From: Lepus europaeus
Taxonomy: Eukaryota > Chordata > Mammalia > Lagomorpha > Leporidae
Assembly: GCF_033115175.1 (NCBI RefSeq)
Contig: NC_084844.1
Span: forward strand, 33,141,885-33,205,884
DNA length: 64,000 bases
Direction: 5' to 3'
Position numbers and translations under genes: made by a program
The notes under the pieces: model-generated
Databases searched by the model: none
What the model was told of the DNA's origin: nothing
What the model saw: the letters and a program-made list of their open reading frames with translations, nothing else
Shown: piece by piece, positions 1 to 64,000 of the stretch
How positions within the stretch are numbered: position 1 is the first letter of the stretch
Layout of the letters: each line of letters opens with the position of its first letter

Positions 1-182
1 GTCATTTTTGATTAACCTGATTCAGATAGTTTTATCATATCCCGTCCCTGTTGCAGATGTTTTTTTTCCTCATGGGCAGTATCTTAACAATGTTATTAGT
101 TACAAACATAAATAATATAGTTTTCAAGCACTTTATTAGCCACTACTGCAGGTTAGTGTAGTTCAGTTAATTCACAATCGCT

Positions 183-461
183 CAACATTTGGCATGGTGA
201 TTAAGACATTGCATGGGACACCCACATCTATATTGGAGTGCCTGAGTTTGAAGGCTCTGGCTCCAGTTTCCTGCTAATGTGCACCCCAAGAGGCAGCCAT
301 GGTGGCTCAAATACCTGGACCCCTGTCACCCATGTAGGAGACCCAGACTGATTTCCAGTCACTGGCTTTGGCCTTTTGAGAGCATCTGGAGAGTGAACTA
401 GCAGATGGAAGATCTTACTCTGTTTCCCTGCCTCTCAAATAAGATGAGAAAAAAAAAAAAT
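183..461 (+). mobile_element. C-repeat SINE, type C
   Basis: The head is 'caacatttggcatggtgattaag', the middle 'gctaatgtgcaccccaagaggcagc', and it ends in an A-run at 449-460. It is strongly diverged. Confidence 0.8.
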
Positions 462-513
462 TCTTGAAGCTTGCTTAGTGATTTGAAGGGTACAGAGTCC
501 CAGCTGCTCCTCT

Positions 514-750
514 TTTTTTTTTTTTTAAAGATTTATTTATTTATTTGAAAGTTGGAGTTACATAGAGAGAGGAGAGGCAGAGAGAGAAAGAGAGAGGGGA
601 CTTCCATCTGCTGATTCACTCCCCAGTTGGCCACAATGGCCAGAGCTGAGTTGTTCTGAAGCCAGGAGCCAGGAGCCAGGAGCTTCTTCCATGTCTCCCA
701 TGTGGGTGCAGGGACCCAAGGACTTGGGCCATCTTCTGCTGGTTTTGCAG
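514..750 (-). mobile_element. C-repeat SINE, type A, head missing
   Basis: Starts with the reversed tail (T-run, aaagatttatttatttattt) and stops at 'caggccatagctgct', where it meets an oppositely oriented copy. Confidence 0.9.
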
Positions 751-751
751 G

Positions 752-943
752 CCATAGCTGCTCCTCTTCTGATCCAGCTCTCTGCTTTTGTCCTGAGAAG
801 ACAGTGGAAGATGGCCCAAGTGTTTGGGCCCCTGCACCCACATAGGAGACCCAGAGGAAGCTCCTGGCTTTGGCCTGCCCCAGCCCTGGTCATTGTGACC
901 ATTTGGGGAGTGAACCAGCAGGTGGAAGATTCACCTCTATGTG

Positions 944-975
<32 letters not shown>

Positions 976-1012
976 AACTTTGCTTTTCAAATAAATAAAT
1001 AGATCTTAGAAA
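752..1012 (+). mobile_element. C-repeat SINE, type A, head missing
   Basis: Begins mid-element at 'gctcctcttctgatccagctctctgc', has (TC)n at 947-974, and ends with aaataaataaatag. Together with 514-750 it forms a head-to-head palindrome of about 500 bp. Confidence 0.9.
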
Positions 1013-1441
1013 CAAAAAAATTTGTACTTATGCAGCCCTAATTTCCCACAATAACTGCAATAACAAAACTTGTGTTCAAAACAGTTTACATGCCCAAGTA
1101 AAGACTGAACTTTTCAATCTAAAATATCTACATTCAGAAAAAAATTCCATGATAATATCTGCTTTTTTTTTTCATACCTTTCCCCAAGATGAGTGGGTGT
1201 TGCTTTAAATTTGTGCAACTAAAGAGTGCCTTAGGTAGACTCCCTAACACAAAGGAAGCAGTCTGTTCTAAAGGATTATTCAGGTCTTCCACCCATATAG
1301 ATAGAATGAGTGCTTAACATCTTTAAATGTATTTTCCTAGCTTCAATTAAATCCAACTTAGAAAAAATCAGATATTTCTGCCTGTGCATTTGTTAACAGC
1401 ATTTTGTGATGTCACAATTTTAGAAAGTGTATTATAAATTT

Positions 1442-1767
1442 TGGGGGCCGGTGTTGTGACATAGTGGGTAAAGCTGCACCACTTCTGATCCAGCTCCCTG
1501 CTAATGCACCTGGGAAATGCAGTACAAAATGGCTCAATGCCAGTTCAAGTCTCAGCTGCTCCACTTCTGATCCAGCTCTCTGCTATGGCTTGGGAAAGCA
1601 GTAGAAGATGGTCCAAGTAGACCCAGAAGAAGCTCCTGGCTCCTGGCTTCGGATTGGCACAGCTATGGCATTTGGGAAGTGAACCAGTGGATGAAAGACC
1701 TCTCTGTCTCTGCTTTCTCTGTAATTCTGTCATTCAAAACAAATAAATAAAACATCTTTCTTTAAAA
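1442..1767 (+). mobile_element. C-repeat SINE, rearranged
   Basis: The head is at 1445 (gggggccggtgttgtgacatag). The block 'ccacttctgatccagct' occurs twice (1479 and 1561), showing an internal duplication or a join of two copies. The tail is aaacaaataaataaaac. Confidence 0.85.
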
Positions 1768-2209
1768 AGTGTATTATAAATTCTGAATTGCTTTGGAAGT
1801 ACACATAAGAATATCTGGGGCTTGAGTTACACTTCCCATCTGACAATGTAGTCTTCAAATTATCTAATTGCTCTTAAAATATATATTTCTGTAGATAGTT
1901 ATGCAGGATTTGTATTCAACTATCTGAATGTCAAAGCCATGCTCCAACAGATTCACTGTGTTCCTGCAGAGCTTCAGTCATGTTTGAGCCTTTGTCAAGG
2001 TTAAAGTAAGCACTTGTTTGGGGAGAATGTAAATTAGTAGAGGTTCTCACCAAGCAGGATTGGCATTGTACCAAGTTATTAAAGCCATTTTCCAGGTCCA
2101 CCTGCCATGTGCTAAATACCTTTTTTAAGCTTCTGTTAGGCAAGTAACAAATAACCAAATTTCACTCTTGGCTTAATGTTACACATGGGGTGGCAGAGGC
2201 ATGGTTCTA

Positions 2210-2212
<3 letters not shown>

Positions 2213-2256
<44 letters not shown>
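2213..2256 (+). repeat. (CT)n microsatellite
   Basis: An almost uninterrupted CT run, the CT-rich block of a SINE that has expanded. Confidence 0.95.
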
Positions 2257-2260
<4 letters not shown>

Positions 2261-2280
2261 AAATAAAGATTTGTTTATTT

Positions 2281-2639
2281 GGCCGGCGCGGTGGCTCAAC
2301 AGGCTAATCCTCCGCCTTGCAGCGCCGGCACACTGGGTTCTAGTCCCGGTCGGGGCACCAGATTCTGTCCCAGTTGCCCCTCTTCTAGACTAGCTCTCTG
2401 CTGTGGCCCAGTAGTGCAGTGGAGGATGGCCCAAGTGCTTGGGCCCTGCACCCCATGGGAGACCAGGCAAAACACCTGGCTCCTGCCATCGGATCAGCGC
2501 AGTGTGCTGGCTGCAGTGCGCTGGCCGCAGCAGCCATTGGAGGGTGAACCAATGGCAAAAAGGAAGACCTTTCTCTCTGTCTCTCTCTCTCACTGTGCCC
2601 TCTGCCTGTCAAAAATAATAATAAAATAAAATAAAATAA
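2281..2639 (+). mobile_element. C-repeat SINE, type B
   Basis: The head is 'ggccggcgcggtggctcaacaggctaatcc'. It is flanked by the 16-bp duplication AAAGATTTGTTTATTT (2265-2280 and 2640-2655), which shows it landed in the tail of the minus-strand SINE to its right. Confidence 0.93.
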
Positions 2640-2956
2640 AAAGATTTGTTTATTTGAGAGGCAGAGGCAGAGAGAGCGAGCGAGCAAGTGAAGAGAGAGT
2701 TTATCTGCTGGTTCACTCCTCAAATGGCTGCAATGGCCATAGCTGGGCTGATCTGAAGCCAGGAGCCAGGAGCTTCTTCCAGGATCTCCCACATGGGTGC
2801 AAGGGCCCAAGCACTTGGGCCATCTTCTACTGCTTTCCCAGACCATAGCAGAGAGCCAGGTAGGAAGTGGAGCAGCCAGGACTCAAACCGGCACCCATAT
2901 GGGATACTGGCACTGCAGGCGGCAGCTTTACCCACTACGCCACAGTGCCAGCCCCA
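2636..2956 (-). mobile_element. C-repeat SINE, type A
   Basis: Reversed tail at 2640, reversed head 'ccacagtgccagcccc' at 2940-2955. Its tail was hit by the type B copy at 2281. Confidence 0.9.
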
Positions 2957-2982
2957 GTCCTACATATCTATCACTAAAAGGC

Positions 2983-3205
2983 ATTGTGGTGCAGTGAAAA
3001 GCTGAGCTTCGGACAAGATGGATTTGGGTTTAAATCTCCTGTACCACCTACTAGCCGTGTGAGCTTGTATAACTTCTTTAACCTGTGTAATCCTCTGTTT
3101 ATCTACAAACCAGGGATAATAATAGCACTTCTAGCCCTGTCACAAAGGTTAAATGTTTAAACACGCAGAGTGCCCTGAGCATAGAGGTTCTGAATAATTA
3201 ACAGT
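2983..3205 (+). repeat. MIR SINE
   Basis: Nearly full MIR: 'gtggtgcagtgaaaagctgagc', 'gatttgggtttaaatctcctgtacc', 'tagccgtgtgagcttg', 'cctctgtttatctac', 'gggataataatagcac' and 'gagtgccctgagcatagagg'. Confidence 0.85.
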
Positions 3206-3517
3206 GATTCTTACTCAGCCTCTCAAAACCCTTGCCCTTGGCTTCTTGACATCTGTGGTTTGGAGCTTTACCCTTCTTTGAGGAAGGAATAAGATACGAA
3301 ACTCAAGTCGGTCTGTATTGTGACTCATTTGATACTGTGGATAGATAGCCCAGTGGAAAGGAAGCCTGAAGTTCCTGCCTGAATTAAGGTTTTCGTTTTG
3401 TTGGAGAAAAAAAGAAGTGAAATCACTTTCGTGAATCACAGAGAAGAGAAGTGTTCCCGGCCGCGGAGGACACAGCCTCTAATGATAGCCAGGGTAGATG
3501 GTGGTCTGCCCTCACCA

Positions 3518-3816
3518 CCATTTCACATTACACGGTTCCGGTTCCTGGTGGTCTGCTACAACCTGAAAATTCTAGATTGGAAAATTCTAGAAATAACACC
3601 TAGGTTTTAGATAACTTTCCTAACAGTATTTGATTATAATTGTTTTATTATTAGTTATTGTTCATCTCTTCCTATGCCTAGTTTATAAATTAAACTGTAT
3701 TGTAGGCATGTATGCATAAGTGAAAATATAGTGTACATAGGCCTCAGTACTATTTATGGTTTCAGGCTTTTCCTGGAGGGGTGAGATGTATCCCCATGAA
3801 CAGGAGGGCTACTGTA
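3518..3816 (+). mobile_element. Tigger-like DNA transposon, internally deleted (non-autonomous)
   Basis: The left part has 'tacacggttccggttcctggtggtc', and the right part has 'ttattattagttattgttcatctc', 'tttataaattaaactgtat' and the end 'cctggaggggtgagatgtatcccc...ggctactgta'. These match the two ends of the mammalian Tigger1-type consensus. The transposase coding middle is missing. It is old and shared across placental mammals. Confidence 0.65.
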
Positions 3817-4433
3817 ACTGAGGAGTGGGGTGCAGCTCCTTTGCATTCTTGAGATTCTCCCTTGAAGACTCTCGCTCGTGGAAGAACTGAGGAGATAGCA
3901 AAGCCTCCTGACTAACGCCATGCTTCTATTGCTCAGGGCTGAGCTAGGTGTTTTAATGAACCAGCTAGTTAGAAAAACATCGCAGTTCTTCTTGCTTCTG
4001 TTTGGTGTGCTGTCCAGCCCTGTTCTTGGCCTAGACTTGGGATAACTCTATTGGATAACGGGGTAATCTACTTAACAGCAGATCTGAATTTGAATCCTGA
4101 CACCTTCACTTACCTTTATTATTCTGGACGTCTAAATTAATGGCCTTTTATTCCTTGATTTATCCTGTCATGTGTTCATTCTCACAGAACATTTATCAGG
4201 CATTCTCTGTATGCCAGGCCTAGACTGGACTTAGAAGTACAAAGTTAAAGGAACCATGACACTTGTTCAGGGCAACTTGTCAACCACAGTGACCTACAAA
4301 CTCTGCTCAACACACTGCCATTAAAACAGTTTTGAACATAAACCCCTATCTATGTCCATTTTTGTACACTATATGCATGTACTTCTGCACTATTGTGTAC
4401 ATATGTTAGTTATTGTTTAAAAAACCCAGTGTT
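3817..4433. other. non-coding; weak MIR/L2-like traces
   Basis: 4070-4145 has a MIR-like 'cagatctgaatttgaatcctgacacc'. 4165-4260 has an L2-like 'cattctctgtatgccaggcctagactgg'. No gene is seen. Confidence 0.4.
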
Positions 4434-4686
4434 GGGGCCGGCACTGTGGCGTAGCAGATTAGAGCCCTGGCCTGAAGTGCTGGCATCCCATATGGGCGCT
4501 GGTTTGAGTCCCAGCTGCTCCACTTCTGATCCAGCTCTCTGCTATGGCCTGGGAAAGCAGTAGAAGATGGCCCAAGTCCTTGGGCCCCTGCACCCACGTG
4601 GGAGACCTGGAGCAGCCAGCACTTGAACTGGCACCCAAATGGGATTCCGGCACTGCAAGCGGCAGCTACAGCACAGCGCTGGCCCC
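4434..4686. mobile_element. fold-back SINE: head at both ends
   Basis: 4434-4607 is a + strand type A head and middle. From about 4608 the sequence turns into the reverse complement of the same head (gagcagccagcacttgaactggcaccc ... cagcgctggcccc). There is no tail and no CT block. The two ends can pair over about 80 bp. Confidence 0.85.
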
Positions 4687-4739
4687 TCTGCTGAGTATTA
4701 AAATGAACTGTCACTATGAACTGTTTACAACCAGCACAG

Positions 4740-5120
4740 AACTAATTAGCTATCAGATCCAAACCACACCAAGGTAAACTTGGCTCATGGAAGCCAGGAG
4801 TCAGTTAGTAATGGGGAAAAATAAGTTCCTCAGTGCAAGAGAGCTGAATAGTCTTTTGGGAGCATTTCCCTGGCAGGTACAAATGGTATTAGGAATCTTT
4901 TTGGCAAAAGATAGAAATAAACAAAAATGGAATGCTACATTTTTTAAATCAGCAGATTGTCCCAGGAATGACAAAGCTATCAATAGACTAACAAGGGGAT
5001 AACTTTTAAGCATTATTTGTTGTGGGCTTAAAAAACACTCAAAATGGATTTATTTAAAGGTGTCACAATAGCTACGTGCAGGCATTTAGGCTTAAGGGAA
5101 GAAAATTAAAAGACGACACT
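4740..5120 (-). other. AT-rich unique segment, possibly more ARF4-like 3' UTR
   Basis: There is no SINE, frame or RNA gene here. It lies directly across the 5121-5455 SINE from the ARF4-like 3' UTR. The short repeat AGACACT-like flanks (about 5110-5122 and 5449-5456) suggest one continuous sequence was split by that SINE. UTR identity is inferred, not recognised. Confidence 0.35.
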
Positions 5121-5455
5121 TGGGGCTGGTGCTATGGCACAGCAGGTTAAAGCCCAGGCCTGCAGTGCCGGCATCCCATATGGACGTCACTTCGAGTCCC
5201 AGCTGCTCCTCTTCCCATCCAGCTCTCTGCTATGGCCTGGGAAAGCAGTATAAGATGGCCCAAGTCCTTGGGCCTTTGCACCCATGTAGGAGACCCAGAG
5301 GAAGCTCCTGGCTTCGGATAGGCGCAGCTCCAGCCATTGCAGCCATCTGGGGAGTGAACCAGTGGATGGAACCATCTCTCTCTGTCTCTGTCTCTACCTC
5401 TCTCTGTAGCTCTGCCTTTCAAATAAATAAAATAAATCCTTTTTAAAAAAAGACA
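5121..5455 (+). mobile_element. C-repeat SINE, type A
   Basis: Complete head (ggggctggtgctatggcac) to tail (aaataaataaaataaatcc). It is inserted in the 3' UTR of the ARF4-like pseudogene. Confidence 0.93.
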
Positions 5456-5462
5456 CTCCCCC

Positions 5463-5957
5463 CAGGAGAATTTCTTTAAATCCAAGCATATTTGCTAACT
5501 AGCAATATTATACTTGGTAAGCAATAATCGGCAACAAAATAAGGTTGAAGGCTGTATGATTCTGTCCAGACCAGTCCCAGATACTGTGTAATAACCAAGA
5601 TGCAAACTAATTTTGTTGTAACAAGCCGAAGCCAATTGTATCAAACATGTCCTTGGTTAGATTGTCCAGTTTAATGTTTTGAGAGCTCCTTTGACAACCA
5701 GTCAAGTGACCAGTTCCTTGTGTAGCACCAGTGGCTCGAACAGACCGTGTTCCGTTACACAGCGACGCAGACCTAATTTACCTGTCATTTCACGCATGGC
5801 CACAGCATTTGGTAAAGCCTGTTTGTTGGCACAAAGCAGCAGCACTGCATCCCGAAGCTTGTCTTCCGGAAGGACTTCCCGCAGCTCCGCTCCTTCCTGA
5901 ATCCTTCCACCATCACTGCTGTCTGCCACAGAAACAAGACCCTGGGTGTTCCGGAAG
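5463..5957 (-). pseudogene. ARF4: ARF-family (ARF4-like) processed pseudogene
   Basis: Read on the minus strand, 5957 to about 5690 encodes a decayed C-terminal third of an ADP-ribosylation factor. It starts at FRNTQGL, then [12 protein letters not shown], the block [15 protein letters not shown], and [11 protein letters not shown]. The guanine-specificity NKxD motif has become NKQA. LLLC (family LLLF) and the AMREMT block favour ARF4 over ARF1/3/5, which carry LLVF. After KLGL the frame is broken by indels, and a deletion removes the GLYEGL segment before a recognisable DWLSxELS and TAA. Intronless 3' UTR-like sequence continues to about 5463. It is interrupted by a SINE at 5121-5455 and may resume to about 4740 (inference). 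The N-terminal P-loop half is missing. The parent GTPase works in Golgi vesicle coat recruitment; this copy cannot. Confidence 0.78.
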
Positions 5958-6350
5958 GCCTGGGAATCCCAAGACCCAGGTGCCAGCAGCCTTGGTGTGC
6001 CATGAGGCCTGCGCTTCAGGGCGGCACCTGGATGGGAAGAACATTGTGTTGACACCTGCTGGAAGATTTGGGGGGGTGTGGGGCAACCCTGCCACCATGG
6101 GCCGCCTTTGAAAGCACTAATCCTCGCAAAGAGATGGCCTCATCACCTCTTAGGAGCCTCACCTCTTAATACTGAATTGGGAATTCAGTTTCAACATGAA
6201 TGTTGGAGAGGACGCAGACATGCAAGCAGCACTGTTGTCACTCATTCATGCACTTAACAAATTTCACGGAGCACCCAAGTATTAGACTGACAAGGGACTA
6301 GAGTTGAGTGCTTACAGTCAATTGCATAGTTCAGCGGCTAAGAGGAGACC

Positions 6351-6590
6351 TAAAGATTTATTTACTTATATATTTGAAAGACATGGTGAGAGGCAGAGAG
6401 GGGGAGAGAGAGAGAGAGAGAGAGCAAGCGAGCATACTTCTTTCTGCTGGTTGATTCCCCAAATGGCTGCAATGGCCAGGGTTGGGCAGGCTGAAGCCAA
6501 GCCAGGAACTCAATTCTGGTTTCCCATGTGGGTGGCAGGGACTCAAGTACTTGGGTCATCATGTGCCTTCACAGGTGCTGGATCAGTAGC
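6351..6590 (-). mobile_element. C-repeat SINE (older), first part
   Basis: Reversed tail and (GA)n block at 6408-6424, through 'gtgccttcacaggtgctggatcag'. Its head continues at about 6945-7010 after an inserted + strand SINE. Confidence 0.8.
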
Positions 6591-6942
6591 GAGGGGCAGA
6601 GGCTGGTTTTGTGCACAGCGGGGTTAAGCCACTGCCTACAACATGAGTATCCTATATGAGTGTTGGTTCAAGACCTGGCTGCTTTGCTTCTGATCTACCT
6701 CCCTGATAATGTGCCTGGGAAAGCAGTGGAAGATGGCCCAAGTTCTTGGGCCTCTGCCACCCACATGGCAGACCAGGATGGAGTTCCAGGCTCCTGGCTT
6801 TGGCCTGGCCCAGCCCTCACTGTGGCAGCCATTTGGGGAGTGAACGAAATGGTTCTCTTCCTTCTCTCACTCTCACTCTCACTTTCTGTCACTCTGCCTA
6901 TCAAATACTTGAATAAGTATTTACTGCTAAAAACATCGTGGA
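6590..6942 (+). mobile_element. C-repeat SINE nested in a minus-strand SINE
   Basis: Head 'ggctggttttgtgcacagcggggttaagcc'; tail region 'atcaaatacttgaataagtattt'. It splits the copy that starts at 6351. Confidence 0.8.
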
Positions 6943-7012
6943 ACACTCAAGACTTGAACTCTAATATGGGATCCAGGAGTCCCTACCGTGCACCACGACA
7001 TCCACCCCTAAG
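6943..7012 (-). mobile_element. C-repeat SINE head, second part of split copy
   Basis: 'actcaagacttgaactctaatatggg' to 'ccacgacatccacccc' is the reversed head that completes the 6351-6590 element. Confidence 0.75.
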
Positions 7013-7109
7013 AGGAGACTTTGTTGTGAGGAGGATACTATTTAGAGGTACTTATGTTTAATTCATATTCAATATATTAAAACTCTTAAGGTTTAAAATC
7101 TATTTTTTT

Positions 7110-7428
7110 AAAAGATTGATTTGAGAGGTAGAGTTACAGACAGAGAGAGGAGAAATACACACAGAGAGAAAGGTCTTCCATCCACTGATTCATTCCTCAA
7201 ATGGCTACAATGGCCAGGGATTGGGATGATCTGAAGCCAGGAGCCAGAGCTTTTTCCGGGTCTCTCATGTGGGTTCAGTGGCCCAAGGACCTGGGCCATC
7301 TTCTACTGCTTTCTCAGGCCATTAGCAGGGAGCTAGATTGGAAGTGGAGCAGCTGGCACTTGAACTGGCATTCATATCGAATGCCAGCCCTACAGTCAGA
7401 GGCTTAACCTACTATGCCACGGTGCCCC
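7110..7428 (-). mobile_element. C-repeat SINE, type A
   Basis: Reversed tail 'aaaagattgatttgagagg' to reversed head 'atgccacggtgcccc'. Confidence 0.9.
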
Positions 7429-7441
7429 ATAAAATATAGTG

Positions 7442-7749
7442 TTTTTTTTTTAAAGATTTATTTAAAAGAGTTACATAGAGAGAGATATATCTCTTCCATC
7501 CACTGATTTACTCCCCAAATGGCCACAAAAGCCAAGGCTTGGCCAGATTAAAGCCAGGAGCCAGGAGCTTCTTCTGGGTCTCCCACATGGGTACAGAGGT
7601 CCAAGGACTTGGGCCACTTTCTGCTGCTTTTCCCAGGCCGTTAGCAGGTAGCTAGATCAAAAGCGGAGCAGCTGGGACTCAACAGCGCTCATTTGGGATG
7701 CTGGCATTGAAGGCAGCAGCTTTAATTGCTATACCACAACACCAACCAC
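7442..7749 (-). mobile_element. C-repeat SINE, type A
   Basis: T-run and 'aaagatttatttaaaagag' to 'ataccacaacaccaacc'. Same orientation as the copy to its left, 13 bp away. Confidence 0.9.
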
Positions 7750-7790
7750 CAATCTAGTTTTTGAAAAGTCTTTAAAAGCTCAAAAGCTTC

Positions 7791-8122
7791 GGAGACTGGC
7801 GCTGAGGCACAGTGGGTAAAGCCACCGCCTGCGGAGCCAGCATTCCAAATGGGTGCCAGTTCAAGTCCTGGCTGTTCCACTTCTGATCTGGCTCTCTGCT
7901 GTGGCCTGGGAAAGCAGAAGATGTCCCAACTCCTTGGACCCCTGCACCCATGTGGGAGACCCAGAAGAAGTTCCTGGCTCCTGGCTTAAGATCAGCTCAG
8001 CTCCAGCCATTACGGCCATTTGGGGAGTAAACCAGCAGATGGAAGACTTCTCTCATTCTCTCTCTGCCTCTGCCTCTCTGTAACTCTGCCTTTCAAGTAA
8101 ATAAATATTTTTTTTAAAAAAA
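7791..8122 (+). mobile_element. C-repeat SINE, type A
   Basis: Head 'ggagactggcgctgaggcacag'; tail 'aagtaaataaatattttttt'. Confidence 0.9.
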
Positions 8123-9371
8123 GAACTCCAACAATTTATAACCTAATCACACATTTTCAAAGTCTAATCATGTGTTGCATTAAAAATAAGATTCATAATT
8201 TTTATGTGTTCATTTAGTACTTAAATGGATAAATCCTCAAACATTGTGCATATTATATAAGTAGTTTATTAAAACCGATTAAACATTTTGAGTAATTGCA
8301 AATTAAATTTATCTCACTCCCCGAAACATTTTAAATTCCTAACAAGGCTCATTAGTCAGTGCTCAGCACAGGAAACATAAACACATTAGGTGTTTTCGAG
8401 CAGAAAGGGTTTAAATACAGTAGATTAGCACTTGCCAAATTTTTGGAAGAAATGGCGGCGCTCCAGCGTGATTCCCAGAACACTGCAGAGCTGGTCTGCT
8501 AAGAACACTGCTTCCTCTGCCACAGTCAGAAAGGTGGACATCAGGAGGCCAGGGCCGAACCACTGAGTTAAAAAAAAATTCTTGACACCCTGCCTAAAAT
8601 GACATAGAGGCCATAGAGCCAGAAGTAGGATGCTGAGTTAGCCACTACCACTACTGCTTCACTGTGGGGTGGTGTTGTCCAACTGGCACTGCTTCTCAGA
8701 TCCCAAGAAGCTGCAGGCCGGACATCGGCAACCCCAGCTCTCACCAGCACTACCCGCTGCAAAGCACAGCTGGATGGACTTTGCCACACTGCTGCTGGTT
8801 ACTAACGTAAAGATTCTGATTCTTCCGAGTGAACTGAAACCTCCACCAGGAGAGATGTCATGACTTCTTTCTATTTCTCAGCACACGGTTCAGGCACACA
8901 GAAGTCACTTGGTAAATATGTGGTGCTTGGGAATCCACCATATTGTTACTGTTACTTTGATGCCTTCATTTTGATGATCTTCACCTTCCATACCCTTCAG
9001 CCCAATTTACAGTACACCAAACATCAGCAACTAAACTTGCACTGTGACTACTATTGAAACTGGGCAGAATAACTGGTCACCTCCATTGGCACTTCTACCA
9101 GAAATTGGAATCAGAGGCATCCATTGTGGACATTACTAGGTAGCTATTTTGCTGCTGACAATAGATGTTTAGTAGTGGTTGTCTTAACCAAAGATGCAAG
9201 AGCACCAGTAGAACTAACTGGTATAATTTAATTCATACCCAGAACCCTAGGCACACAGTGTGTTGGAAACTGCACCCATACATAGCACTCATGACTGTGA
9301 TTCAGATCCAATAGAAAGAAAAACTCCCTAATATAATATGATCTACCAATCCAATAATTAAAAAATTCTAC
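8123..9371. other. 1.25 kb without recognised gene or known repeat
   Basis: AT-rich to 8450, then mixed. 8395-8560 ('gcagaaagggtttaaatacag', 'ggacatcaggaggccagggcc') looks like old interspersed-repeat sequence, but I could not name the family. Short frames at 8669 and 8860 have no recognisable domain. Confidence 0.5.
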
Positions 9372-9605
9372 TTAGGGATGGACATTTGAGGTAGTGGTAA
9401 AATACTGCCTGGGATCCGCATCTCCTACCACATCTCCTACCTGGATTTCAGTGCTGGGTCTGCTCCCAGTTCTGGCTTCCTGCTAATGTGCATACTGAGA
9501 AGTAGTGGTGATAGCTCAAGTATCTGGGTCCTTGCCACCCACGTGGAAGACCTGCATTGAGTTCCCTGCTCCCTGCTTTAGCCTGGCTCAGTACCAACTG
9601 TTGTA
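9372..9605 (+). mobile_element. C-repeat SINE, type C, tail missing
   Basis: 'gggatggacatttgaggtagtggtaaaatac' to 'tgttgtaggcatcttt'; ends at L1 sequence. Confidence 0.75.
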
Positions 9606-9906
9606 GGCATCTTTGGATCACAATACAATAAACACAAAAATCAGCAACAATAAAAATATTGTCATCTATACATATACATGAAAATTAAACATCTTGTTCC
9701 TGAACAACCAGTGGATCAAACAGGAAATTTTAAAAATGTATTGATACAAATGAAAAAGAAACAATATATCAAAACCTATGGGGTACAGCAAAAGCAGTAC
9801 TGTGAGGGAAGTTTATAGCAACCAATGCCTACATAAAAAAAAAAAAAAAAGAAATGTAAACAACTTATCACTGTACCTCAAGAAAGCAGATAAACAAGAA
9901 CAATTA
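9606..9906 (+). mobile_element. L1 ORF2 fragment (old)
   Basis: AT-rich coding relic. Broken frames read like the ORF2 stretch 'NNQW...', 'YQNLWG', 'AKAVL', '(G)KFIATNAY', ending in an A-run at 9834-9851. It sits between two type C SINEs. Confidence 0.6.
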
Positions 9907-10238
9907 AATGCTGGTTAAGACATCTGCATCCCGTATCAGAGTGCCTAGATTCAAGTCCTGGCTCTGCTCACAATTCCAGCTTTCTGTTGATGCACATCTT
10001 GGGAGGCAGCAGGTGATGGCTCAAATAGTTAGGCCCCTGCCATCAATGTGGGAGACCTGGATTGAGTTCCCAGCTTCCTGCCTTAAGCTGGCCCAGTCCT
10101 GGTCCTTGCAGGCATTTGGGGAGTGAACCAGTAGACAGGATATCTCTCTCGCTCGCTCACTCTTGCTCTTGCTCTCGCTCTCTCTCCTCCTCCTCCCCTC
10201 TCCCCTCAGACCTTCTCAAGTAAACTGAAAAATATTAA
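9907..10238 (+). mobile_element. C-repeat SINE, type C
   Basis: 'atgctggttaagacatctgcatccc', CT/GCTC-rich block at 10143-10200, tail 'tctcaagtaaactg'. Confidence 0.8.
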
Positions 10239-11149
10239 GTGCTGTCTGTAAGACCAAATGCAACAGGAATTGCCCATAAGCACTGTACATAGTTGATAAA
10301 AAGCTGCTTGCTCCCCCCAGGGATACAGATAAAGAGTTCTAAAGTCGCTGTACATGTATACGGAAATCAAACAAGTAAGTAAATGGATGGCTGATGGTGG
10401 AAACTGCGTTCTCCTTGTTGGCATGGAGGCTTACAAGAGCAAGGGGAAGAGGCTACAACAAGCTGTGTGACAATGGAGTAGATGAGGAGACACTAATGTA
10501 AACTAATGTTTAGCTTAAGGTACATACCAGTGGCTACAGAGAGAAATAGCTTCTCGCTGTATAAACACAGGCACATACACAATTTAGGACACACTGTATT
10601 CCTCCTCACTCTGTAAGCCAAGAGGGCCTACAGGCAGAACACCCAAGTAGCAATGAGCATGCCTAGCACCAAATCTTGGTTTCTCATGCTTTTCTCTAAT
10701 AAGAAGAAATCAGGGTTCCTTGGAGAATTGTCTGATTCTAACACTGGGACAATGAAATAGACATGATCAGCCTAGAGCATCTTCTACAGCCATAAAGTAT
10801 GAAAGTGCTAACTAAAATACCCAACACAAAAATCAAGGAAAAAATAAATGAAACCTCCACAATGGTGAGGGTATGTCAAAGGGATACAGGAGCCAACTAA
10901 CAGAGCCCAGGCACTCTGATATGGGATACAGGCACCCCAAAGCCGGCACCATTTGAACTAGGTGAAAGAAAACAAAAAAACACAAGGTAGCATTGCATAG
11001 TAACCCGAAGTATAAAATGAGTATCCATAAGTCCATACTAACACAAATAAATTGCTGAATCAATAAATGAGGAGAACATACAAATGCCCCCTATGGAATA
11101 ACATTAAATAATTTACATAGAGCAAAATCCCCACACAGAAAAGAGTCAG

Positions 11150-11650
11150 GCAGGGGTGGACATTTGGCATATGTTGCTGTGGATTTGTTCTGAGAGGAGC
11201 GCGGTGGGGACAAGAGGCACGGCGTCACCACACAGACACCAGGAGTCAGGTGAAAACAGGCCTGAGGCGAGCAGCCTGCAGATTCATTTATTTCAGTTGG
11301 TACAGCAGCTTATATAGCTGAGGCAGCCAATCCGGTCAAGGGGCAGTTTATGCCTTAACCAATCACAGCCTGTTGCCAGGCAGGCTCCATTGCCAGGCGG
11401 TTTCCCAGGTGGTTTCCAAAGCCATTCCTGAGTAACTGACGCTCACTTGCCAGCAGCCATCTTGGCATGGTCTTCTCATTCCAGCACAGCATAATGGTTA
11501 AGATGCCATTTGGGGTGCCTGCATCCCATACCAGAGTGCCTGGGCTCAAGACCTGGCTCCACTCCAGACTCCAGCTTCCTGCCAGTGTGCACCTTTCTCT
11601 CTCTCTCCCTCCCTCCCTCCCTTTCAAATAAATAAAAACTTTACAGAGAG
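11150..11650 (+). mobile_element. type C C-repeat SINE split by a solo LTR
   Basis: The head 'ggggtggacatttggcata' stops at 11171 and resumes as 'atggttaagatgcc' after the LTR. The middle is internally deleted (cacc|tttctctctc near 11592). It ends with (AAAT)n at about 11625-11641. It lies within old L1 3' sequence. Confidence 0.8.
11172..11488 (-). mobile_element. solo LTR of an endogenous retrovirus
   Basis: The 317-bp element begins TGTTGC and ends CAGCACA on the + strand (TG...CA ends) and is flanked by a perfect 5-bp duplication GCATA (11167-11171 and 11489-11493). Read on the minus strand it has a CCAAT-type box (GATTGG), TATATAAG, then AATAAA about 40-50 bp downstream, the U3-R order of an LTR. 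No gag, pol or env sequence lies nearby, so it is a recombined solo LTR. It is inserted inside a type C SINE. The family was not identified. Confidence 0.85.
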
Positions 11651-12482
11651 AGAGAGAGAATCTGACAAATCTTAACTGAAGATTGTTCTACAAGCTGCCT
11701 GGCCAGTAATCACCAAAATTGTCAGTCATAAAAAGTAAGGAAGGCTGGGAAGCTGTCACATCCCAGGGGAGACAAAGGAGTCAGGTCCCCAAGTGTGATG
11801 AAGTAGCAAGGACATTAGGGAAAACCGGGGGAGCTGGGAGGAAGGATTCGCCGCAGTTAATGATCTAGTATTATTGGTTCATTAATTGTGACGGATATGC
11901 CCCACTAGTGTGTAATGATGGAGAATGCGTGTGAGCCAGACGGAGTCTCTCTGTTTTATCTACGCAATAATTCAGGGAGCTAACGTTGCTCCAAAATTTT
12001 AAGGTTTATTTTTAAAATGAAGCAATTATTGAGTCCAAGAAAACTAACCAGTTTATAAAAAAATGAAACATATGCTCAGCTTTGAACAATATTTACATAG
12101 TCGTGGTAATTAAAACATGAAGCCTAGATCAAAGCAAAATTGTGATATAATTATATTTGCAATTTGGATGGGGCTGTACGAGAGTTGAACACCCTTAGAT
12201 ACCATAATAGGAAGTCATAGATACCATTTGCAATTGATGAGCCCAAAAAGAGCAATATACTGTGGAAATATAGAGGTAGTCTCTAGCAGAGCTAAAAAAC
12301 CTAAGTGCTTGCTCCTTGGAACTAATGGAGAACTACTGGTTTCTTGCTATCAGTCTTAAATCCTTGTGTCCCTTTTAAAACTATTTAGAATTCTAACCAT
12401 GGGGTGTTTAAAATATCTAATGGCATTAAACATTACAAATGAAAACTACCATTTGATATTCTAAATTCTCTAATATGTTGGA

Positions 12483-12812
12483 TTTTCTAAAACATTTCAG
12501 ACATCTGTTCCCTTGTCTAGTTCCAACATATTGTGCTGTGGCCTTCCTGTGCATTATCATATTAGCTCAAACCTGTAGCTACGCTGTGTTCCTGGGTTCC
12601 AGGCTAACTAAGCCTGGTTGGTTTGTTTCTCTGAGAGGAGAGATTGTTGCCATCCCAAAAAAGGAATGGATGAGGGAACAGATGTTCGAAATGTTTTAGA
12701 AAACCTTCTTGGGATGGCAAAATCTCTCCTCGAAGAGAAACAAACCAACGAGGCCTAAGTAGTCTGGCGCTCAGGATCCCAGCGTAGGGGTAGGTTTGAG
12801 CTACAGGAAGGT
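12483..12812. repeat. unclassified composite inverted-repeat element
   Basis: There are two nested inverted pairs. Pair 1 is 31 bp (12483-12513 and 12673-12703) with two mismatches. Pair 2 is about 100 bp (12561-12658 and 12710-12804) at roughly 75-85% identity, and the best part, around 12621-12658, reads 'gtttgtttctctgagagg'. The two pairs overlap, so no single hairpin explains both. Together they suggest two head-to-head copies of an old element, or a MITE-like transposon (outer pair as terminal repeats) with a partial second copy. No family was recognised and no coding capacity exists. Confidence 0.7.
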
Positions 12813-12939
12813 ATTCTGCCCTGGGACACTGGTTCTTGGTTCTGTTTCTGAGATGATTCTTCCTGAACACCACGTGCTCAGCGAATGCCTTCCTCACATG
12901 CCCCAAACACCAGCGCCATCTTCCCAGCATCCATATTCG

Positions 12940-13046
12940 CAGGAAACTGGGATCAGAGCTGCCGGAGTGGGGCAGAGTCCAGGCACTCTGGTATGGGATG
13001 TGGGCACACTAAATGTCATCTTAACTATTTGGGCAAACACCCACTC
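12940..13046 (-). mobile_element. C-repeat SINE head fragment, type C
   Basis: 'gcaggaaactgggatcag', 'cactctggtatgggatgtgggc' and 'gggcaaacaccc' are the reversed type C head. Confidence 0.65.
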
Positions 13047-13048
13047 TG

Positions 13049-13113
13049 GGACCATACACTTTAAATGGGTGAATTACATGACATGTTAATTATATCAATA
13101 AAACCATCCTAAA
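13049..13113 (+). mobile_element. L1 extreme 3' end fragment
   Basis: The pattern 'tttaaatgggtgaattacatgacatgttaattatatcaataaa' is the standard terminal piece of old mammalian L1 elements. Only about 65 bp remain. Confidence 0.55.
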
Positions 13114-13174
13114 AATGCACCATCTATCACTGTGCCTAACATATGGTAGAGGCTGGAATAAAAATTCATTCCTT

Positions 13175-13233
13175 TATTTTTTTTTAAAGATTTATTTATT
13201 TATTTGAATCTCAGAGTTACACAGAGAGAGGAG

Positions 13234-13265
<32 letters not shown>

Positions 13266-13525
13266 GTCTTCCATCCGATGGTTTACTCCCCAATTGGCTG
13301 CAACGGCCAGAGCTGCACTGATCTGAAGCCAGGAGCCAGGAGCTTCTTCCGGGTCTCCCACATGGGTGCAGGGGCCCAAGGACTTGGGCCATCTTCTACT
13401 GCTTTCCCAGGCCACAGCAGAGCACTGGATTGGAAGTGGAGCAGGCATGTCTTGAACTGGTGCCCATATGGGATGCCGGTGCTTCAGGCCAAGACGTTAA
13501 CCCACTGTGCCACAGCGCCGGCCCC
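13175..13525 (-). mobile_element. C-repeat SINE, type A
   Basis: Full copy between the 10-bp duplication TTCATTCCTT (13165-13174 and 13528-13537). (GA)n at 13239-13265. Confidence 0.93.
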
Positions 13526-13539
13526 AGTTCATTCCTTAA

Positions 13540-13880
13540 AAAAACTTTATTTATTTACATTTTTTCCCCTCAAATTTGAAAGACAGAGGCAGACAGAGTG
13601 ATAGACATAAAGAGATCTTCTATTTGCTTGTTCACTCCCCAAATGCCCACAACAGCCGGAACTGGGCCAAGCCAAAGCTAGGAGGCCCAAGCTCCTTCTG
13701 AACCTCCCACATGGGTGGCAGGGACCCGAGTACTCGAGCCATTGCCTCCTGCCTCCCTGGGTGCACATTAGTAGGAAACTGGATCTGAAGTGGAGGAGCC
13801 AGGACTTGAACCAGGCACGGTGATGTTGCAAGCAGGCACCTCAAGTGGTGTCTTAACTTCCGTGCCCAATGCGCACCACT
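13540..13880 (-). mobile_element. C-repeat SINE, type C
   Basis: 'aaactttatttatttac' to 'cgtgcccaatgcgcacc'; contains the type C block 'gtgcacattagtaggaaactgg'. Confidence 0.85.
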
Positions 13881-14555
13881 TAAACTTCTTTCTCTCTTCC
13901 CTCTGTCCCATCCTTGCCTACCCACAACAGCCTTGAATGACTTCCTACATTTTCACCTGTGTCAGAGTTTTACCTCTCACTACTAAACTAGTGAAGGTTC
14001 AGGAGTTTCACTGCACAATACTATATCCTTTAGACCTTTCCCATCCCCTTTTGCTACCCACTGGTCACTCTCAAAGGAACTTCCCAGGATGGGGCAGTCT
14101 TGGCTAGTGCTCAGGTGCTTGCTACATGGCAGCTATAGCCAATCGCCAGGCTCTGCAGGGGCGGTGTGTGTGGTCCCTCCTTCTTGGGCCATCTCACAGC
14201 TCATGCCGCAGCCTTGGGCGGCTCTGACCCCTCCTTTCCTTTCTCTCATGCGAGCTAGACCATCACTTCCTTTGATCGATGACTCGGTGCTCTGTCTGTC
14301 TAGGGGTCAGGTCTACACTTCAGTCAAAGCTAAGCTCAATCAAACAGCAAATATGAATTTCTTTACAATTACCCGTGCATGCCTAGGCCCTGTTTCCTTG
14401 GGTCTCCAGTTTAGCATGGTCTCCCTGAATTCACCCTACAGTTGGCTTAGGGCTACTCTTGGGCCTTCTCTGCTTATCTGTAAAGACAGGGCTTCTCGGG
14501 CTAGACAGCTCTGATTGAGGTGGGGGAAAGGCGGGACTCTCAAGTACAGTTCTCT
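13881..14555. other. unique sequence, no gene recognised
   Basis: A frame of 141 codons at 14089-14514 has no recognisable domain, no splice-site support and ordinary intergenic composition. Nothing else is seen. Confidence 0.5.
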
Positions 14556-14570
14556 CCAAGTAAATTTGCT

Positions 14571-14905
14571 TTTTTTTTTTTTTTAAGAATTATTTTATTT
14601 ATTTGAAAGACAGAGTTACAGAGAGAGGTACAGACAGAGAGAGGAGATCTTCCATTCCGCTGCTTCACTCCCCAAATTACGGCAGCAGCCAGAGCTGAGC
14701 TGATCCGTAGCCAGGAGCCAGGAGCTTCCTCCAGGTCTCCCACGTGGGTGCAGGGGCCCAAGGACTTGGGCCATCTTCCACTGCTTTCCCAGGCCATGGC
14801 AGAGAGCCGGACTGGAAGTGGAGCAACCAGGACTCGAACCAGCACTCATATGGGATCCCGGCACCACAGGCAGCAGCTTTACTTGCCACGCCACAGTGCC
14901 AGTCC
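14571..14905 (-). mobile_element. C-repeat SINE, type A
   Basis: Full copy between a perfect 15-bp duplication CCAAGTAAATTTGCT (14556-14570 and 14906-14920). Confidence 0.94.
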
Positions 14906-14937
14906 CCAAGTAAATTTGCTTTCAAAACTTTCCTTGG

Positions 14938-15275
14938 AAGCAAGTGTTGCAGTGTAGCAGCTTAAGCCACCGCCTGCAATACAGGCATCCCATATGGATG
15001 CCTGTTCAAGTCCTGGCTGCTCCACTTCCCATTCAACTCCCTGCTAATGTGCTTGGGAAAGCATTGGAAGATGGGCCAAGTCCTTGGGCCCCTGCAACCA
15101 TGTGGGAGACCTGGAGGAAGCTTCTGGCTCCTGGCTTCAGCTTGTCCCAGTCATGGCCATTGCAGCCATTTGGGGAGTGAACAGTCGATGGAAGATCTCT
15201 CTCTATGTATCTTTCCCCTTCTCTGTAACTGTGGCTTTCAAATAAGTAAGTCTTTTTTTAAAAAAATCTTCATTA
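14938..15275 (+). mobile_element. C-repeat SINE, type A
   Basis: Head 'aagcaagtgttgcagtgtagcag'; tail 'caaataagtaagtcttt'. Confidence 0.88.
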
Positions 15276-16222
15276 AATATTCTTGGCCATTTCCTTGACA
15301 AATCTTGGTCTAGCATCTCACTTTGGAATTTGTTACCTGTTTGCAAGGCAGCTAAAATTTCTATTTTAATGTCTCATGACACTTGATTAATGATGCATCT
15401 TGAACTGAAGCACTCCTATTCTCTGGTTCCCGAGCATTAATATGACATTTACTTCTGTTTTTCAAGCATTAGATACTGTCTACCACTTGGATTGATTTCC
15501 CCAGCCAGGCCTTCATGGGTCCAAGTCTAGGTCTGGGTTCAGTGTGTGTGTGTTGGGATGTGGGGGTGGCGGGGATGATCCAATTTGAAAGGAATAGAGC
15601 CGTTCAACCACATTCTGTAGGGCCTTGGGGTGTGCCTGTGTGGCACTCTAACCAAGGAGAGGTGAGAGATATTCCTTCCTGTCTCAGAGCATCTCCACGG
15701 GCTGGTGTGAGACCATACGGCAGCGGCAAGGGCAAACTTCTCTGGGAGCAGATTGAGACATTGTTGGGGACCCCCTGCAGGAGGAGGCGAGAGCCAGAGG
15801 AATTCAGAAGCTTGCGCTGTCCATGACCTTGAGCAAGTCACTAAGTCCTTTCTATCTGCAGAATGAAGATAATAGTCTCTGTCCCTCGCAGTGAGAGCCT
15901 TTGAAGTTCCTCCTTGGCAGAGAGGTGGGCAGGTGTGAGACACAGACGCTCACTGCTAGTTAGCTTCCAGGTATCCTGGGCTGAGGGAATCCTTGAAGCC
16001 GGGCACCATGCCAGCTTGTTTTTCTTCCTTCCCAATGTGAGCACAATTTATTAGATGGAATTGTGCTGCTATAGGTGGATGCCTGCTTGGGATGTTTGTG
16101 GGTGTGGCTTTTTTCGGCAGAGCTATGTATCCATCTCACACCTACCCTCCCATCAGGCCGAATCTGGACAAAGTGAGGGAAGGACCAGCAGTACTGAGCC
16201 AAAACCCCAGGTCAAAGCTCCT
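15276..16222. other. unique sequence with one MIR trace
   Basis: 15820-15905 reads 'tgaccttgagcaagtcactaag...tctgcagaatgaagataatag', a + strand MIR core. Otherwise non-coding. Confidence 0.5.
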
Positions 16223-16245
16223 TTAATAGTCTATGGAGGGGGCGG

Positions 16246-16509
16246 GGGGCAGGGGGCAGCACTGTGGCATAGTTGGTAAAGCCCCTGCCTGCAGTGCCAG
16301 CATCCCATATGGGCACCAGTTCAAGTCTTGACTGTTCCACTTCTGATCCAGCTCTCTGCTATGGCCTGGTAAAGCAGCAGAGGATGGCCCAAGTCCTTGG
16401 GCCCCTGCACCCATGTGGGGGACCCAGAAGCACCCATTATCTCCTGGCTTCGGATCGGAGCAGCTCCAGCCATTGCAGCCATTTGGGGAGTGAATCAGTG
16501 GATGGAAGA

Positions 16510-16545
<36 letters not shown>

Positions 16546-16610
16546 ACTCTCTCTCTCTGCCTCTGTAACCCTGCCTTTCAAATAACTAAATAAATATGTA
16601 AAAAAAAACC
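16246..16610 (+). mobile_element. C-repeat SINE, type A
   Basis: 'gggggcagcactgtggcatag' to 'aaataactaaataaat'. The 8-bp repeat AATAGTCT (16225-16232 and 16639-16646) fits a TSD. (CT)n at 16511-16556. Confidence 0.88.
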
Positions 16611-16646
16611 TGCATGGATTAAAAAAATTTTTTTAAAAAATAGTCT

Positions 16647-18639
16647 GTTATTCCTAGAGTTTCAGTTTCTGAGATTTTTTTTTTTTTAGAACATTGAACC
16701 AAATTAATTCCTTTTCTTCTACTTGTGCTGTGACTCAATTCTTACTCCTGGGTTTTCTCGCTTTCTCCGTTTCCTTTCAGTCATGTCATTCCATCTTCGC
16801 TCGCCCCTGAGTTCATAGCAGCTTGCCCTATGGACTGCATTCAGTCGCTCAGACAGGGGTGTGGAGGAAGCGTAGGCCGGGAAGCTCCTGCAACCTCCTG
16901 CTAAGGCACAGGAGCCCTGAGCCTGGTGATGACTACAACTGTGCCTAGCGGAACAGTGGGCTATCAGCCGGGTTCTCTGCCCCTATTAGCCTCACCCTAT
17001 AATTTAGTCACAATCAGACTCCCAGCCGCACAGACAGAGGAAACAAGTGGGCAAAGGAAGCAGATGACAGAAAGCAACTGCAGCCAGGGGTTTTCATGAA
17101 CGGCTCTGTTTCCAGAAGGTGCAGGGCTAGGGTAGAGCGGGGTGGGGGCTTGGAGCAAGCTAAGTGGTCAAATGATTGAAGGAGCTTCGAGTTTTATTCT
17201 GCAGCATGGAGGCTGGGTCTGCCTGGTGTTGATCTTGTGAGCTGGCTGGACTCCTCCAAGAGCAATGGGGGTTGAAAGAGGTCATGAGAGGTGACTCCAT
17301 CTGCCCTTTGCAGATCTATGGGGAGGCAGGGCTCACCAGAGGGTTCTCAGAGGAGGTTCTCCTTTGTCTTACCCCACTGCATCCCCAGGACTCAAAGCAG
17401 GCTCACCATCCTCTCTATGGCCCCACTCCCACAGAAAGCTCAGGCCTGGGGATGAGCACCCTCACTGGCTGTGTATCCAACTGAGGAATGCAGACAATGG
17501 TGGGATTTGCAGCTAGGATTGGAAGAAGGAGAGATGGTGGGTAGGGCAGATTGGAGGAGGGCATCCTGAGACCTTCCCCAGAGCTGTTTTCCTATTTTCC
17601 TAGCCACACTTCACAAAGCTCAGCCTCAGTGCAAGGAGGGAGGAGCCCAAGCATGTGAGGTCCCAAATGACAAGGACACGATTACGTCACTCCCTTACGT
17701 GGAACTGATCCATGAAGACAAGAGCCAACCATGGAAGTTCAGCCCAGCCCAGTCTCTCTTCATCTTGCAAAAACAACAACTCCCTTTGGCCATGGTCAAG
17801 TTGTTAATGGCTGAGTTGGCTGAGGGCACTGTGGGGATGTGGGCAGCGGGGGTGAGGATGGGGCAGGATCACGGCAGAGGGAGCAAGAAACTGGGAACCC
17901 AATCAGCTGGAAGCGAAACTAGTAAATGCTTCGGAGGCCTCCTATTTCTCTTCATCCTCTCTCCTTTTCCTCTTCCCAGTTAGGATCCAGTCCTCGTACA
18001 GGTGCACCTAAGGATTTAATAAGCAACCTGCCTGAAGGGTGTTAGGAGAAGGGTCTGGCATTCCAGAATATTCTGGAACTGCAAAGCTCCCTCCCCCAAA
18101 TCGAAGGGCAATGGGAGAGAGGACTTTTTCCCCCTCCTGATTCTCTTGGCATTCAAATTCTCCATTTCTCATGGTAGCCACGTGACCTTCCAACTTGGGG
18201 ACTTTCCAGGACAGTTGCAGCTTTAAATATTGTATCCTATTGTCCTCGTAAGTACTTGTGAGGCCACATGCTCTGATTTTATTATGGAAAAAACTGTCAG
18301 CACAGTCCTAGCTCAGAGCACTTCCTGACCGGCCGGGCCCTTCCCCGGCACCTCGATACAGTGGCACCTGAGTGATTTGCTGGACTCTCAGCTGAGGGCG
18401 ATAGCTTGCAGGTAGGTGTAAAAGCAAAATATTGGGAGACCTCCCTGCTTTCTTTGCAATAGGTTGATTCTCTAAATTTTTAAAAATTTATGTTCGGGAA
18501 GTGGGACCATCAGGTCTGAGCAAGGCAGAGTTCCTCCAGCCGCTGGGCTTCTCTGAGCCGCTTCCGGCACTCTCAGGGTGAAGTGTCGGCAGGTCCCACC
18601 ACCAGGTTGCTGTTAGCTTAAGCTGCCTTTTCCATCTGC
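16647..18639. other. 2-kb SINE-free unique block
   Basis: No recent repeats, no gene. A CRE-like TTACGTCA lies at 17682-17689, followed by TTACGTGG at about 17696. Frames at 17272 and 17699 show no domain. The absence of SINEs in a SINE-dense region is the main observation. Confidence 0.5.
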
Positions 18640-19630
18640 CATCAGCCCTGAGGGACACCAGCGGGACATGAAGAAGTCAAGCTACAAGAAGCTGTCCAGG
18701 TTCCTGCAGCACACGCAGCCGGAGCAGATCGTGCAGGTGAAGGAGCTCAGCAAAGGGGTGGAGAGCGCTGTGGCTGTGGGTTGGAGACACCCGAGGATCA
18801 CATCTTTCGTCAGACCCGAGCCCTCCCCGACCTCCCAGAGTGCGCAGGAGGGTAGCAGGGAGCAGCCCTATCGCCCTCCAGACATAAAACCCCTCTACTG
18901 TGTCCCAGCCAGCATGACCCTGCTCTTCCAGGAGTCTGGCCACAAGAAGGGGAGTGTTCTTGAGGGCAGTGAGGTCCGAGCCATCATCGTTAACTATGCC
19001 AAGAAAAGTGACCTGGTTGATGCAGACAACGAAAGTCTTGTGAAATTGGACCCCGTCCTGTGTGACTGCCTCCTAGAGAAACATGAACAGCACGCCGTCA
19101 TGAAGCTTCCGTGGGACAGCCTTGTGACCAGGTGCTTGGAAAAACTGTAGCCTGCCTATCAGGTGACCTTTCCCGGACAAGAGCCCATCGTGAAGAAAGG
19201 GAAAATCTGTCCAACTGATATCACCCTAGCACAGAGCTTCTAATAAAAAGGTGACTGTGGTCTGGAACTTGGAGGCCTATGGTCTGGGCCCGGGCTCTGT
19301 AGCTGCCACCCTCCAGCAGCGCTGCCAGGCAAGCACCACCATCACTCCCACCCCTGGGGCCAAGGGCAGCCTACAGGTGCAGATCCAGGGGAACCAGGTC
19401 CACCACCTGGGCCGGCTGCTGCTGGAAGAGTATCACCTCCCTCGAAAATACATCCAGGGTCTGGAAAAGGCCCCCAAAGCCGGCAAGAAGAAGTGAATGA
19501 CTCTTGTTCCATGCATGGGTCCAATGAAGTCCAACTCTGGGATGGTAATTTATATGAGCGTTTTCAACTTTTGCAAATCAAAAATATAATTCTTTACCAA
19601 AATAAATTTTTATTCTGATCTAAAAAAAAT
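18640..19630 (+). pseudogene. EIF2D: EIF2D (ligatin) processed pseudogene, 5'-truncated
   Basis: The translation from about 18647 (PEGHQRDMKKSSYKKLS...) matches the C-terminal half of translation initiation factor eIF2D. It covers the winged-helix/SWIB-MDM2 part (frame from 18668) and then the SUI1 domain to the final GKKK and TGA at 19494-19496. eIF2D delivers tRNA to the ribosomal P site and recycles 40S subunits. The copy is dead. A TAG at 19148-19150 interrupts where a Gln is expected after CLEKL, and a 2-bp deletion near 19233-19241 shifts the frame before KVTVV. About the first half of the protein is absent. It has no introns, keeps a short 3' UTR with AATAAA at 19601-19606, and ends in an A-rich run (19622-19629), so it is an L1-mediated retrocopy. 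A type C SINE abuts its tail. An intact alternative reading is excluded by the two lesions. Confidence 0.9.
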
Positions 19631-19943
19631 TTATTTTCATTGTATTTGAAAGGCAGACACACATACTGATGGAGATGGAGATGGGGACAGAGATAATCTT
19701 CCATCTGCTGGTCATTCCCCAATGTCCACAACAGCCTAGGCTGGGCCAGGTCAAACCAGGGGCCCTGATCTCCCATGTGGGTGTGAGGACCCAAGTTCCT
19801 GAGCCATCTTCTGCTGCCTCCCAGAGGGTGCATTAGCAGGAAGCTGGAACTGGAAGCGGAAGCAGAGCCAGAATTCAAGCCCCAGCACTCTGATAAGGGA
19901 TGCAGGCATCCTGGGTGGGCATCTCAACTGCCGCACCAAACAC
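19621..19943 (-). mobile_element. C-repeat SINE, type C
   Basis: 'aaaaaaatttattttcattgtatttgaaaggc' to 'ctgccgcaccaaacacc', adjoining the EIF2D pseudogene tail. Confidence 0.85.
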
Positions 19944-19969
19944 CTTCCCTCTGGAGTAGCTTGATTCTT

Positions 19970-20639
19970 TTATTTTTTAAGAAAACACTTGTTTAATAAA
20001 TATAAATTTCCAAAAGTACAACCTTTTGGTTATAGCAGTTTTTCCCCCCATCACCACCCTCCCACCCACAAACCATCCCATTTCCTTCTCCCTCTCCCAT
20101 CCCATTCTTCATTAAAATTCATTTTTAATTATTTTTATATACAGGAGATCAACTTAGTATATACTAAGTAAAGATTTCAACAGACTGCACCCACACAGAC
20201 GCACAAAGTATAAAGTGCTGTTTGAAGACTAGTTTTACCATTAATTCACATAGTACAACACATTAAGGACAGAGATCCTACATGGGTAGTAAGTGCACAG
20301 TGACTCCCGTTGTTGATTTAACAATTGACACTCTTATTGATGACGTCCGTAATCACCCGAGGCTCTTGTCATGAGCTGCCGAGGCTATGGAAGCCTCTTG
20401 AGTTCACAAACTCCGATCTTATTTAGAGAAGGCCATAGTCTAAGTGGAAGTTCTCTCCTCCCTTCAGAGAAAGGTGACTCCTTCTTTGATGGCCCCTTCT
20501 TTCCGCTGGGATCTCGCTCAGAGATCTTTCATTGAGGTCATTTTTTGCCACAGTGTCTTGGCTTTCCATGCCTGAGAAACTCTCATGGGCTTTTTAGCCG
20601 GATCCGAATGCCTTAAGGGCTGATTCTGAGGCCAGAGAA
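19970..20639 (-). mobile_element. young rabbit-type L1, 5'-truncated 3' end
   Basis: The element is bracketed by the 13-bp duplication TAGCTTGATTCTT (19957-19969 and 20640-20652). It reads on the minus strand toward a poly(A) (T-rich at 19970-19978). It contains the purine-rich block (CCCTCTCCCATCCC on + at about 20089-20104) typical of leporid L1 3' UTRs. It holds no ORF2 sequence, so it was truncated on insertion. Confidence 0.8.
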
Positions 20640-20763
20640 TAGCTTGATTCTTAAGCCCTCAAAAAACTTATGCAAAAACCTACCCTCTTCATCAACAAAG
20701 ACTAAGAATTGCTTCTACCTTTACGCCTGCAAGGACACTCTGTGGCCATGAGAGAAAAGTTTC

Positions 20764-21070
20764 CAGTGGCCAAGGCTGTGACATAGCAGGTTAAGCCAAT
20801 GCCCGAGCCACTGGCATCCCATAGGGGTGAGGATTCGAGTCCCGGCTGCTCTACTTCCAATTCGGCTTCCTGCTAATGCGCCTGGGAAAGCAGCAGAAGA
20901 TGGCCCAGGTCCTTGGGCCCCTGTCACCCACATGGGAGACCCAGAAGACGCTCCTTGTTCCTGGCTTTGGACTGGCCCAGCTCCGGTTGTTGTAGCCATC
21001 TGGGGAGTGAACCAGCAGGTGGAAAATCTCTATTTGTAACACTGCCTTTCAAATAAACAAATGAAATCTT
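20764..21070 (+). mobile_element. C-repeat SINE, type A
   Basis: 'agtggccaaggctgtgacatagcagg' to 'caaataaacaaatgaaatctt'; the CT block is lost. Confidence 0.88.
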
Positions 21071-21092
21071 GCTTCTCATTTGTCATAATCCT

Positions 21093-21369
21093 AGATTTAT
21101 TTATTTATTTGAAAGGCGGAGAGAGAAAGAGAGAGAGTTATCTTTCATCCACTGGTTCACTCACCAAGCACCAGGCAGAAGCTAGGAACCCAGGACACCA
21201 TCCTGGTAGCAGGGGCCCAAGCAGCTGGGCCATCATCTGCTGCCTTCCCAGGAGCATTAGCAGAGAGCGGGAATGGAAGCAGAGGAGCTGGGACTTGAAC
21301 TGGTGCTCCAAAATGGGATGCTGGAGTTGCAAGCAGCAGCCCAAGCAGCTGTGCCACAATGTTGGCCCC
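21093..21369 (-). mobile_element. C-repeat SINE
   Basis: 'agatttatttatttatttgaaaggcgg' to 'ctgtgccacaatgttggcccc'. Confidence 0.88.
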
Positions 21370-21447
21370 ACAAATTCTCTTAAACAGGCAACAGAGCCTT
21401 TGTCCATTATGAGAGATGAAGGCACCAGCTTCTTCCTCCCAGGGCAC

Positions 21448-21476
21448 TCCCCCCCCCCCCCACCCACACACACACT
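21448..21476 (+). repeat. poly(C)/(CA)n tract
   Basis: A C-run (about 12) followed by CACCCACACACACAC. Confidence 0.9.
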
Positions 21477-22004
21477 AGAGGCCCTAACACACTGTTAGAT
21501 CATGAAATCAATTGAATGGGTCTTGACTTTTGGCAAAATCCCAAAATAATTATGTATGCCATGTGAATGCAAGAATATATAGAAGTACTGCATGTTATAT
21601 ATAAGCTGCTAGGTAGTTCATAAATTATCACATGTACGATGCGAATAGAAGAACATACACACTAGAAGAAGGAGAGGAAGAGAATGGAACACAGCACCTG
21701 CTTGGGATGAGCATTGCTTGGAAACTTTCATTTCTGTTTTCCCTCCTGATATGCAGATATGTCCTCTGCCACTCTGTAAAATGTCTTTTGTCCCAGGGGT
21801 CCCAGTTTAAAAAGTCTGAGACCACCTCTCCTAGCCGCTTCTCAGAGCCGCCCCCTTACAAGCCGGTTCCTCAGGGAAGGAGAACAGAGTCGCAGAGTTC
21901 TGCGCGGCAGCCGGGGAGGAGCCAGGGCAGAGAGGAGAAAGGGAGGCAGCCTGTCTGTGACCAGAAGCCCGCTTCCTGTCCCTTCACACTGAGCGCCGAC
22001 AGCA

Positions 22005-22180
22005 CACCGGGCCTCTGCCAAGCGCCTTATATGCGTTATCTCTTTCAGGTCTCACCACACTCCTTAGAGGAAATAAGTACTGCTGTCCCCATTTTATAGA
22101 TTTGGCAACTGAGGCTCGCGGGCCTGACGTCACCCTGCTCGTCTCTTGCAGACAGAACTTAGTCTCACACTCAGGCATGC
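22005..22180 (-). repeat. MIR SINE
   Basis: 'gcgccttatatgcgttatctc', 'ccccattttatagatttggcaactgaggctc' is the reversed MIR core. Confidence 0.7.
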
Positions 22181-23400
22181 TTAATTCTCCAGCCCACGCT
22201 CACCACAGTAAGACAGTCCCCCTTGGCCTGCGACAGGTGCTGACCCGGTGACAGGGGTCCAGATCCGCCGGCCGCAGGCCCTGCTGTGGGTGCAGGGCAG
22301 GCAGCAGCCCAGGTCTTGCATCCCAGGGCCGGGGGCTGGTGGCTGCGAGGGCGGCAGCCCTTCCCCAGCCCTGCTGCCTGCTTTGCCATCGCAGAATGTG
22401 CTGCTAATTATAGCCAAACACAATGAGCAATCACAGCCCCTGCGGCTGAGCTCTGGGTGAGCTCTCTTGTTAGAGGTCTGGCAGGCTTTTCATTCCAACT
22501 TCCCAGCAGCCTGGAGGCGGCGGCGCTGGCAGGAGCTCTGGGCTCAGCTGCCCCCGCCCCTTTGCACCCCCTCTCCTTCATGCCTGGGCCGCCAGATGCA
22601 ACCAGTGTTGTACTTACTTAGCCCCTACTGTGTACAGGCTCTGCACTAGGTCTTTGTTCTTGCCTTCAGTGAGTTCCTGGTCTTCCCACGAGTCTCCTGA
22701 TCAGAATCAGAAGCGCCAGGCCCGGTGGAGCGTGGTGGTCAGGAGCGAGGCTTTAAGCAGCGGGCGTCCTCGGCCCCTTCGCTCTGTGGCCTCTGCCTGA
22801 TTACCGGCCGTCATCAACGGTGTGGGGGCATGGGGGCTTGCTGGAATGGACGCTGTCTGGTGGTGCCCGCTCCTACAGGATGTCCCAGGGAAAAGAATTC
22901 TTTCCAAATCGTGCAGAATATAAACCTGGGCCAATAAAAGTGATGCATGAAGTCATTTAGGCCTTGGAATCCAAAGAGAGCATTTGCCAGACACCTGTTT
23001 GGACCTGGGAAGGATGAGAAGGGACCGGCAGCCTGGGAGGGTGGGGAGCTGCGTCTGGTTCCGGGTCCTGTGCTGAGCGCGGACGGCCTGCTGCTCCCCC
23101 ACCAGGCTTCTAGGGACCAGGTTTACCTCTTGACCCCTTGGCCCTTCTCATCCTTCCTGGCATCTGAATTCCTTAGGTGTGCCCAGGGCACTGTTCTTCC
23201 TGCCCCCACATGGGTTCGTTACCTGCTGTCATCTAACCACCCTTAGATTTTAGCGGAAAATTCATCAAGATGCTGTTCCTCTGACTGCTGAGGATAGCTG
23301 GGTCCTGTTCCTTGAGGAACCCCCACAGCGTCCCCAGCACAAGGCCTGCCCAGAGAAGCAGAGCAGGACACACAGGAGGTGTCTTCAAAAAGCCCATAGG
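22181..23400. other. GC-rich unique block, no gene recognised
   Basis: 22240-22580 is moderately CpG-containing (gatccgccggccgcagg; ggaggcggcggcgctgg) but not a clear island. The 22600-22660 'gcccctactgtgtacaggctctgcactagg' is an old MIR/L2-like trace. No coding evidence. Confidence 0.45.
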
Positions 23401-23401
23401 A

Positions 23402-23708
23402 GGCCGGCGCTGTGGAGCAGTGGGCTAAGCCCCTGCCTGTGGTGCCGGCATCCCATATGAATGCAGGTTCAAGTCCAGGCTGCTCTTCTTCCAGTCCAGC
23501 TCTCTGCTATGGCCTGGGAAAGCAGTAGAAGATGGCCCAAGTCCTTGGGCCCCTGCACCATGGGAGACCTGGAAGAAGCTCCTGGCTCCTGGCTTCAGAT
23601 TGGTGCAGCTCTGGCCATTGCGGCCAACTGGGGAGTGAACCATTGAATGGAAGACTTCTCTCTCTCTCTCTCTCTCTGTAGCTCTAACTTTCAAATAAAT
23701 AAATAAAT
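23402..23708 (+). mobile_element. C-repeat SINE, type A
   Basis: 'ggccggcgctgtggagcagtggg' to 'caaataaataaataaat', followed by (TA)n at 23709-23727. Confidence 0.92.
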
Positions 23709-23744
23709 ATTATATATATATATATAATAAAAAAAGCTATTGGA

Positions 23745-24072
23745 GCAGGCATTGTGGTACAGCAGGTTAAGCCAACACTTAAGATGCCCACATCCTATAT
23801 CAGAGTGCCAGTTCAAGTCCCAGCTTCTCTGCTTCAAATGCTGTTTCCTGCTAATGCACCTGTAAAGGCAGCACATGATGACCCAAGTACCTGGCTTCCT
23901 GACTCCTACGTGGGCGACCCAGATGGAGTTCCCGGCTCCCGGCTTCAGCCTGGCCCAGTCCAGGCTGTTGTGGGCATTCAGGAAGTGAACCAGCAGACGG
24001 AATATTTTTGTTTCTTCCTCTCTCTCTGTTGCTCTTCCTTTCAAGTAAATAAATCTTTAAAACAAATAAATA
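23745..24072 (+). mobile_element. C-repeat SINE, type C
   Basis: 'ggagcaggcattgtggtacagcagg' to 'caagtaaataaatctttaaaac'. Confidence 0.87.
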
Positions 24073-24125
24073 CTTTTCAAAAAGATGTTATCTATAGGAG
24101 AAATAAATGACATCATGAGCCCTCG

Positions 24126-24476
24126 TTTTTTTTTTATGATTTTTTTTTTTTTTTGACAGGCAGAGTGGACAGTGAGAGAGAGAGACAGAGAGAAAGGTCT
24201 TGCCGTTGGTTCACCCTCCAATGGCCGCTGCGGTAGGCGTGCTGCGGCCGGCGCACCGCGCTGATCCGATGGCAGGAGCCAGGTGCTTCTCCTGGTCTCC
24301 CATGCGGGTGCAGGGCCCAAGCACCTGGGCCATCCTCCACTGCACTCCCTGGCCACAGCAGAGAGCTGGCCTGGAAGATGGGCAACCGGGACAGGATCGG
24401 TGCCCCGACCGGGACTAGAACCCCGTGTGCCGGCGCCGCAAGGCGGAGGATTAGCCTAGTGAGCCGCGGTGCCGGC
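24126..24476 (-). mobile_element. C-repeat SINE, type B
   Basis: Reversed poly(A), 'gacaggcagagtggacagtgag', to 'gaggattagcctagtgagccgcggtgccggc'. The short repeat CCCTCG (24120-24125; about 24479-24484) marks the target. Confidence 0.92.
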
Positions 24477-24486
24477 AACCCTCGTT

Positions 24487-24814
24487 TTATTTTTAAAGAT
24501 TTACTTATTTATTTGAACAGCAAAGTGACAGAAAGAGAGAAAGAGAGAAGGAGAGACAGAGAAATCTTCCATCTGCTGCTTTGCTCCACAAATGGCCCCA
24601 GTGGCCAGGGTTGAGCCAGGCCAAAGCCAGGAACCAGGAACTCCAGCTGGGTCTCCCATCCCTGTGAGCGGCAGCGGCGCAAATACTGGGCCCACCGTCT
24701 GCTGCTTTAGCAGGGGCCTGGATTGGAAATGGAGCAGCTGGGACTTGGGCCGGTGCTCTGATACAGGAGGCTAGTAACGTAGGTGGCGGCTTAGCCTGCT
24801 GTGCCCCAGCCCTC
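24487..24814 (-). mobile_element. C-repeat SINE
   Basis: 'ttttaaagatttacttatttatttg' to 'gcctgctgtgccccagccc'. Confidence 0.88.
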
Positions 24815-26325
24815 TCGGGAGGCTTGTGGTCAGGGGTCCTGAGAGGCCGGCTGCCCCACCCCCTCAATTCGTTGAGCCGATTTTGGTAAGAGGCCAGGTG
24901 GATTTGCAATCATAGAGGCAGGGCAGGGAGACTTCAGGCCAAGGGAGGGAGGCCAGGAGTCCATGGAAGACCAGGGCCTGAGAATATGCTGTCTGCACGT
25001 GAGGCACCAGTGGCTCGGCCACAACCTCACCCGTGTTTTCGGCTGTACCACAGCCTGCCACGGAGTGACTTCTATGTGACATAAGCCTGGGGCATCCCTA
25101 GGCTCAGAGGAAGCCACTCAGGTAGAGAGAGTTTAAGAAACATTTCCGTGGGCACACAGCCAGTAAGGAACAGAAATAGGAACTCAAACTCAGACTTGGA
25201 TTAAAGAGAGAAAACGAAGTTTATCCATTGAAGGGGTGGCTGACCCAGAGCTCTGAACCCTCTCAGGCTGACCCTGGATCTCTCACGCCCAGCGATAGTG
25301 TTTAGCTTCTCGAGGCAGCCTGGTTGGTTTGCGTTATTTGCAGTGAGACGGCTCTGACCTGAGTCACTGCGCCCAGGTGTGGAACAGCGCATGCCTCACG
25401 TGAGTGGTGCAGACTCAGAGGGACTAGAAAAACATTCTGAGAACCACCGATGTTTGGGAGAAGATTCCTTGAATCTAAAATGTAGGCTGTGGGGCATAAA
25501 CTGGAAGTTGAGGGTGGAACCAAAGGAAAGTTGATTTGCTTTGTTTAAAAATGGAGAGAAATGCATTTTTTTATTTGATCTCCCAAGAGTAAATTTTAGA
25601 TGGTCTCTACTTTGACTTTGTTATGAAGCTGTCATGAACAAAAATGAGCATCATTACATAGTACCCCAAACTCTAATCTTATCGCAGATTATTCTCTGAA
25701 GGTCAAACTCTAAAGATGGGAATTATTTTGGTCAGAGTGCACAGCTACCTTAAACAAACAAACAAACAAACAAACAAAACCTTGAAACCAAATATCCTTT
25801 CAGAAAGATTAAATGGTTTCTATTTCTGCCAACAAATGAATCAAAGTGCTTAGTTTCCTGGGTTATCCGTATATTTTTACATCTTTGACAAACAGCGAAC
25901 AAATTCCTTTAGTTTGTATTTGGATATCACCGGTGAATTCGCACTTTTTTCATTATTGTGTTTGTTACTGTATTTAAGAACTGCCTTCCCACAGGCCTCT
26001 GCTCTCTCCTGCATCTGGGGTTTCCTATTTTGCAGGTGAAAAAAAGCCCTACCACTCCCCTTCGCCTATTCAGCCCAGGAGGGTTTGCTCATGACAAACC
26101 CTCAGTAGGCGGCTCCCTGGTCCAGTTCTGAAACTGAAAGTCCCATGTCCCAGAGATGCCTCAGTCCTGGGCCAAGGGGCTGTTGGTCACCGTGCTCCTG
26201 GAATGTGAGGACCACGTGCCCTGTCACACGACTCCCAGCCTTCACTCAACTATCCCGCAGAGGCACTCAAAAAGCCTGTGGAAAAATGGAATTAAGAGAT
26301 CAGATGCATTTTCTATGAGTTTTAA
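24815..26325. other. 1.5-kb SINE-free unique block
   Basis: Holds (CAAA)n at 25756-25779. No gene, MIR or RNA recognised; short frames lack domains. Confidence 0.5.
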
Positions 26326-26485
26326 AAAAAAAAAAAAAGGTGACCTCCGCCTGCAGCGCCAGCACACCGGGTTCTAGTCCCAGTCGGGGCGCTGGATTCT
26401 GTCTCTCCTCTCTCTGTGTAATATTTTGACTCTCGAATAAATAAATAAATCTGTTAAAAAAAAAAAAAAAAAAAAAAAAACAAGA
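26326..26485 (+). mobile_element. C-repeat SINE, type B head, large internal deletion
   Basis: Head block 'cctccgcctgcagcgccagcacaccgggttctag' runs into 'gattctgtctctcctctctctgtgtaat' and (AAAT)n, so most of the middle is missing. It is bordered by A-runs on both sides (26324-26338 and 26456-26480). Confidence 0.8.
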
Positions 26486-26620
26486 CGATCCTGGCTCCTG
26501 GCTTTGGATCGGTGCAGCTCTGGCTGTCATGGCCATTTGGGGAGTGAACCAGTGGATGGAAGAACTTTCTCTCTCTGCACTTTTCTCTGCAATTCTACCT
26601 CTAAAAAAAAGAAAAATAGA
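26486..26620 (+). mobile_element. C-repeat SINE, type A, 3' half
   Basis: 'gatcctggctcctggctttggatcgg' to 'ctgcaattctacctctaaaa'. It may be the 3' half of an element opened by the 26326-26485 insertion. Confidence 0.8.
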
Positions 26621-26631
26621 TAAATTTCATC

Positions 26632-26698
26632 TTTTTTTATTTATTTGAAAATGAGAGTAACAGAGAGGGACACACAGAGAGAGAGAGAGCCATCTTTT
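26632..26698 (-). mobile_element. C-repeat SINE tail fragment
   Basis: 'tttttttatttatttgaaaatgagagtaacagagagg' then truncated at a type B insertion. Confidence 0.75.
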
Positions 26699-27038
26699 TT
26701 TTTTATTTATTTATTTTTTTTTGACAGGCAGAGTAGACAGTGAGAGAGAGAGACAGAGAGAAAGGTCTTCCTTTTGCCGTTGGTTCACCCCCACAATGGC
26801 CGCCATGGCTGGCGCACCACGCTGATCCGATGGCAGGAGCCAGGTGCTTCTCCTGGTCTCCCATGGGGTGCAGGGCCCAAGCACTTGGGCCATCCTCCAC
26901 TGCCTTCCTGGGCCATAGCAGAGAGCTGGCCTGGAGGAGGGGCAACCGGGACAGAATCGGTGCCCTGACCGGGACTAGAACCCGGTGTGCCGGCGCCACA
27001 AGGCAGAGGATTAGCCTAGTGAGCCGCAGCGCCGGCCC
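26699..27038 (-). mobile_element. C-repeat SINE, type B
   Basis: 'tttttgacaggcagagtagacagtgag' to 'gtgagccgcagcgccggccc'. Little diverged. Confidence 0.93.
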
Positions 27039-27042
27039 AACT

Positions 27043-27392
27043 TTTTTATTTTTAAAAAGATTTATTTCTTTACTTAAAAGGGGGGAGAGAAAGAGAAAAA
27101 GAGAGAGAGGAGAGAGAGAGGAGAGAGAGAGAGAGCGCGCGCACTTCTATCCCTGGTTCACTTCCCAATGTTCACAACAGCCAGGATAAAGCCAGGAGAC
27201 AGGAACTCCATCTGGGTCTCCCCCATGGGTGGCAGGAACCCAAGCACTTGGGCCATCATCCTCGGCCTTCCAGACACATTAGTGGGAAGCTGGATCAGAA
27301 GTGCAGGGTGGGGGAACTCAAACCAGGCGCTCCACTATGGTCTGCATCCCAAGTGGTGGCTTCATTAGTTGCTCCCCAACATCAACCTCTTA
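27043..27392 (-). mobile_element. C-repeat SINE, type C
   Basis: 'tttttaaaaagatttatttctttac', (GA)n/(GC) block at 27085-27143, to 'gctccccaacatcaacc'. Confidence 0.83.
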
Positions 27393-27679
27393 TAGATCAC
27401 ATCTTGATGTTCTGTCTTGAGTGTTTCCTCAAGGAATTACAGGTGACAAGCAAGAAGTGCCTACCATCTGACTGGCTGAATATTGATATCGTCAACTTTC
27501 CCATGAGATCACTGACAATCAAAGGAGGGCCAGAAGCGCTGTGAGCAGCCTGGGATCGCACGTGCACTGAACACGAACCTCTCCGCCCCAGCTTCATCGC
27601 CAGCCCCTGCTAGCCCCTTGAGGAGCCCAGGAATCGAGTGATACTTGACTTGCCTGGCTCCTGACTGCACTTTTCAATT

Positions 27680-28015
27680 TCTTTTTTCTTTTCTTTTTTC
27701 TTTTTTTTTTGATAGGCAGAGTTAGACAGTGAGAGAAAGAGACAGAGAGAAAGGTCTTCCTTCCGTTGGAATGGCCGCTACAGCTGGCGTGCTGCATCGA
27801 TCTGAATCCAGGAGCCAGGTGTTTCTTCCTGGTCTCCCATGTGGGTGCAGGGCCCAAGCACTTGGGCCATCCTCCACTGCCTTCCTGGGCCACAGCAGAG
27901 AGCTGGACTGGAAGAGGAGCAACCGGGACAGAATCCGGCGCCCCAATCAGGACTAGAACCCGGAGTGCTGGCGCCGCAGGCTGAGGATTAGCCTAGTGAG
28001 CCACAGCACCGGCGA
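27680..28015 (-). mobile_element. C-repeat SINE, type B
   Basis: Flanked by a perfect 16-bp duplication ACTGCACTTTTCAATT (27664-27679 and 28016-28031). Poly(A) side is interrupted by C residues (ttcttttttc). Confidence 0.94.
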
Positions 28016-28456
28016 ACTGCACTTTTCAATTAGCACCTACTTTCTTCTACCACCTGATGGCTGTGTTTGACTTGTGCATCAGGAGAGAGGACCTAGGTTT
28101 CGGGGGATTCTACAACAGGGCTGCAGCAGGCCTATGTCTGCCAGTGTCCTGCAGGGACTCAGAAGACTACTGGATGGTCTGGGCCAAAGCCTGCTAAAAT
28201 CAGTCAATCAATGCTTATGCTTGTTATCCCCAGCTCCTGACACAGATCTAGAACCGCGGAGTTTTTCAGTGATAGGACCATCCTCTGTTGTTCCAATAGA
28301 GCCTCTCTTAACCACAGCTGAGTTTACAGGAATGAGCTGACTCAGGGTGAGGCCCCTAGAGAGTTTAGGGTGGGACCTCTGTTAGAAGAAAGGGGTGGGG
28401 GCTTTCAGACTTGCTCCAAGGAGAGCAGAGAGCTGGAGGTTGAGTCACGAAAATGT

Positions 28457-28795
28457 CTTTAAAGATTTGTTTTATTTATTTGAAAGACAGAGTTACAGAG
28501 AGAGGTAGAGAGACACAGAGAGAGAGAGAGAGGTCCTCCATCCACTGGTTCACACCCCAAATGGCCGCAATGGCTGGAGCTGAGCTGATTTGAAGCCAGG
28601 AGCCAGGACCTTCTTCCAGGTCTCTCACATGGGTGCAGGGGCCCAAAGACTTGAGCCATCTCTGCTGCTTTCCCAGGTGCATTAGCAGGGAGCTGGATCA
28701 GAAGTGGAGCAGCTGGGACTCAAGTTGTCGCCCATGTGGACTGCCGGTGCTGCAGGGCAGGGCTGTAACCCACTGTGAAGCAGAGCTGGCCCTAC
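28457..28795 (-). mobile_element. C-repeat SINE, type A
   Basis: 'tttaaagatttgttttatttatttg' to 'gaagcagagctggccc'. Confidence 0.9.
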
Positions 28796-28800
28796 GAAAC

Positions 28801-29139
28801 TTTTTTTTTTTTTTTTTAGTTTTATTTATTTTATTTGAGAGTTAGAGTTACAGACAGTGAGAGGGAGAGACAGAGAGAAAGGTCTTCCCTCCGTTGGTTC
28901 ACTCTCCAAATGGCTGCAACGGCTGGAGCTGCACTGATCCGAAGCCAGGAGCCAGGTGCTTCCTCAATCTCCCACGCTGGTGCAGGGGCCCAAGGACTTG
29001 GGCCATCTTCCACTGCTTTCCCAGGCCATAGCAGAGAGCTGGGTCGGAAGTAGAGCAGCCAGGACTCAAACCACGCCCATGAGGGATGCCAGCACTGTGG
29101 ATGGTGGCTTTATCTGCTAGGCCAGAATGACAGCCCCTA
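28801..29139 (-). mobile_element. C-repeat SINE, type A
   Basis: T-run, 'ttttatttattttatttgagag' to 'gccagaatgacagcccc'; directly follows another minus copy. Confidence 0.9.
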
Positions 29140-29159
29140 CAAGTTCTTTGAAACTTGAG

Positions 29160-29715
29160 TTGATCTACTCTGTTTTCACAACAAAATACCATAGGCTGAG
29201 TGGCTTAAACAACACAAATGCATTGTCTCACCGTTCCACAGGCTCATAGTGTAAGATCAAGGTCCAGGCCCACTTGGTTTCTGGTGAGGACTGTCTTCCC
29301 GGCTTGCAGACCACACCTCTTCTTGTGTCCTCTCATGGCTTTTCCTTGGTGCACACACACACACAGAGTTAACAAGTTGTCGCGTGTCTTTTCTTATGAA
29401 GATTTTAATCCTATTGGATCAGAGCCTCACCCTTAGGATCTTATCTAACCTTAGTTATACAAGGACATCTCAGTCGTCCCACAAGATTACATCTCTTAGT
29501 GTCATTGTAGCCATTTTTGTTTGTGTAACTACACTCTGTGGTGTTCACAAAATGACAAAATCGCCTAACAACGCACTTCTCAGCGTGTGTCTCTGCCACT
29601 AAGCAGCTCATAACTGTGCTTTCTTAGAGGCCCCACCTCCACATACAGATGCACTAGGGTTAGGGCTTCGTACACGGATCTGAGGTGGCACAAGCTCTCA
29701 GCCCACGGCAACACG
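29160..29715 (-). mobile_element. MLT1-like MaLR LTR
   Basis: The + strand starts 'cacaacaaaataccataggctgagtggcttaaacaac', the reverse of the MLT1 3' end. It continues with 'ggctcatagtgtaagatcaagg', 'tcttcttgtgtcctctcatgg' and 'ggccccacctccacatac'. It is diverged and has no internal genes. Confidence 0.7.
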
Positions 29716-29734
29716 CCTCCCTTCAAAAGGTGGG

Positions 29735-30545
29735 GTCCAGTCAACCCTCCCCTTGAACGTGGGCTGTCCTTAGGGACTCGCTTCTAACCGGTGACTTCTC
29801 GGTCTGCACCAGAAAGTAGTGGTATGGGCCTGGCTCTCCCCCTCGGCTTGCTAGCCCGGGGAGAAGCGAGCTGTGGTGTCGGGGCACTCTGGCAGCCTGT
29901 GCAGGGGCCACTGCGGGGGGAACTGAGGCCGTCGCCTCGCCATGCGAGTGCACCATCCTGGGAGCAGACCCTGCAGCGCAGGCAGACTTTAGTATAAAAT
30001 ATACTTTTATTTACTTTGTTGAGACAGAGGATTATAAAAAGTTATTGCTCAAGTAGATAACAAATAGAAAGAGGTGTTAGAAGTCCAGTTACCTTGGAGT
30101 TTTTTAAACTAAGAAAAAGGGCATAATGTTCTCATGCGACACACACTTTTGGTTCTTTAAATAACCGTGGTGACAACGAGCAGAAAGACTCGTGATCGTC
30201 AAAACACCAACATCCGAGCGGTGCCTCCGGAGAGAACTCCTCAAGCATTTGATGGCGCACCGAGGGAGCCAAGGCAGAGAGGTGTGCCTTAGGTGGGCAT
30301 GGATCCTGGCCTCAGGATCTCGCCGGCAACCCTTCCCCACCCGCCCCCTGCCCCATGTGCGCTTGTGCGCTGCTGACCTCACTGGACCTGACGCAGCCTG
30401 GTGATGGACTATGAGCTAGAGTGCCCAGCCATGCGCTTCCAAATTCCAAACCCTGACTCACAGAACCTAAGGAAGTAACGAGTGCTGATTGCCTTAAGCC
30501 ACAGTGTTGCGTTGTGGTAATTGGTCTCTCAGCTACAGATAAAAA
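29735..30545 (+). mobile_element. MLT1-like MaLR LTR, interrupted
   Basis: 5' part: 'ccccttgaacgtgggctgtccttagggactcgcttctaacc' is the MLT1 start region. 3' part: 'cccagccatgcgcttcc', 'ctgactcacagaacctaagg' and 'ccttaagccacagtgttgcg' are the MLT1 end. About 360 bp of foreign sequence lies between (29995-30360). Its head lies next to the end of an oppositely oriented LTR. Confidence 0.65.
29995..30360 (-). other. possible 3'-UTR-type retrocopy inside an MLT1-like LTR
   Basis: On the minus strand this segment ends with 'caaagtaaataaaagtatattttata', an AATAAA placed as at an mRNA 3' end. It interrupts an MLT1-like sequence that is continuous on either side (to about 29990 and from about 30365). 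No TSD or poly(A) could be defined and the encoded protein is not recognised. Confidence 0.35.
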
Positions 30546-31832
30546 ACAAGACCATCCTGACCTTCCTTCTCCCCAGCCTATGGGCCTGGCAAAGCCTCAA
30601 CACTGGTCACATCTGGCCTTCAGGCCTGCATGCACTCCCACTGAGTGTAGCTGGAGGAAGACACACCGAAGAGCTCCCCTGAAGTTCACGGCCACGAAAG
30701 CCGGGAGGATCATCCTGCTGCCCGGCGATCCTGCCTTTTCCCCACTCTCCTTGTGCTACCGGCCTCACACCTGCTGCTGTCCCAGGTCTCTGGGCTTCTC
30801 ACTTCCAGCTGATGATATTATTATTTTTTCCCACTGAGAAAAAAAAGAAATCAGAAAAAAAAATTAAAAAAACAATTTCTCATCCTCCCACCATCGAAAT
30901 ACCGACCTCTAGCAGTCAGGCCCACAGTCCGGCCTTCCCCCATCCCTCTCTTGCGATGAACGGGTCACCCGGGCTGTCCTGCGTCTGTCTGAGGCCAGAC
31001 CCTCCCTTTGCACAACGGATCCTTTCCCCTGTTGCTGATTAAAAGACGCCAGCTCCAGCAGTAGCCGCTCTCATGCACGTCATCAAATTTTCCTGAGCTA
31101 TGGAACCATTCTCATCAGCATACTAATGGGACAGAATCACGCTCATCTTCAAAGAATAAAGAACCCTGGCCTCACATTCCCCTCCAGCGACTTCCGTGTC
31201 TGTCTCCTGACCATGCACAGCAAATTGTCCATCCCGTTCTATTTCCTCACCTCCTGCATTCCAATCAGGCTTTTGTCCCTGCTCCAACGCAAGGGTCACA
31301 CTTATCAGAGTCACCGATTCCTTCTGTGGTCAAGTCTCCATCGCTGTTTGGCAGCATCTTCCGTCACTGGGTTGCTCCGTTCTGCTGCAGGTGCTCCCGG
31401 GCCTCCTCCGCAGTCCTCCCCACTTCCTCCTACTGCACTGGCTGATCCTTTTCCATTTTCTCTTTCACACTCACGCTTCCCTTTTGCACAACTTCTGAGC
31501 CTGGAATGCCCTCAGGCACAGTTCTTGACTTCCTCTGCTCCCCTTTTCTGTCCCCCTCTGTTGGATCCCCTCCCCCTCTCCTCGATCTCCTTCCTCCTGC
31601 CCTGTGGCTTTGGACATCTGCTGGGCCGGGACACTCCCTCTTGTAACTTTACTCCAGGGTCTCCTCCCTGAGCTCAGCTTGAACACAGACACATTTTGTT
31701 CTCAGCGTCCTCACTCTCTGGCATGTCTCTCCGCACTTCTCGTGGGTTTTCTTTCTTCCCTTGACAGCCAGGTCCACACTCCAGGGCACCTGGTAGGACT
31801 AAAACATTGCCAGAGTAGAAAATGAATCCAGA
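30546..31832. other. unique sequence, no gene recognised
   Basis: A 181-codon frame at 31126-31671 is a Ser/Pro/Leu-rich by-product of a pyrimidine-rich stretch (31390-31600), without domain or splice support. Confidence 0.5.
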
Positions 31833-32155
31833 AGCCGTGCTGTGGCGGAGCAGGTAAAGCTGCCGCCTGCAGTGCTGGCATCCCATATGGGTGCTGGTTC
31901 GAGACCTGGCTGCTCCACTTCCAATCCAGCTCTCTGCTGTGGCCTGGGAAAGCAGTGGAAGATGGCCCAAGTCCTTGGGCCCCTTCACCCACGTGGGAGA
32001 CCTGGAGGAAGCTCCTGGCTCCTGGCTTTGGATCGGTGCAGCTCGGGCTGTTGTGGCCAATTGGGAAGTGAACCGTTGAACGAAGATCTTTCTCTCTCTC
32101 TCTCTCTCTCTCTGCCCCTACGTCTCCTTGTATAACTCTTTAAAAAGAAGAGGAA
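31833..32155 (+). mobile_element. C-repeat SINE, type A
   Basis: 'gaagccgtgctgtggcggagcagg' to (CT)n at 32090-32115 and 'ataactctttaaaaag'. Confidence 0.9.
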
Positions 32156-32160
32156 AAAGG

Positions 32161-32475
32161 GGGCTGGGGTACCAGAGTTGTGGGACAGTGGATTAAGCTG
32201 CTGCCTGCAGTGCCGGCATACCATCTCAGCTGCTCTGCTTCTGATCCAGCTCCCTGCTAATGTGGCTAAGAAAGCAGCAGATCACGCAGGTGCCTGGACC
32301 CCTGTCACCCACATGGGAGATCCAGATGGAGTTCTGGGCTCCTGGCTTCAGCCTGGCCCAGCCCTGGCTATTGTGGCCATCTGGGGAGTGAACCAGCAGA
32401 TAGAGGATCTCCTCCCACCCCTCTATCCCTCTGTAACCTTGACTTTCAAATAAATAATTTTTTTTTTAAATAAAG
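32161..32475 (+). mobile_element. C-repeat SINE
   Basis: 'gggctggggtaccagagttgtggg' to 'caaataaataatttttt'. Tandem with the previous copy. Confidence 0.88.
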
Positions 32476-32481
32476 GAGGCT

Positions 32482-32752
32482 AGGGGCCAGGATTGTGGCT
32501 TGCAACACCCACATCCTATATGGGAGTGTCAGTTTAAGTCTTGGCTACTACACTTGCAATCCGGCTCCCTACTATTGCACCTAGGAAGGCAGCAGAAGAG
32601 GTACAATTTTTTTCGGCCCCTGCACTGGCATGGGAGACCTGGAAGAAGCGCCTGGCTACTGGCTTTGGATTTCTCTCTCTTTTTGCTTCTGCCACTGTCT
32701 CTCAGTAATCTTAAAAAAAAAAAAAAAAAAATCAACTTAAAAAAAAAAAATT
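32482..32752 (+). mobile_element. C-repeat SINE, internally deleted
   Basis: 'ggggccaggattgtggcttgc' to the A-run at 32712-32750. Head and 3' middle are both shortened. It is the third tandem copy in a row. Confidence 0.85.
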
Positions 32753-33208
32753 GGTCACAGTCACTCAACCAGGTGCCTAAAGGAAAAAGGGGACCTCACC
32801 TAGGTCCCCAGACTCCCCGAGCTGCCTGGATTCCACCCCGCGGACTCTGCTGCCTTTCCTTTCTGGGAAGGGAGAGCCCCGCTCCCCTCTCCTCCAGAGA
32901 AGGCTCTAAGCCTGCCTGGCCAGAGTGCTCACCGAGGGCCTGCGTGGGCCAAGACCAGCGCATGGACAAAGCTGTTCTTTGCGGTCTTCATCCTTCTCCA
33001 AAGAAGCTTACACTGTGCAGCGGCAGGAGGCTAAGCCCTAGGACGACCTCTTCCCCGGGGTCCCGAGCATGAAGGCACGGCAGTGTGCGGCTCTGAGTTT
33101 ACCAGCCACACGGCACCTGTGCCGGAGACACTCTCTGATGGGGGAGGGGATGTTCCCACCCGGGCCGCTGGGGAGACGCTGACTGAGGGGCTCTAGAAAG
33201 AAGCTCCC

Positions 33209-33281
33209 ACTCTCTCCCATGTGGGATGCCGGTGCTTCAGGCCAGGGCATTAACCTGCTGTGCCACAGCGCCAGTCCCCCC
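33209..33281 (-). mobile_element. C-repeat SINE head fragment
   Basis: 'cccatgtgggatgccggtgcttc' to 'gccacagcgccagtcccc'. Confidence 0.8.
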
Positions 33282-34330
33282 CTTTTTTTTAATGTAAGAA
33301 AATAAAGAAACCCTGGGCACTTCAGTCCTTGGACCTGGGGTGAGAGGCAGCCCCCAGGGCTCATGCTACAGGAACACCCACTGAACACCATCAGACAGCA
33401 CCGTGCTAAGTGTTATGCCATGCACACAGGCATGCAGCACACATGGGTCATGCACCTGTGCTCACACACCTGGACTTCTGCAGCAAGCACAGGTCGTCCT
33501 TCACCATTCTTCACCTGCACGCCCGGCCATCTTTGTTTTCAGGGCGTGCTCCCCGGAAGTCCTCTCCCAACAGCTTGGCACAGCCCTTGATAATTCCATC
33601 AAGATTTTTTTTTAATCTAATGGGCATACGTGCCTCTGACATATGCTCTTTCCTCTCTGGAGAGTAGGAAGGAAGAGGAAGAGCCACTCCTGTTTTACAA
33701 GAAGGGGAAACCATGGCAGGTGGGTTTAAAGAGAGGACTTTCCTGATCGCTGTCTGTGGCTCCCCTGGGAGGCCAGCAGCCCTGAGCATGGATCTGGCAC
33801 CCCAAGCCATCTAAGCCCCCAGGGGATCGTGTGCAATGCACCAGACATCCCTTCAGCCCTGAGCCTTTGCTCAATGACTGACTCTTCTCCCTACAACAAG
33901 GTGAGCTTGCCTGACCTGCTCTGCCTGTCCAAGAAAGAGCGAGGCATCGCCTGCAGCAGGAGGAAATCCCAGGCCAGACTGGGCCTCCTGTTCTGAGCCT
34001 GCAGCATGGACAGTCACCACTTCCCTAAGGAATTAGCACGGATTGCTTTTGCAACAAAAAGCACAACTCAAACAGGCTTAAGCAATAAAAAGAATGTATC
34101 GGTCGGTGCAAAACCAAGTTCCAGGTGGGGTGGGCTTCATGCAGGGTCTGATCCCTCTGCTCTACGTGGTCTCTTTCTGTCTCTCACTCTGTCCTCAGTG
34201 GTGTCTACCTCATCTGAAGACTCAGTCCCTAGGGTTGCTGTGTGGTTGCCAGCAGCAACCACCACGGCCACACCTTTGTTCACTCTGAGGAGAGAGCTGG
34301 CTGCTGTCCTGGATTGTTCTCATGGGAGAC
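33282..34330. other. no gene recognised; possible old repeat at 34050-34320
   Basis: 34055-34310 ('aaacaggcttaagcaataaaaag ... ccagcagcaaccaccacgg') has the feel of an ancient interspersed repeat but I could not assign it. The rest is unique. Confidence 0.4.
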
Positions 34331-34418
34331 AGGAGCAGCCGGGACTAGAACTGGCACCCATATGGGATGCTGGTGCTGCGGGAGGAGGATTAACCCATTG
34401 CGGCATGGCGCCGGCCCC
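34331..34418 (-). mobile_element. C-repeat SINE head fragment, type A
   Basis: 'aggagcagccgggactagaactgg' to 'ggcatggcgccggcccc'. Confidence 0.85.
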
Positions 34419-36339
34419 TGAAATGAGTATTTTTAAAGATAAATGTAAAAATTAAACAAAGGAAAATGCAGAGTTCCGGGCTCAGCTCTGGCCTTGGCGT
34501 TCTGACTCCTTCTGAAGCAGAGCCTGGGTATCTGCATTTTTGGAAGCACTGCAGCAGTAAGACCACTTAGGCTTTCGGATCAACCGCTCTAAGTAAAGAG
34601 CACTCAGCGCACACGTCATGGGTGCTCGCGTGTGTCCTACAGGAAGGCCTGGCACACCTGTACACCGCTCACAGGTCTAGGATGCCTCTTGTCTCTTTTA
34701 GGGCTCTTTCTGTCTCTGAGCATCCTAGCGGATGCCTCAGGGTGCTTCTCTTAACCAGCTTCATCTGATGGGAGCTGATGGGTTTAAGGACTCAGCTGCT
34801 GTTAGGGGTTGGTACGTTGTCATGACACACACTTAGGGATGGGTCATCCAGCTCACAAGTAATGAAATCTCTAATAGTGGAATTTCAGACTTTGAAACAG
34901 GCAAATAGACGCACGCCTGCTGTGATATCTCTCCGCCATGGAACTTCCCATGTGCACACCACCCGCCTGCCCGTAGACCGCACAAATATGATACACACAA
35001 AGGTGTCAGAAGGAAGAGCCAACACACGTATCGGACGTGAGGAATTGGAGAGCATGCAACCCTTTTAGGGAAAACATATGCAAACGTTTTCAGTGTCAAG
35101 TCTCGCAACGAGACATGCTCTTCAAGCTGGGATAAAAGAATCAAGAAATTTGAGTTTGTCATGGAAACGCTGACAGGGCTTCAGCCGAAGGCTGCTCGCA
35201 GGTGCAGCTGAGAGCCATGCAGCCTCCAGCAGCTTATTTACATCCTGGCCGGCGGAGGGAGAGCTATTTCTAGTTGCCCCGCCGCTGAAGAGTCAGCTGG
35301 CCTTCTGGGGACCTGGGGTTCTTTCCAAGAAGGGGACGGTGTCTCTCTTGGCGGGGAGTTTCCAGATATCTGGAGTGGGGAATGGGGGTGTGTGTCTTAG
35401 GATCTGTTTCACCTCCTGGAGGGAGTGGAGAGAGGAATGGGGTCAAGAAAACAGAAAGGAAGGAGGGGAGAAGGGGGAACGTGCTGATTCCTAGTGCCAG
35501 ACAAACCCGAGGGAGGCCAGGAATCATCTTCGTGTCTTTGTCCCCGCAGGCTGGAACCCAGTGAAGTGCCCAAGGTTACCTCTGTGTCAGGGAGAAGGAA
35601 CAGGCTGGTGGCCCCGGGTGGGCCCTTAGCAGCAGGTGCCCAGGTGGACCAGGTAGCAGGTGGGGTAAGGCTTGGGGATGCTTGCTCCAACCCCACTGCT
35701 TTTGCTGATGCGAAGAGGAGCAGGACACACAAGTCTGCCTGCCAAGCCCCGGGAAAGCCAGGGAGGGGCTCCTCAGGACAGGCTGCTTGGCCATAGCCCT
35801 TGGTCCTGCTGAGGGAGAGCTGAGCCCACCGCAGAGCCTGGGCTGCAGGCGGGCCTTGCTGGAGGGTGGGCACCAGGTCCTTGAAGGTACAGGTTTTCCA
35901 TTTCTTCCCACCTGGGCACAGGAGGCCCAGCAGGAGCCAGAGCCGGCATCAGCTGCTTTAGGGCCTGAGAGACTGGGGAAGGAGGTAAGGAACCAGAAAA
36001 GGTTGCTTCTGTCCTGTCAGGGAGAAATTTACATTCGGGGGGAAAGTGTAGTCCCAGAGGGGCTCCCAACCTAATCCGAGGGGGGCGACAAGAGCCCTGC
36101 ACGCAAGGAGTCCAAGAACGACGGAGCGGGAAGAGGACCTGCTGCACACCCTCTAGGAGCACAGAGCACACAGGAAGACCCTGGCCACAGACCCCCGACA
36201 GCCTCGGAAACTGCAGCCCGGGGCCGGGGCAAGAGTTAGGTAGGCAGAGCCGGAGCCTCCACAGCCCCGTCCTGCACATCCACCCAGAAGCGCCTCCTAT
36301 CAGCCCTGCCTGTTCCTAGGGGCTTGCTCAGGCTCCCAC
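34419..36339. other. SINE-poor unique block left of the orphan CpG island
   Basis: No recognised gene or RNA. GC content rises from about 35500. Overlapping frames of 110-168 codons at 35409-36279 carry no domain and are compositional. Confidence 0.5.
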
Positions 36340-36650
36340 TGTGGCTCTGCAACCCGGGGCGCAGCGCTGCTCCCCACCCGCGTCTGTCCTAGGAACCCCG
36401 GGAGCCCGCACCGGGAGCCTCGCGAGCCCGGGAGACATTCCAGGGCTGGCTCTGATTCTCAGTGTGCTGCTCGGTGCGCCGTGCGGCCGACCACAGCCGA
36501 CAGTCTCCCTGCTCCCTCGGAGGTGTTGATAGTAACAGCGGCGAGACGCTGCCAAGTTGGCAGGAGCGCCGAGCGCCTGTGCACTGCGCACGGAGGGGGC
36601 GGGGCGCCGCAAGCGCCTGGGGGCTGGGCCCAGTCTGGTTATCTTGACGT
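36340..36650. promoter_or_regulatory. orphan CpG island
   Basis: This is a GC-rich, CpG-dense stretch (gagcctcgcgagcccggg, gtgcgccgtgcggccgacc, ggagggggcggggcgccgc) with a GC box at about 36594-36604 and a TGACGTGG element at about 36645. It lies in a SINE-poor 2.8-kb zone. No exon, pseudogene or RNA gene was recognised beside it. It may be the promoter of an unannotated non-coding transcript or a distal regulatory island. Confidence 0.6.
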
Positions 36651-37079
36651 GGATAGGGCTAGGGGGTGGAGGACTCGGATGCTTGGGGCAGGGTTTGCAG
36701 GATGAGGCACCTAGGAGGCGCCCGGTTGGTGCGGGGGACCTTTTGGTTGGGCCTGAAGCCACCAGCTCCTGTGGCCTCCGAGCAGGCTGGAGAGTCTCCT
36801 TTGCGCCTGCTGTTAATGAAATGGCAGGGGAGTCTCCACACTGGAATGGGCCTGGCGTGGGGCATCCTGGAGTTCTGAAGCGGCTTCCTCCCAATGCAAG
36901 GGACCTCCGGGGGCATCTGGGAGGGCACCCAATGTCAGTGGAATGCACCTGGGTCCCCCTGGGCAAGGCTTCCACTTCCTTGAGCTTCAGATGATCATCA
37001 GTGGGCCTGCTTCTGAGCTTCGTGTGAGGATTCCAGAGGGAACTCACAGCCAACTGTACTGCTTCCCGCATGGCTGACA

Positions 37080-37245
37080 CTGCGCTCAGCGTCTTACTAT
37101 GTGAGTTCAGGCACCAGGTGCGTGCTATCAGTATTCCCATTTTATTAACGAAATAACTAAAGCATAGAGAGGTTAAGTCACTTACCCAAGGTCACAGTGC
37201 TAGTGAGTAGCAAAGGTTAGGTTGGAATCCAGTCATGTCGTGCCA
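37080..37245 (-). repeat. MIR SINE
   Basis: 'agtattcccattttattaacg', 'agagaggttaagtcacttacccaaggtcacag' is the reversed MIR core, well preserved. Confidence 0.85.
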
Positions 37246-37287
37246 AAGCCGTTGTTCTCAGCCCTGGCACAAACTGCCTTCAAGGGT

Positions 37288-37590
37288 AAATTAATTAACT
37301 TATTTTTATTTGAAAGGGAAAGAGAGGGAATACCCCCCGTCTGCTGGTTCAGTCCAAATCCTGCAACCGGGACTGGATAAGGCTGAAGCCAGGAGCCAGG
37401 AAATCAACCCAGGTCTCCCACATGGGTGGCTGGGACCCAAGCACCTGAGCCATCACTGCTGCCTCCCAGAGTGCGCATCAGCAGGAAGCTGGAATCGGAA
37501 GCGGAGCAGGGGCTTGAGTGCAGGTGCTCTGAGCTGGCTGTGGGCACTGCACGTTGTGCGTGAACTGCAGCACAGACACCTGCCCCTAGA
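37288..37590 (-). mobile_element. C-repeat SINE, type C
   Basis: 'attaattaacttatttttatttgaaaggg' to 'ctgcagcacagacacctgcccc'; contains 'gtgcgcatcagcaggaagctgg'. Confidence 0.83.
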
Positions 37591-37599
37591 ACAAATGTT

Positions 37600-38615
37600 T
37601 AACAAATGCTAGCTGCTGCCAAGATGTCCCCTGAGCAGTTCGAGACAGGCGTCCTAGGCTCCTGACAGGGACCCCGGGGACTGCGCGGGGCCCCGACATC
37701 CTCCCTTCCACTACTTGGTCCAGCACAGTGGCTGGGGAAACGCCCCTTCAGAGCAGGCGCGCGTGGCCTTCCCTGATTCTTTGCTCCTTCCAGCCCCTCC
37801 TCCCCAGGGTGGAGCCGAGGAATTCTCGGCTTCCTCCAGTGAACCTCAGCCTGCAAAGAAAACATTGCCTGCTGTGTCTGCTGCCAGTTCCTCTCTGGCG
37901 ACAGCCACAACCCATTTGCCTAGCGCCAGCCCCAGCCTGGACTGTGAGTAGAGCTGGGAGCCTGGGCTGGACCCCAGTGTCCTGCTGGAGGACCTGGGCC
38001 AGCCACTCAAGTCTAGGCCTTGGGGCCACTCAAAGTGCAAGGCCCGGCTCAGCTGGTTTCTTGACCCTTTTGGCTGTAAGAACTGTAATTGAAGGTTGGT
38101 TTGTCACATTTGTAGGCTCTTTCTAGGGTGGAAAATCTATTGTATTGACATGTTCCCATATTTAAGGGCTCCGTTAACGCAGGCTTGCAAGTTAGTAACC
38201 AGCTTTATAAGCCCATTAAACTGCTACTGGCCACCTTGACTGCTTGCACAGTGCCAGGCTGCTTCTTGGGTGGCCAGAGCTGCCTGCTGTCAGCCAGGAG
38301 AGAGCCAAATCCAGGAACCTGGATTTCTGACTGCTTCCCAGGCCCGAGTTCCTCCCCAGGACGGGTCAGCATCATCCTTTAGTGCTGGGGGAAAGGCACT
38401 GTGGTGTGGAAAGCTCAGAATGACACGGTTTTGTTTGCATCGTGGGTGTGTCAACTGCAGATTCACACTCCCAGGTGACAGGACTGATGGCATATCAGGT
38501 GGGGTTGGGAGCTGGGACGGAAACCCTGTGTGGATAACTCAGAAGGAAATGGAATATGCTAAATGTTATGCTTAGAGGCACAGAAAGCAGGGATACAATG
38601 TCTCCTAGTCAGAAA
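37600..38615. other. unique sequence, no gene recognised
   Basis: Frames of 90-130 codons overlap on both strands at 37600-38125 but show no domain or consistent splice sites. Confidence 0.5.
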
Positions 38616-38616
38616 T

Positions 38617-38943
38617 GTGCATTTCAAATGTGTTCATTTGAAAGGCACAGTTACAGAGAAAGAGGGAGAAACACAGAGAGAGATCTTCCATCCACTAGAT
38701 CACTCCCCAAATAATCACAATGGCCAGGACTGAGCTCAGACCAAAGCCAGGAGCCTGGAACTCCAGCTGGGTCTTCACATAGGTGGCAGGGGTCCAGGCA
38801 TTGGGGCCATCTTCCTCTGCTTTCCCAGGAGCATTAGCAGGAAGCTGGATTGGAAGCAGAACAGCTGGGACTCCAATCAGAGATCATAAGGTATGTCGGC
38901 ATTGCAGGTGGCATCTTAACTCACTGTGCCACAATGACAGCCC
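38617..38943 (-). mobile_element. C-repeat SINE
   Basis: 'ttcaaatgtgttcatttgaaaggc' to 'tgtgccacaatgacagcccc'. Confidence 0.88.
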
Positions 38944-38971
38944 CCAGAGACTTTTAATTAAAGTAATATTC

Positions 38972-39301
38972 AGCATTGTGACATAATGGGCTAAGCCTCT
39001 GCCTGCAGCGCTGGCATCCCACTTGGGTGCTGGTTCAAGTCCTGGTTGCTCCTCTTCCAGTCTAGCTTTCCACTAAAGGCCTGGGAAAGCAGTGGAGGAT
39101 GGCCCAAGTGCTTGGACCCCTGCGCCCATGTGGGAGCCCCAGAAGAAACTCCTGTCTCCTGGCTTCAGATCAGCCCAGCTCTGACCGTTGCAGCCATTTG
39201 GTGAGTAAAGCAAAGGATGGAAGATCTCTTTCTCTTTCTGCCTCTTTCTCTCTCTCTGTAACTCTGCCTCTCAAATAAATAAAAATAAATCTTTAAAAAA
39301 A
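38972..39301 (+). mobile_element. C-repeat SINE, first of two at one target
   Basis: Lies between two copies of the 13-bp target TAAAGTAATATTC (38959-38971 and 39302-39314). Confidence 0.92.
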
Positions 39302-39314
39302 TAAAGTAATATTC

Positions 39315-39615
39315 GGGGGCTGGCACTGTGGCATAATGGGTAAAGCTGCCTACAACATCGGCATCCCATATGGATGCCGGTTCAAGTTCCAGGTGCTCCA
39401 CTTCTGATCCAGCTCCCTGCTAATGTACCTGGGAAAAGCAACAGCAGATGGCCCAAATGCTTGGATTCCTGTACCCACTTGGAAAAAGCTCCTGGCTCAG
39501 CCCTGGCCATTGTGGCCATTTGGAAAGTGAACCAGCAGATGGAAGATCTCTGTCTCTCCCTCTCTCTCTGTAATTCTGCCTTTGAAATGAATAAATAAAA
39601 ATATTTTAAAAACAC
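39315..39615 (+). mobile_element. C-repeat SINE, second of two at one target
   Basis: Starts directly after the second TAAAGTAATATTC and is followed by a third, mutated copy AAAGGAATATTC (39616-39627). Confidence 0.92.
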
Positions 39616-39921
39616 AAAGGAATATTCAGTCCCCAGGCATTAGCTGGAGCATGGTGGTCATAGTAGTCTGCTTTTTCATTGCTGTGATGAAATACTGGAG
39701 GCAGGTTACTTTATAAAGAAAAGAGGTTTGCTTTGCCTCACGGTTTTGGAGGTGCAAAGTCCAGGGTCCTCATCTGGTGATGTCCCAAAGCAGCACAGGA
39801 CATCCATGACAAGACACAGCATAGGTGTTTCTGTGTCTATGTGTCTCTCCTTCTGCTTATAAAGCCATCAGGATTCCATCACGGGAGCTATACTCTAACA
39901 GTCTGAATTAGAAAGGCCTCA

Positions 39922-40260
39922 TTTTTTTTTTTTTAAGATTTATTTATTTATTTGAAAGTCAGAGTTACACAGAGAGAGAGAGGAGAGGCAGAGAGAGAAG
40001 TCATCCATTCAATGGTTCATTCCCCAGTTGGCTGCAACAGCCAGAGCTCCGCTGATCCAAAGCCAGGAGTCAGGAGCTTCTTCCAGGTCTCCCATGCAGG
40101 TGCAAGGGCCCAAGGACTTGGACCATCTTCTACTGCTTTCCCAGCCCACAGCAGAGAGCTGGATTGGAAGTGGAGCAGCTGGGTCTTGAACTGGTGCCCA
40201 TATGGGATGCCGGTGCTTCAGGCCAGGGTGTTAACCCGCTGTGCCACAGCGCCGGCCCCA
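39922..40260 (-). mobile_element. C-repeat SINE, type A, inside MaLR LTR
   Basis: T-run, 'aagatttatttatttatttg' to 'gtgccacagcgccggcccc'. Confidence 0.92.
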
Positions 40261-40320
40261 ACTTTTTTTTTTTAATTTATTTGAAAGTCAGGGTTACACA
40301 GAGAGAAGAGAGACAGAAAC

Positions 40321-40365
<45 letters not shown>

Positions 40366-40486
40366 TCCTCTGTCCGCTGGTTCACTCCTCAATTGGCCGC
40401 AATGGTCAGAGAGCTGTGTTGATCTGAACCCAGGATGCTGGCACAGCAGGTGACGGCTTTACCCACAATGCCACAGCGCCAGCCCC
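40261..40486 (-). mobile_element. C-repeat SINE, internally deleted, inside MaLR LTR
   Basis: 'aactttttttttttaatttatttg', (GA)n at 40321-40363, then a jump from 'tctgaacccaggatgctgg' to the reversed head 'ccacagcgccagcccc'. Confidence 0.88.
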
Positions 40487-40805
40487 AAGGCCTCACTTCT
40501 AAACACCATGCTGGATTTACTTTCTACCCTCTGAATACCTCACAGTGGGGGTTACAATTTGATGCACGAAGACTTAGGGGACACTGGAATCATGTCCCAG
40601 CCATAGAAGGGGTCAGTCGTTATGAACAGGGAGGCCTGTCCGGACCCAACAACTCCTTTGCCCCATGCTGACTACCCAATCAGCACTTGAGACCTCTTAA
40701 GCATGGGTGCACTCTCCGCCTGGCTCAGGCAGCTGGAGGGGAAACTGAGGCAGCAAAGCCAAGGAGAGTTCCCGCGGTGTTGCAGGGCACACCCGGAGGC
40801 GATGC

Positions 40806-40995
40806 CATCACCACCCAGGGCTGACGGCCATCACCACCCAGGTTCATCACCACCCAGGGCTGACGGCCATCACCACCCAGGTCCATCACCACCCAGGGCT
40901 GACGGCCATCACCACCGAGGTCCATCACCACCCAGGGCTGATGGCCATCACCACCCAGGTCCATTACCACCCAGGGCTGATGGCCATCTTGGTCT
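40806..40995 (+). repeat. 39-bp minisatellite, about 4.5 copies
   Basis: The unit is built from two related halves, 'gccatcaccacccaggt' and 'tcatcaccacccagggctgacg', repeated nearly perfectly with single-base changes (tcc/ttc, gacg/gatg, cac/cga). Frames through it give repeated PPRADGHHHPG-type peptides; this is a repeat effect, not a gene. Confidence 0.92.
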
Positions 40996-42954
40996 TTGGG
41001 GTCTAAAATACTCAACTTGGTTTGTTGGAGGTTTGCTCTTTGCACTGTTGTATGAGTCACGGACAGGAGGGCATTGCCTCTTCCAGTTGACCTGCTGGCA
41101 CATGTCTGTCCTTAGAGTAATGCACGAGGGTTCTTGTTCCTTGCACCCACAAAGGCATTTACTCTGCCAGACTGTGAGGGGTCACTTAGTGATGAGAAGG
41201 CGTCTGGTGGGTGGGGATAGTGGGGAGACCCCAAAGCATGGGGTGTAACTGCCTTCCTCCCACTGCTGATTCTGCTTGGTGCCAAGCGCCATCAGGAGGA
41301 CACACGTTTAGGAGACAAGCAAAGGGCCAGAGGTCAGGCCCATCCTCAGAGGGTGAGAGAGGAAAGGCAAGGGCAACTGTTGAAGGGCGCAGGCACCAGT
41401 CTGCCTGTGAGAGAAACCCATGGCACCAGGGGGGAGGGGACTGCCAGGACAGGAGGGTTGCCTGGGCAGGGTGGCTCCCCGGCCCTGGACCTCCTTGGAA
41501 AGGGCATACGGCAGGCCAGCACAGAGGCAGGGTCGTGCCCGAGATGACCTGCGAGAGCTCCGTCCTACTGGAGGCCTCTGGAGGAAGCCAGAATGGGCCA
41601 GCAGAAGTGGGTCGGGGTTCGATTTTCCTGAAGAAGCCCTGAGCTGGAGGCAGCTGCATTGGCTCTTTATTTATTTATGAGGCTATCGATTCTAATGCAG
41701 CTTTTCCACAGGCTCGGAGGTGGCTCGGGCTGGGAGCAGAAGCCGCCTACCGGTTCACTTGTTTTGCCTTGGAGATGTCAGGCACTCAGCGAGGCCGCCT
41801 CCCGGCCCATTCTCTCCTCTCCCCGTCCCTTCTGCAGGCCTTCCTTCTGTGCTCGGTGTGGGTGCAGGGCTCCAGGACTCCAGGAGCCCCCCTGGTTTCC
41901 TCCTTTCTCAGGTCTGGCTGTCTCAGGTTTCTTCTGGCACATTCTAACACCCAAATGCTGAGGCCCAGGCGGTGCCTAACCTGAGCACAGACGACAGGTT
42001 TCTGAACCGGAAGGGCCCCTCAGATCTTCCTAGCAAGGCTCTCTTGTTTCTCTGAGGAGGAAAGGAGGCCAAGTCGCACACAGTGCGAGGCCCCACCTGG
42101 ACAAGAATGGGGGCTCCTGATTCCCCCAGGTGACAGGCGAGCCTTGCCACTGTGCCGTGCTGCCCACTCCTCCTCACGCGGGCCTGGGGTGCGCCCGAGC
42201 TAGGACTCACCCTCCAGGATCCTTGCTCTCTTTGTGTGTTCTCCCAGCACAGTCTTTCTCAGTTTGGTCTTTTGCCTGATGAATTCTTTGCTCTCAGTTT
42301 GTCCCACTCTCAAAGAACATGGAAGAGGTTCCATCCGCCCCATAGGAAGGGAGCTCATGACCATGAGCCCGATCAGCCTTGCCCTTCCTCCCCTCTCTCC
42401 TCCAACACTCCCATCAGCCGCCTTTCCTGGGGCCTCTCCCAGCTGTCGTGCCCCAACACCAGCCTTCTGGTGGGCAGAGAGGCCATGTCCATGAGTCCTT
42501 GTGAAAGGAAATGGCTCTTCTCCCTTGGCCCTAATTCCGGGAGGAAGCAGAAATAGTCCTTAACAGATGGGCAGGATCTAGGACGCAGGCCAGCACTGCA
42601 CCAAGCTCCAAGGACTGGCTCCTCAACTTCAGAGACCCTGAAATGTGGCCTACCGGAATGTGGCTCCAAAGGCAAAGGTCATCGCCTGGGGCCATGCGGC
42701 CGCTTTTCCCTACCCAGATTTCCTGGGTCACTCCACCTCTCCTTGTGCGCCTTGGACATTCAGTGCTCTGAGATTTAACCCCAACTTTCTCTCCTCTTTC
42801 CTTCTCTATCACAGGCTAAGCTGCAGCCAAAGAGAATTCCCTACAAGTGCTGCATCTTCTCCCTTTGCCTCTGTTGTTCTACAACGTCCTGCCTTCCTGC
42901 CCAACACAAGCAGAAAATCCCTGTTATACGCTACCTACCCTTATCATACAAGAG
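40996..42954. other. 2-kb SINE-free unique block
   Basis: No gene recognised. Frames of up to 157 codons overlap on both strands (41186-41659) without domains. An isolated TTTATTTATTTATG lies at 41668. Confidence 0.5.
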
Positions 42955-43214
42955 TCCTTGTTGTGGTGCGGTAGGTTAAGCTGCTTTTTGGGACATCCGC
43001 GTGCCATGTCAGATTGCCTGGTTTGAGCAAGTACTTGCACCCCTGCCACCCACATGGGAGACCTGGAGGGAGTTCCTGGCTCCTGGCTTCAGCATGGATC
43101 AGTGTTGGCTGTTGCAGGCATCTAGGGCATGAAACAGTGGATGGAAGATCTCTCTCTCTCTCTTTCTTTTTGGCACTCTGCCTTTCAAGTGGATGAAAAT
43201 AAATAACTAAACTT
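42955..43214 (+). mobile_element. C-repeat SINE, shortened
   Basis: 'agtccttgttgtggtgcggtagg' to 'gatgaaaataaataac'; a middle block is missing near 43028. Confidence 0.82.
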
Positions 43215-43240
43215 TTTGTTTTTTAAAAAAGGCAAGTTTG

Positions 43241-43572
43241 GGGGCCGGCACTGTGGCATAGTGGGTAAGGCTGCTGCCTGCAATGCCGCATCCCATGTGG
43301 ATGCCGGTTTGAATTCCAGCTGCACCATTTCCAATCCAGCTCTCTGCTATGACTTGGAAAAGCAGTAAAAGATGGCCCAATTCCTTGGGTCCCTGTACCC
43401 ACATGGGAGAACCAGAAGAAGCTCCTGGCTCCTGGCTTTGGATTGGCGCAGCTCTGGCAATTGCAGCCAACTGGGGAGTGAACCAGTGGATGGAAGACCT
43501 GTCTCTCTCTCTCCCTTTGCCTTTCTGTAACTCTGCCTTCAAATAAATAAATAAACAAATATTTAAAAAAAT
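43241..43572 (+). mobile_element. C-repeat SINE, type A, first of two at one target
   Basis: Preceded by GGCAAGTTTG (43231-43240) and followed by a mutated copy ACAAGTTTG (43573-43581). Confidence 0.92.
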
Positions 43573-43581
43573 ACAAGTTTG

Positions 43582-43889
43582 GGGCCAGTGTTATGGCATA
43601 GTGGGTAAAGCCACTGCCTGTGACATCAGACCTTCATATGGGCACCAGTTTGTTTCCCATCCAGCTCCCTGCTAATGGCCTGGGAAAAGCAGTGCAAGAT
43701 GGCACAACTACCTGGGCCCCTGAACCCACATGGGAGACCTGGAAGAAGCTAGGCCCAGCCCCAACCATTATGGCCATCTGGGGAGTAAACCAGCAGATGG
43801 AAGATGGATCTCTCTCTCTCTCTCCCTCTCTCTCTCTGTGTCTGTATGTAACTTTTTCAAATAAATAGTTTTTTTTAAAAAAAAAAAAA
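43582..43889 (+). mobile_element. C-repeat SINE, second of two at one target
   Basis: Begins after ACAAGTTTG and ends in an A-run before a third target copy GGCAAGTTTG (43890-43899). Confidence 0.9.
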
Positions 43890-43989
43890 GGCAAGTTTGT
43901 TTTGATGCAAAAAGATTTGAAGCCCATGCATTTTTTTTCCAGAATATGCATTTTCATGAACTTTTTGAAGACCCTCTCACAGAAACTCA

Positions 43990-44135
43990 TGTTCACTGAG
44001 CACCTACTAAATGCCAGACCCTGCCCTTATTCTTCACAGTAACCTCAGAACTCTCCCCCTGAGTCAGAACTCTCCCCCTGTGGGTTACACAGCTGCTAAG
44101 TTGCAAAGACAGATTTGAACCCAAGCGTGGTCCCT
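43990..44135 (-). repeat. MIR SINE with a 19-bp tandem duplication
   Basis: 'gagcacctactaaatgccagacc', 'ttacacagctgctaagttgc'. The block CAGAACTCTCCCCCTG occurs twice in tandem (44046 and 44065). Confidence 0.65.
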
Positions 44136-44261
44136 GGAACCTCCCTCACAAGCCACTGTACTATATTGCTTCTCATCAGACAGCTGCCTTTTCCAGCATG
44201 ACGTCTGTCTTCCCTAGGATTTGAATCCTTTGTGATTTTTACTGTCACTACTTAAATCCCA

Positions 44262-44405
44262 CCCCTTAACTTCCTTACTAGACTATGGGCTCTTCAAATG
44301 TACGGGCCGGGTCATACTCTGTTTGTCCCCAGCACCAGGGCCAGGGCCAGCACAGGCAGGGATCCATCAAATGGGTTTTGAATGAAGGAATGAGCACACG
44401 AGTGA
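44262..44405 (+). repeat. L2 LINE 3' end
   Basis: 'actagactatgggctcttcaaatg', 'tgtttgtccccagcacc', 'ttttgaatgaaggaatgagc' follow the L2 3' UTR order. Confidence 0.7.
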
Positions 44406-45420
44406 ATGGATTTGAATCGTGGCAGGTCTGAAGTCCGCCCACAGCGGGGCAGGGAGTTGGAACTTGCTTCTCTGAATGCCCGCAGCCTCCCGTTTCCTTT
44501 GTCAGCGCGCCCTGGGAGACGCAGTGAATGGATGTGGTTCACAGATGAGCATGAACAGGAATGCAAGCCCCTCCGGGTCTGTAATTACAGAGCCTCTTCA
44601 TGCCGGCTGCATGCTGGGGACTGTGTTTTCCACCCTCCAGGTTGAGAGCTACAGGTATTACTGTGCACTTTGTATGCTCTGATATGGTTGTGAAAGGAAA
44701 ACAGAGAGGAGGGTTATTAACCTCTGAGCAGTGCAGGGCCTGGCCCAAGAGCAGGGCCCCAGCATGGATCCAAGCATCAAAACACAGGCACACCTTTAGA
44801 GAAGCAGAGGGGGATCCAGCCACTGCGTGTGCGCAGACCCACCCCACGCGCGCACACACACACACACACACAGAGCAGCCCGTGGCAGGGTGGTCTCGGA
44901 GTGGGTTAAGGACAGTGTGAACCCACCAGGAGCCTTTCCAAGTTGGGAAGGAGTAGGAGGAATAGAACTCCTGAGGTGGAAGGCACCGAGCAGAGGACCT
45001 GAAGTGGGGCCTGCTCAGCGAGGGGTGTGTGTGTGCGTGTACGCCCGCATTCACGCTCGCCTGAGTGTGTCAGCAGCAGCGAGAGGGCCCTAAATGGGAC
45101 CCTGCTCCTTCCAGGGCCCTGAGATCCCTGGTGGGCCCACTGCATCCACGGTCCTGTCCAAGATTCGGTTTCTCTGGTCCAAGTTCAGCACAGGCTCCTG
45201 GGGCCATGACGGGGAAGGAGGCTGCAGCTCTGCCTGGATGAAGACCCAGCTCTGCTGAGAGAAGGCCGACTCCCACCCAGCCACTAACTGCTTCCCACAG
45301 CTGCATCTTCATCTCCTACCCGAACAGAGCAGCAGCCCAAACGTTTGCCACTATACGATATTTTACTCAGACCCTTACATATTCAAAGCCATTTACACCG
45401 GTTACCACATCTCCCATTCA
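44406..45420. other. unique sequence, no gene recognised
   Basis: Contains (CA)n at 44853-44871. Overlapping frames on both strands have no domain. Confidence 0.5.
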
Positions 45421-45423
45421 TTT

Positions 45424-45514
45424 TAAAGTAATGTTTATTTATTTTCATTTATTTGAAAGGCAGAGTGACAGAAAGAGAGGGAGAGGGAGAGGAGAAGAGA
45501 GAATGAGAGAGAAT

Positions 45515-45551
<37 letters not shown>

Positions 45552-45800
45552 AGGGAGAGGGAGAGAGAAGGGAGAGAGAGAGAGAGGGAGAGGGAGAGAG
45601 AAAGAGAGAGATCTCCCATCCGCTGGTTTACTCCCTTAATGCCCATAATTGCCAGGGCTGGGCCAGGCCAAAGCCAGAAACCTGGAACTCGGATTAGCCA
45701 CCTGCGTGGGTAGCAGGGACCCTCACTCGTCCCAGGCCTCCACTGTGGGAGGCAGGCATCTAAGCAGCATCTTAACTGCTGCACCACACGCCAGTCCCAG
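45424..45800 (-). mobile_element. C-repeat SINE with expanded GA block
   Basis: 'atgtttatttattttcatttatttg' to 'gctgcaccacacgccagtccc'. The purine block at 45474-45612 has grown to about 140 bp of (GA)n/(GGGAGA)n. Confidence 0.88.
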
Positions 45801-46067
45801 AGTCCTGTTACCAGAGAACAGAAGCCCAGAGAGACCGTATGAGATGTTCTGGGTCACACAGCACCTTACCAATGGAGCCTTAAGGACCCCGCTCTAGCCC
45901 TCTGACCCCAAGTTCTTTCCCTTCTCTAGTTGCAGGTTTCTCTGTGCACCCCACCCCCATCTCCTCTAAGGAAACGTCCACAGAGAAGCTCACACTTCAC
46001 CAGTAGCAGGCTCTCTGATGCTCCCGGTGCTGGGCAAACAAGAACTCATATCAGCTTCTCCTTACTC

Positions 46068-46107
46068 TCTCCTCCTCCTCCTCCTCACCACCACCACCAC
46101 CACAACC
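46068..46107 (+). repeat. (CTC)n/(CAC)n simple repeat
   Basis: CTC units pass directly into CAC units. Confidence 0.9.
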
Positions 46108-46411
46108 AGGAAGAAGCTCACTTCCAGCAAGAATCCTCAAGACAGCTCTTTCTGGAAATGTTGGGGTGAATGTCTGGGAGCGATCCTGGGAGGGGAGCCA
46201 GTGCTATTTGCACTCCCCAGGAAGCAGGAAGGTCCCCGGAAGTGGCCTGTGCAGACCGGGAGCAGGGCTGAAAACAGAGCAGTAGGTTACACGTTCCCCT
46301 TTGCTCACCTCCCAGCCTGGAACCTAATGGTGCTGGTGGCCCTCTCCTTGCATGCATCTAGTTTGGCCCAACCCTCCACCTGGAATTTTGTCTATCTGGC
46401 TTGAAGGTATC

Positions 46412-46895
46412 ATTACATTGATTCATTTATTGAACAAATACCTGTTGATGGCTGACTATGCATCATTTCCTTGAGGTACTAGAGAAACCATGAGGAACAT
46501 GACAGGCAAGTTTTCAGTCTGGAAAAAGCATGCAGTGTTTTTGGGGTGCAGTGAGGGTAGGGCAGGATAGAGAAGAAATAGCAGCTCAGAGGAGGAGGGT
46601 GCTGGAAAGACCTCCCAGAGAAGAGATGCATCTAAGTTGAGGCTTCAAAGATAAGAGAGTAGTAAGCAGGCCAAGAGGAGAAAGAATGTTCCAGGCACAG
46701 GGAACAGCATGTGTGAAGGCCCGGGGGCTAGAGACGCAAGGAAGGAACTGAAGAAGTGCGCACAGCTGGAGTGCGGCCTGCAAGGGGCAGAGGAGGCGGG
46801 AGGTGGCGAGGGATGAGGCTGCCCTGAGTCATGGAAGGCTTGAGAACCATGGTGAGTAGAGAGCATTTTGTCCTAAAGACAGTGATAGGCCACAT
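46412..46895 (+). repeat. L2 LINE fragment
   Basis: 'gattcatttattgaacaaatacctg', 'tgaggcttcaaagataagagagtag', 'aatgttccaggcacagggaacagcatgtgtgaagg', 'gagtcatggaaggcttgagaacc' follow the L2 consensus order. Confidence 0.75.
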
Positions 46896-47009
46896 GACAC
46901 GCTCAGACCTGGGTGTGAGAAAGGGACGTTCTGCTTTGTGTGGAGTGGTACTGTAGCAACAAGGCGAGCTACAAATGGGAGCCATTTTCTGTTAATCATA
47001 TAAAAAATG

Positions 47010-47318
47010 TAAAAGAGGCACAGGCTTCCAGCCTAGTAGTTAAGAGGCCGGTGTCCTACATCAGAATTCTTGGGTTTGAGACCCGGCTCTGGCTGCTGAC
47101 TCCAGCTTCCCCCAATGCACATCTGGGAGGCAGCAGTGACATTCAAGTACGTGGGTCCCTGCCACCACGTGGAGCCCTGGACTGAGTTCCCGGCTTCTGG
47201 CTTTGGCCCAGCCCAACCCCTATTTTTGTGGACATTTGAGGAGTGAACCAGAAGATGGGAATTTTTTCCCTTTCTCTGTCTACCTATCTCTAAATTAAAT
47301 ATAATTTATTTAAAAACG
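47010..47318 (+). mobile_element. C-repeat SINE, type C
   Basis: 'agaggcacaggcttccagcctagtagttaag' to 'taaattaaatataatttattt'. Confidence 0.82.
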
Positions 47319-47340
47319 TATAAACAAGTGAAATTCATTT

Positions 47341-47658
47341 TTTTTTTTTTATTTGAGAGGTAGAGTTACAGACAGTAAGAGGGAGAAACAGAGAGAAAGG
47401 TCTTCCTTCCATTGGTTCACTCCCCAAATGGCCACCACAGCCGGCTCTGCACTGATCCGAAGCCAGGAGCCAGGTGCTTCCTCTTGGTCTCCCATGCGGG
47501 TGCAGGGCCCAAGCACTTGTGCCATCCTCCACTGCCTTCCTGGGCCACAGCAGAGAGCTGGACTGGAAGAGGAGCAACCAGGACTAGAACCGGGCGCCCA
47601 TATGGGATGCCAGCACCGCAGGCGGAGGATTAACCAAGCCAGCCACGGTGCCAGCCCC
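47341..47658 (-). mobile_element. C-repeat SINE, type A/B intermediate
   Basis: Flanked by the 12-bp duplication TGAAATTCATTT (47329-47340 and 47659-47670). Middle block has 'gtgcttcctcttggtctccc', head 'cagccacggtgccagcccc'. Confidence 0.92.
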
Positions 47659-47743
47659 TGAAATTCATTTTCATTATATATTGTATTTAACCCGATATAT
47701 TAAAATATCACAACATATGATCAATAAACATTAAGATATTTAA

Positions 47744-47949
47744 GAAATGGGAGAAAGATTACAAATCAGGTCTTTTGATGAGTTTGTCCCTGTTTGTACT
47801 GATTGGCAGTTTCTTCCCCAAAATTGTGCTTAACAACCCCACTACCACCAGCCCCTTTGGGTTTTGCCTCTCTTGGAGCCCTCCTCCAGGCCACTCTGGC
47901 TGGAGGTCTCTGACTTAAATAAATCTTGCTTTTAAATACCAAAAAAAAA
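47744..47949 (+). pseudogene. short retrocopied transcript end with TSD and poly(A)
   Basis: About 200 bp carry AATAAA (about 47919-47924) shortly before an A-run, and are bracketed by an 11-bp direct repeat AAGATATTTAA (47733-47743 and 47950-47960). These are the hallmarks of L1-driven cDNA insertion. No protein frame is recognisable. The AATAAA-to-tail region resembles the R/U5 end of a retroviral LTR transcript in layout, so it could be the 3' end of an ERV RNA or of an unknown gene. Confidence 0.55.
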
Positions 47950-48055
47950 AAGATATTTAAAAAATAGTAAGCCTTCAAAATCTGGTGTGCTTTTTTAATA
48001 CTTACAACACATTTCCAATTAGATCCAACATCTTTTGAGTGCTCAATAGCCACAT

Positions 48056-48378
48056 GTGGGGACAGGCATTGGGCACAGCAGGTAAGTTGCCATCTGGGAC
48101 ACCTGCATCCCATATCGGAGTGTCTGCTTTGAGTCCCAGGTATTTTGCTTCTGATCCAGCTTCTTGCTAATGCACAGCCTAGGAGGCAGCAGATGACGGC
48201 CCAAGTACTTGAGTCCCTGATATCCACATGGAAGACCCAGACTGAGTTCTGGGCTCCTGGCCATGGTCTAGCATAGTCCTGGCTATTGTAGGCATTTGGA
48301 GAGTAAACCAGCTGAAGAAAGATCTGTCTCTCTCCCTTTCAAACAAAGTGAAAATAAATAAACACCTTTTAAAAAAAA
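48056..48378 (+). mobile_element. C-repeat SINE, type C
   Basis: 'gggacaggcattgggcacagcagg' to 'gaaaataaataaacacc'. Confidence 0.85.
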
Positions 48379-48461
48379 TGAGCCACATGTGGCTCATGGT
48401 TAATGTGCTGGCTGATGCAGGCATACAGAATGCATTTGAGTGGAGCAATAATGGTGGCTAG

Positions 48462-48804
48462 GGGGCCAGAGCCGCGGCTCACTAGGCTAATCCTCCGCCT
48501 TGCAGCGTCGGCACACCAGGTTCTAGTCCCGGTCGGGGCACCAGATTCTGTCCCGGTTGCCCCTCTTCCAGGCCAGCTCTCTGCTGTGGCCAGGGAGTGC
48601 AGTGGAGGATGGCCCAAGTGCTTGGGCCCTGTACCCGCATGGGAGACCAGGAGAAGCACCTGGCTCCTGCCTTTGGATCAGCGCAGTGCGCTGGCCACAG
48701 CGGCCATTGGAGGGTGAACCAACTGCAAAGGAAGACCTTTCTCTGTCTCTCTCTCTCACTGTCCACTCTGCCTGTCAAAAAAAAAAAAAAAAAAAAAAAA
48801 AAAG
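48462..48804 (+). mobile_element. C-repeat SINE, type B
   Basis: 'gggccagagccgcggctcactaggctaatcc' to a 28-bp A-run. The flanks GGTGGCTAGGG (48451) and GGTGGTTAGGG (48805) form the TSD. Confidence 0.93.
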
Positions 48805-48878
48805 GTGGTTAGGGGACCTGTGGTGGAGCTGTTGCAGTTGACCTGGAGGATGATGGTTTGGGATAAAGACAGACCCAT

Positions 48879-49223
48879 GGGCCAGCGCCACGGCTCACTT
48901 GGCTAATCCTCTGCCTGTGGCGCCAACACCCCGGGTTCTAGTTGGGGCACTGGATTCTGTCCTGGTTGCTCTTCTTCCAGTCCAGCTCTTTGCTGTGGCC
49001 TGGGAAGGCAGTGGAGGATGGCCCAAGTGCTTGGGCCCTGCACCTGCATGGGAGACCAGGAGAAGCACCTGGCTCCTGGCTTCAGATCGGCGCAGCACGC
49101 CGGCCGCAATGCGCCAGCCGTAGCTACCACTTGGGGGGTGAACCAACGGAAAAAGGAAGACCTTTCTCTCTCTGTCTCTCTCTCTCTCTGTCTAACTCTG
49201 CCTGTCCAAAAAAAAAAAAAAAA
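48879..49223 (+). mobile_element. C-repeat SINE, type B
   Basis: Flanked by a perfect 14-bp duplication AAAGACAGACCCAT (48865-48878 and 49224-49237). Ends in poly(A). Confidence 0.95.
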
Positions 49224-49237
49224 AAAGACAGACCCAT

Positions 49238-50200
49238 TTTAGAGACATGACTGCCAGGCGAGCTGGATGCTGGGACCACTATCGGATGGAGGCGTCAGGA
49301 AGAGAAGCAGCCTGGAGTGGATCTGGAAGGGTTGGGAATGAGTTGTTTTGGACATGCTGCATTTGGGGTGCTCACGAGGCATCCATGGAACAGCTGCAGT
49401 TCAACACTTTGTTCTCCCTTCCAGTGTTTTGATTGGACACGTGGCCACTCAGAAGGAAGCCGTTATCAGTCAGTCTCCCTTACCGTCACATGTGGCCCTA
49501 AGCAGACTAAGCAGCCCTCCTGGACCCGAGGAGAAAGCGGGGTGTGGCGAATAACAGAAGGATCCCCAGCCCCTGACACAATGGTCCTCACACCAGGCCT
49601 GCGCTTCACGCCTCCGGACTCTGTTGTCTAAAACAAACTTCATCTTCTCTGCCACTTTACTTGAGGGTTCCCTTTACTCCCAGCTGGCAATATTTCTAAC
49701 GAGTGTAGCAACTGAACGGAGACGTCCACTGGGCAGTTAGATCTGAAGCGTCCAAAGTGGAGGGGAGAGAGCCTGGCCAGCTGTATTTGGATTTGGAATT
49801 TACCAGTCCATGCTTGCTCACGGAAGCCATGGCAACATATGAGATCACTATGGGAGCAGAGAAGGATCTAGAACAGAGCTCTTGGGAACACCAACACTGA
49901 AAGCAGGAGCAGGGAAGAGGAGCCAGGCAAGGAGGCCGAGCAGTCAGAGAGCAGCAAAGGAACCAGGAAGGGGCTGTGCACCAGAGCCCCGGGAGGTGAG
50001 AGCCCTGGGAGGTGCGCTCAGCAGTGGGAGGACAGCCATCTCCACCTGCTTCTGTGCGTATGGATGGCTCCTCAGAGCCTGAAAAACCAACTTAGAGTCC
50101 TACTGCTGCCCTGAATCACAGCAAAGACTCTCCTAGCCACCCTCCCACTAGGAGCCCTTCAGTGGATCATTTCTTGGTAAAGTTCTAGCTCCTTAGCCCA
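49238..50200. other. unique sequence, no gene recognised
   Basis: No repeat family or coding domain visible; short frames at 49317 and 49882 lack support. Confidence 0.5.
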
Positions 50201-50204
50201 TGCT

Positions 50205-50500
50205 TTGGGCTCCTCCATCGCCTGGCTCTGGCTCTTCTGTCCAGCCTGTTCCTTCCCCAGCATGCTGTGTCCCTGCCAGACCTGGCTTCCTACCCTTCCC
50301 AGCCTTGGCTCCGGTGCTGCTTTCTCACTGAAGAAGCCTCCCCCTTTTCCTTTTGCTTTTGTTTTTCAAAATCCAGCTCACTCTTCAAGATCTACGTCAT
50401 GTGCCAGCTCTTCTGCTCCCAGATTCTCCCCAGCAGACTAACTGCCCTCACCCTGAGCTCCCAGAGCATTCTGTTCGGTCTCAATCACAGCCCTCGTTAA
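50205..50500 (+). repeat. L2 LINE fragment
   Basis: 'gcctcccccttttcc', 'aaatccagctcactcttcaagatctacg', 'gagctcccagagcattctg' fit the L2 order before its 3' end. Confidence 0.55.
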
Positions 50501-51062
50501 AGCTGCCTGTGTACATGTGCGCCTCCCCAGTTAACGCTGCAGCTTGCAGAAGCCCGAGGCTGCTGCGGGCCGCACATCCCTGTCTCCCTCGGTGCCTTCC
50601 ACCGAGCTTGTTACAGAAGGTTACGAAATGCTTATGGATTTCATGGAATTGTTGTCCCTCCACAGTCCCCAAGTAATAGTGTGGTCTTTGCCTTTTTTTG
50701 TTCAGGTGATGGGGGATGCCACTAAAATAGAGAACCTTGCTTATAGGAAAACAGATAAGGCATTGAATTTGAATCCAGATGCTCAAAGAAATAACCCCAG
50801 TCTGAGTTTCCCCTGATCCAAGCAAGTTGTATCATCCGAACACTCAAGAACCACCTTATGAATGGAAAAGCAACAGAAAAAAAGGAATTAAACTGAAGCG
50901 TGGTTCGTTAAAGAGATGAACAAACTGACAAATCTTCAGCTAAACCAACCAAGAAAAAAAAGAGAGAAAAGACTCCAGTTACTAAAATCAGGAATGAGAA
51001 GATGTTACTACAAACTTTAAGGAAGTAAAAATGATTATAATACTATTAATAACTAAACGCCC

Positions 51063-51399
51063 GGGGCCAGCGCTGTGGCATAGCGGGTAAACCTCTGCCT
51101 GCAATGCCAGCATCCCATATGGGCACTGGTTCGAGTCCTGGCTGCTCCACTTCCGATCCAGCTCTCTGCTGTGGCCTGGGATAGCAGTAGAAGACGGCCC
51201 AAGTCCTTGGGCCCCTGCACCCGCGTGGGAGACCCAGAAGAAGCTCCTTGCTCCCGGTTTCTGATGAGTGCAGCTCCAGCTGTTGTGGCCATCTGAGGAG
51301 TGAACCAGTGGATGGAAGACCGCTCTCTCTTTCTGCCTCTCCTTCTCTCTCTGTGTAACTCTGACTTTCAAGTAATTAAGTAAATCTTTAAAAAAAAAA
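51063..51399 (+). mobile_element. C-repeat SINE, type A, inside L1
   Basis: Flanked by AATAACTAAACGCCC (about 51048-51062) and AATAACTAAATGCCC (about 51400-51414), a 15-bp TSD with one change. Confidence 0.93.
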
Positions 51400-52484
51400 A
51401 TAACTAAATGCCCAAGAATTAGGTAACCTAGATAAAAACAAATTCCGTGAAAGACACAAACTACTAGAACTACCTCAAGAAACACAAAATATGAACAGAC
51501 CTACAACAAGTAAAGTAGTTGTATTAGTATTTTTTTAAACTACCACAAAGTTAGTTCGAGGCCCAGATGGCTTTATTAGTGAATTCTACTAAATTATTAA
51601 ATGAAAACCAATCCTCTATACTCTTTCAAAAAAAAAAAGAATATGAAGAAACACTTTCAAATTAATTTCTTGAGTTCAATAGCTCAGATACCAAAATTAG
51701 TCAAAAGCATCACAAGAAAACTATGCATCAACATTGTTTATGAGTATAGAAGCAAAAACCTCAACAAAATACTAGCAATATCAACACAGCAATATACACA
51801 AAGGATTATACATCGTAACCAAGCAGGATTTATCTCAGGAATGCAAGATTGATTCAATGCTCTAAATCAATGTAATATACCATATTAACAAAGGACAAAA
51901 ACCACATGACCATCTCAATAGATGCAAAACAAGCATCTGACAAATCCAACACATTAATGATTAAAAACACTCAGTAAGCCAGGAATAGAATTGAACTTCC
52001 TCAACTTGATAAAAACTCAACATCTAACAGTCTACATTTTTGGTGAAAGACTAAAAGCTTTCTCCTAAGATTAGGAATCAGAAAAAGATGACTGCTCCCA
52101 TTGCTGCTGTTCAACACTATACTGAAGTTCTAGCTAGGACAATTAGGAAAGAAAAAGGAATAAAAGGTACCCATATTGGGAAGGAAGAAGTAAAACCCTC
52201 TCTCTGCATGGATTACATGACCTTGTATAGAGAAAATTCTAAGAGTACATGTGCACTGCTAGGAATTAATGAACAAATTCAGCAAGGTTACTGGATACAA
52301 AATATGAAACACTATACAAAAATCAAATGTATTTTTATGCACTAGTAATGAATCATGTTCAGATTTGAACATGAAATTAAGAAAACAATTCAATCTATGA
52401 TAGTATCAAAAAGAATTAAATACTTGGGAATATATTTATTAGAAGACGGACAAGACATGCATACCAAAAATTTTAAGATATTAA

Positions 52485-52525
52485 GGGGCCAGAGCTGTGG
52501 GGTAGTGGATAAAAATCTTTCCAAA
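52485..52525 (+). repeat. minimal SINE remnant (head joined to tail)
   Basis: 'ggggccagagctgtggggtagtgg' is a type A SINE head. It runs straight into 'aaatctttccaaaa', the usual tail junction, so about 280 internal bases are missing. Confidence 0.55.
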
Positions 52526-53395
52526 AAAACCCACACACAACTAATAAAAAGGCAAATAACAATTTAAAAAAGGCAAAAGGTCTGAATAGACAGTTTTCTA
52601 AAGAAGACTTGCAAATAGACAATAAATGCATAAGGAAAGATGTTCAACGTAAGTTATTAAGAAAATGCAAATGAAAACCACAATGAGATACCACTTTGCA
52701 GCTGCTTAGGGTAAGTATAATGAAATTGACCAACAATAATAAGCATTGGCAAGGATATGGGGAAATTGTAAGCCTAATAAAATGGTGTGGCAATTTCATG
52801 AAAGGTTGGCATAGAGTTGCCATAAAACCCAACAGTTCCACACCTAAGTATATACCCAAGAGAAATGAAATCATATATCCACACAAAGTCTTGTTTATGC
52901 ATGCTCCTAGCAGGAGTATTCATAATAGCTAAAAAGTAGAAACAACCCAAGTGTCCATCAACTGATGGATAAACAAAATGTTGTAAAGCTCATGCAATAG
53001 AATATCAATTGGCTGTTAAAAGATCAGGATCAGGCTGAAGTCCTGATTCATGCTATAACATGAAAGAGTCTTGAAAATATTATACCAAGTGAAATAAGTC
53101 AATCATAAAATACCATATATTTTATTGTATGGTATAGTTTTATGAAATATCCAGAATAAGAAAATCTACAGAGACATTACATACATTAGTGGGAATTGGG
53201 GATGGAAGTGGGAGTGACTGCAAATGGGTATGAGGTTTCTCTTTAGGACAATGAAGTGTTCTCAAAGTAGATATTCACAGCTCTGCAAACATACAAAAAC
53301 CCACTGAATTTTGTACTTCGAAAAGGTGAATTTTATGATATGTGAATTATATCTCAGTAAAGTTGTAAATATAAAAATACAGCTACTTTATTATG

Positions 53396-55240
53396 TTGAA
53401 ATGCGACATGGGTGTTCATTTTCCTAGTGAGAAAGATTCAAAACGTTCCTTGTTAGCATGATGAATAAACCACATTATACCTGATAAAGTTTTCCTTCAA
53501 AATTATCCTCACAAAGGGAGGCAAAATTGTACAGATTTCATATGTTAAGGCTCCCCCATCATTCCCCACTTCCCTCTGAGAGACCGAGGTCTACATTTTG
53601 TGACAGTGGGTACAAGGACCTTTCTCATACACGATTTTTGTCTCCTGCTCTGGAGTATATATATTTGCAGCGTGCCCATTCTCCTTGGTTGCTTGTGGGT
53701 TCTCCTTCTGTCAGCTGCTCCTCCCTCACCCTCAGGTCTGTCAGTCAGCCTGTCCTCTCTTTCCAGGGCTGAAAGGTGGATGGATGGATGTCCCAGTTTG
53801 TGCAATCAGATCCCCTTCACCAGGAATCTGAGTTGAGAGTGGAAGATTCAAGGAAAAGGCAGATGATTGGCCTTCTTGGGATGCCCCAAGGAAGTTGTTT
53901 CATGGTTGCTGTTAGCTGGATCAGGAGAGTTAGTCATTCTGGCCTTGTTGTTTTGTTTTCGTTTTGTTACTTGCATCCAAGAACCCTAACTTGGTCTTTT
54001 CAGATATACAAGGACTGAACAATTCCATAGCATTGTCTTGATTCTCTCACAGCAGAGACAAGCTTCCTCAGGGTTTTCAGAACATGGAGGAAGGAGACTC
54101 CTAACTTACCAGGTCATGACATGAACAAAGTATTTCCATCGGTGCATCTCTTTGGCCCCTTCTTGGTGATCATTTGTTTTAAATGATCCATTGAACCTCA
54201 ACTAAATCCAGGCACCTAGTTTCTTGGGGGAATACAAACATGAAAAAATTTATATCGCCATTCTAAGAAACTCATTTGGTGTGAACTTGGAGTGGATCAG
54301 AGAAAAGGAACAGCAAAAGAGGACATTTAAACCTGCCTAGAGGTAGAGACTCCCAGCTGAAGAGATTTCTCTGGCCCAGAAGGTATCCTTTGTGACAGGC
54401 ATTGAAATAGATCACCCAGTCCTATATTTGCTGATGAAGAAATTCGGTTTCTGAGAGATAAAGCCGAAATTGATGAGCAGCCAAATTGGGCTCCAGGCTT
54501 CTTCCCTCATTCCCAGTTCAGTCCCTGTCTCACTAGTTTGTAGTCACATGGCTGACCCGGGCTAGCCCCGCCAGGTTTCAGGGAGTGTGGGGAGGAGGAG
54601 GGACAATATTCGGGCCTTGGTAAATAGTTGCCTAGGGAAATATGTCCTACAAGGTCACCTGAGAAATCAGCAAAGAATTGGGGCAAATTCCAGTGGTTTT
54701 AGTCATTGTTTTGTATCTTGGGTTTTTAGATTTTGCATTCAGTGTGTGTACGTCCCAGCCTTCTCCAATTTCTTGGATTCCTTGAAGCAGATCAGTAGCT
54801 AAAGGGCTCGGCAAAATGACCTCTGCCACTTCTATGGTCTCTTTCCCGCGGGTAATCCAGTCAGCTGGAGTTAGATTGTTTTCACCTACAAGGATATCGG
54901 TCAGATACTCTAAGTAGAACGTGAGGAGGAAGTCAGTTCAGAAATCAGGGTTGAACTTTCCCCAGGGTTGACAATGATTTATTTTAGCTGGAAACTTGTT
55001 GGGGTCAGGAAGGGCCCAGTGTAAATAGCATGCATTGCAAGGGAGTGTGTGTGTTGGGGGGGAACCTGGACATTGTTCTTGTGGGTAGAAGAAAACAAGG
55101 AATGTTCTACCAAGCTTTATTTCAGCCATGAATGGGCACAACCAGTTTAACCAAAATATACATAGACCTGCTCATGTTTCAGTAACAGTGCTAGGCCCAG
55201 CAGCCCACATGATCCTGGCCAGCAAGGAACTGCAGGCAAA
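53396..55240. other. 1.8-kb block without SINEs or recognised gene
   Basis: Mixed composition. 54200-54260 is faintly L2-like. Short frames (53527, 53600, 54587) have no domain. Confidence 0.5.
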
Positions 55241-55472
55241 CACAGAGTTAAATGAAAACGCATGGAAAACTCTTGGCACAGTGCCTGGTCCATGTAAGTG
55301 ATTAATAAGAGGTAGCAGCACCACCATTTCTCTCTCAGACTTGTTTCCCTTCCTTGGATTTCGTATCTCACTTCACGGCCCGTCACCCACGCCCAAGTCC
55401 AAGCTCCAGGGGAGCCTCCCCTTCCTTCCCACGGTGCTGTCGTCACCCATCCAGCTCCTGGCTGCGTTAACA
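55241..55472 (-). repeat. inverted duplication, arm 1 (derived copy)
   Basis: The reverse complement of this arm matches 55944-56175 at 231 of 232 positions. The only difference is cactTac against cacGtac. Its MIR-derived portion (55241-55312) ends abruptly at 55241 and is followed outward by unrelated sequence, so this arm looks like the inserted copy. Confidence 0.92.
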
Positions 55473-55943
55473 CAAGGCTGATGCATGTAATAGGAAGTGG
55501 TCAGGGATAAGCCCTGGGTCTCACGGGGCACAGAAGAGGGATATGCATCCCCTTGGGCTTCAGGGAAGGCTTTGCAGAGGACACTCAAGCCAAGGAGTTA
55601 GGAAAGAAATCGACAAGCGTCAACAAGAGAAGGCAAGAGAAGCACATGCGCAAAGGTGTGGAAGCTGGGTACAGGGGAACAGCAGTCGATGGTGTTCCTA
55701 GAGTAGGAAGAGTGAATGGGAAGGAAGGGCAGTGAGGTGTATGTGTGTGGGGGAGGGGTGGATAAGTTACAGCAAAGGGCCTAGTGTCTATTCTGAGCAG
55801 GATGAAGGGAAGTGCTAGGGGAGACCTCATTTACAATATATCACTGTAGTGTAGATTTAGAAGAGCCAAGAACAGAGACCGGGATCTAACTGGAAGAGAT
55901 GATGAGAGCCTGCACAGGCTCTGTGAGAATGAAAGGCACGGGT
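55473..55943 (+). other. spacer of the inverted duplication
   Basis: The spacer is purine-rich and holds sequence resembling an old L2 3' portion ('gggcttcagggaaggctttgcagagg', 'gagtgaatgggaaggaagg'). A GTGTGTGTGGGGG stretch lies at about 55740. No gene is seen. Confidence 0.4.
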
Positions 55944-56175
55944 TGTTAACGCAGCCAGGAGCTGGATGGGTGACGACAGCACCGTGGGAAGGAAGGGGAG
56001 GCTCCCCTGGAGCTTGGACTTGGGCGTGGGTGACGGGCCGTGAAGTGAGATACGAAATCCAAGGAAGGGAAACAAGTCTGAGAGAGAAATGGTGGTGCTG
56101 CTACCTCTTATTAATCACGTACATGGACCAGGCACTGTGCCAAGAGTTTTCCATGCGTTTTCATTTAACTCTGTG
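55944..56175 (+). repeat. inverted duplication, arm 2 (probable source)
   Basis: This arm pairs with 55241-55472 across a 471-bp spacer. The MIR element in this arm continues past the boundary at 56175 to about 56320, which marks it as the original location. Confidence 0.92.
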
Positions 56176-56320
56176 AAATAGATAGCATCTTCAGTTTGTA
56201 GATGAGAGAACGGAACCCTGAGGTTTGCACAGCTTGGCCAGATCCACTCAGCAGTGGAGTGGTGGGAATGAGGCTAGATCCAGGCATTGCGGCTCCAGGG
56301 ACAATGCCCCTAACCACCAG
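56110..56320 (-). repeat. MIR SINE
   Basis: Antisense MIR: 'accaggcactgtgccaagag', then 'tttgtagatgagagaacgg' and the 'cagcttggccag' block. Its first 66 bp belong to the duplicated arm. Confidence 0.6.
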
Positions 56321-56569
56321 GCTTTGTGTACGTGAAGAGTCAGAAGAAGATGTGAGACATGCACAGTGCAGAGGTCAGGACACTAGGAGTGGGGGTCACC
56401 AGGGGCCAGATCATGGTAAAAAGCAAAACAAAAAAACCTCATGAATGTGAATAAAACTACTAAGTTGAGCAGTGGCCAAATCACAATGACTTGGGGAACC
56501 CTGAAATTAATGTAGCCAGAGTGTTAGGGGCCCACAACAGATGGGACAAAAACAATTGCTCCGAGTTGT

Positions 56570-56908
56570 GTTTTTTTTTTTTTTTTTTGACAGGCAGAGT
56601 GGATAATGAGAGAGAGAGAGACAGAGAGAAAGGTCTTCCTTTTTGCCATTGGTTCACCCTCCAATGGCCGCTGCAGCCGGCGCATTGTGCTGATCTGAAG
56701 CCAGGAGCCAGGTGCTTCTCCTGGTCTCCCATGCGGGTGCAGGGCCCAAGCACTTGGGCCATCCTCCACTGCCTTCCCAGGCCATAGCAGAGAGCTGGAC
56801 TGGAAGAGGGGCAACCGGGATAGAATCCTGCGCCCCAACCAGGACTAGAACCCGGTGTGCCGGTGCCGCAAGGCAGAGGATTAGCCTGTTAAGCCACAGC
56901 GCCGGCCG
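56570..56908 (-). mobile_element. C-repeat SINE, type B
   Basis: T-run, 'gacaggcagagtggataatgagag' to 'gttaagccacagcgccggcc'. Confidence 0.93.
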
Positions 56909-57239
56909 CTCCCTCTGAGTTTTAAATCAGAAGACCCGACGCGGCTACCCGGGCAATCACAGTGCAGCGGTACCCAAAACCTCTACAAGTGAATCCGACA
57001 CATTCAATATAACAGTTACCATGCTGCATAATAACTATTCCAAACAGTAAGCGTTCTACATAGAGTAATTAGTATAGCACGCTTCCCAAACTGCGTCCTG
57101 TGGAATAATAGTTCCTGGAGATGTTAATAAATGTTTAGATAAAAAAGTGCTTTGGAGTCAAGACACACTTAGGAATGCTGGTATCATTAGAGAGCCACGT
57201 CCCCTCCCTGTTTACACCTTTTCTCTTTCTGTTAGAAGG

Positions 57240-57440
57240 CAGCGTAGCATATTGCTGACATTGTGGGCACCAGAATCAGCCCGCAGTTGAATCCTACTAC
57301 TGACAAGCTGGGTAATCGGGCAGGATACTGAACTTCTCTAAAAAAGAGTTAGCTGGTCTTTATAGGGAGATAATATAGACTCACTTCAAAACACAGTTCC
57401 TAGGATTAAATGGAATGCATTTCATTTAAAACAGGTAGGA
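57240..57440 (+). repeat. MIR SINE
   Basis: 'ggcagcgtagcatattgctgac', 'gcagttgaatcctactactgacaagctggg' then 'gggagataatatagac' match the MIR order. Confidence 0.7.
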
Positions 57441-57496
57441 CAGAGCCTTGTTTTGTATGAGACCTCCATAAAGATGACTTCTTATATTATTATTAT

Positions 57497-58145
57497 TTAA
57501 ATGTTTATTTTCATCTTCTTGGAAGGGAGAGCTACAGAGGGAGAAAGAGAGATCTTCTACCCACTGATTCACTCCCCAAATGCCCACAACAGCCAAGGCT
57601 GGGCCTGGAAACTCCTGGGTCTTCTACATGGGTGTAGGGGCACAAGCACTTGAGACATCATCTGCTGCTTCCCAGAAGGCACTAGCAGGAAGCTGGATTG
57701 GAAGAGGAATAGCTGGGACTGGAACCTGCACTTTTTTTTTTTTTTTTTTTTTTTGACAGGCAGAGTGGATAATGAGAGAGAGAGAGACAGAGAGAAAGGT
57801 CTTCCTTTGCTGTTGGTTCACCCTCCAATGGCCACCACGGCTGGCGCACCGCGCTGATCCAAAGGCAGGAGCCAGGTGCTTCTCCTGGTCTCCCATGCGG
57901 GTGCAGGGCCCAAGCACTTGGGCCATCCTCCACTGCACTCCCTGGCCACAGCAGAGAGCTGGCCTGGAAGAGGGGCAACTGGGACAGAATCCAGCGCCCC
58001 GACCGGGACTAGAACCCCGTGTGCCGGCGCCGCAAGGCAGAGGATTAGCCTGTTGAGCCACGGCGCCGGCTTCTGGAACCTGCACTCTTGATATGGGATG
58101 TGGGCATCCCAAGTAGCCACTTAACCCGCTGTGCCACAGTCTGCC
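57497..58145 (-). mobile_element. C-repeat SINE, type C, split by a type B SINE
   Basis: 57497-57731 is tail and middle; 58073-58145 is the reversed head (tgatatgggatgtgggcatccc ... gtgccacagtctgccc). The type B copy sits between. Confidence 0.9.
57732..58072 (-). mobile_element. C-repeat SINE, type B, nested
   Basis: Flanked by a perfect 13-bp duplication CTGGAACCTGCAC (57719-57731 and 58073-58085) within the older SINE. T-run of 22. Confidence 0.95.
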
Positions 58146-59859
58146 CTGAGATGAGTTAGTATTAAACCATACTATTATTAACAAGTCTCCCTGCCATCCC
58201 ATAGAGTTTAGTCCTTGTCACACACACACAACACACAACACACATGTGCTCATACTCACATTTCTTAGAAGTCCAAAGTCTTGGTTCCTGTTAGTTGAAG
58301 TTCTTTGTGCCCCAGTAGCTATTCCAGGGAAGGCGAGCAGGCCAAGGAAGAGTTCATGCCTCCCCCCAGCTTACAGTCACCTTTGTACACACTGGTTGGA
58401 CACTGGCTGATGCCAGAGCACCCAGATTAGCCAGCGCAGGCTGTACTTTAGCCCTCACTTCCTCCCTCAGTTGGATGCCTTTGTGCAGTGAATACCCACA
58501 CAACCATACAGGGCAGTTACCTCCTTTAGAGCCTGCAAGGGGTAGAAAGCTAATGACTGTTGGAGAGAAAGAAGGTACTAGCTATCGTCTGTAAGCAGCC
58601 CATGAGATGAGCTTTACACAAGCCCTAAGCAGACAAACCTCCTCCTCTGGTCCCTCCTCTCCCCACATGTGCCCCACCCCCCATTCATCAACGCGGAGGC
58701 TGACATCAGAGTACCCTTGATATGAGGGGGTACCCCCAAGCCTTGCCTGCGTCTCCGCAATGCTGGGTTGAGGTCCGGAGAGGACAGAGCTGTGGAAAGC
58801 ACAAGCCGGAGGGAAGATTTTCCAGGTTTCTCCCAACACCTGGTGCACGCTAGTTAATTTGCTCTAAACCAGAGCAGGCCAGGGCCAAAGCAAATCTGAC
58901 TTCCGGACCATGGTATGGAGCAGTGAAGGGAAAAAGCTGGGAGTGGGAGCTAACCCTGGCAGCATCTAAGCCCCACTGTGTCATCAAAATGCCTGGCTTC
59001 CAATAAAGACCCTGGGCAGTCCTTCAGGTAGACACTTCCTGTATGAAACCGTCTGGGAAGGCGAGCATCCACTTCCTGGGAGGGGTGGGGGTGGAGCGGA
59101 GGGCCTGCACACACCGCGGCCCTGCAGAGGGTCTGCTGCCTGGCTGCACGGCTCTCCAGCCTAGAGGCCAGATCTGGGCTGCTCCGCCATGCTCTCTCCT
59201 CTATAAAGTGAGGGCCCTGGACACGGGGCATTGATTGTTTAAGGCTCCTTGAAGCTCTAACAGGCTTTGGCTCCCATCTCTGGGGCTTCCACTGGCCCCT
59301 CCAGGCCTACCTGGACAGGTAGACCAACTTAGGGGACAGGGCTCCCTCCCGGACAGCGGGAGGCCTGTGTGCCCTGCCCCCTCACCGGTTTGCTCAGGGT
59401 CTGCCGCCCCTGCTCTGGGGCCCCAGCTGGGAGTTAAGGTCCTGCAGCCTTCAGACTGGGACAAAGGCCGAGCGGGAGGGGGAGGGGAGGCCTGGGGCTG
59501 TGGTTACCGCACACAGAGTGGCACTTGGACAGAGTGGGGGGTTGGGGGAACGGGTGCCCTGCGGTCCTCTGAGGCTGCCGACTGTCTCCTCTCCCTCCTG
59601 GCCCTAAGGCTGGGCCCTCTACGCCTTTCCCAGGTCCCCCTTGGGCCTGCACTCTCCATCCCCTTCTGCGGTTTTCTCTTTGGGATTGCGGTCTCCACGC
59701 CCCTCCCTACTCTCCTCTGGAGCGCGGCCTCTTTATTCCGGCTCAGGCTCGGCCCCTCCGGCCCTGGGCGAGGGGTCTGCATTCTCCCTTCTCTCTGAAG
59801 ACCACAGCTCCCTCCCCCACCCCCTCCAGATCTTCGCTCCCCTCCCCCTCCCTCAGCCC
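58146..59859. other. SINE-free DYNLL2 5' flank
   Basis: Contains (CA)n at 58219-58244. GC content climbs toward 59860. Pyrimidine-rich 59590-59860 precedes the CpG island. Frames over it are compositional. Proximal regulatory elements are likely but none can be named. Confidence 0.5.
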
Positions 59860-59874
59860 CGAGGCATTGTGGGA

Positions 59875-60000
59875 GGAAACAAGATGTGGGGCGAGAGCGG
59901 CGCGGGGAGAAGCCCGCAGTGCGGGGCCGGGCGGGCGCAGCCAATGGGGAGCGCGGACGGCGGCGCGCGCAGCGGGGGGGCGGGGGCGGGGCGCTATTTC
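59875..60000 (+). promoter_or_regulatory. DYNLL2 core promoter, TATA-less, CCAAT and GC boxes
   Basis: A CCAAT box lies at about 59940 (cgcagCCAATgggg), and GC boxes (GGGGGCGGGGGCGGGGC) lie at about 59976-59992. No TATA box is seen at a suitable distance. A purine-rich element with CATTGTGGGAGG lies at about 59864. This arrangement (CCAAT, then Sp1-type boxes about 15-60 bp before the GC-rich leader) is typical of dispersed-start CpG promoters. The exact start site cannot be read from sequence. Confidence 0.7.
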
Positions 60001-60295
60001 AGTGGGGGCCGCGCGTCGGCCGCGCTCAGCGGCGGAGCGGAGCGGAGCGGAGCGGCGAGGCGCCGGCGCGGAGCAGGCAGGCAGGCAGGCGGGCGGGCCG
60101 GCGGCGCGAGGGGGAGCGCAGGCGGCCGGGGACGCTCGAGGGGCGGGCGGCGGCGGCGGCGAGCGCGCGGCCCGGGCTGCGGGAGCGGAAGACCGCGGCG
60201 GCGGCGGCTGGAAAAGCCCAGGGGACACCGCCCCTGTCCGCGCTCTGCTTCAGGCCATCGCTGCTCCCCAGGGGCCCGGACGGACCTCGGCGAAG
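60000..60295 (+). other. DYNLL2: DYNLL2 exon 1, 5' untranslated (start approximate)
   Basis: The 3' end is set by a strong donor, GCGAAG|GTGAGC, with GT at 60296-60297. No ATG-led LC8 frame lies in it, so it is a leader exon. It is GC-rich with a GGAGC repeat (gcggagcggagcggagcgg at about 60030-60055) and a GCAGG repeat (about 60070-60090). The 5' end is set only by the position of the GC boxes and is uncertain by tens of bases. Confidence 0.7.
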
Positions 60296-62419
60296 GTGAG
60301 CAGTGGGTGGGGCCGCCGGGGGCCGCCGGGGCTGCGTCGCCCGCGCGCCCCGGGCTTCGCCCCGGCGCTCCTGTCGCCTCCTTGCCCCACGCCGGGCCTG
60401 GCCCCTCGGTGTCGGTGGCCCCCGGGCGGCCGAGTTGCCGCTTGCAGGCTTTCGGTGCGGGGCCGGGGCCGAGGGGTGGAGAGGGCTCGGGCGTGACGCG
60501 GCGGCTCCTGCGGCGAGGACGCCCAGTCACTCCGGCGCGGCTGCGGGCCGGGCGGGGGAGGGCGCCAGGTGGGGGCAGGACGCCTTCTCCTCCCCCAGGT
60601 GCTGCCCTTCGGGACCGCGGCTGTCGGGAGGGTGGGATGTGACCCCCGCGGGGATCCGAGGGGAGGGCATGGGAGCATCTGTGCGTGTGTTGAGGGCGGT
60701 CCCTGGCATTCCCAGGTTTAGCCTTTTTTTTTTTTTTTTGGTCGCAAAAACCGGGCGTCGAGGACGGGAGCTACCCCGCAGTGCCCCTTTCGCTCGCTGT
60801 GGAAAGGAGCCCCTGGCTCGTGACTGGCGGCTGGCCCCGGGCCCTCTGGCCATCGTGCTGTCTGGAGGCCCTGGTCCCTTGCTTTTTCCCCGGGAGGGAG
60901 GGGCTGGGCTGGGCATCTCCCTATCCTGTTCTCGGTGGCACCTTGGACAGGGGTGATGGGGGCTGGGCCTCACCTCTCAGGAGCCTGGGGGCCAGGGGTG
61001 AAGAATCGTGGCATTGTAGTCACAAGACCAACATTATGTAACCGCGGGCTCTCTCCTGCAGGGTAAGGTGGCTTTTCATGACTGTGACAAACTTGTTCCT
61101 TTGGACTTGAAGGCTGAGGCAGTGGAGCTGGGGAGCTCGCTGGCAAAATGGTGCCAGTGCTTGGCTGGCTGTGACCAGGCCCCACCCCCACCCCCGGGTT
61201 TGTAAACAGTGCCCCCTTCCGAGAGGTAACCTGCAGCAGGCCGCCAGGTGACACAGAGCCTTGTCATAGCACGACATTCTGCTTGTGTTGCTTTGTACCT
61301 TTGTTCAAAACCCTTTGAGGCTGGCACATGTATCTCGTTTGAGCCACTGGGTTTAAAATGAAGATGGTCATTTGCCCAAGGTCACGTCGCAGGTCTGGTC
61401 TTCAGTAACATTCTCCTGACCTTTGCCCAGCACCAGAGCGGGCTCACACACTCCCCGAGGGCGTGGGGCAGAGGGTGGGGGTCTGCACACTCCCTTTCAG
61501 CCTGTGTAGCCCGCAGGCTAATGTGGACTCAGGTCAGGTGGCTTGGAACAACACAGGGATCTCTCTTGAATCTCTGTGTTTAGCCATTGAGCTGGCCACT
61601 TCAGGAGACAGCAGGGGGATTGTGACTGCTCCATGTGATGGGCCTGTGGCCAGGAACATCTCTGCAGCTCACCTCTGCTCCTCCACAGTATTTCCTGGGC
61701 CATGGTGGCAGTGTAGAGCCTGGCTGCCCTCTTGGGAATCCTCTCATCCCATATGATGGGAACCGCTGGTTGCTAAAGGATGAATGCCCTGGGCCAGACA
61801 GCAGGGATGTGAAACAGGACTGCTACAGTGCCTGGGCGCTTTTTAAAAAGCCCTCTATGTTCCCCTTGTTCCTATGTCTATTTAGGGGAAAGACTTCAGC
61901 ATTCCTGAGGAAAATAAACTGTTCCTCCCCACCATAGTATCTTTCACTTCACCTAGTAAGTTGGTCGTGTTTGAAAATTTGCGTAACGAGTAAAAATTTG
62001 ACCTGAAGGAGCAGAGATCCAGGGAGATGGCAGTGTTGGAGCTGGGTTTAAAATCTGGAGCTTTCAGAAGTTACATTGAGCTTCAAAGAACGAATGCTGT
62101 GGGGAGAGTGGGGAGGCAGAGGGGAGGAGGGGACTGAGACGTGATGGCGTGCGTGACTGGCCAAGTGCGATGCCACCACCCTGCGGCACCCCGTCCCCCG
62201 CTCCACCCTAACTAACTGGTACCTCGGCGGTCTGGACTGGGTGCTTCTCCTTTTTGCGTGGAACAGAACTTGGTACATTCTTGGGAGGGCCTGGTAGTCT
62301 GCTGCAGCTACTCTACTCTGCCATTGTAGCGTGTTCCTGTAAAACTTTGTTTTATAAAAGCAGGTGGTGGGCTGATTCCGGCCTATGGACAGCTTCTTGT
62401 ACATATCTCTTAACTAGTG

Positions 62420-62522
62420 AATCCTTTCAACAGCCGTCCTCATTGCTGAAATGCAAGAAAGCTAACACAGAGAAGCCGAGAGACTTGCCCAAAGCCACCA
62501 GTGTTCAGAGTAATGATGGTCA
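62420..62522 (-). repeat. MIR SINE fragment
   Basis: Antisense MIR core pattern: loss of 'cctcacaa' spacing but recognisable 'aacacagagaagccgagagacttgcccaaagc' order, the usual reverse of the MIR 3' core. It is old and lies inside intron 1. Confidence 0.5.
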
Positions 62523-62569
62523 TTAAATTAAGGGCTTATTCTGTTCAGATGTTCACCGCCTGGTTTTTC

Positions 62570-62690
62570 CTCAGGACAACCTGGTATTCCCCATTTTACA
62601 GAGGACCATGTGGAAGGACAAAGATTGAGTAATTGGCCCAAGGACACAGCTGGTACGAGATGCCATCTTGGCTCTCTGTGCTCTTTAGAA
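62570..62690 (-). repeat. MIR SINE fragment
   Basis: It contains CCCATTTTACAGAGGACC followed by 'ggcccaaggacacagctgg', the standard antisense MIR core. It is diverged, lies in intron 1 and predates lagomorphs. Confidence 0.6.
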
Positions 62691-62973
62691 TGTCAGAAAT
62701 AGACAAATTTTAGAATTGGGAAAACCTGATTGTATATATGATAGAAACTGATGGCCTATTATATCTTATTCCTTCTTATCCCCTATTTCCCAGAGTAGGG
62801 ACCAAATCTGCTAAAAGCCCAGGCGCTCCCCACCCTGAAGCCTCATGTCCATTTTCTGTTCCCTCGCGGTGTGTATGTCCATCTCCTGCTGAGGCCCACA
62901 GCCAGCACCTGATAGTCACGCCCAGAGTGTGGAGTTGTCAGCCTCACCTCTCTGCTTCTTCTGCAGTGTCACA

Positions 62974-63105
62974 ATGTCAGACCGAAAGGCAGTGATCAAG
63001 AACGCAGACATGTCCGAGGACATGCAACAGGATGCCGTTGACTGCGCCACGCAGGCCATGGAGAAGTACAACATAGAGAAGGACATTGCTGCCTATATCA
63101 AGAAG
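62974..63105 (+). CDS. DYNLL2: DYNLL2 first coding exon (residues 1-44), gene continues beyond window
   Basis: The 44 codons encode the N-terminal half of an LC8-type dynein light chain, starting [21 protein letters not shown]8 proteins are about 89-residue homodimeric hubs. They bind short TQT-type motifs in dynein intermediate chain, myosin V and many other cytosolic partners. The paralogue call rests on residues that differ from DYNLL1: Ser2, Asp16, Ala21, Asp23, Met29 and Tyr41 are all the DYNLL2 type. The exon begins after a pyrimidine-rich tract and CAG acceptor (AG at 62965-62966). It has seven untranslated bases, an ATG with A at -3, and ends in phase 0 at AAG|GTGTGT (donor 63106). 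The reading frame is intact with no lesions, so it is not a retrocopy. The missing residues 45-89, with the beta-strands of the dimer and ligand groove, should lie on the next exon after position 64000. The upstream CpG island supports broad housekeeping-type expression (inference). Confidence 0.96.
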
Positions 63106-64000
63106 GTGTGTGCACCCGGAGAGCTGTGGCTAACGGCCAGGGCTGGGGATTGGCAGCTGACCATGCTCCAATGAGGACTAGAGCTAGGGACATCAGAAAG
63201 CAAGCAGAACCCTAGTAACATGGAGAGCAAATTAGGGAGTGATTTTGAATTGCCAAAGAACACTTTAGGTGTTCTTAATGGGAACTCTGCTATGGACACC
63301 ACAAAGGCTTCTTATTGTTGATGTTCACAGAAAATGTTTCGACTGTGAAGCATTGGTGAAGGCTAAGACCGCAGAGAAGGTTAAGAATTGACTATTACTG
63401 GCCCAAGTCAGAACTGTGAACACTGAAGGTCAAGGATACGGGATGAGTGAGATCAAATCACATAAACAGTTTCAGGGAACTGTAGCATTTAAAATGGGGT
63501 AGCCTTATAATCCTCATCATGTAGGGATTTCCTGTTATCCACAGACTCGGGTACTGCATCGTCCCCTCTCCCTACATTCTAGAGAAAAGCATGGGCTTGT
63601 ATATACACACACACACGCACGCACGCACGAACACAAATAGATGAGTATATTCAGGTTTTGTCCCTGAAAAATTCCCAAGTGGATGTGAGAAGGGAGCTGA
63701 GCCAGAAGAGAGGATTGCTGGGGCCTCCTGACTCCTACTCAAGACCCGTGTGCATTGGAGGCAGAGTCTCAACCTTTAATATCCTCAGCTCCAGGATCCC
63801 CTGGAAGAGTGTGTGTGTGTGTGTGTATGAGAGAGAGAGAATCTGTGGAAGTGGATTAGGGTCCCCTTGTGGTTCTCTTCCCAGATGGAATGAGAAGCAG
63901 CTCTGGAGTCGTGATAGACTGTGTGTGTGTGTGTGTGTGTGTGGCCAAGGAATGCAGAGGCAGCTGGGGGTGCTGGCTCCTTGCTGAGTGAAGGCCTAGC
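63106..64000 (+). other. DYNLL2 intron 2, 5' part
   Basis: The intron starts at GTGTGTGC and runs off the window. It holds simple repeats (CA/CG-rich at about 63606-63632, (TG)n at 63811-63826 and 63921-63942). No SINE and no second coding exon with LC8 residues 45-89 was found within the window. Confidence 0.85.
63811..63942 (+). repeat. (TG)n microsatellites in DYNLL2 intron 2
   Basis: Two TG runs, 63811-63826 and 63921-63942, with a short (GA)n at 63829-63840. Confidence 0.92.

Follow-up and report, generated by a model that had tools for sequence, protein, structure and literature searches.

The window analysed here, a stretch of 64,000 nucleotides, contains the start of DYNLL2 and, ahead of it, a long and nearly perfect inverted repeat. 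An earlier note on this DNA had named DYNLL2 as the gene downstream of the repeat, and this is confirmed by a start codon at 62974 and by the first 44 residues, for which the best-matching PDB chains are named dynein light chain 2. A CpG island is found at about 59.75-60.75 kb, and the right arm of the repeat ends about 3.6 kb ahead of this island and 6.8 kb ahead of the start codon. DYNLL2 does not occur among the matches listed for literature on rabbit inverted repeats and duplications, a statement that concerns those matches and not the printed record as a whole. A SINE that we take to be the rabbit C repeat is present near 56.6 and 57.7 kb. These two copies (56566-56906 and 57732-58070) share the same orientation, stand about 1,165 bp apart and are 90% and 97% alike over two aligned stretches; inverted partners of the pair are found at 48464-48760 and elsewhere among the 25 longest of 574 inverted pairs.

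The inverted repeat itself lies in non-coding DNA and consists of a left arm at 55241-55472 and a right arm at 55944-56175, separated by a spacer of 471 bp (55473-55943). Compared base by base, the arms match as reverse complements, without a gap, at 231 of 232 positions, and their identity collapses immediately beyond all four edges, which bears out the near-perfect 232-bp inverted duplication described earlier. The single difference sets an A at 55297 against a G at 56119 on the plus strand, which is a C in the reverse complement. Chance is excluded as an explanation for the likeness, since the arm pair is recovered with an E value of 1.8e-117 (blastn, 55000-56450 against the window).

With a minimum length of 40 bp and a minimum identity of 93%, blastn finds no other inverted alignment in the window, and none at all inside any of 20 stretches, each of 10 kb, that were sampled from the same contig; 1,284 of the 200,000 bases in this sample are N. 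An ungapped repeat search recovers the pair as well, and in it the other 24 among the 25 longest of 574 inverted pairs are 77-94% alike, none being near 99%, and we take them for dispersed repeats. An octamer, CTCTGTGA, lies at 55919-55926, 18 bp ahead of the right arm's inner edge, and recurs at 56169-56176 across its outer edge; this repetition is probably due to chance.

MIR continuity and the source arm

An old MIR element provides a marker for which of the two arms is in its native place. Searching with nhmmer and a MIR consensus as probe, we find a MIR copy on the plus strand at 56099-56324 (E 1.5e-15) that crosses the outer edge of the right arm at 56175. The left arm contains only a truncated piece on the minus strand, at 55248-55316, which covers model positions 7-78 (E 3.3e-4). 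Its alignment stops at 55248, 7 bp inside the arm edge at 55241, with an envelope that reaches 55227. The right copy has an alignment gap at the point where the left alignment ends, and then the MIR resumes. Further old MIR copies in the window lie at 37063-37277, 22008-22181, 3184-2981 and 57473-57237, by the same consensus.

Because the MIR runs through the outer edge of the right arm while the MIR piece of the left arm ends there, the right arm is native at that edge. The earlier observation of a MIR that passes through the right arm's outer boundary and is cut off at the left arm is thus reproduced with this consensus. The step from this observation to the right arm as the source holds at the outer edge, by MIR continuity, but the inner edge offers no old repeat of the same use. 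In particular, the spacer, the left flank and the part of the arm outside the MIR gave no old repeat below E 0.24 besides themselves or the other arm (nhmmer, window plus a 200-kb sample), and a search of the animal's own genome gave no relatives of the spacer at the sensitivity of that search.

The one mismatch between the arms falls within the MIR part. The left-arm base at 55297 agrees with the MIR consensus used, and the right-arm base at 56119 departs from it and creates a ninth CpG. Because the left arm keeps the consensus base, the simplest reading, as far as this consensus can be relied upon, is that the right arm probably mutated at 56119 after it had been copied.

The same base bears on whether the repeat exists in the animal at all. 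Inverted chimaeras are a familiar class of artefact, and the earlier note had offered an assembly or cloning artefact as one of three readings, to which a library artefact may be added. A simple fold-back, however, would extend as a palindrome, whereas here there are two breakpoints with unrelated outer flanks and no palindrome beyond the arms. The window is free of N and the locus sits inside a 77.6-Mb contig of a 2.93-Gb genome in 649 contigs. Moreover, the left arm has the MIR consensus base, which would not be expected of an artificial reversed copy of the right arm, though a random error at that position would bring the base back in about one case out of three. We therefore consider an artefact very unlikely.

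The AACACA repeat and the probable origin of the left arm

A 6-bp direct repeat, AACACA, overlaps both edges of the left arm on the plus strand, the first unit at 55239-55244 on the outer edge and the second at 55469-55474 on the inner edge. The motif has no other occurrence between 55.0 and 56.5 kb, and the repeat that flanks the right arm is 2 bp only. Removing the copy together with one AACACA unit, 230 bp in all, yields the inferred empty site GGCAAACACAAGGCTG. Relative to this inferred site, the microhomology amounts to 4 nt at either junction: CACA where the growing strand would leave and AACA where it would come back. The last four bases of the first unit, CACA, pair with TGTG at 56172-56175, which we propose as the microhomology of the first switch; the first four bases of the second unit, AACA, would derive from TGTT at 55944-55947 and are our candidate for the microhomology used on returning. 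We infer the empty ancestor from this repeat, and hence also the microhomology; the direct repeat and the junction microhomology are one line of evidence, not two.

Simulated insertions give a measure of how often such a repeat would arise. A straddling repeat of at least 6 bp accompanies 2.8% of clean insertions and 1.7% of those with a target deletion (20,000 simulated of each); where the insertion comes with a target duplication of 1-10 bp, the share is 58% (20,000 simulated). A backward run of at least 4 at one junction is seen in 0.5% of simulated random pairs.

The 6-bp repeat around the left arm looks like a target-site duplication, and this is the feature that would speak for a mobile element, either as two insertions of opposite orientation or as one insertion at the left. 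For the right arm the resemblance fails, as its flanking repeat has 2 bp and the MIR crosses its edge. The arm was found at this locus only in the animal's own genome, in a search that scores the best candidates and in which the lack of a match does not prove rarity, and neither a poly-A tail nor terminal repeats could be seen by eye. A mobile element is barely credible as the origin of these arms.

The reading that we hold to be probable is that template switching during replication, of the MMBIR/FoSTeS class, inserted 230 bp, copied in inverted orientation from the right arm, at AACACA, about 470 bp to the left, in a single recent germline mutation. The left arm would then be the inserted inverted copy, on the minus strand, and the right arm the source, on the plus strand in its native place. 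During replication, or repair of a broken fork, the growing 3' end would halt at ...AACACA and pair, by its CACA, with the opposite strand at the outer edge of the right arm. About 230 nt would then be copied back towards the spacer, up to a halt at ...AACA, and the new end would re-anneal to the AACA of the original site, so that AACACA would be left on either side of the insert. In four-point notation, this would be a 1-4-3-2 event whose point 4 coincides with point 1 or falls just behind it. In the MMBIR model, as PMC2621351 presents it, junctions have 2-5 bp of microhomology, and a return in front of or behind the point of collapse sets whether a deletion or a duplication results.

The main rival is an inversion of the spacer between two breaks, of which one would have been staggered by about 232 nt and then filled in; in that case, the inner junction of the left arm would be native and that of the right arm new. 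Such an event leads to an identical layout, again with the MIR on the right, and some literature exists on staggered breaks and on inverted duplications at inversion breakpoints. The likeness lies in an inverted duplication that flanks a unique segment. Under this model, however, the AACACA at the left arm would be a coincidence of about 2-3%, and the new junctions that it predicts show 0 and 1 nt of microhomology in this sequence, though end joining needs none. Fly inversions with staggered-break duplication have this same arrangement of an inverted duplication around a unique segment. We regard the staggered-break inversion as unlikely.

A template switch with a short backward return is favoured because the left arm has the direct repeat, or 4-nt microhomology, against the 0 and 1 nt expected under inversion. 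Several points count against template switching. Chance alone produces the 6-bp repeat in about 2-3% of the simulations that lack a target duplication, no old repeat marks the inner edge of the right arm as native, and the 230 nt copied exceed the maximum of 128 (median 12) in the great-ape gold-standard set of PMC7954356, which came from a method aimed at short events.

Age, gene conversion and fate of the repeat

One difference in 232 bp suggests an age of about 1.0 My for the copy, with a Poisson range of 0.03-5.7 My, on a scale set by the 5% hare-rabbit divergence and the 11.8-My split given in PMC6065068. With the rate of 2.8e-9 per site per generation from the same source and 2-year generations, the estimate would be 1.5 My (0.04-8.6). 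For a copy that dates back to the hare split, at 5% divergence, the probability of at most one difference in 232 would be 1.2e-4 without conversion.

Ongoing gene conversion between the arms was another of the readings offered in the earlier note, and the repeat could on this account be an old inverted duplication whose arms were kept alike by conversion or by template switching between them. Homogenisation of the arms of short inverted repeats by template switching is documented in yeast (PMC8604942). The MIR part of the right arm has changed at 19 of 77 sites compared with 55 of 148 outside the arm, a difference that is not significant (Fisher p 0.07) and that conversion does not clearly predict. 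By direction, changes to G/C affect 10 of 48 A/T sites in the arm and changes to A/T affect 6 of 29 G/C sites there, compared with changes at 24 of 73 A/T sites and 21 of 75 G/C sites outside it. These small counts depend on a single MIR consensus, and they contain no excess directed towards G/C among the changes in the arm.

The observed/expected CpG ratio is higher in the arms (0.53 and 0.59) than in the spacer and flanks (0.18-0.27). We rejected this as a sign of conversion, since at least 8 CpG also occur in 118 of 880 windows of 232 bp matched for GC, and the count in the arms is therefore not unusual. The sharp edges and the intact target-site repeat fit a young event. Gene conversion is neither needed nor seen, and we consider an old, homogenised repeat very unlikely; a recent event is the best supported of the three readings that the earlier note had put forward.

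If the source animal is assumed to be a rabbit, the insertion may well be polymorphic, because its age of about 1 My has to be set against a split of the rabbit subspecies about 1.8 Mya and effective sizes near one million (PMC4148185). A polymorphic insertion could serve as a convenient marker and would allow the stability of a 232-bp inverted repeat to be tested.

Folded as RNA, the 935 bases from arm to arm have a predicted minimum free energy of -623.7 kcal/mol, compared with a mean of -310.6 for 20 shuffled sequences. This long predicted stem follows from the inverted repeat itself. No Rfam family matches in 50000-64000 at gathering thresholds. We infer that the repeat is without function. 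An RNA read across the locus would fold back into a hairpin of 232 bp, and recombination between the arms could in principle flip the spacer. A bolder version, in which the repeat segregates in rabbits and is still active, with arms that repeatedly flip the 471-bp spacer through recombination or template switching, a 232-bp hairpin transcript that is diced or edited, and an effect on DYNLL2, is in our view highly doubtful.

Comparison with known mutation classes

Inverted copying of nearby DNA is a known kind of mutation, of which the present case would be a rather long example. It is closest to the four-point template switch mutations (PMC7954356, PMC8794818), which likewise arise by a one-step reverse-complement copy of nearby DNA and leave an inverted repeat. 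Here the left arm is the reverse complement, at 231 of 232 positions, of a segment 471 bp away, and that segment is still in place, as judged from the MIR at the right arm's outer edge. The switch points are placed against an ancestor that we reconstruct from the AACACA repeat. Among the great-ape events, single inverted repeats result from the majority patterns 1-4-3-2 and 3-2-1-4, and point 4 lies before point 1 in many events (PMC7954356), a feature that the proposed event would share. The difference is one of scale, since here 230 nt would have been copied over about 700 bp, against the ape lengths given above.

The MMBIR/FoSTeS rearrangements of PMC2621351 have a junction microhomology of 2-5 nt, an inverted local copy and a small duplication at the return, which the present event would share as judged against the inferred empty site. 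The rearrangements described there are disease-associated copy number changes, mostly complex, whereas the present one has two junctions and 230 bp.

We also considered the small inverted triplication of PMC13334657, a DUP/INV/DUP of about 148/160/148 bp, which has an inverted segment of similar size and a breakpoint junction of about 6 bp. It was rejected as a class for the present case. The arm here is not directly duplicated, and there is one inverted copy with a 6-bp direct repeat only, at a distance of 471 bp and not of about 30.

The locus is of value as a legible case of a probable templated inverted insertion, since a single genome is enough to name its source, its target repeat and the likely switch points. 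In size, it falls between the short events catalogued for apes and the large rearrangements seen in genomic disorders.
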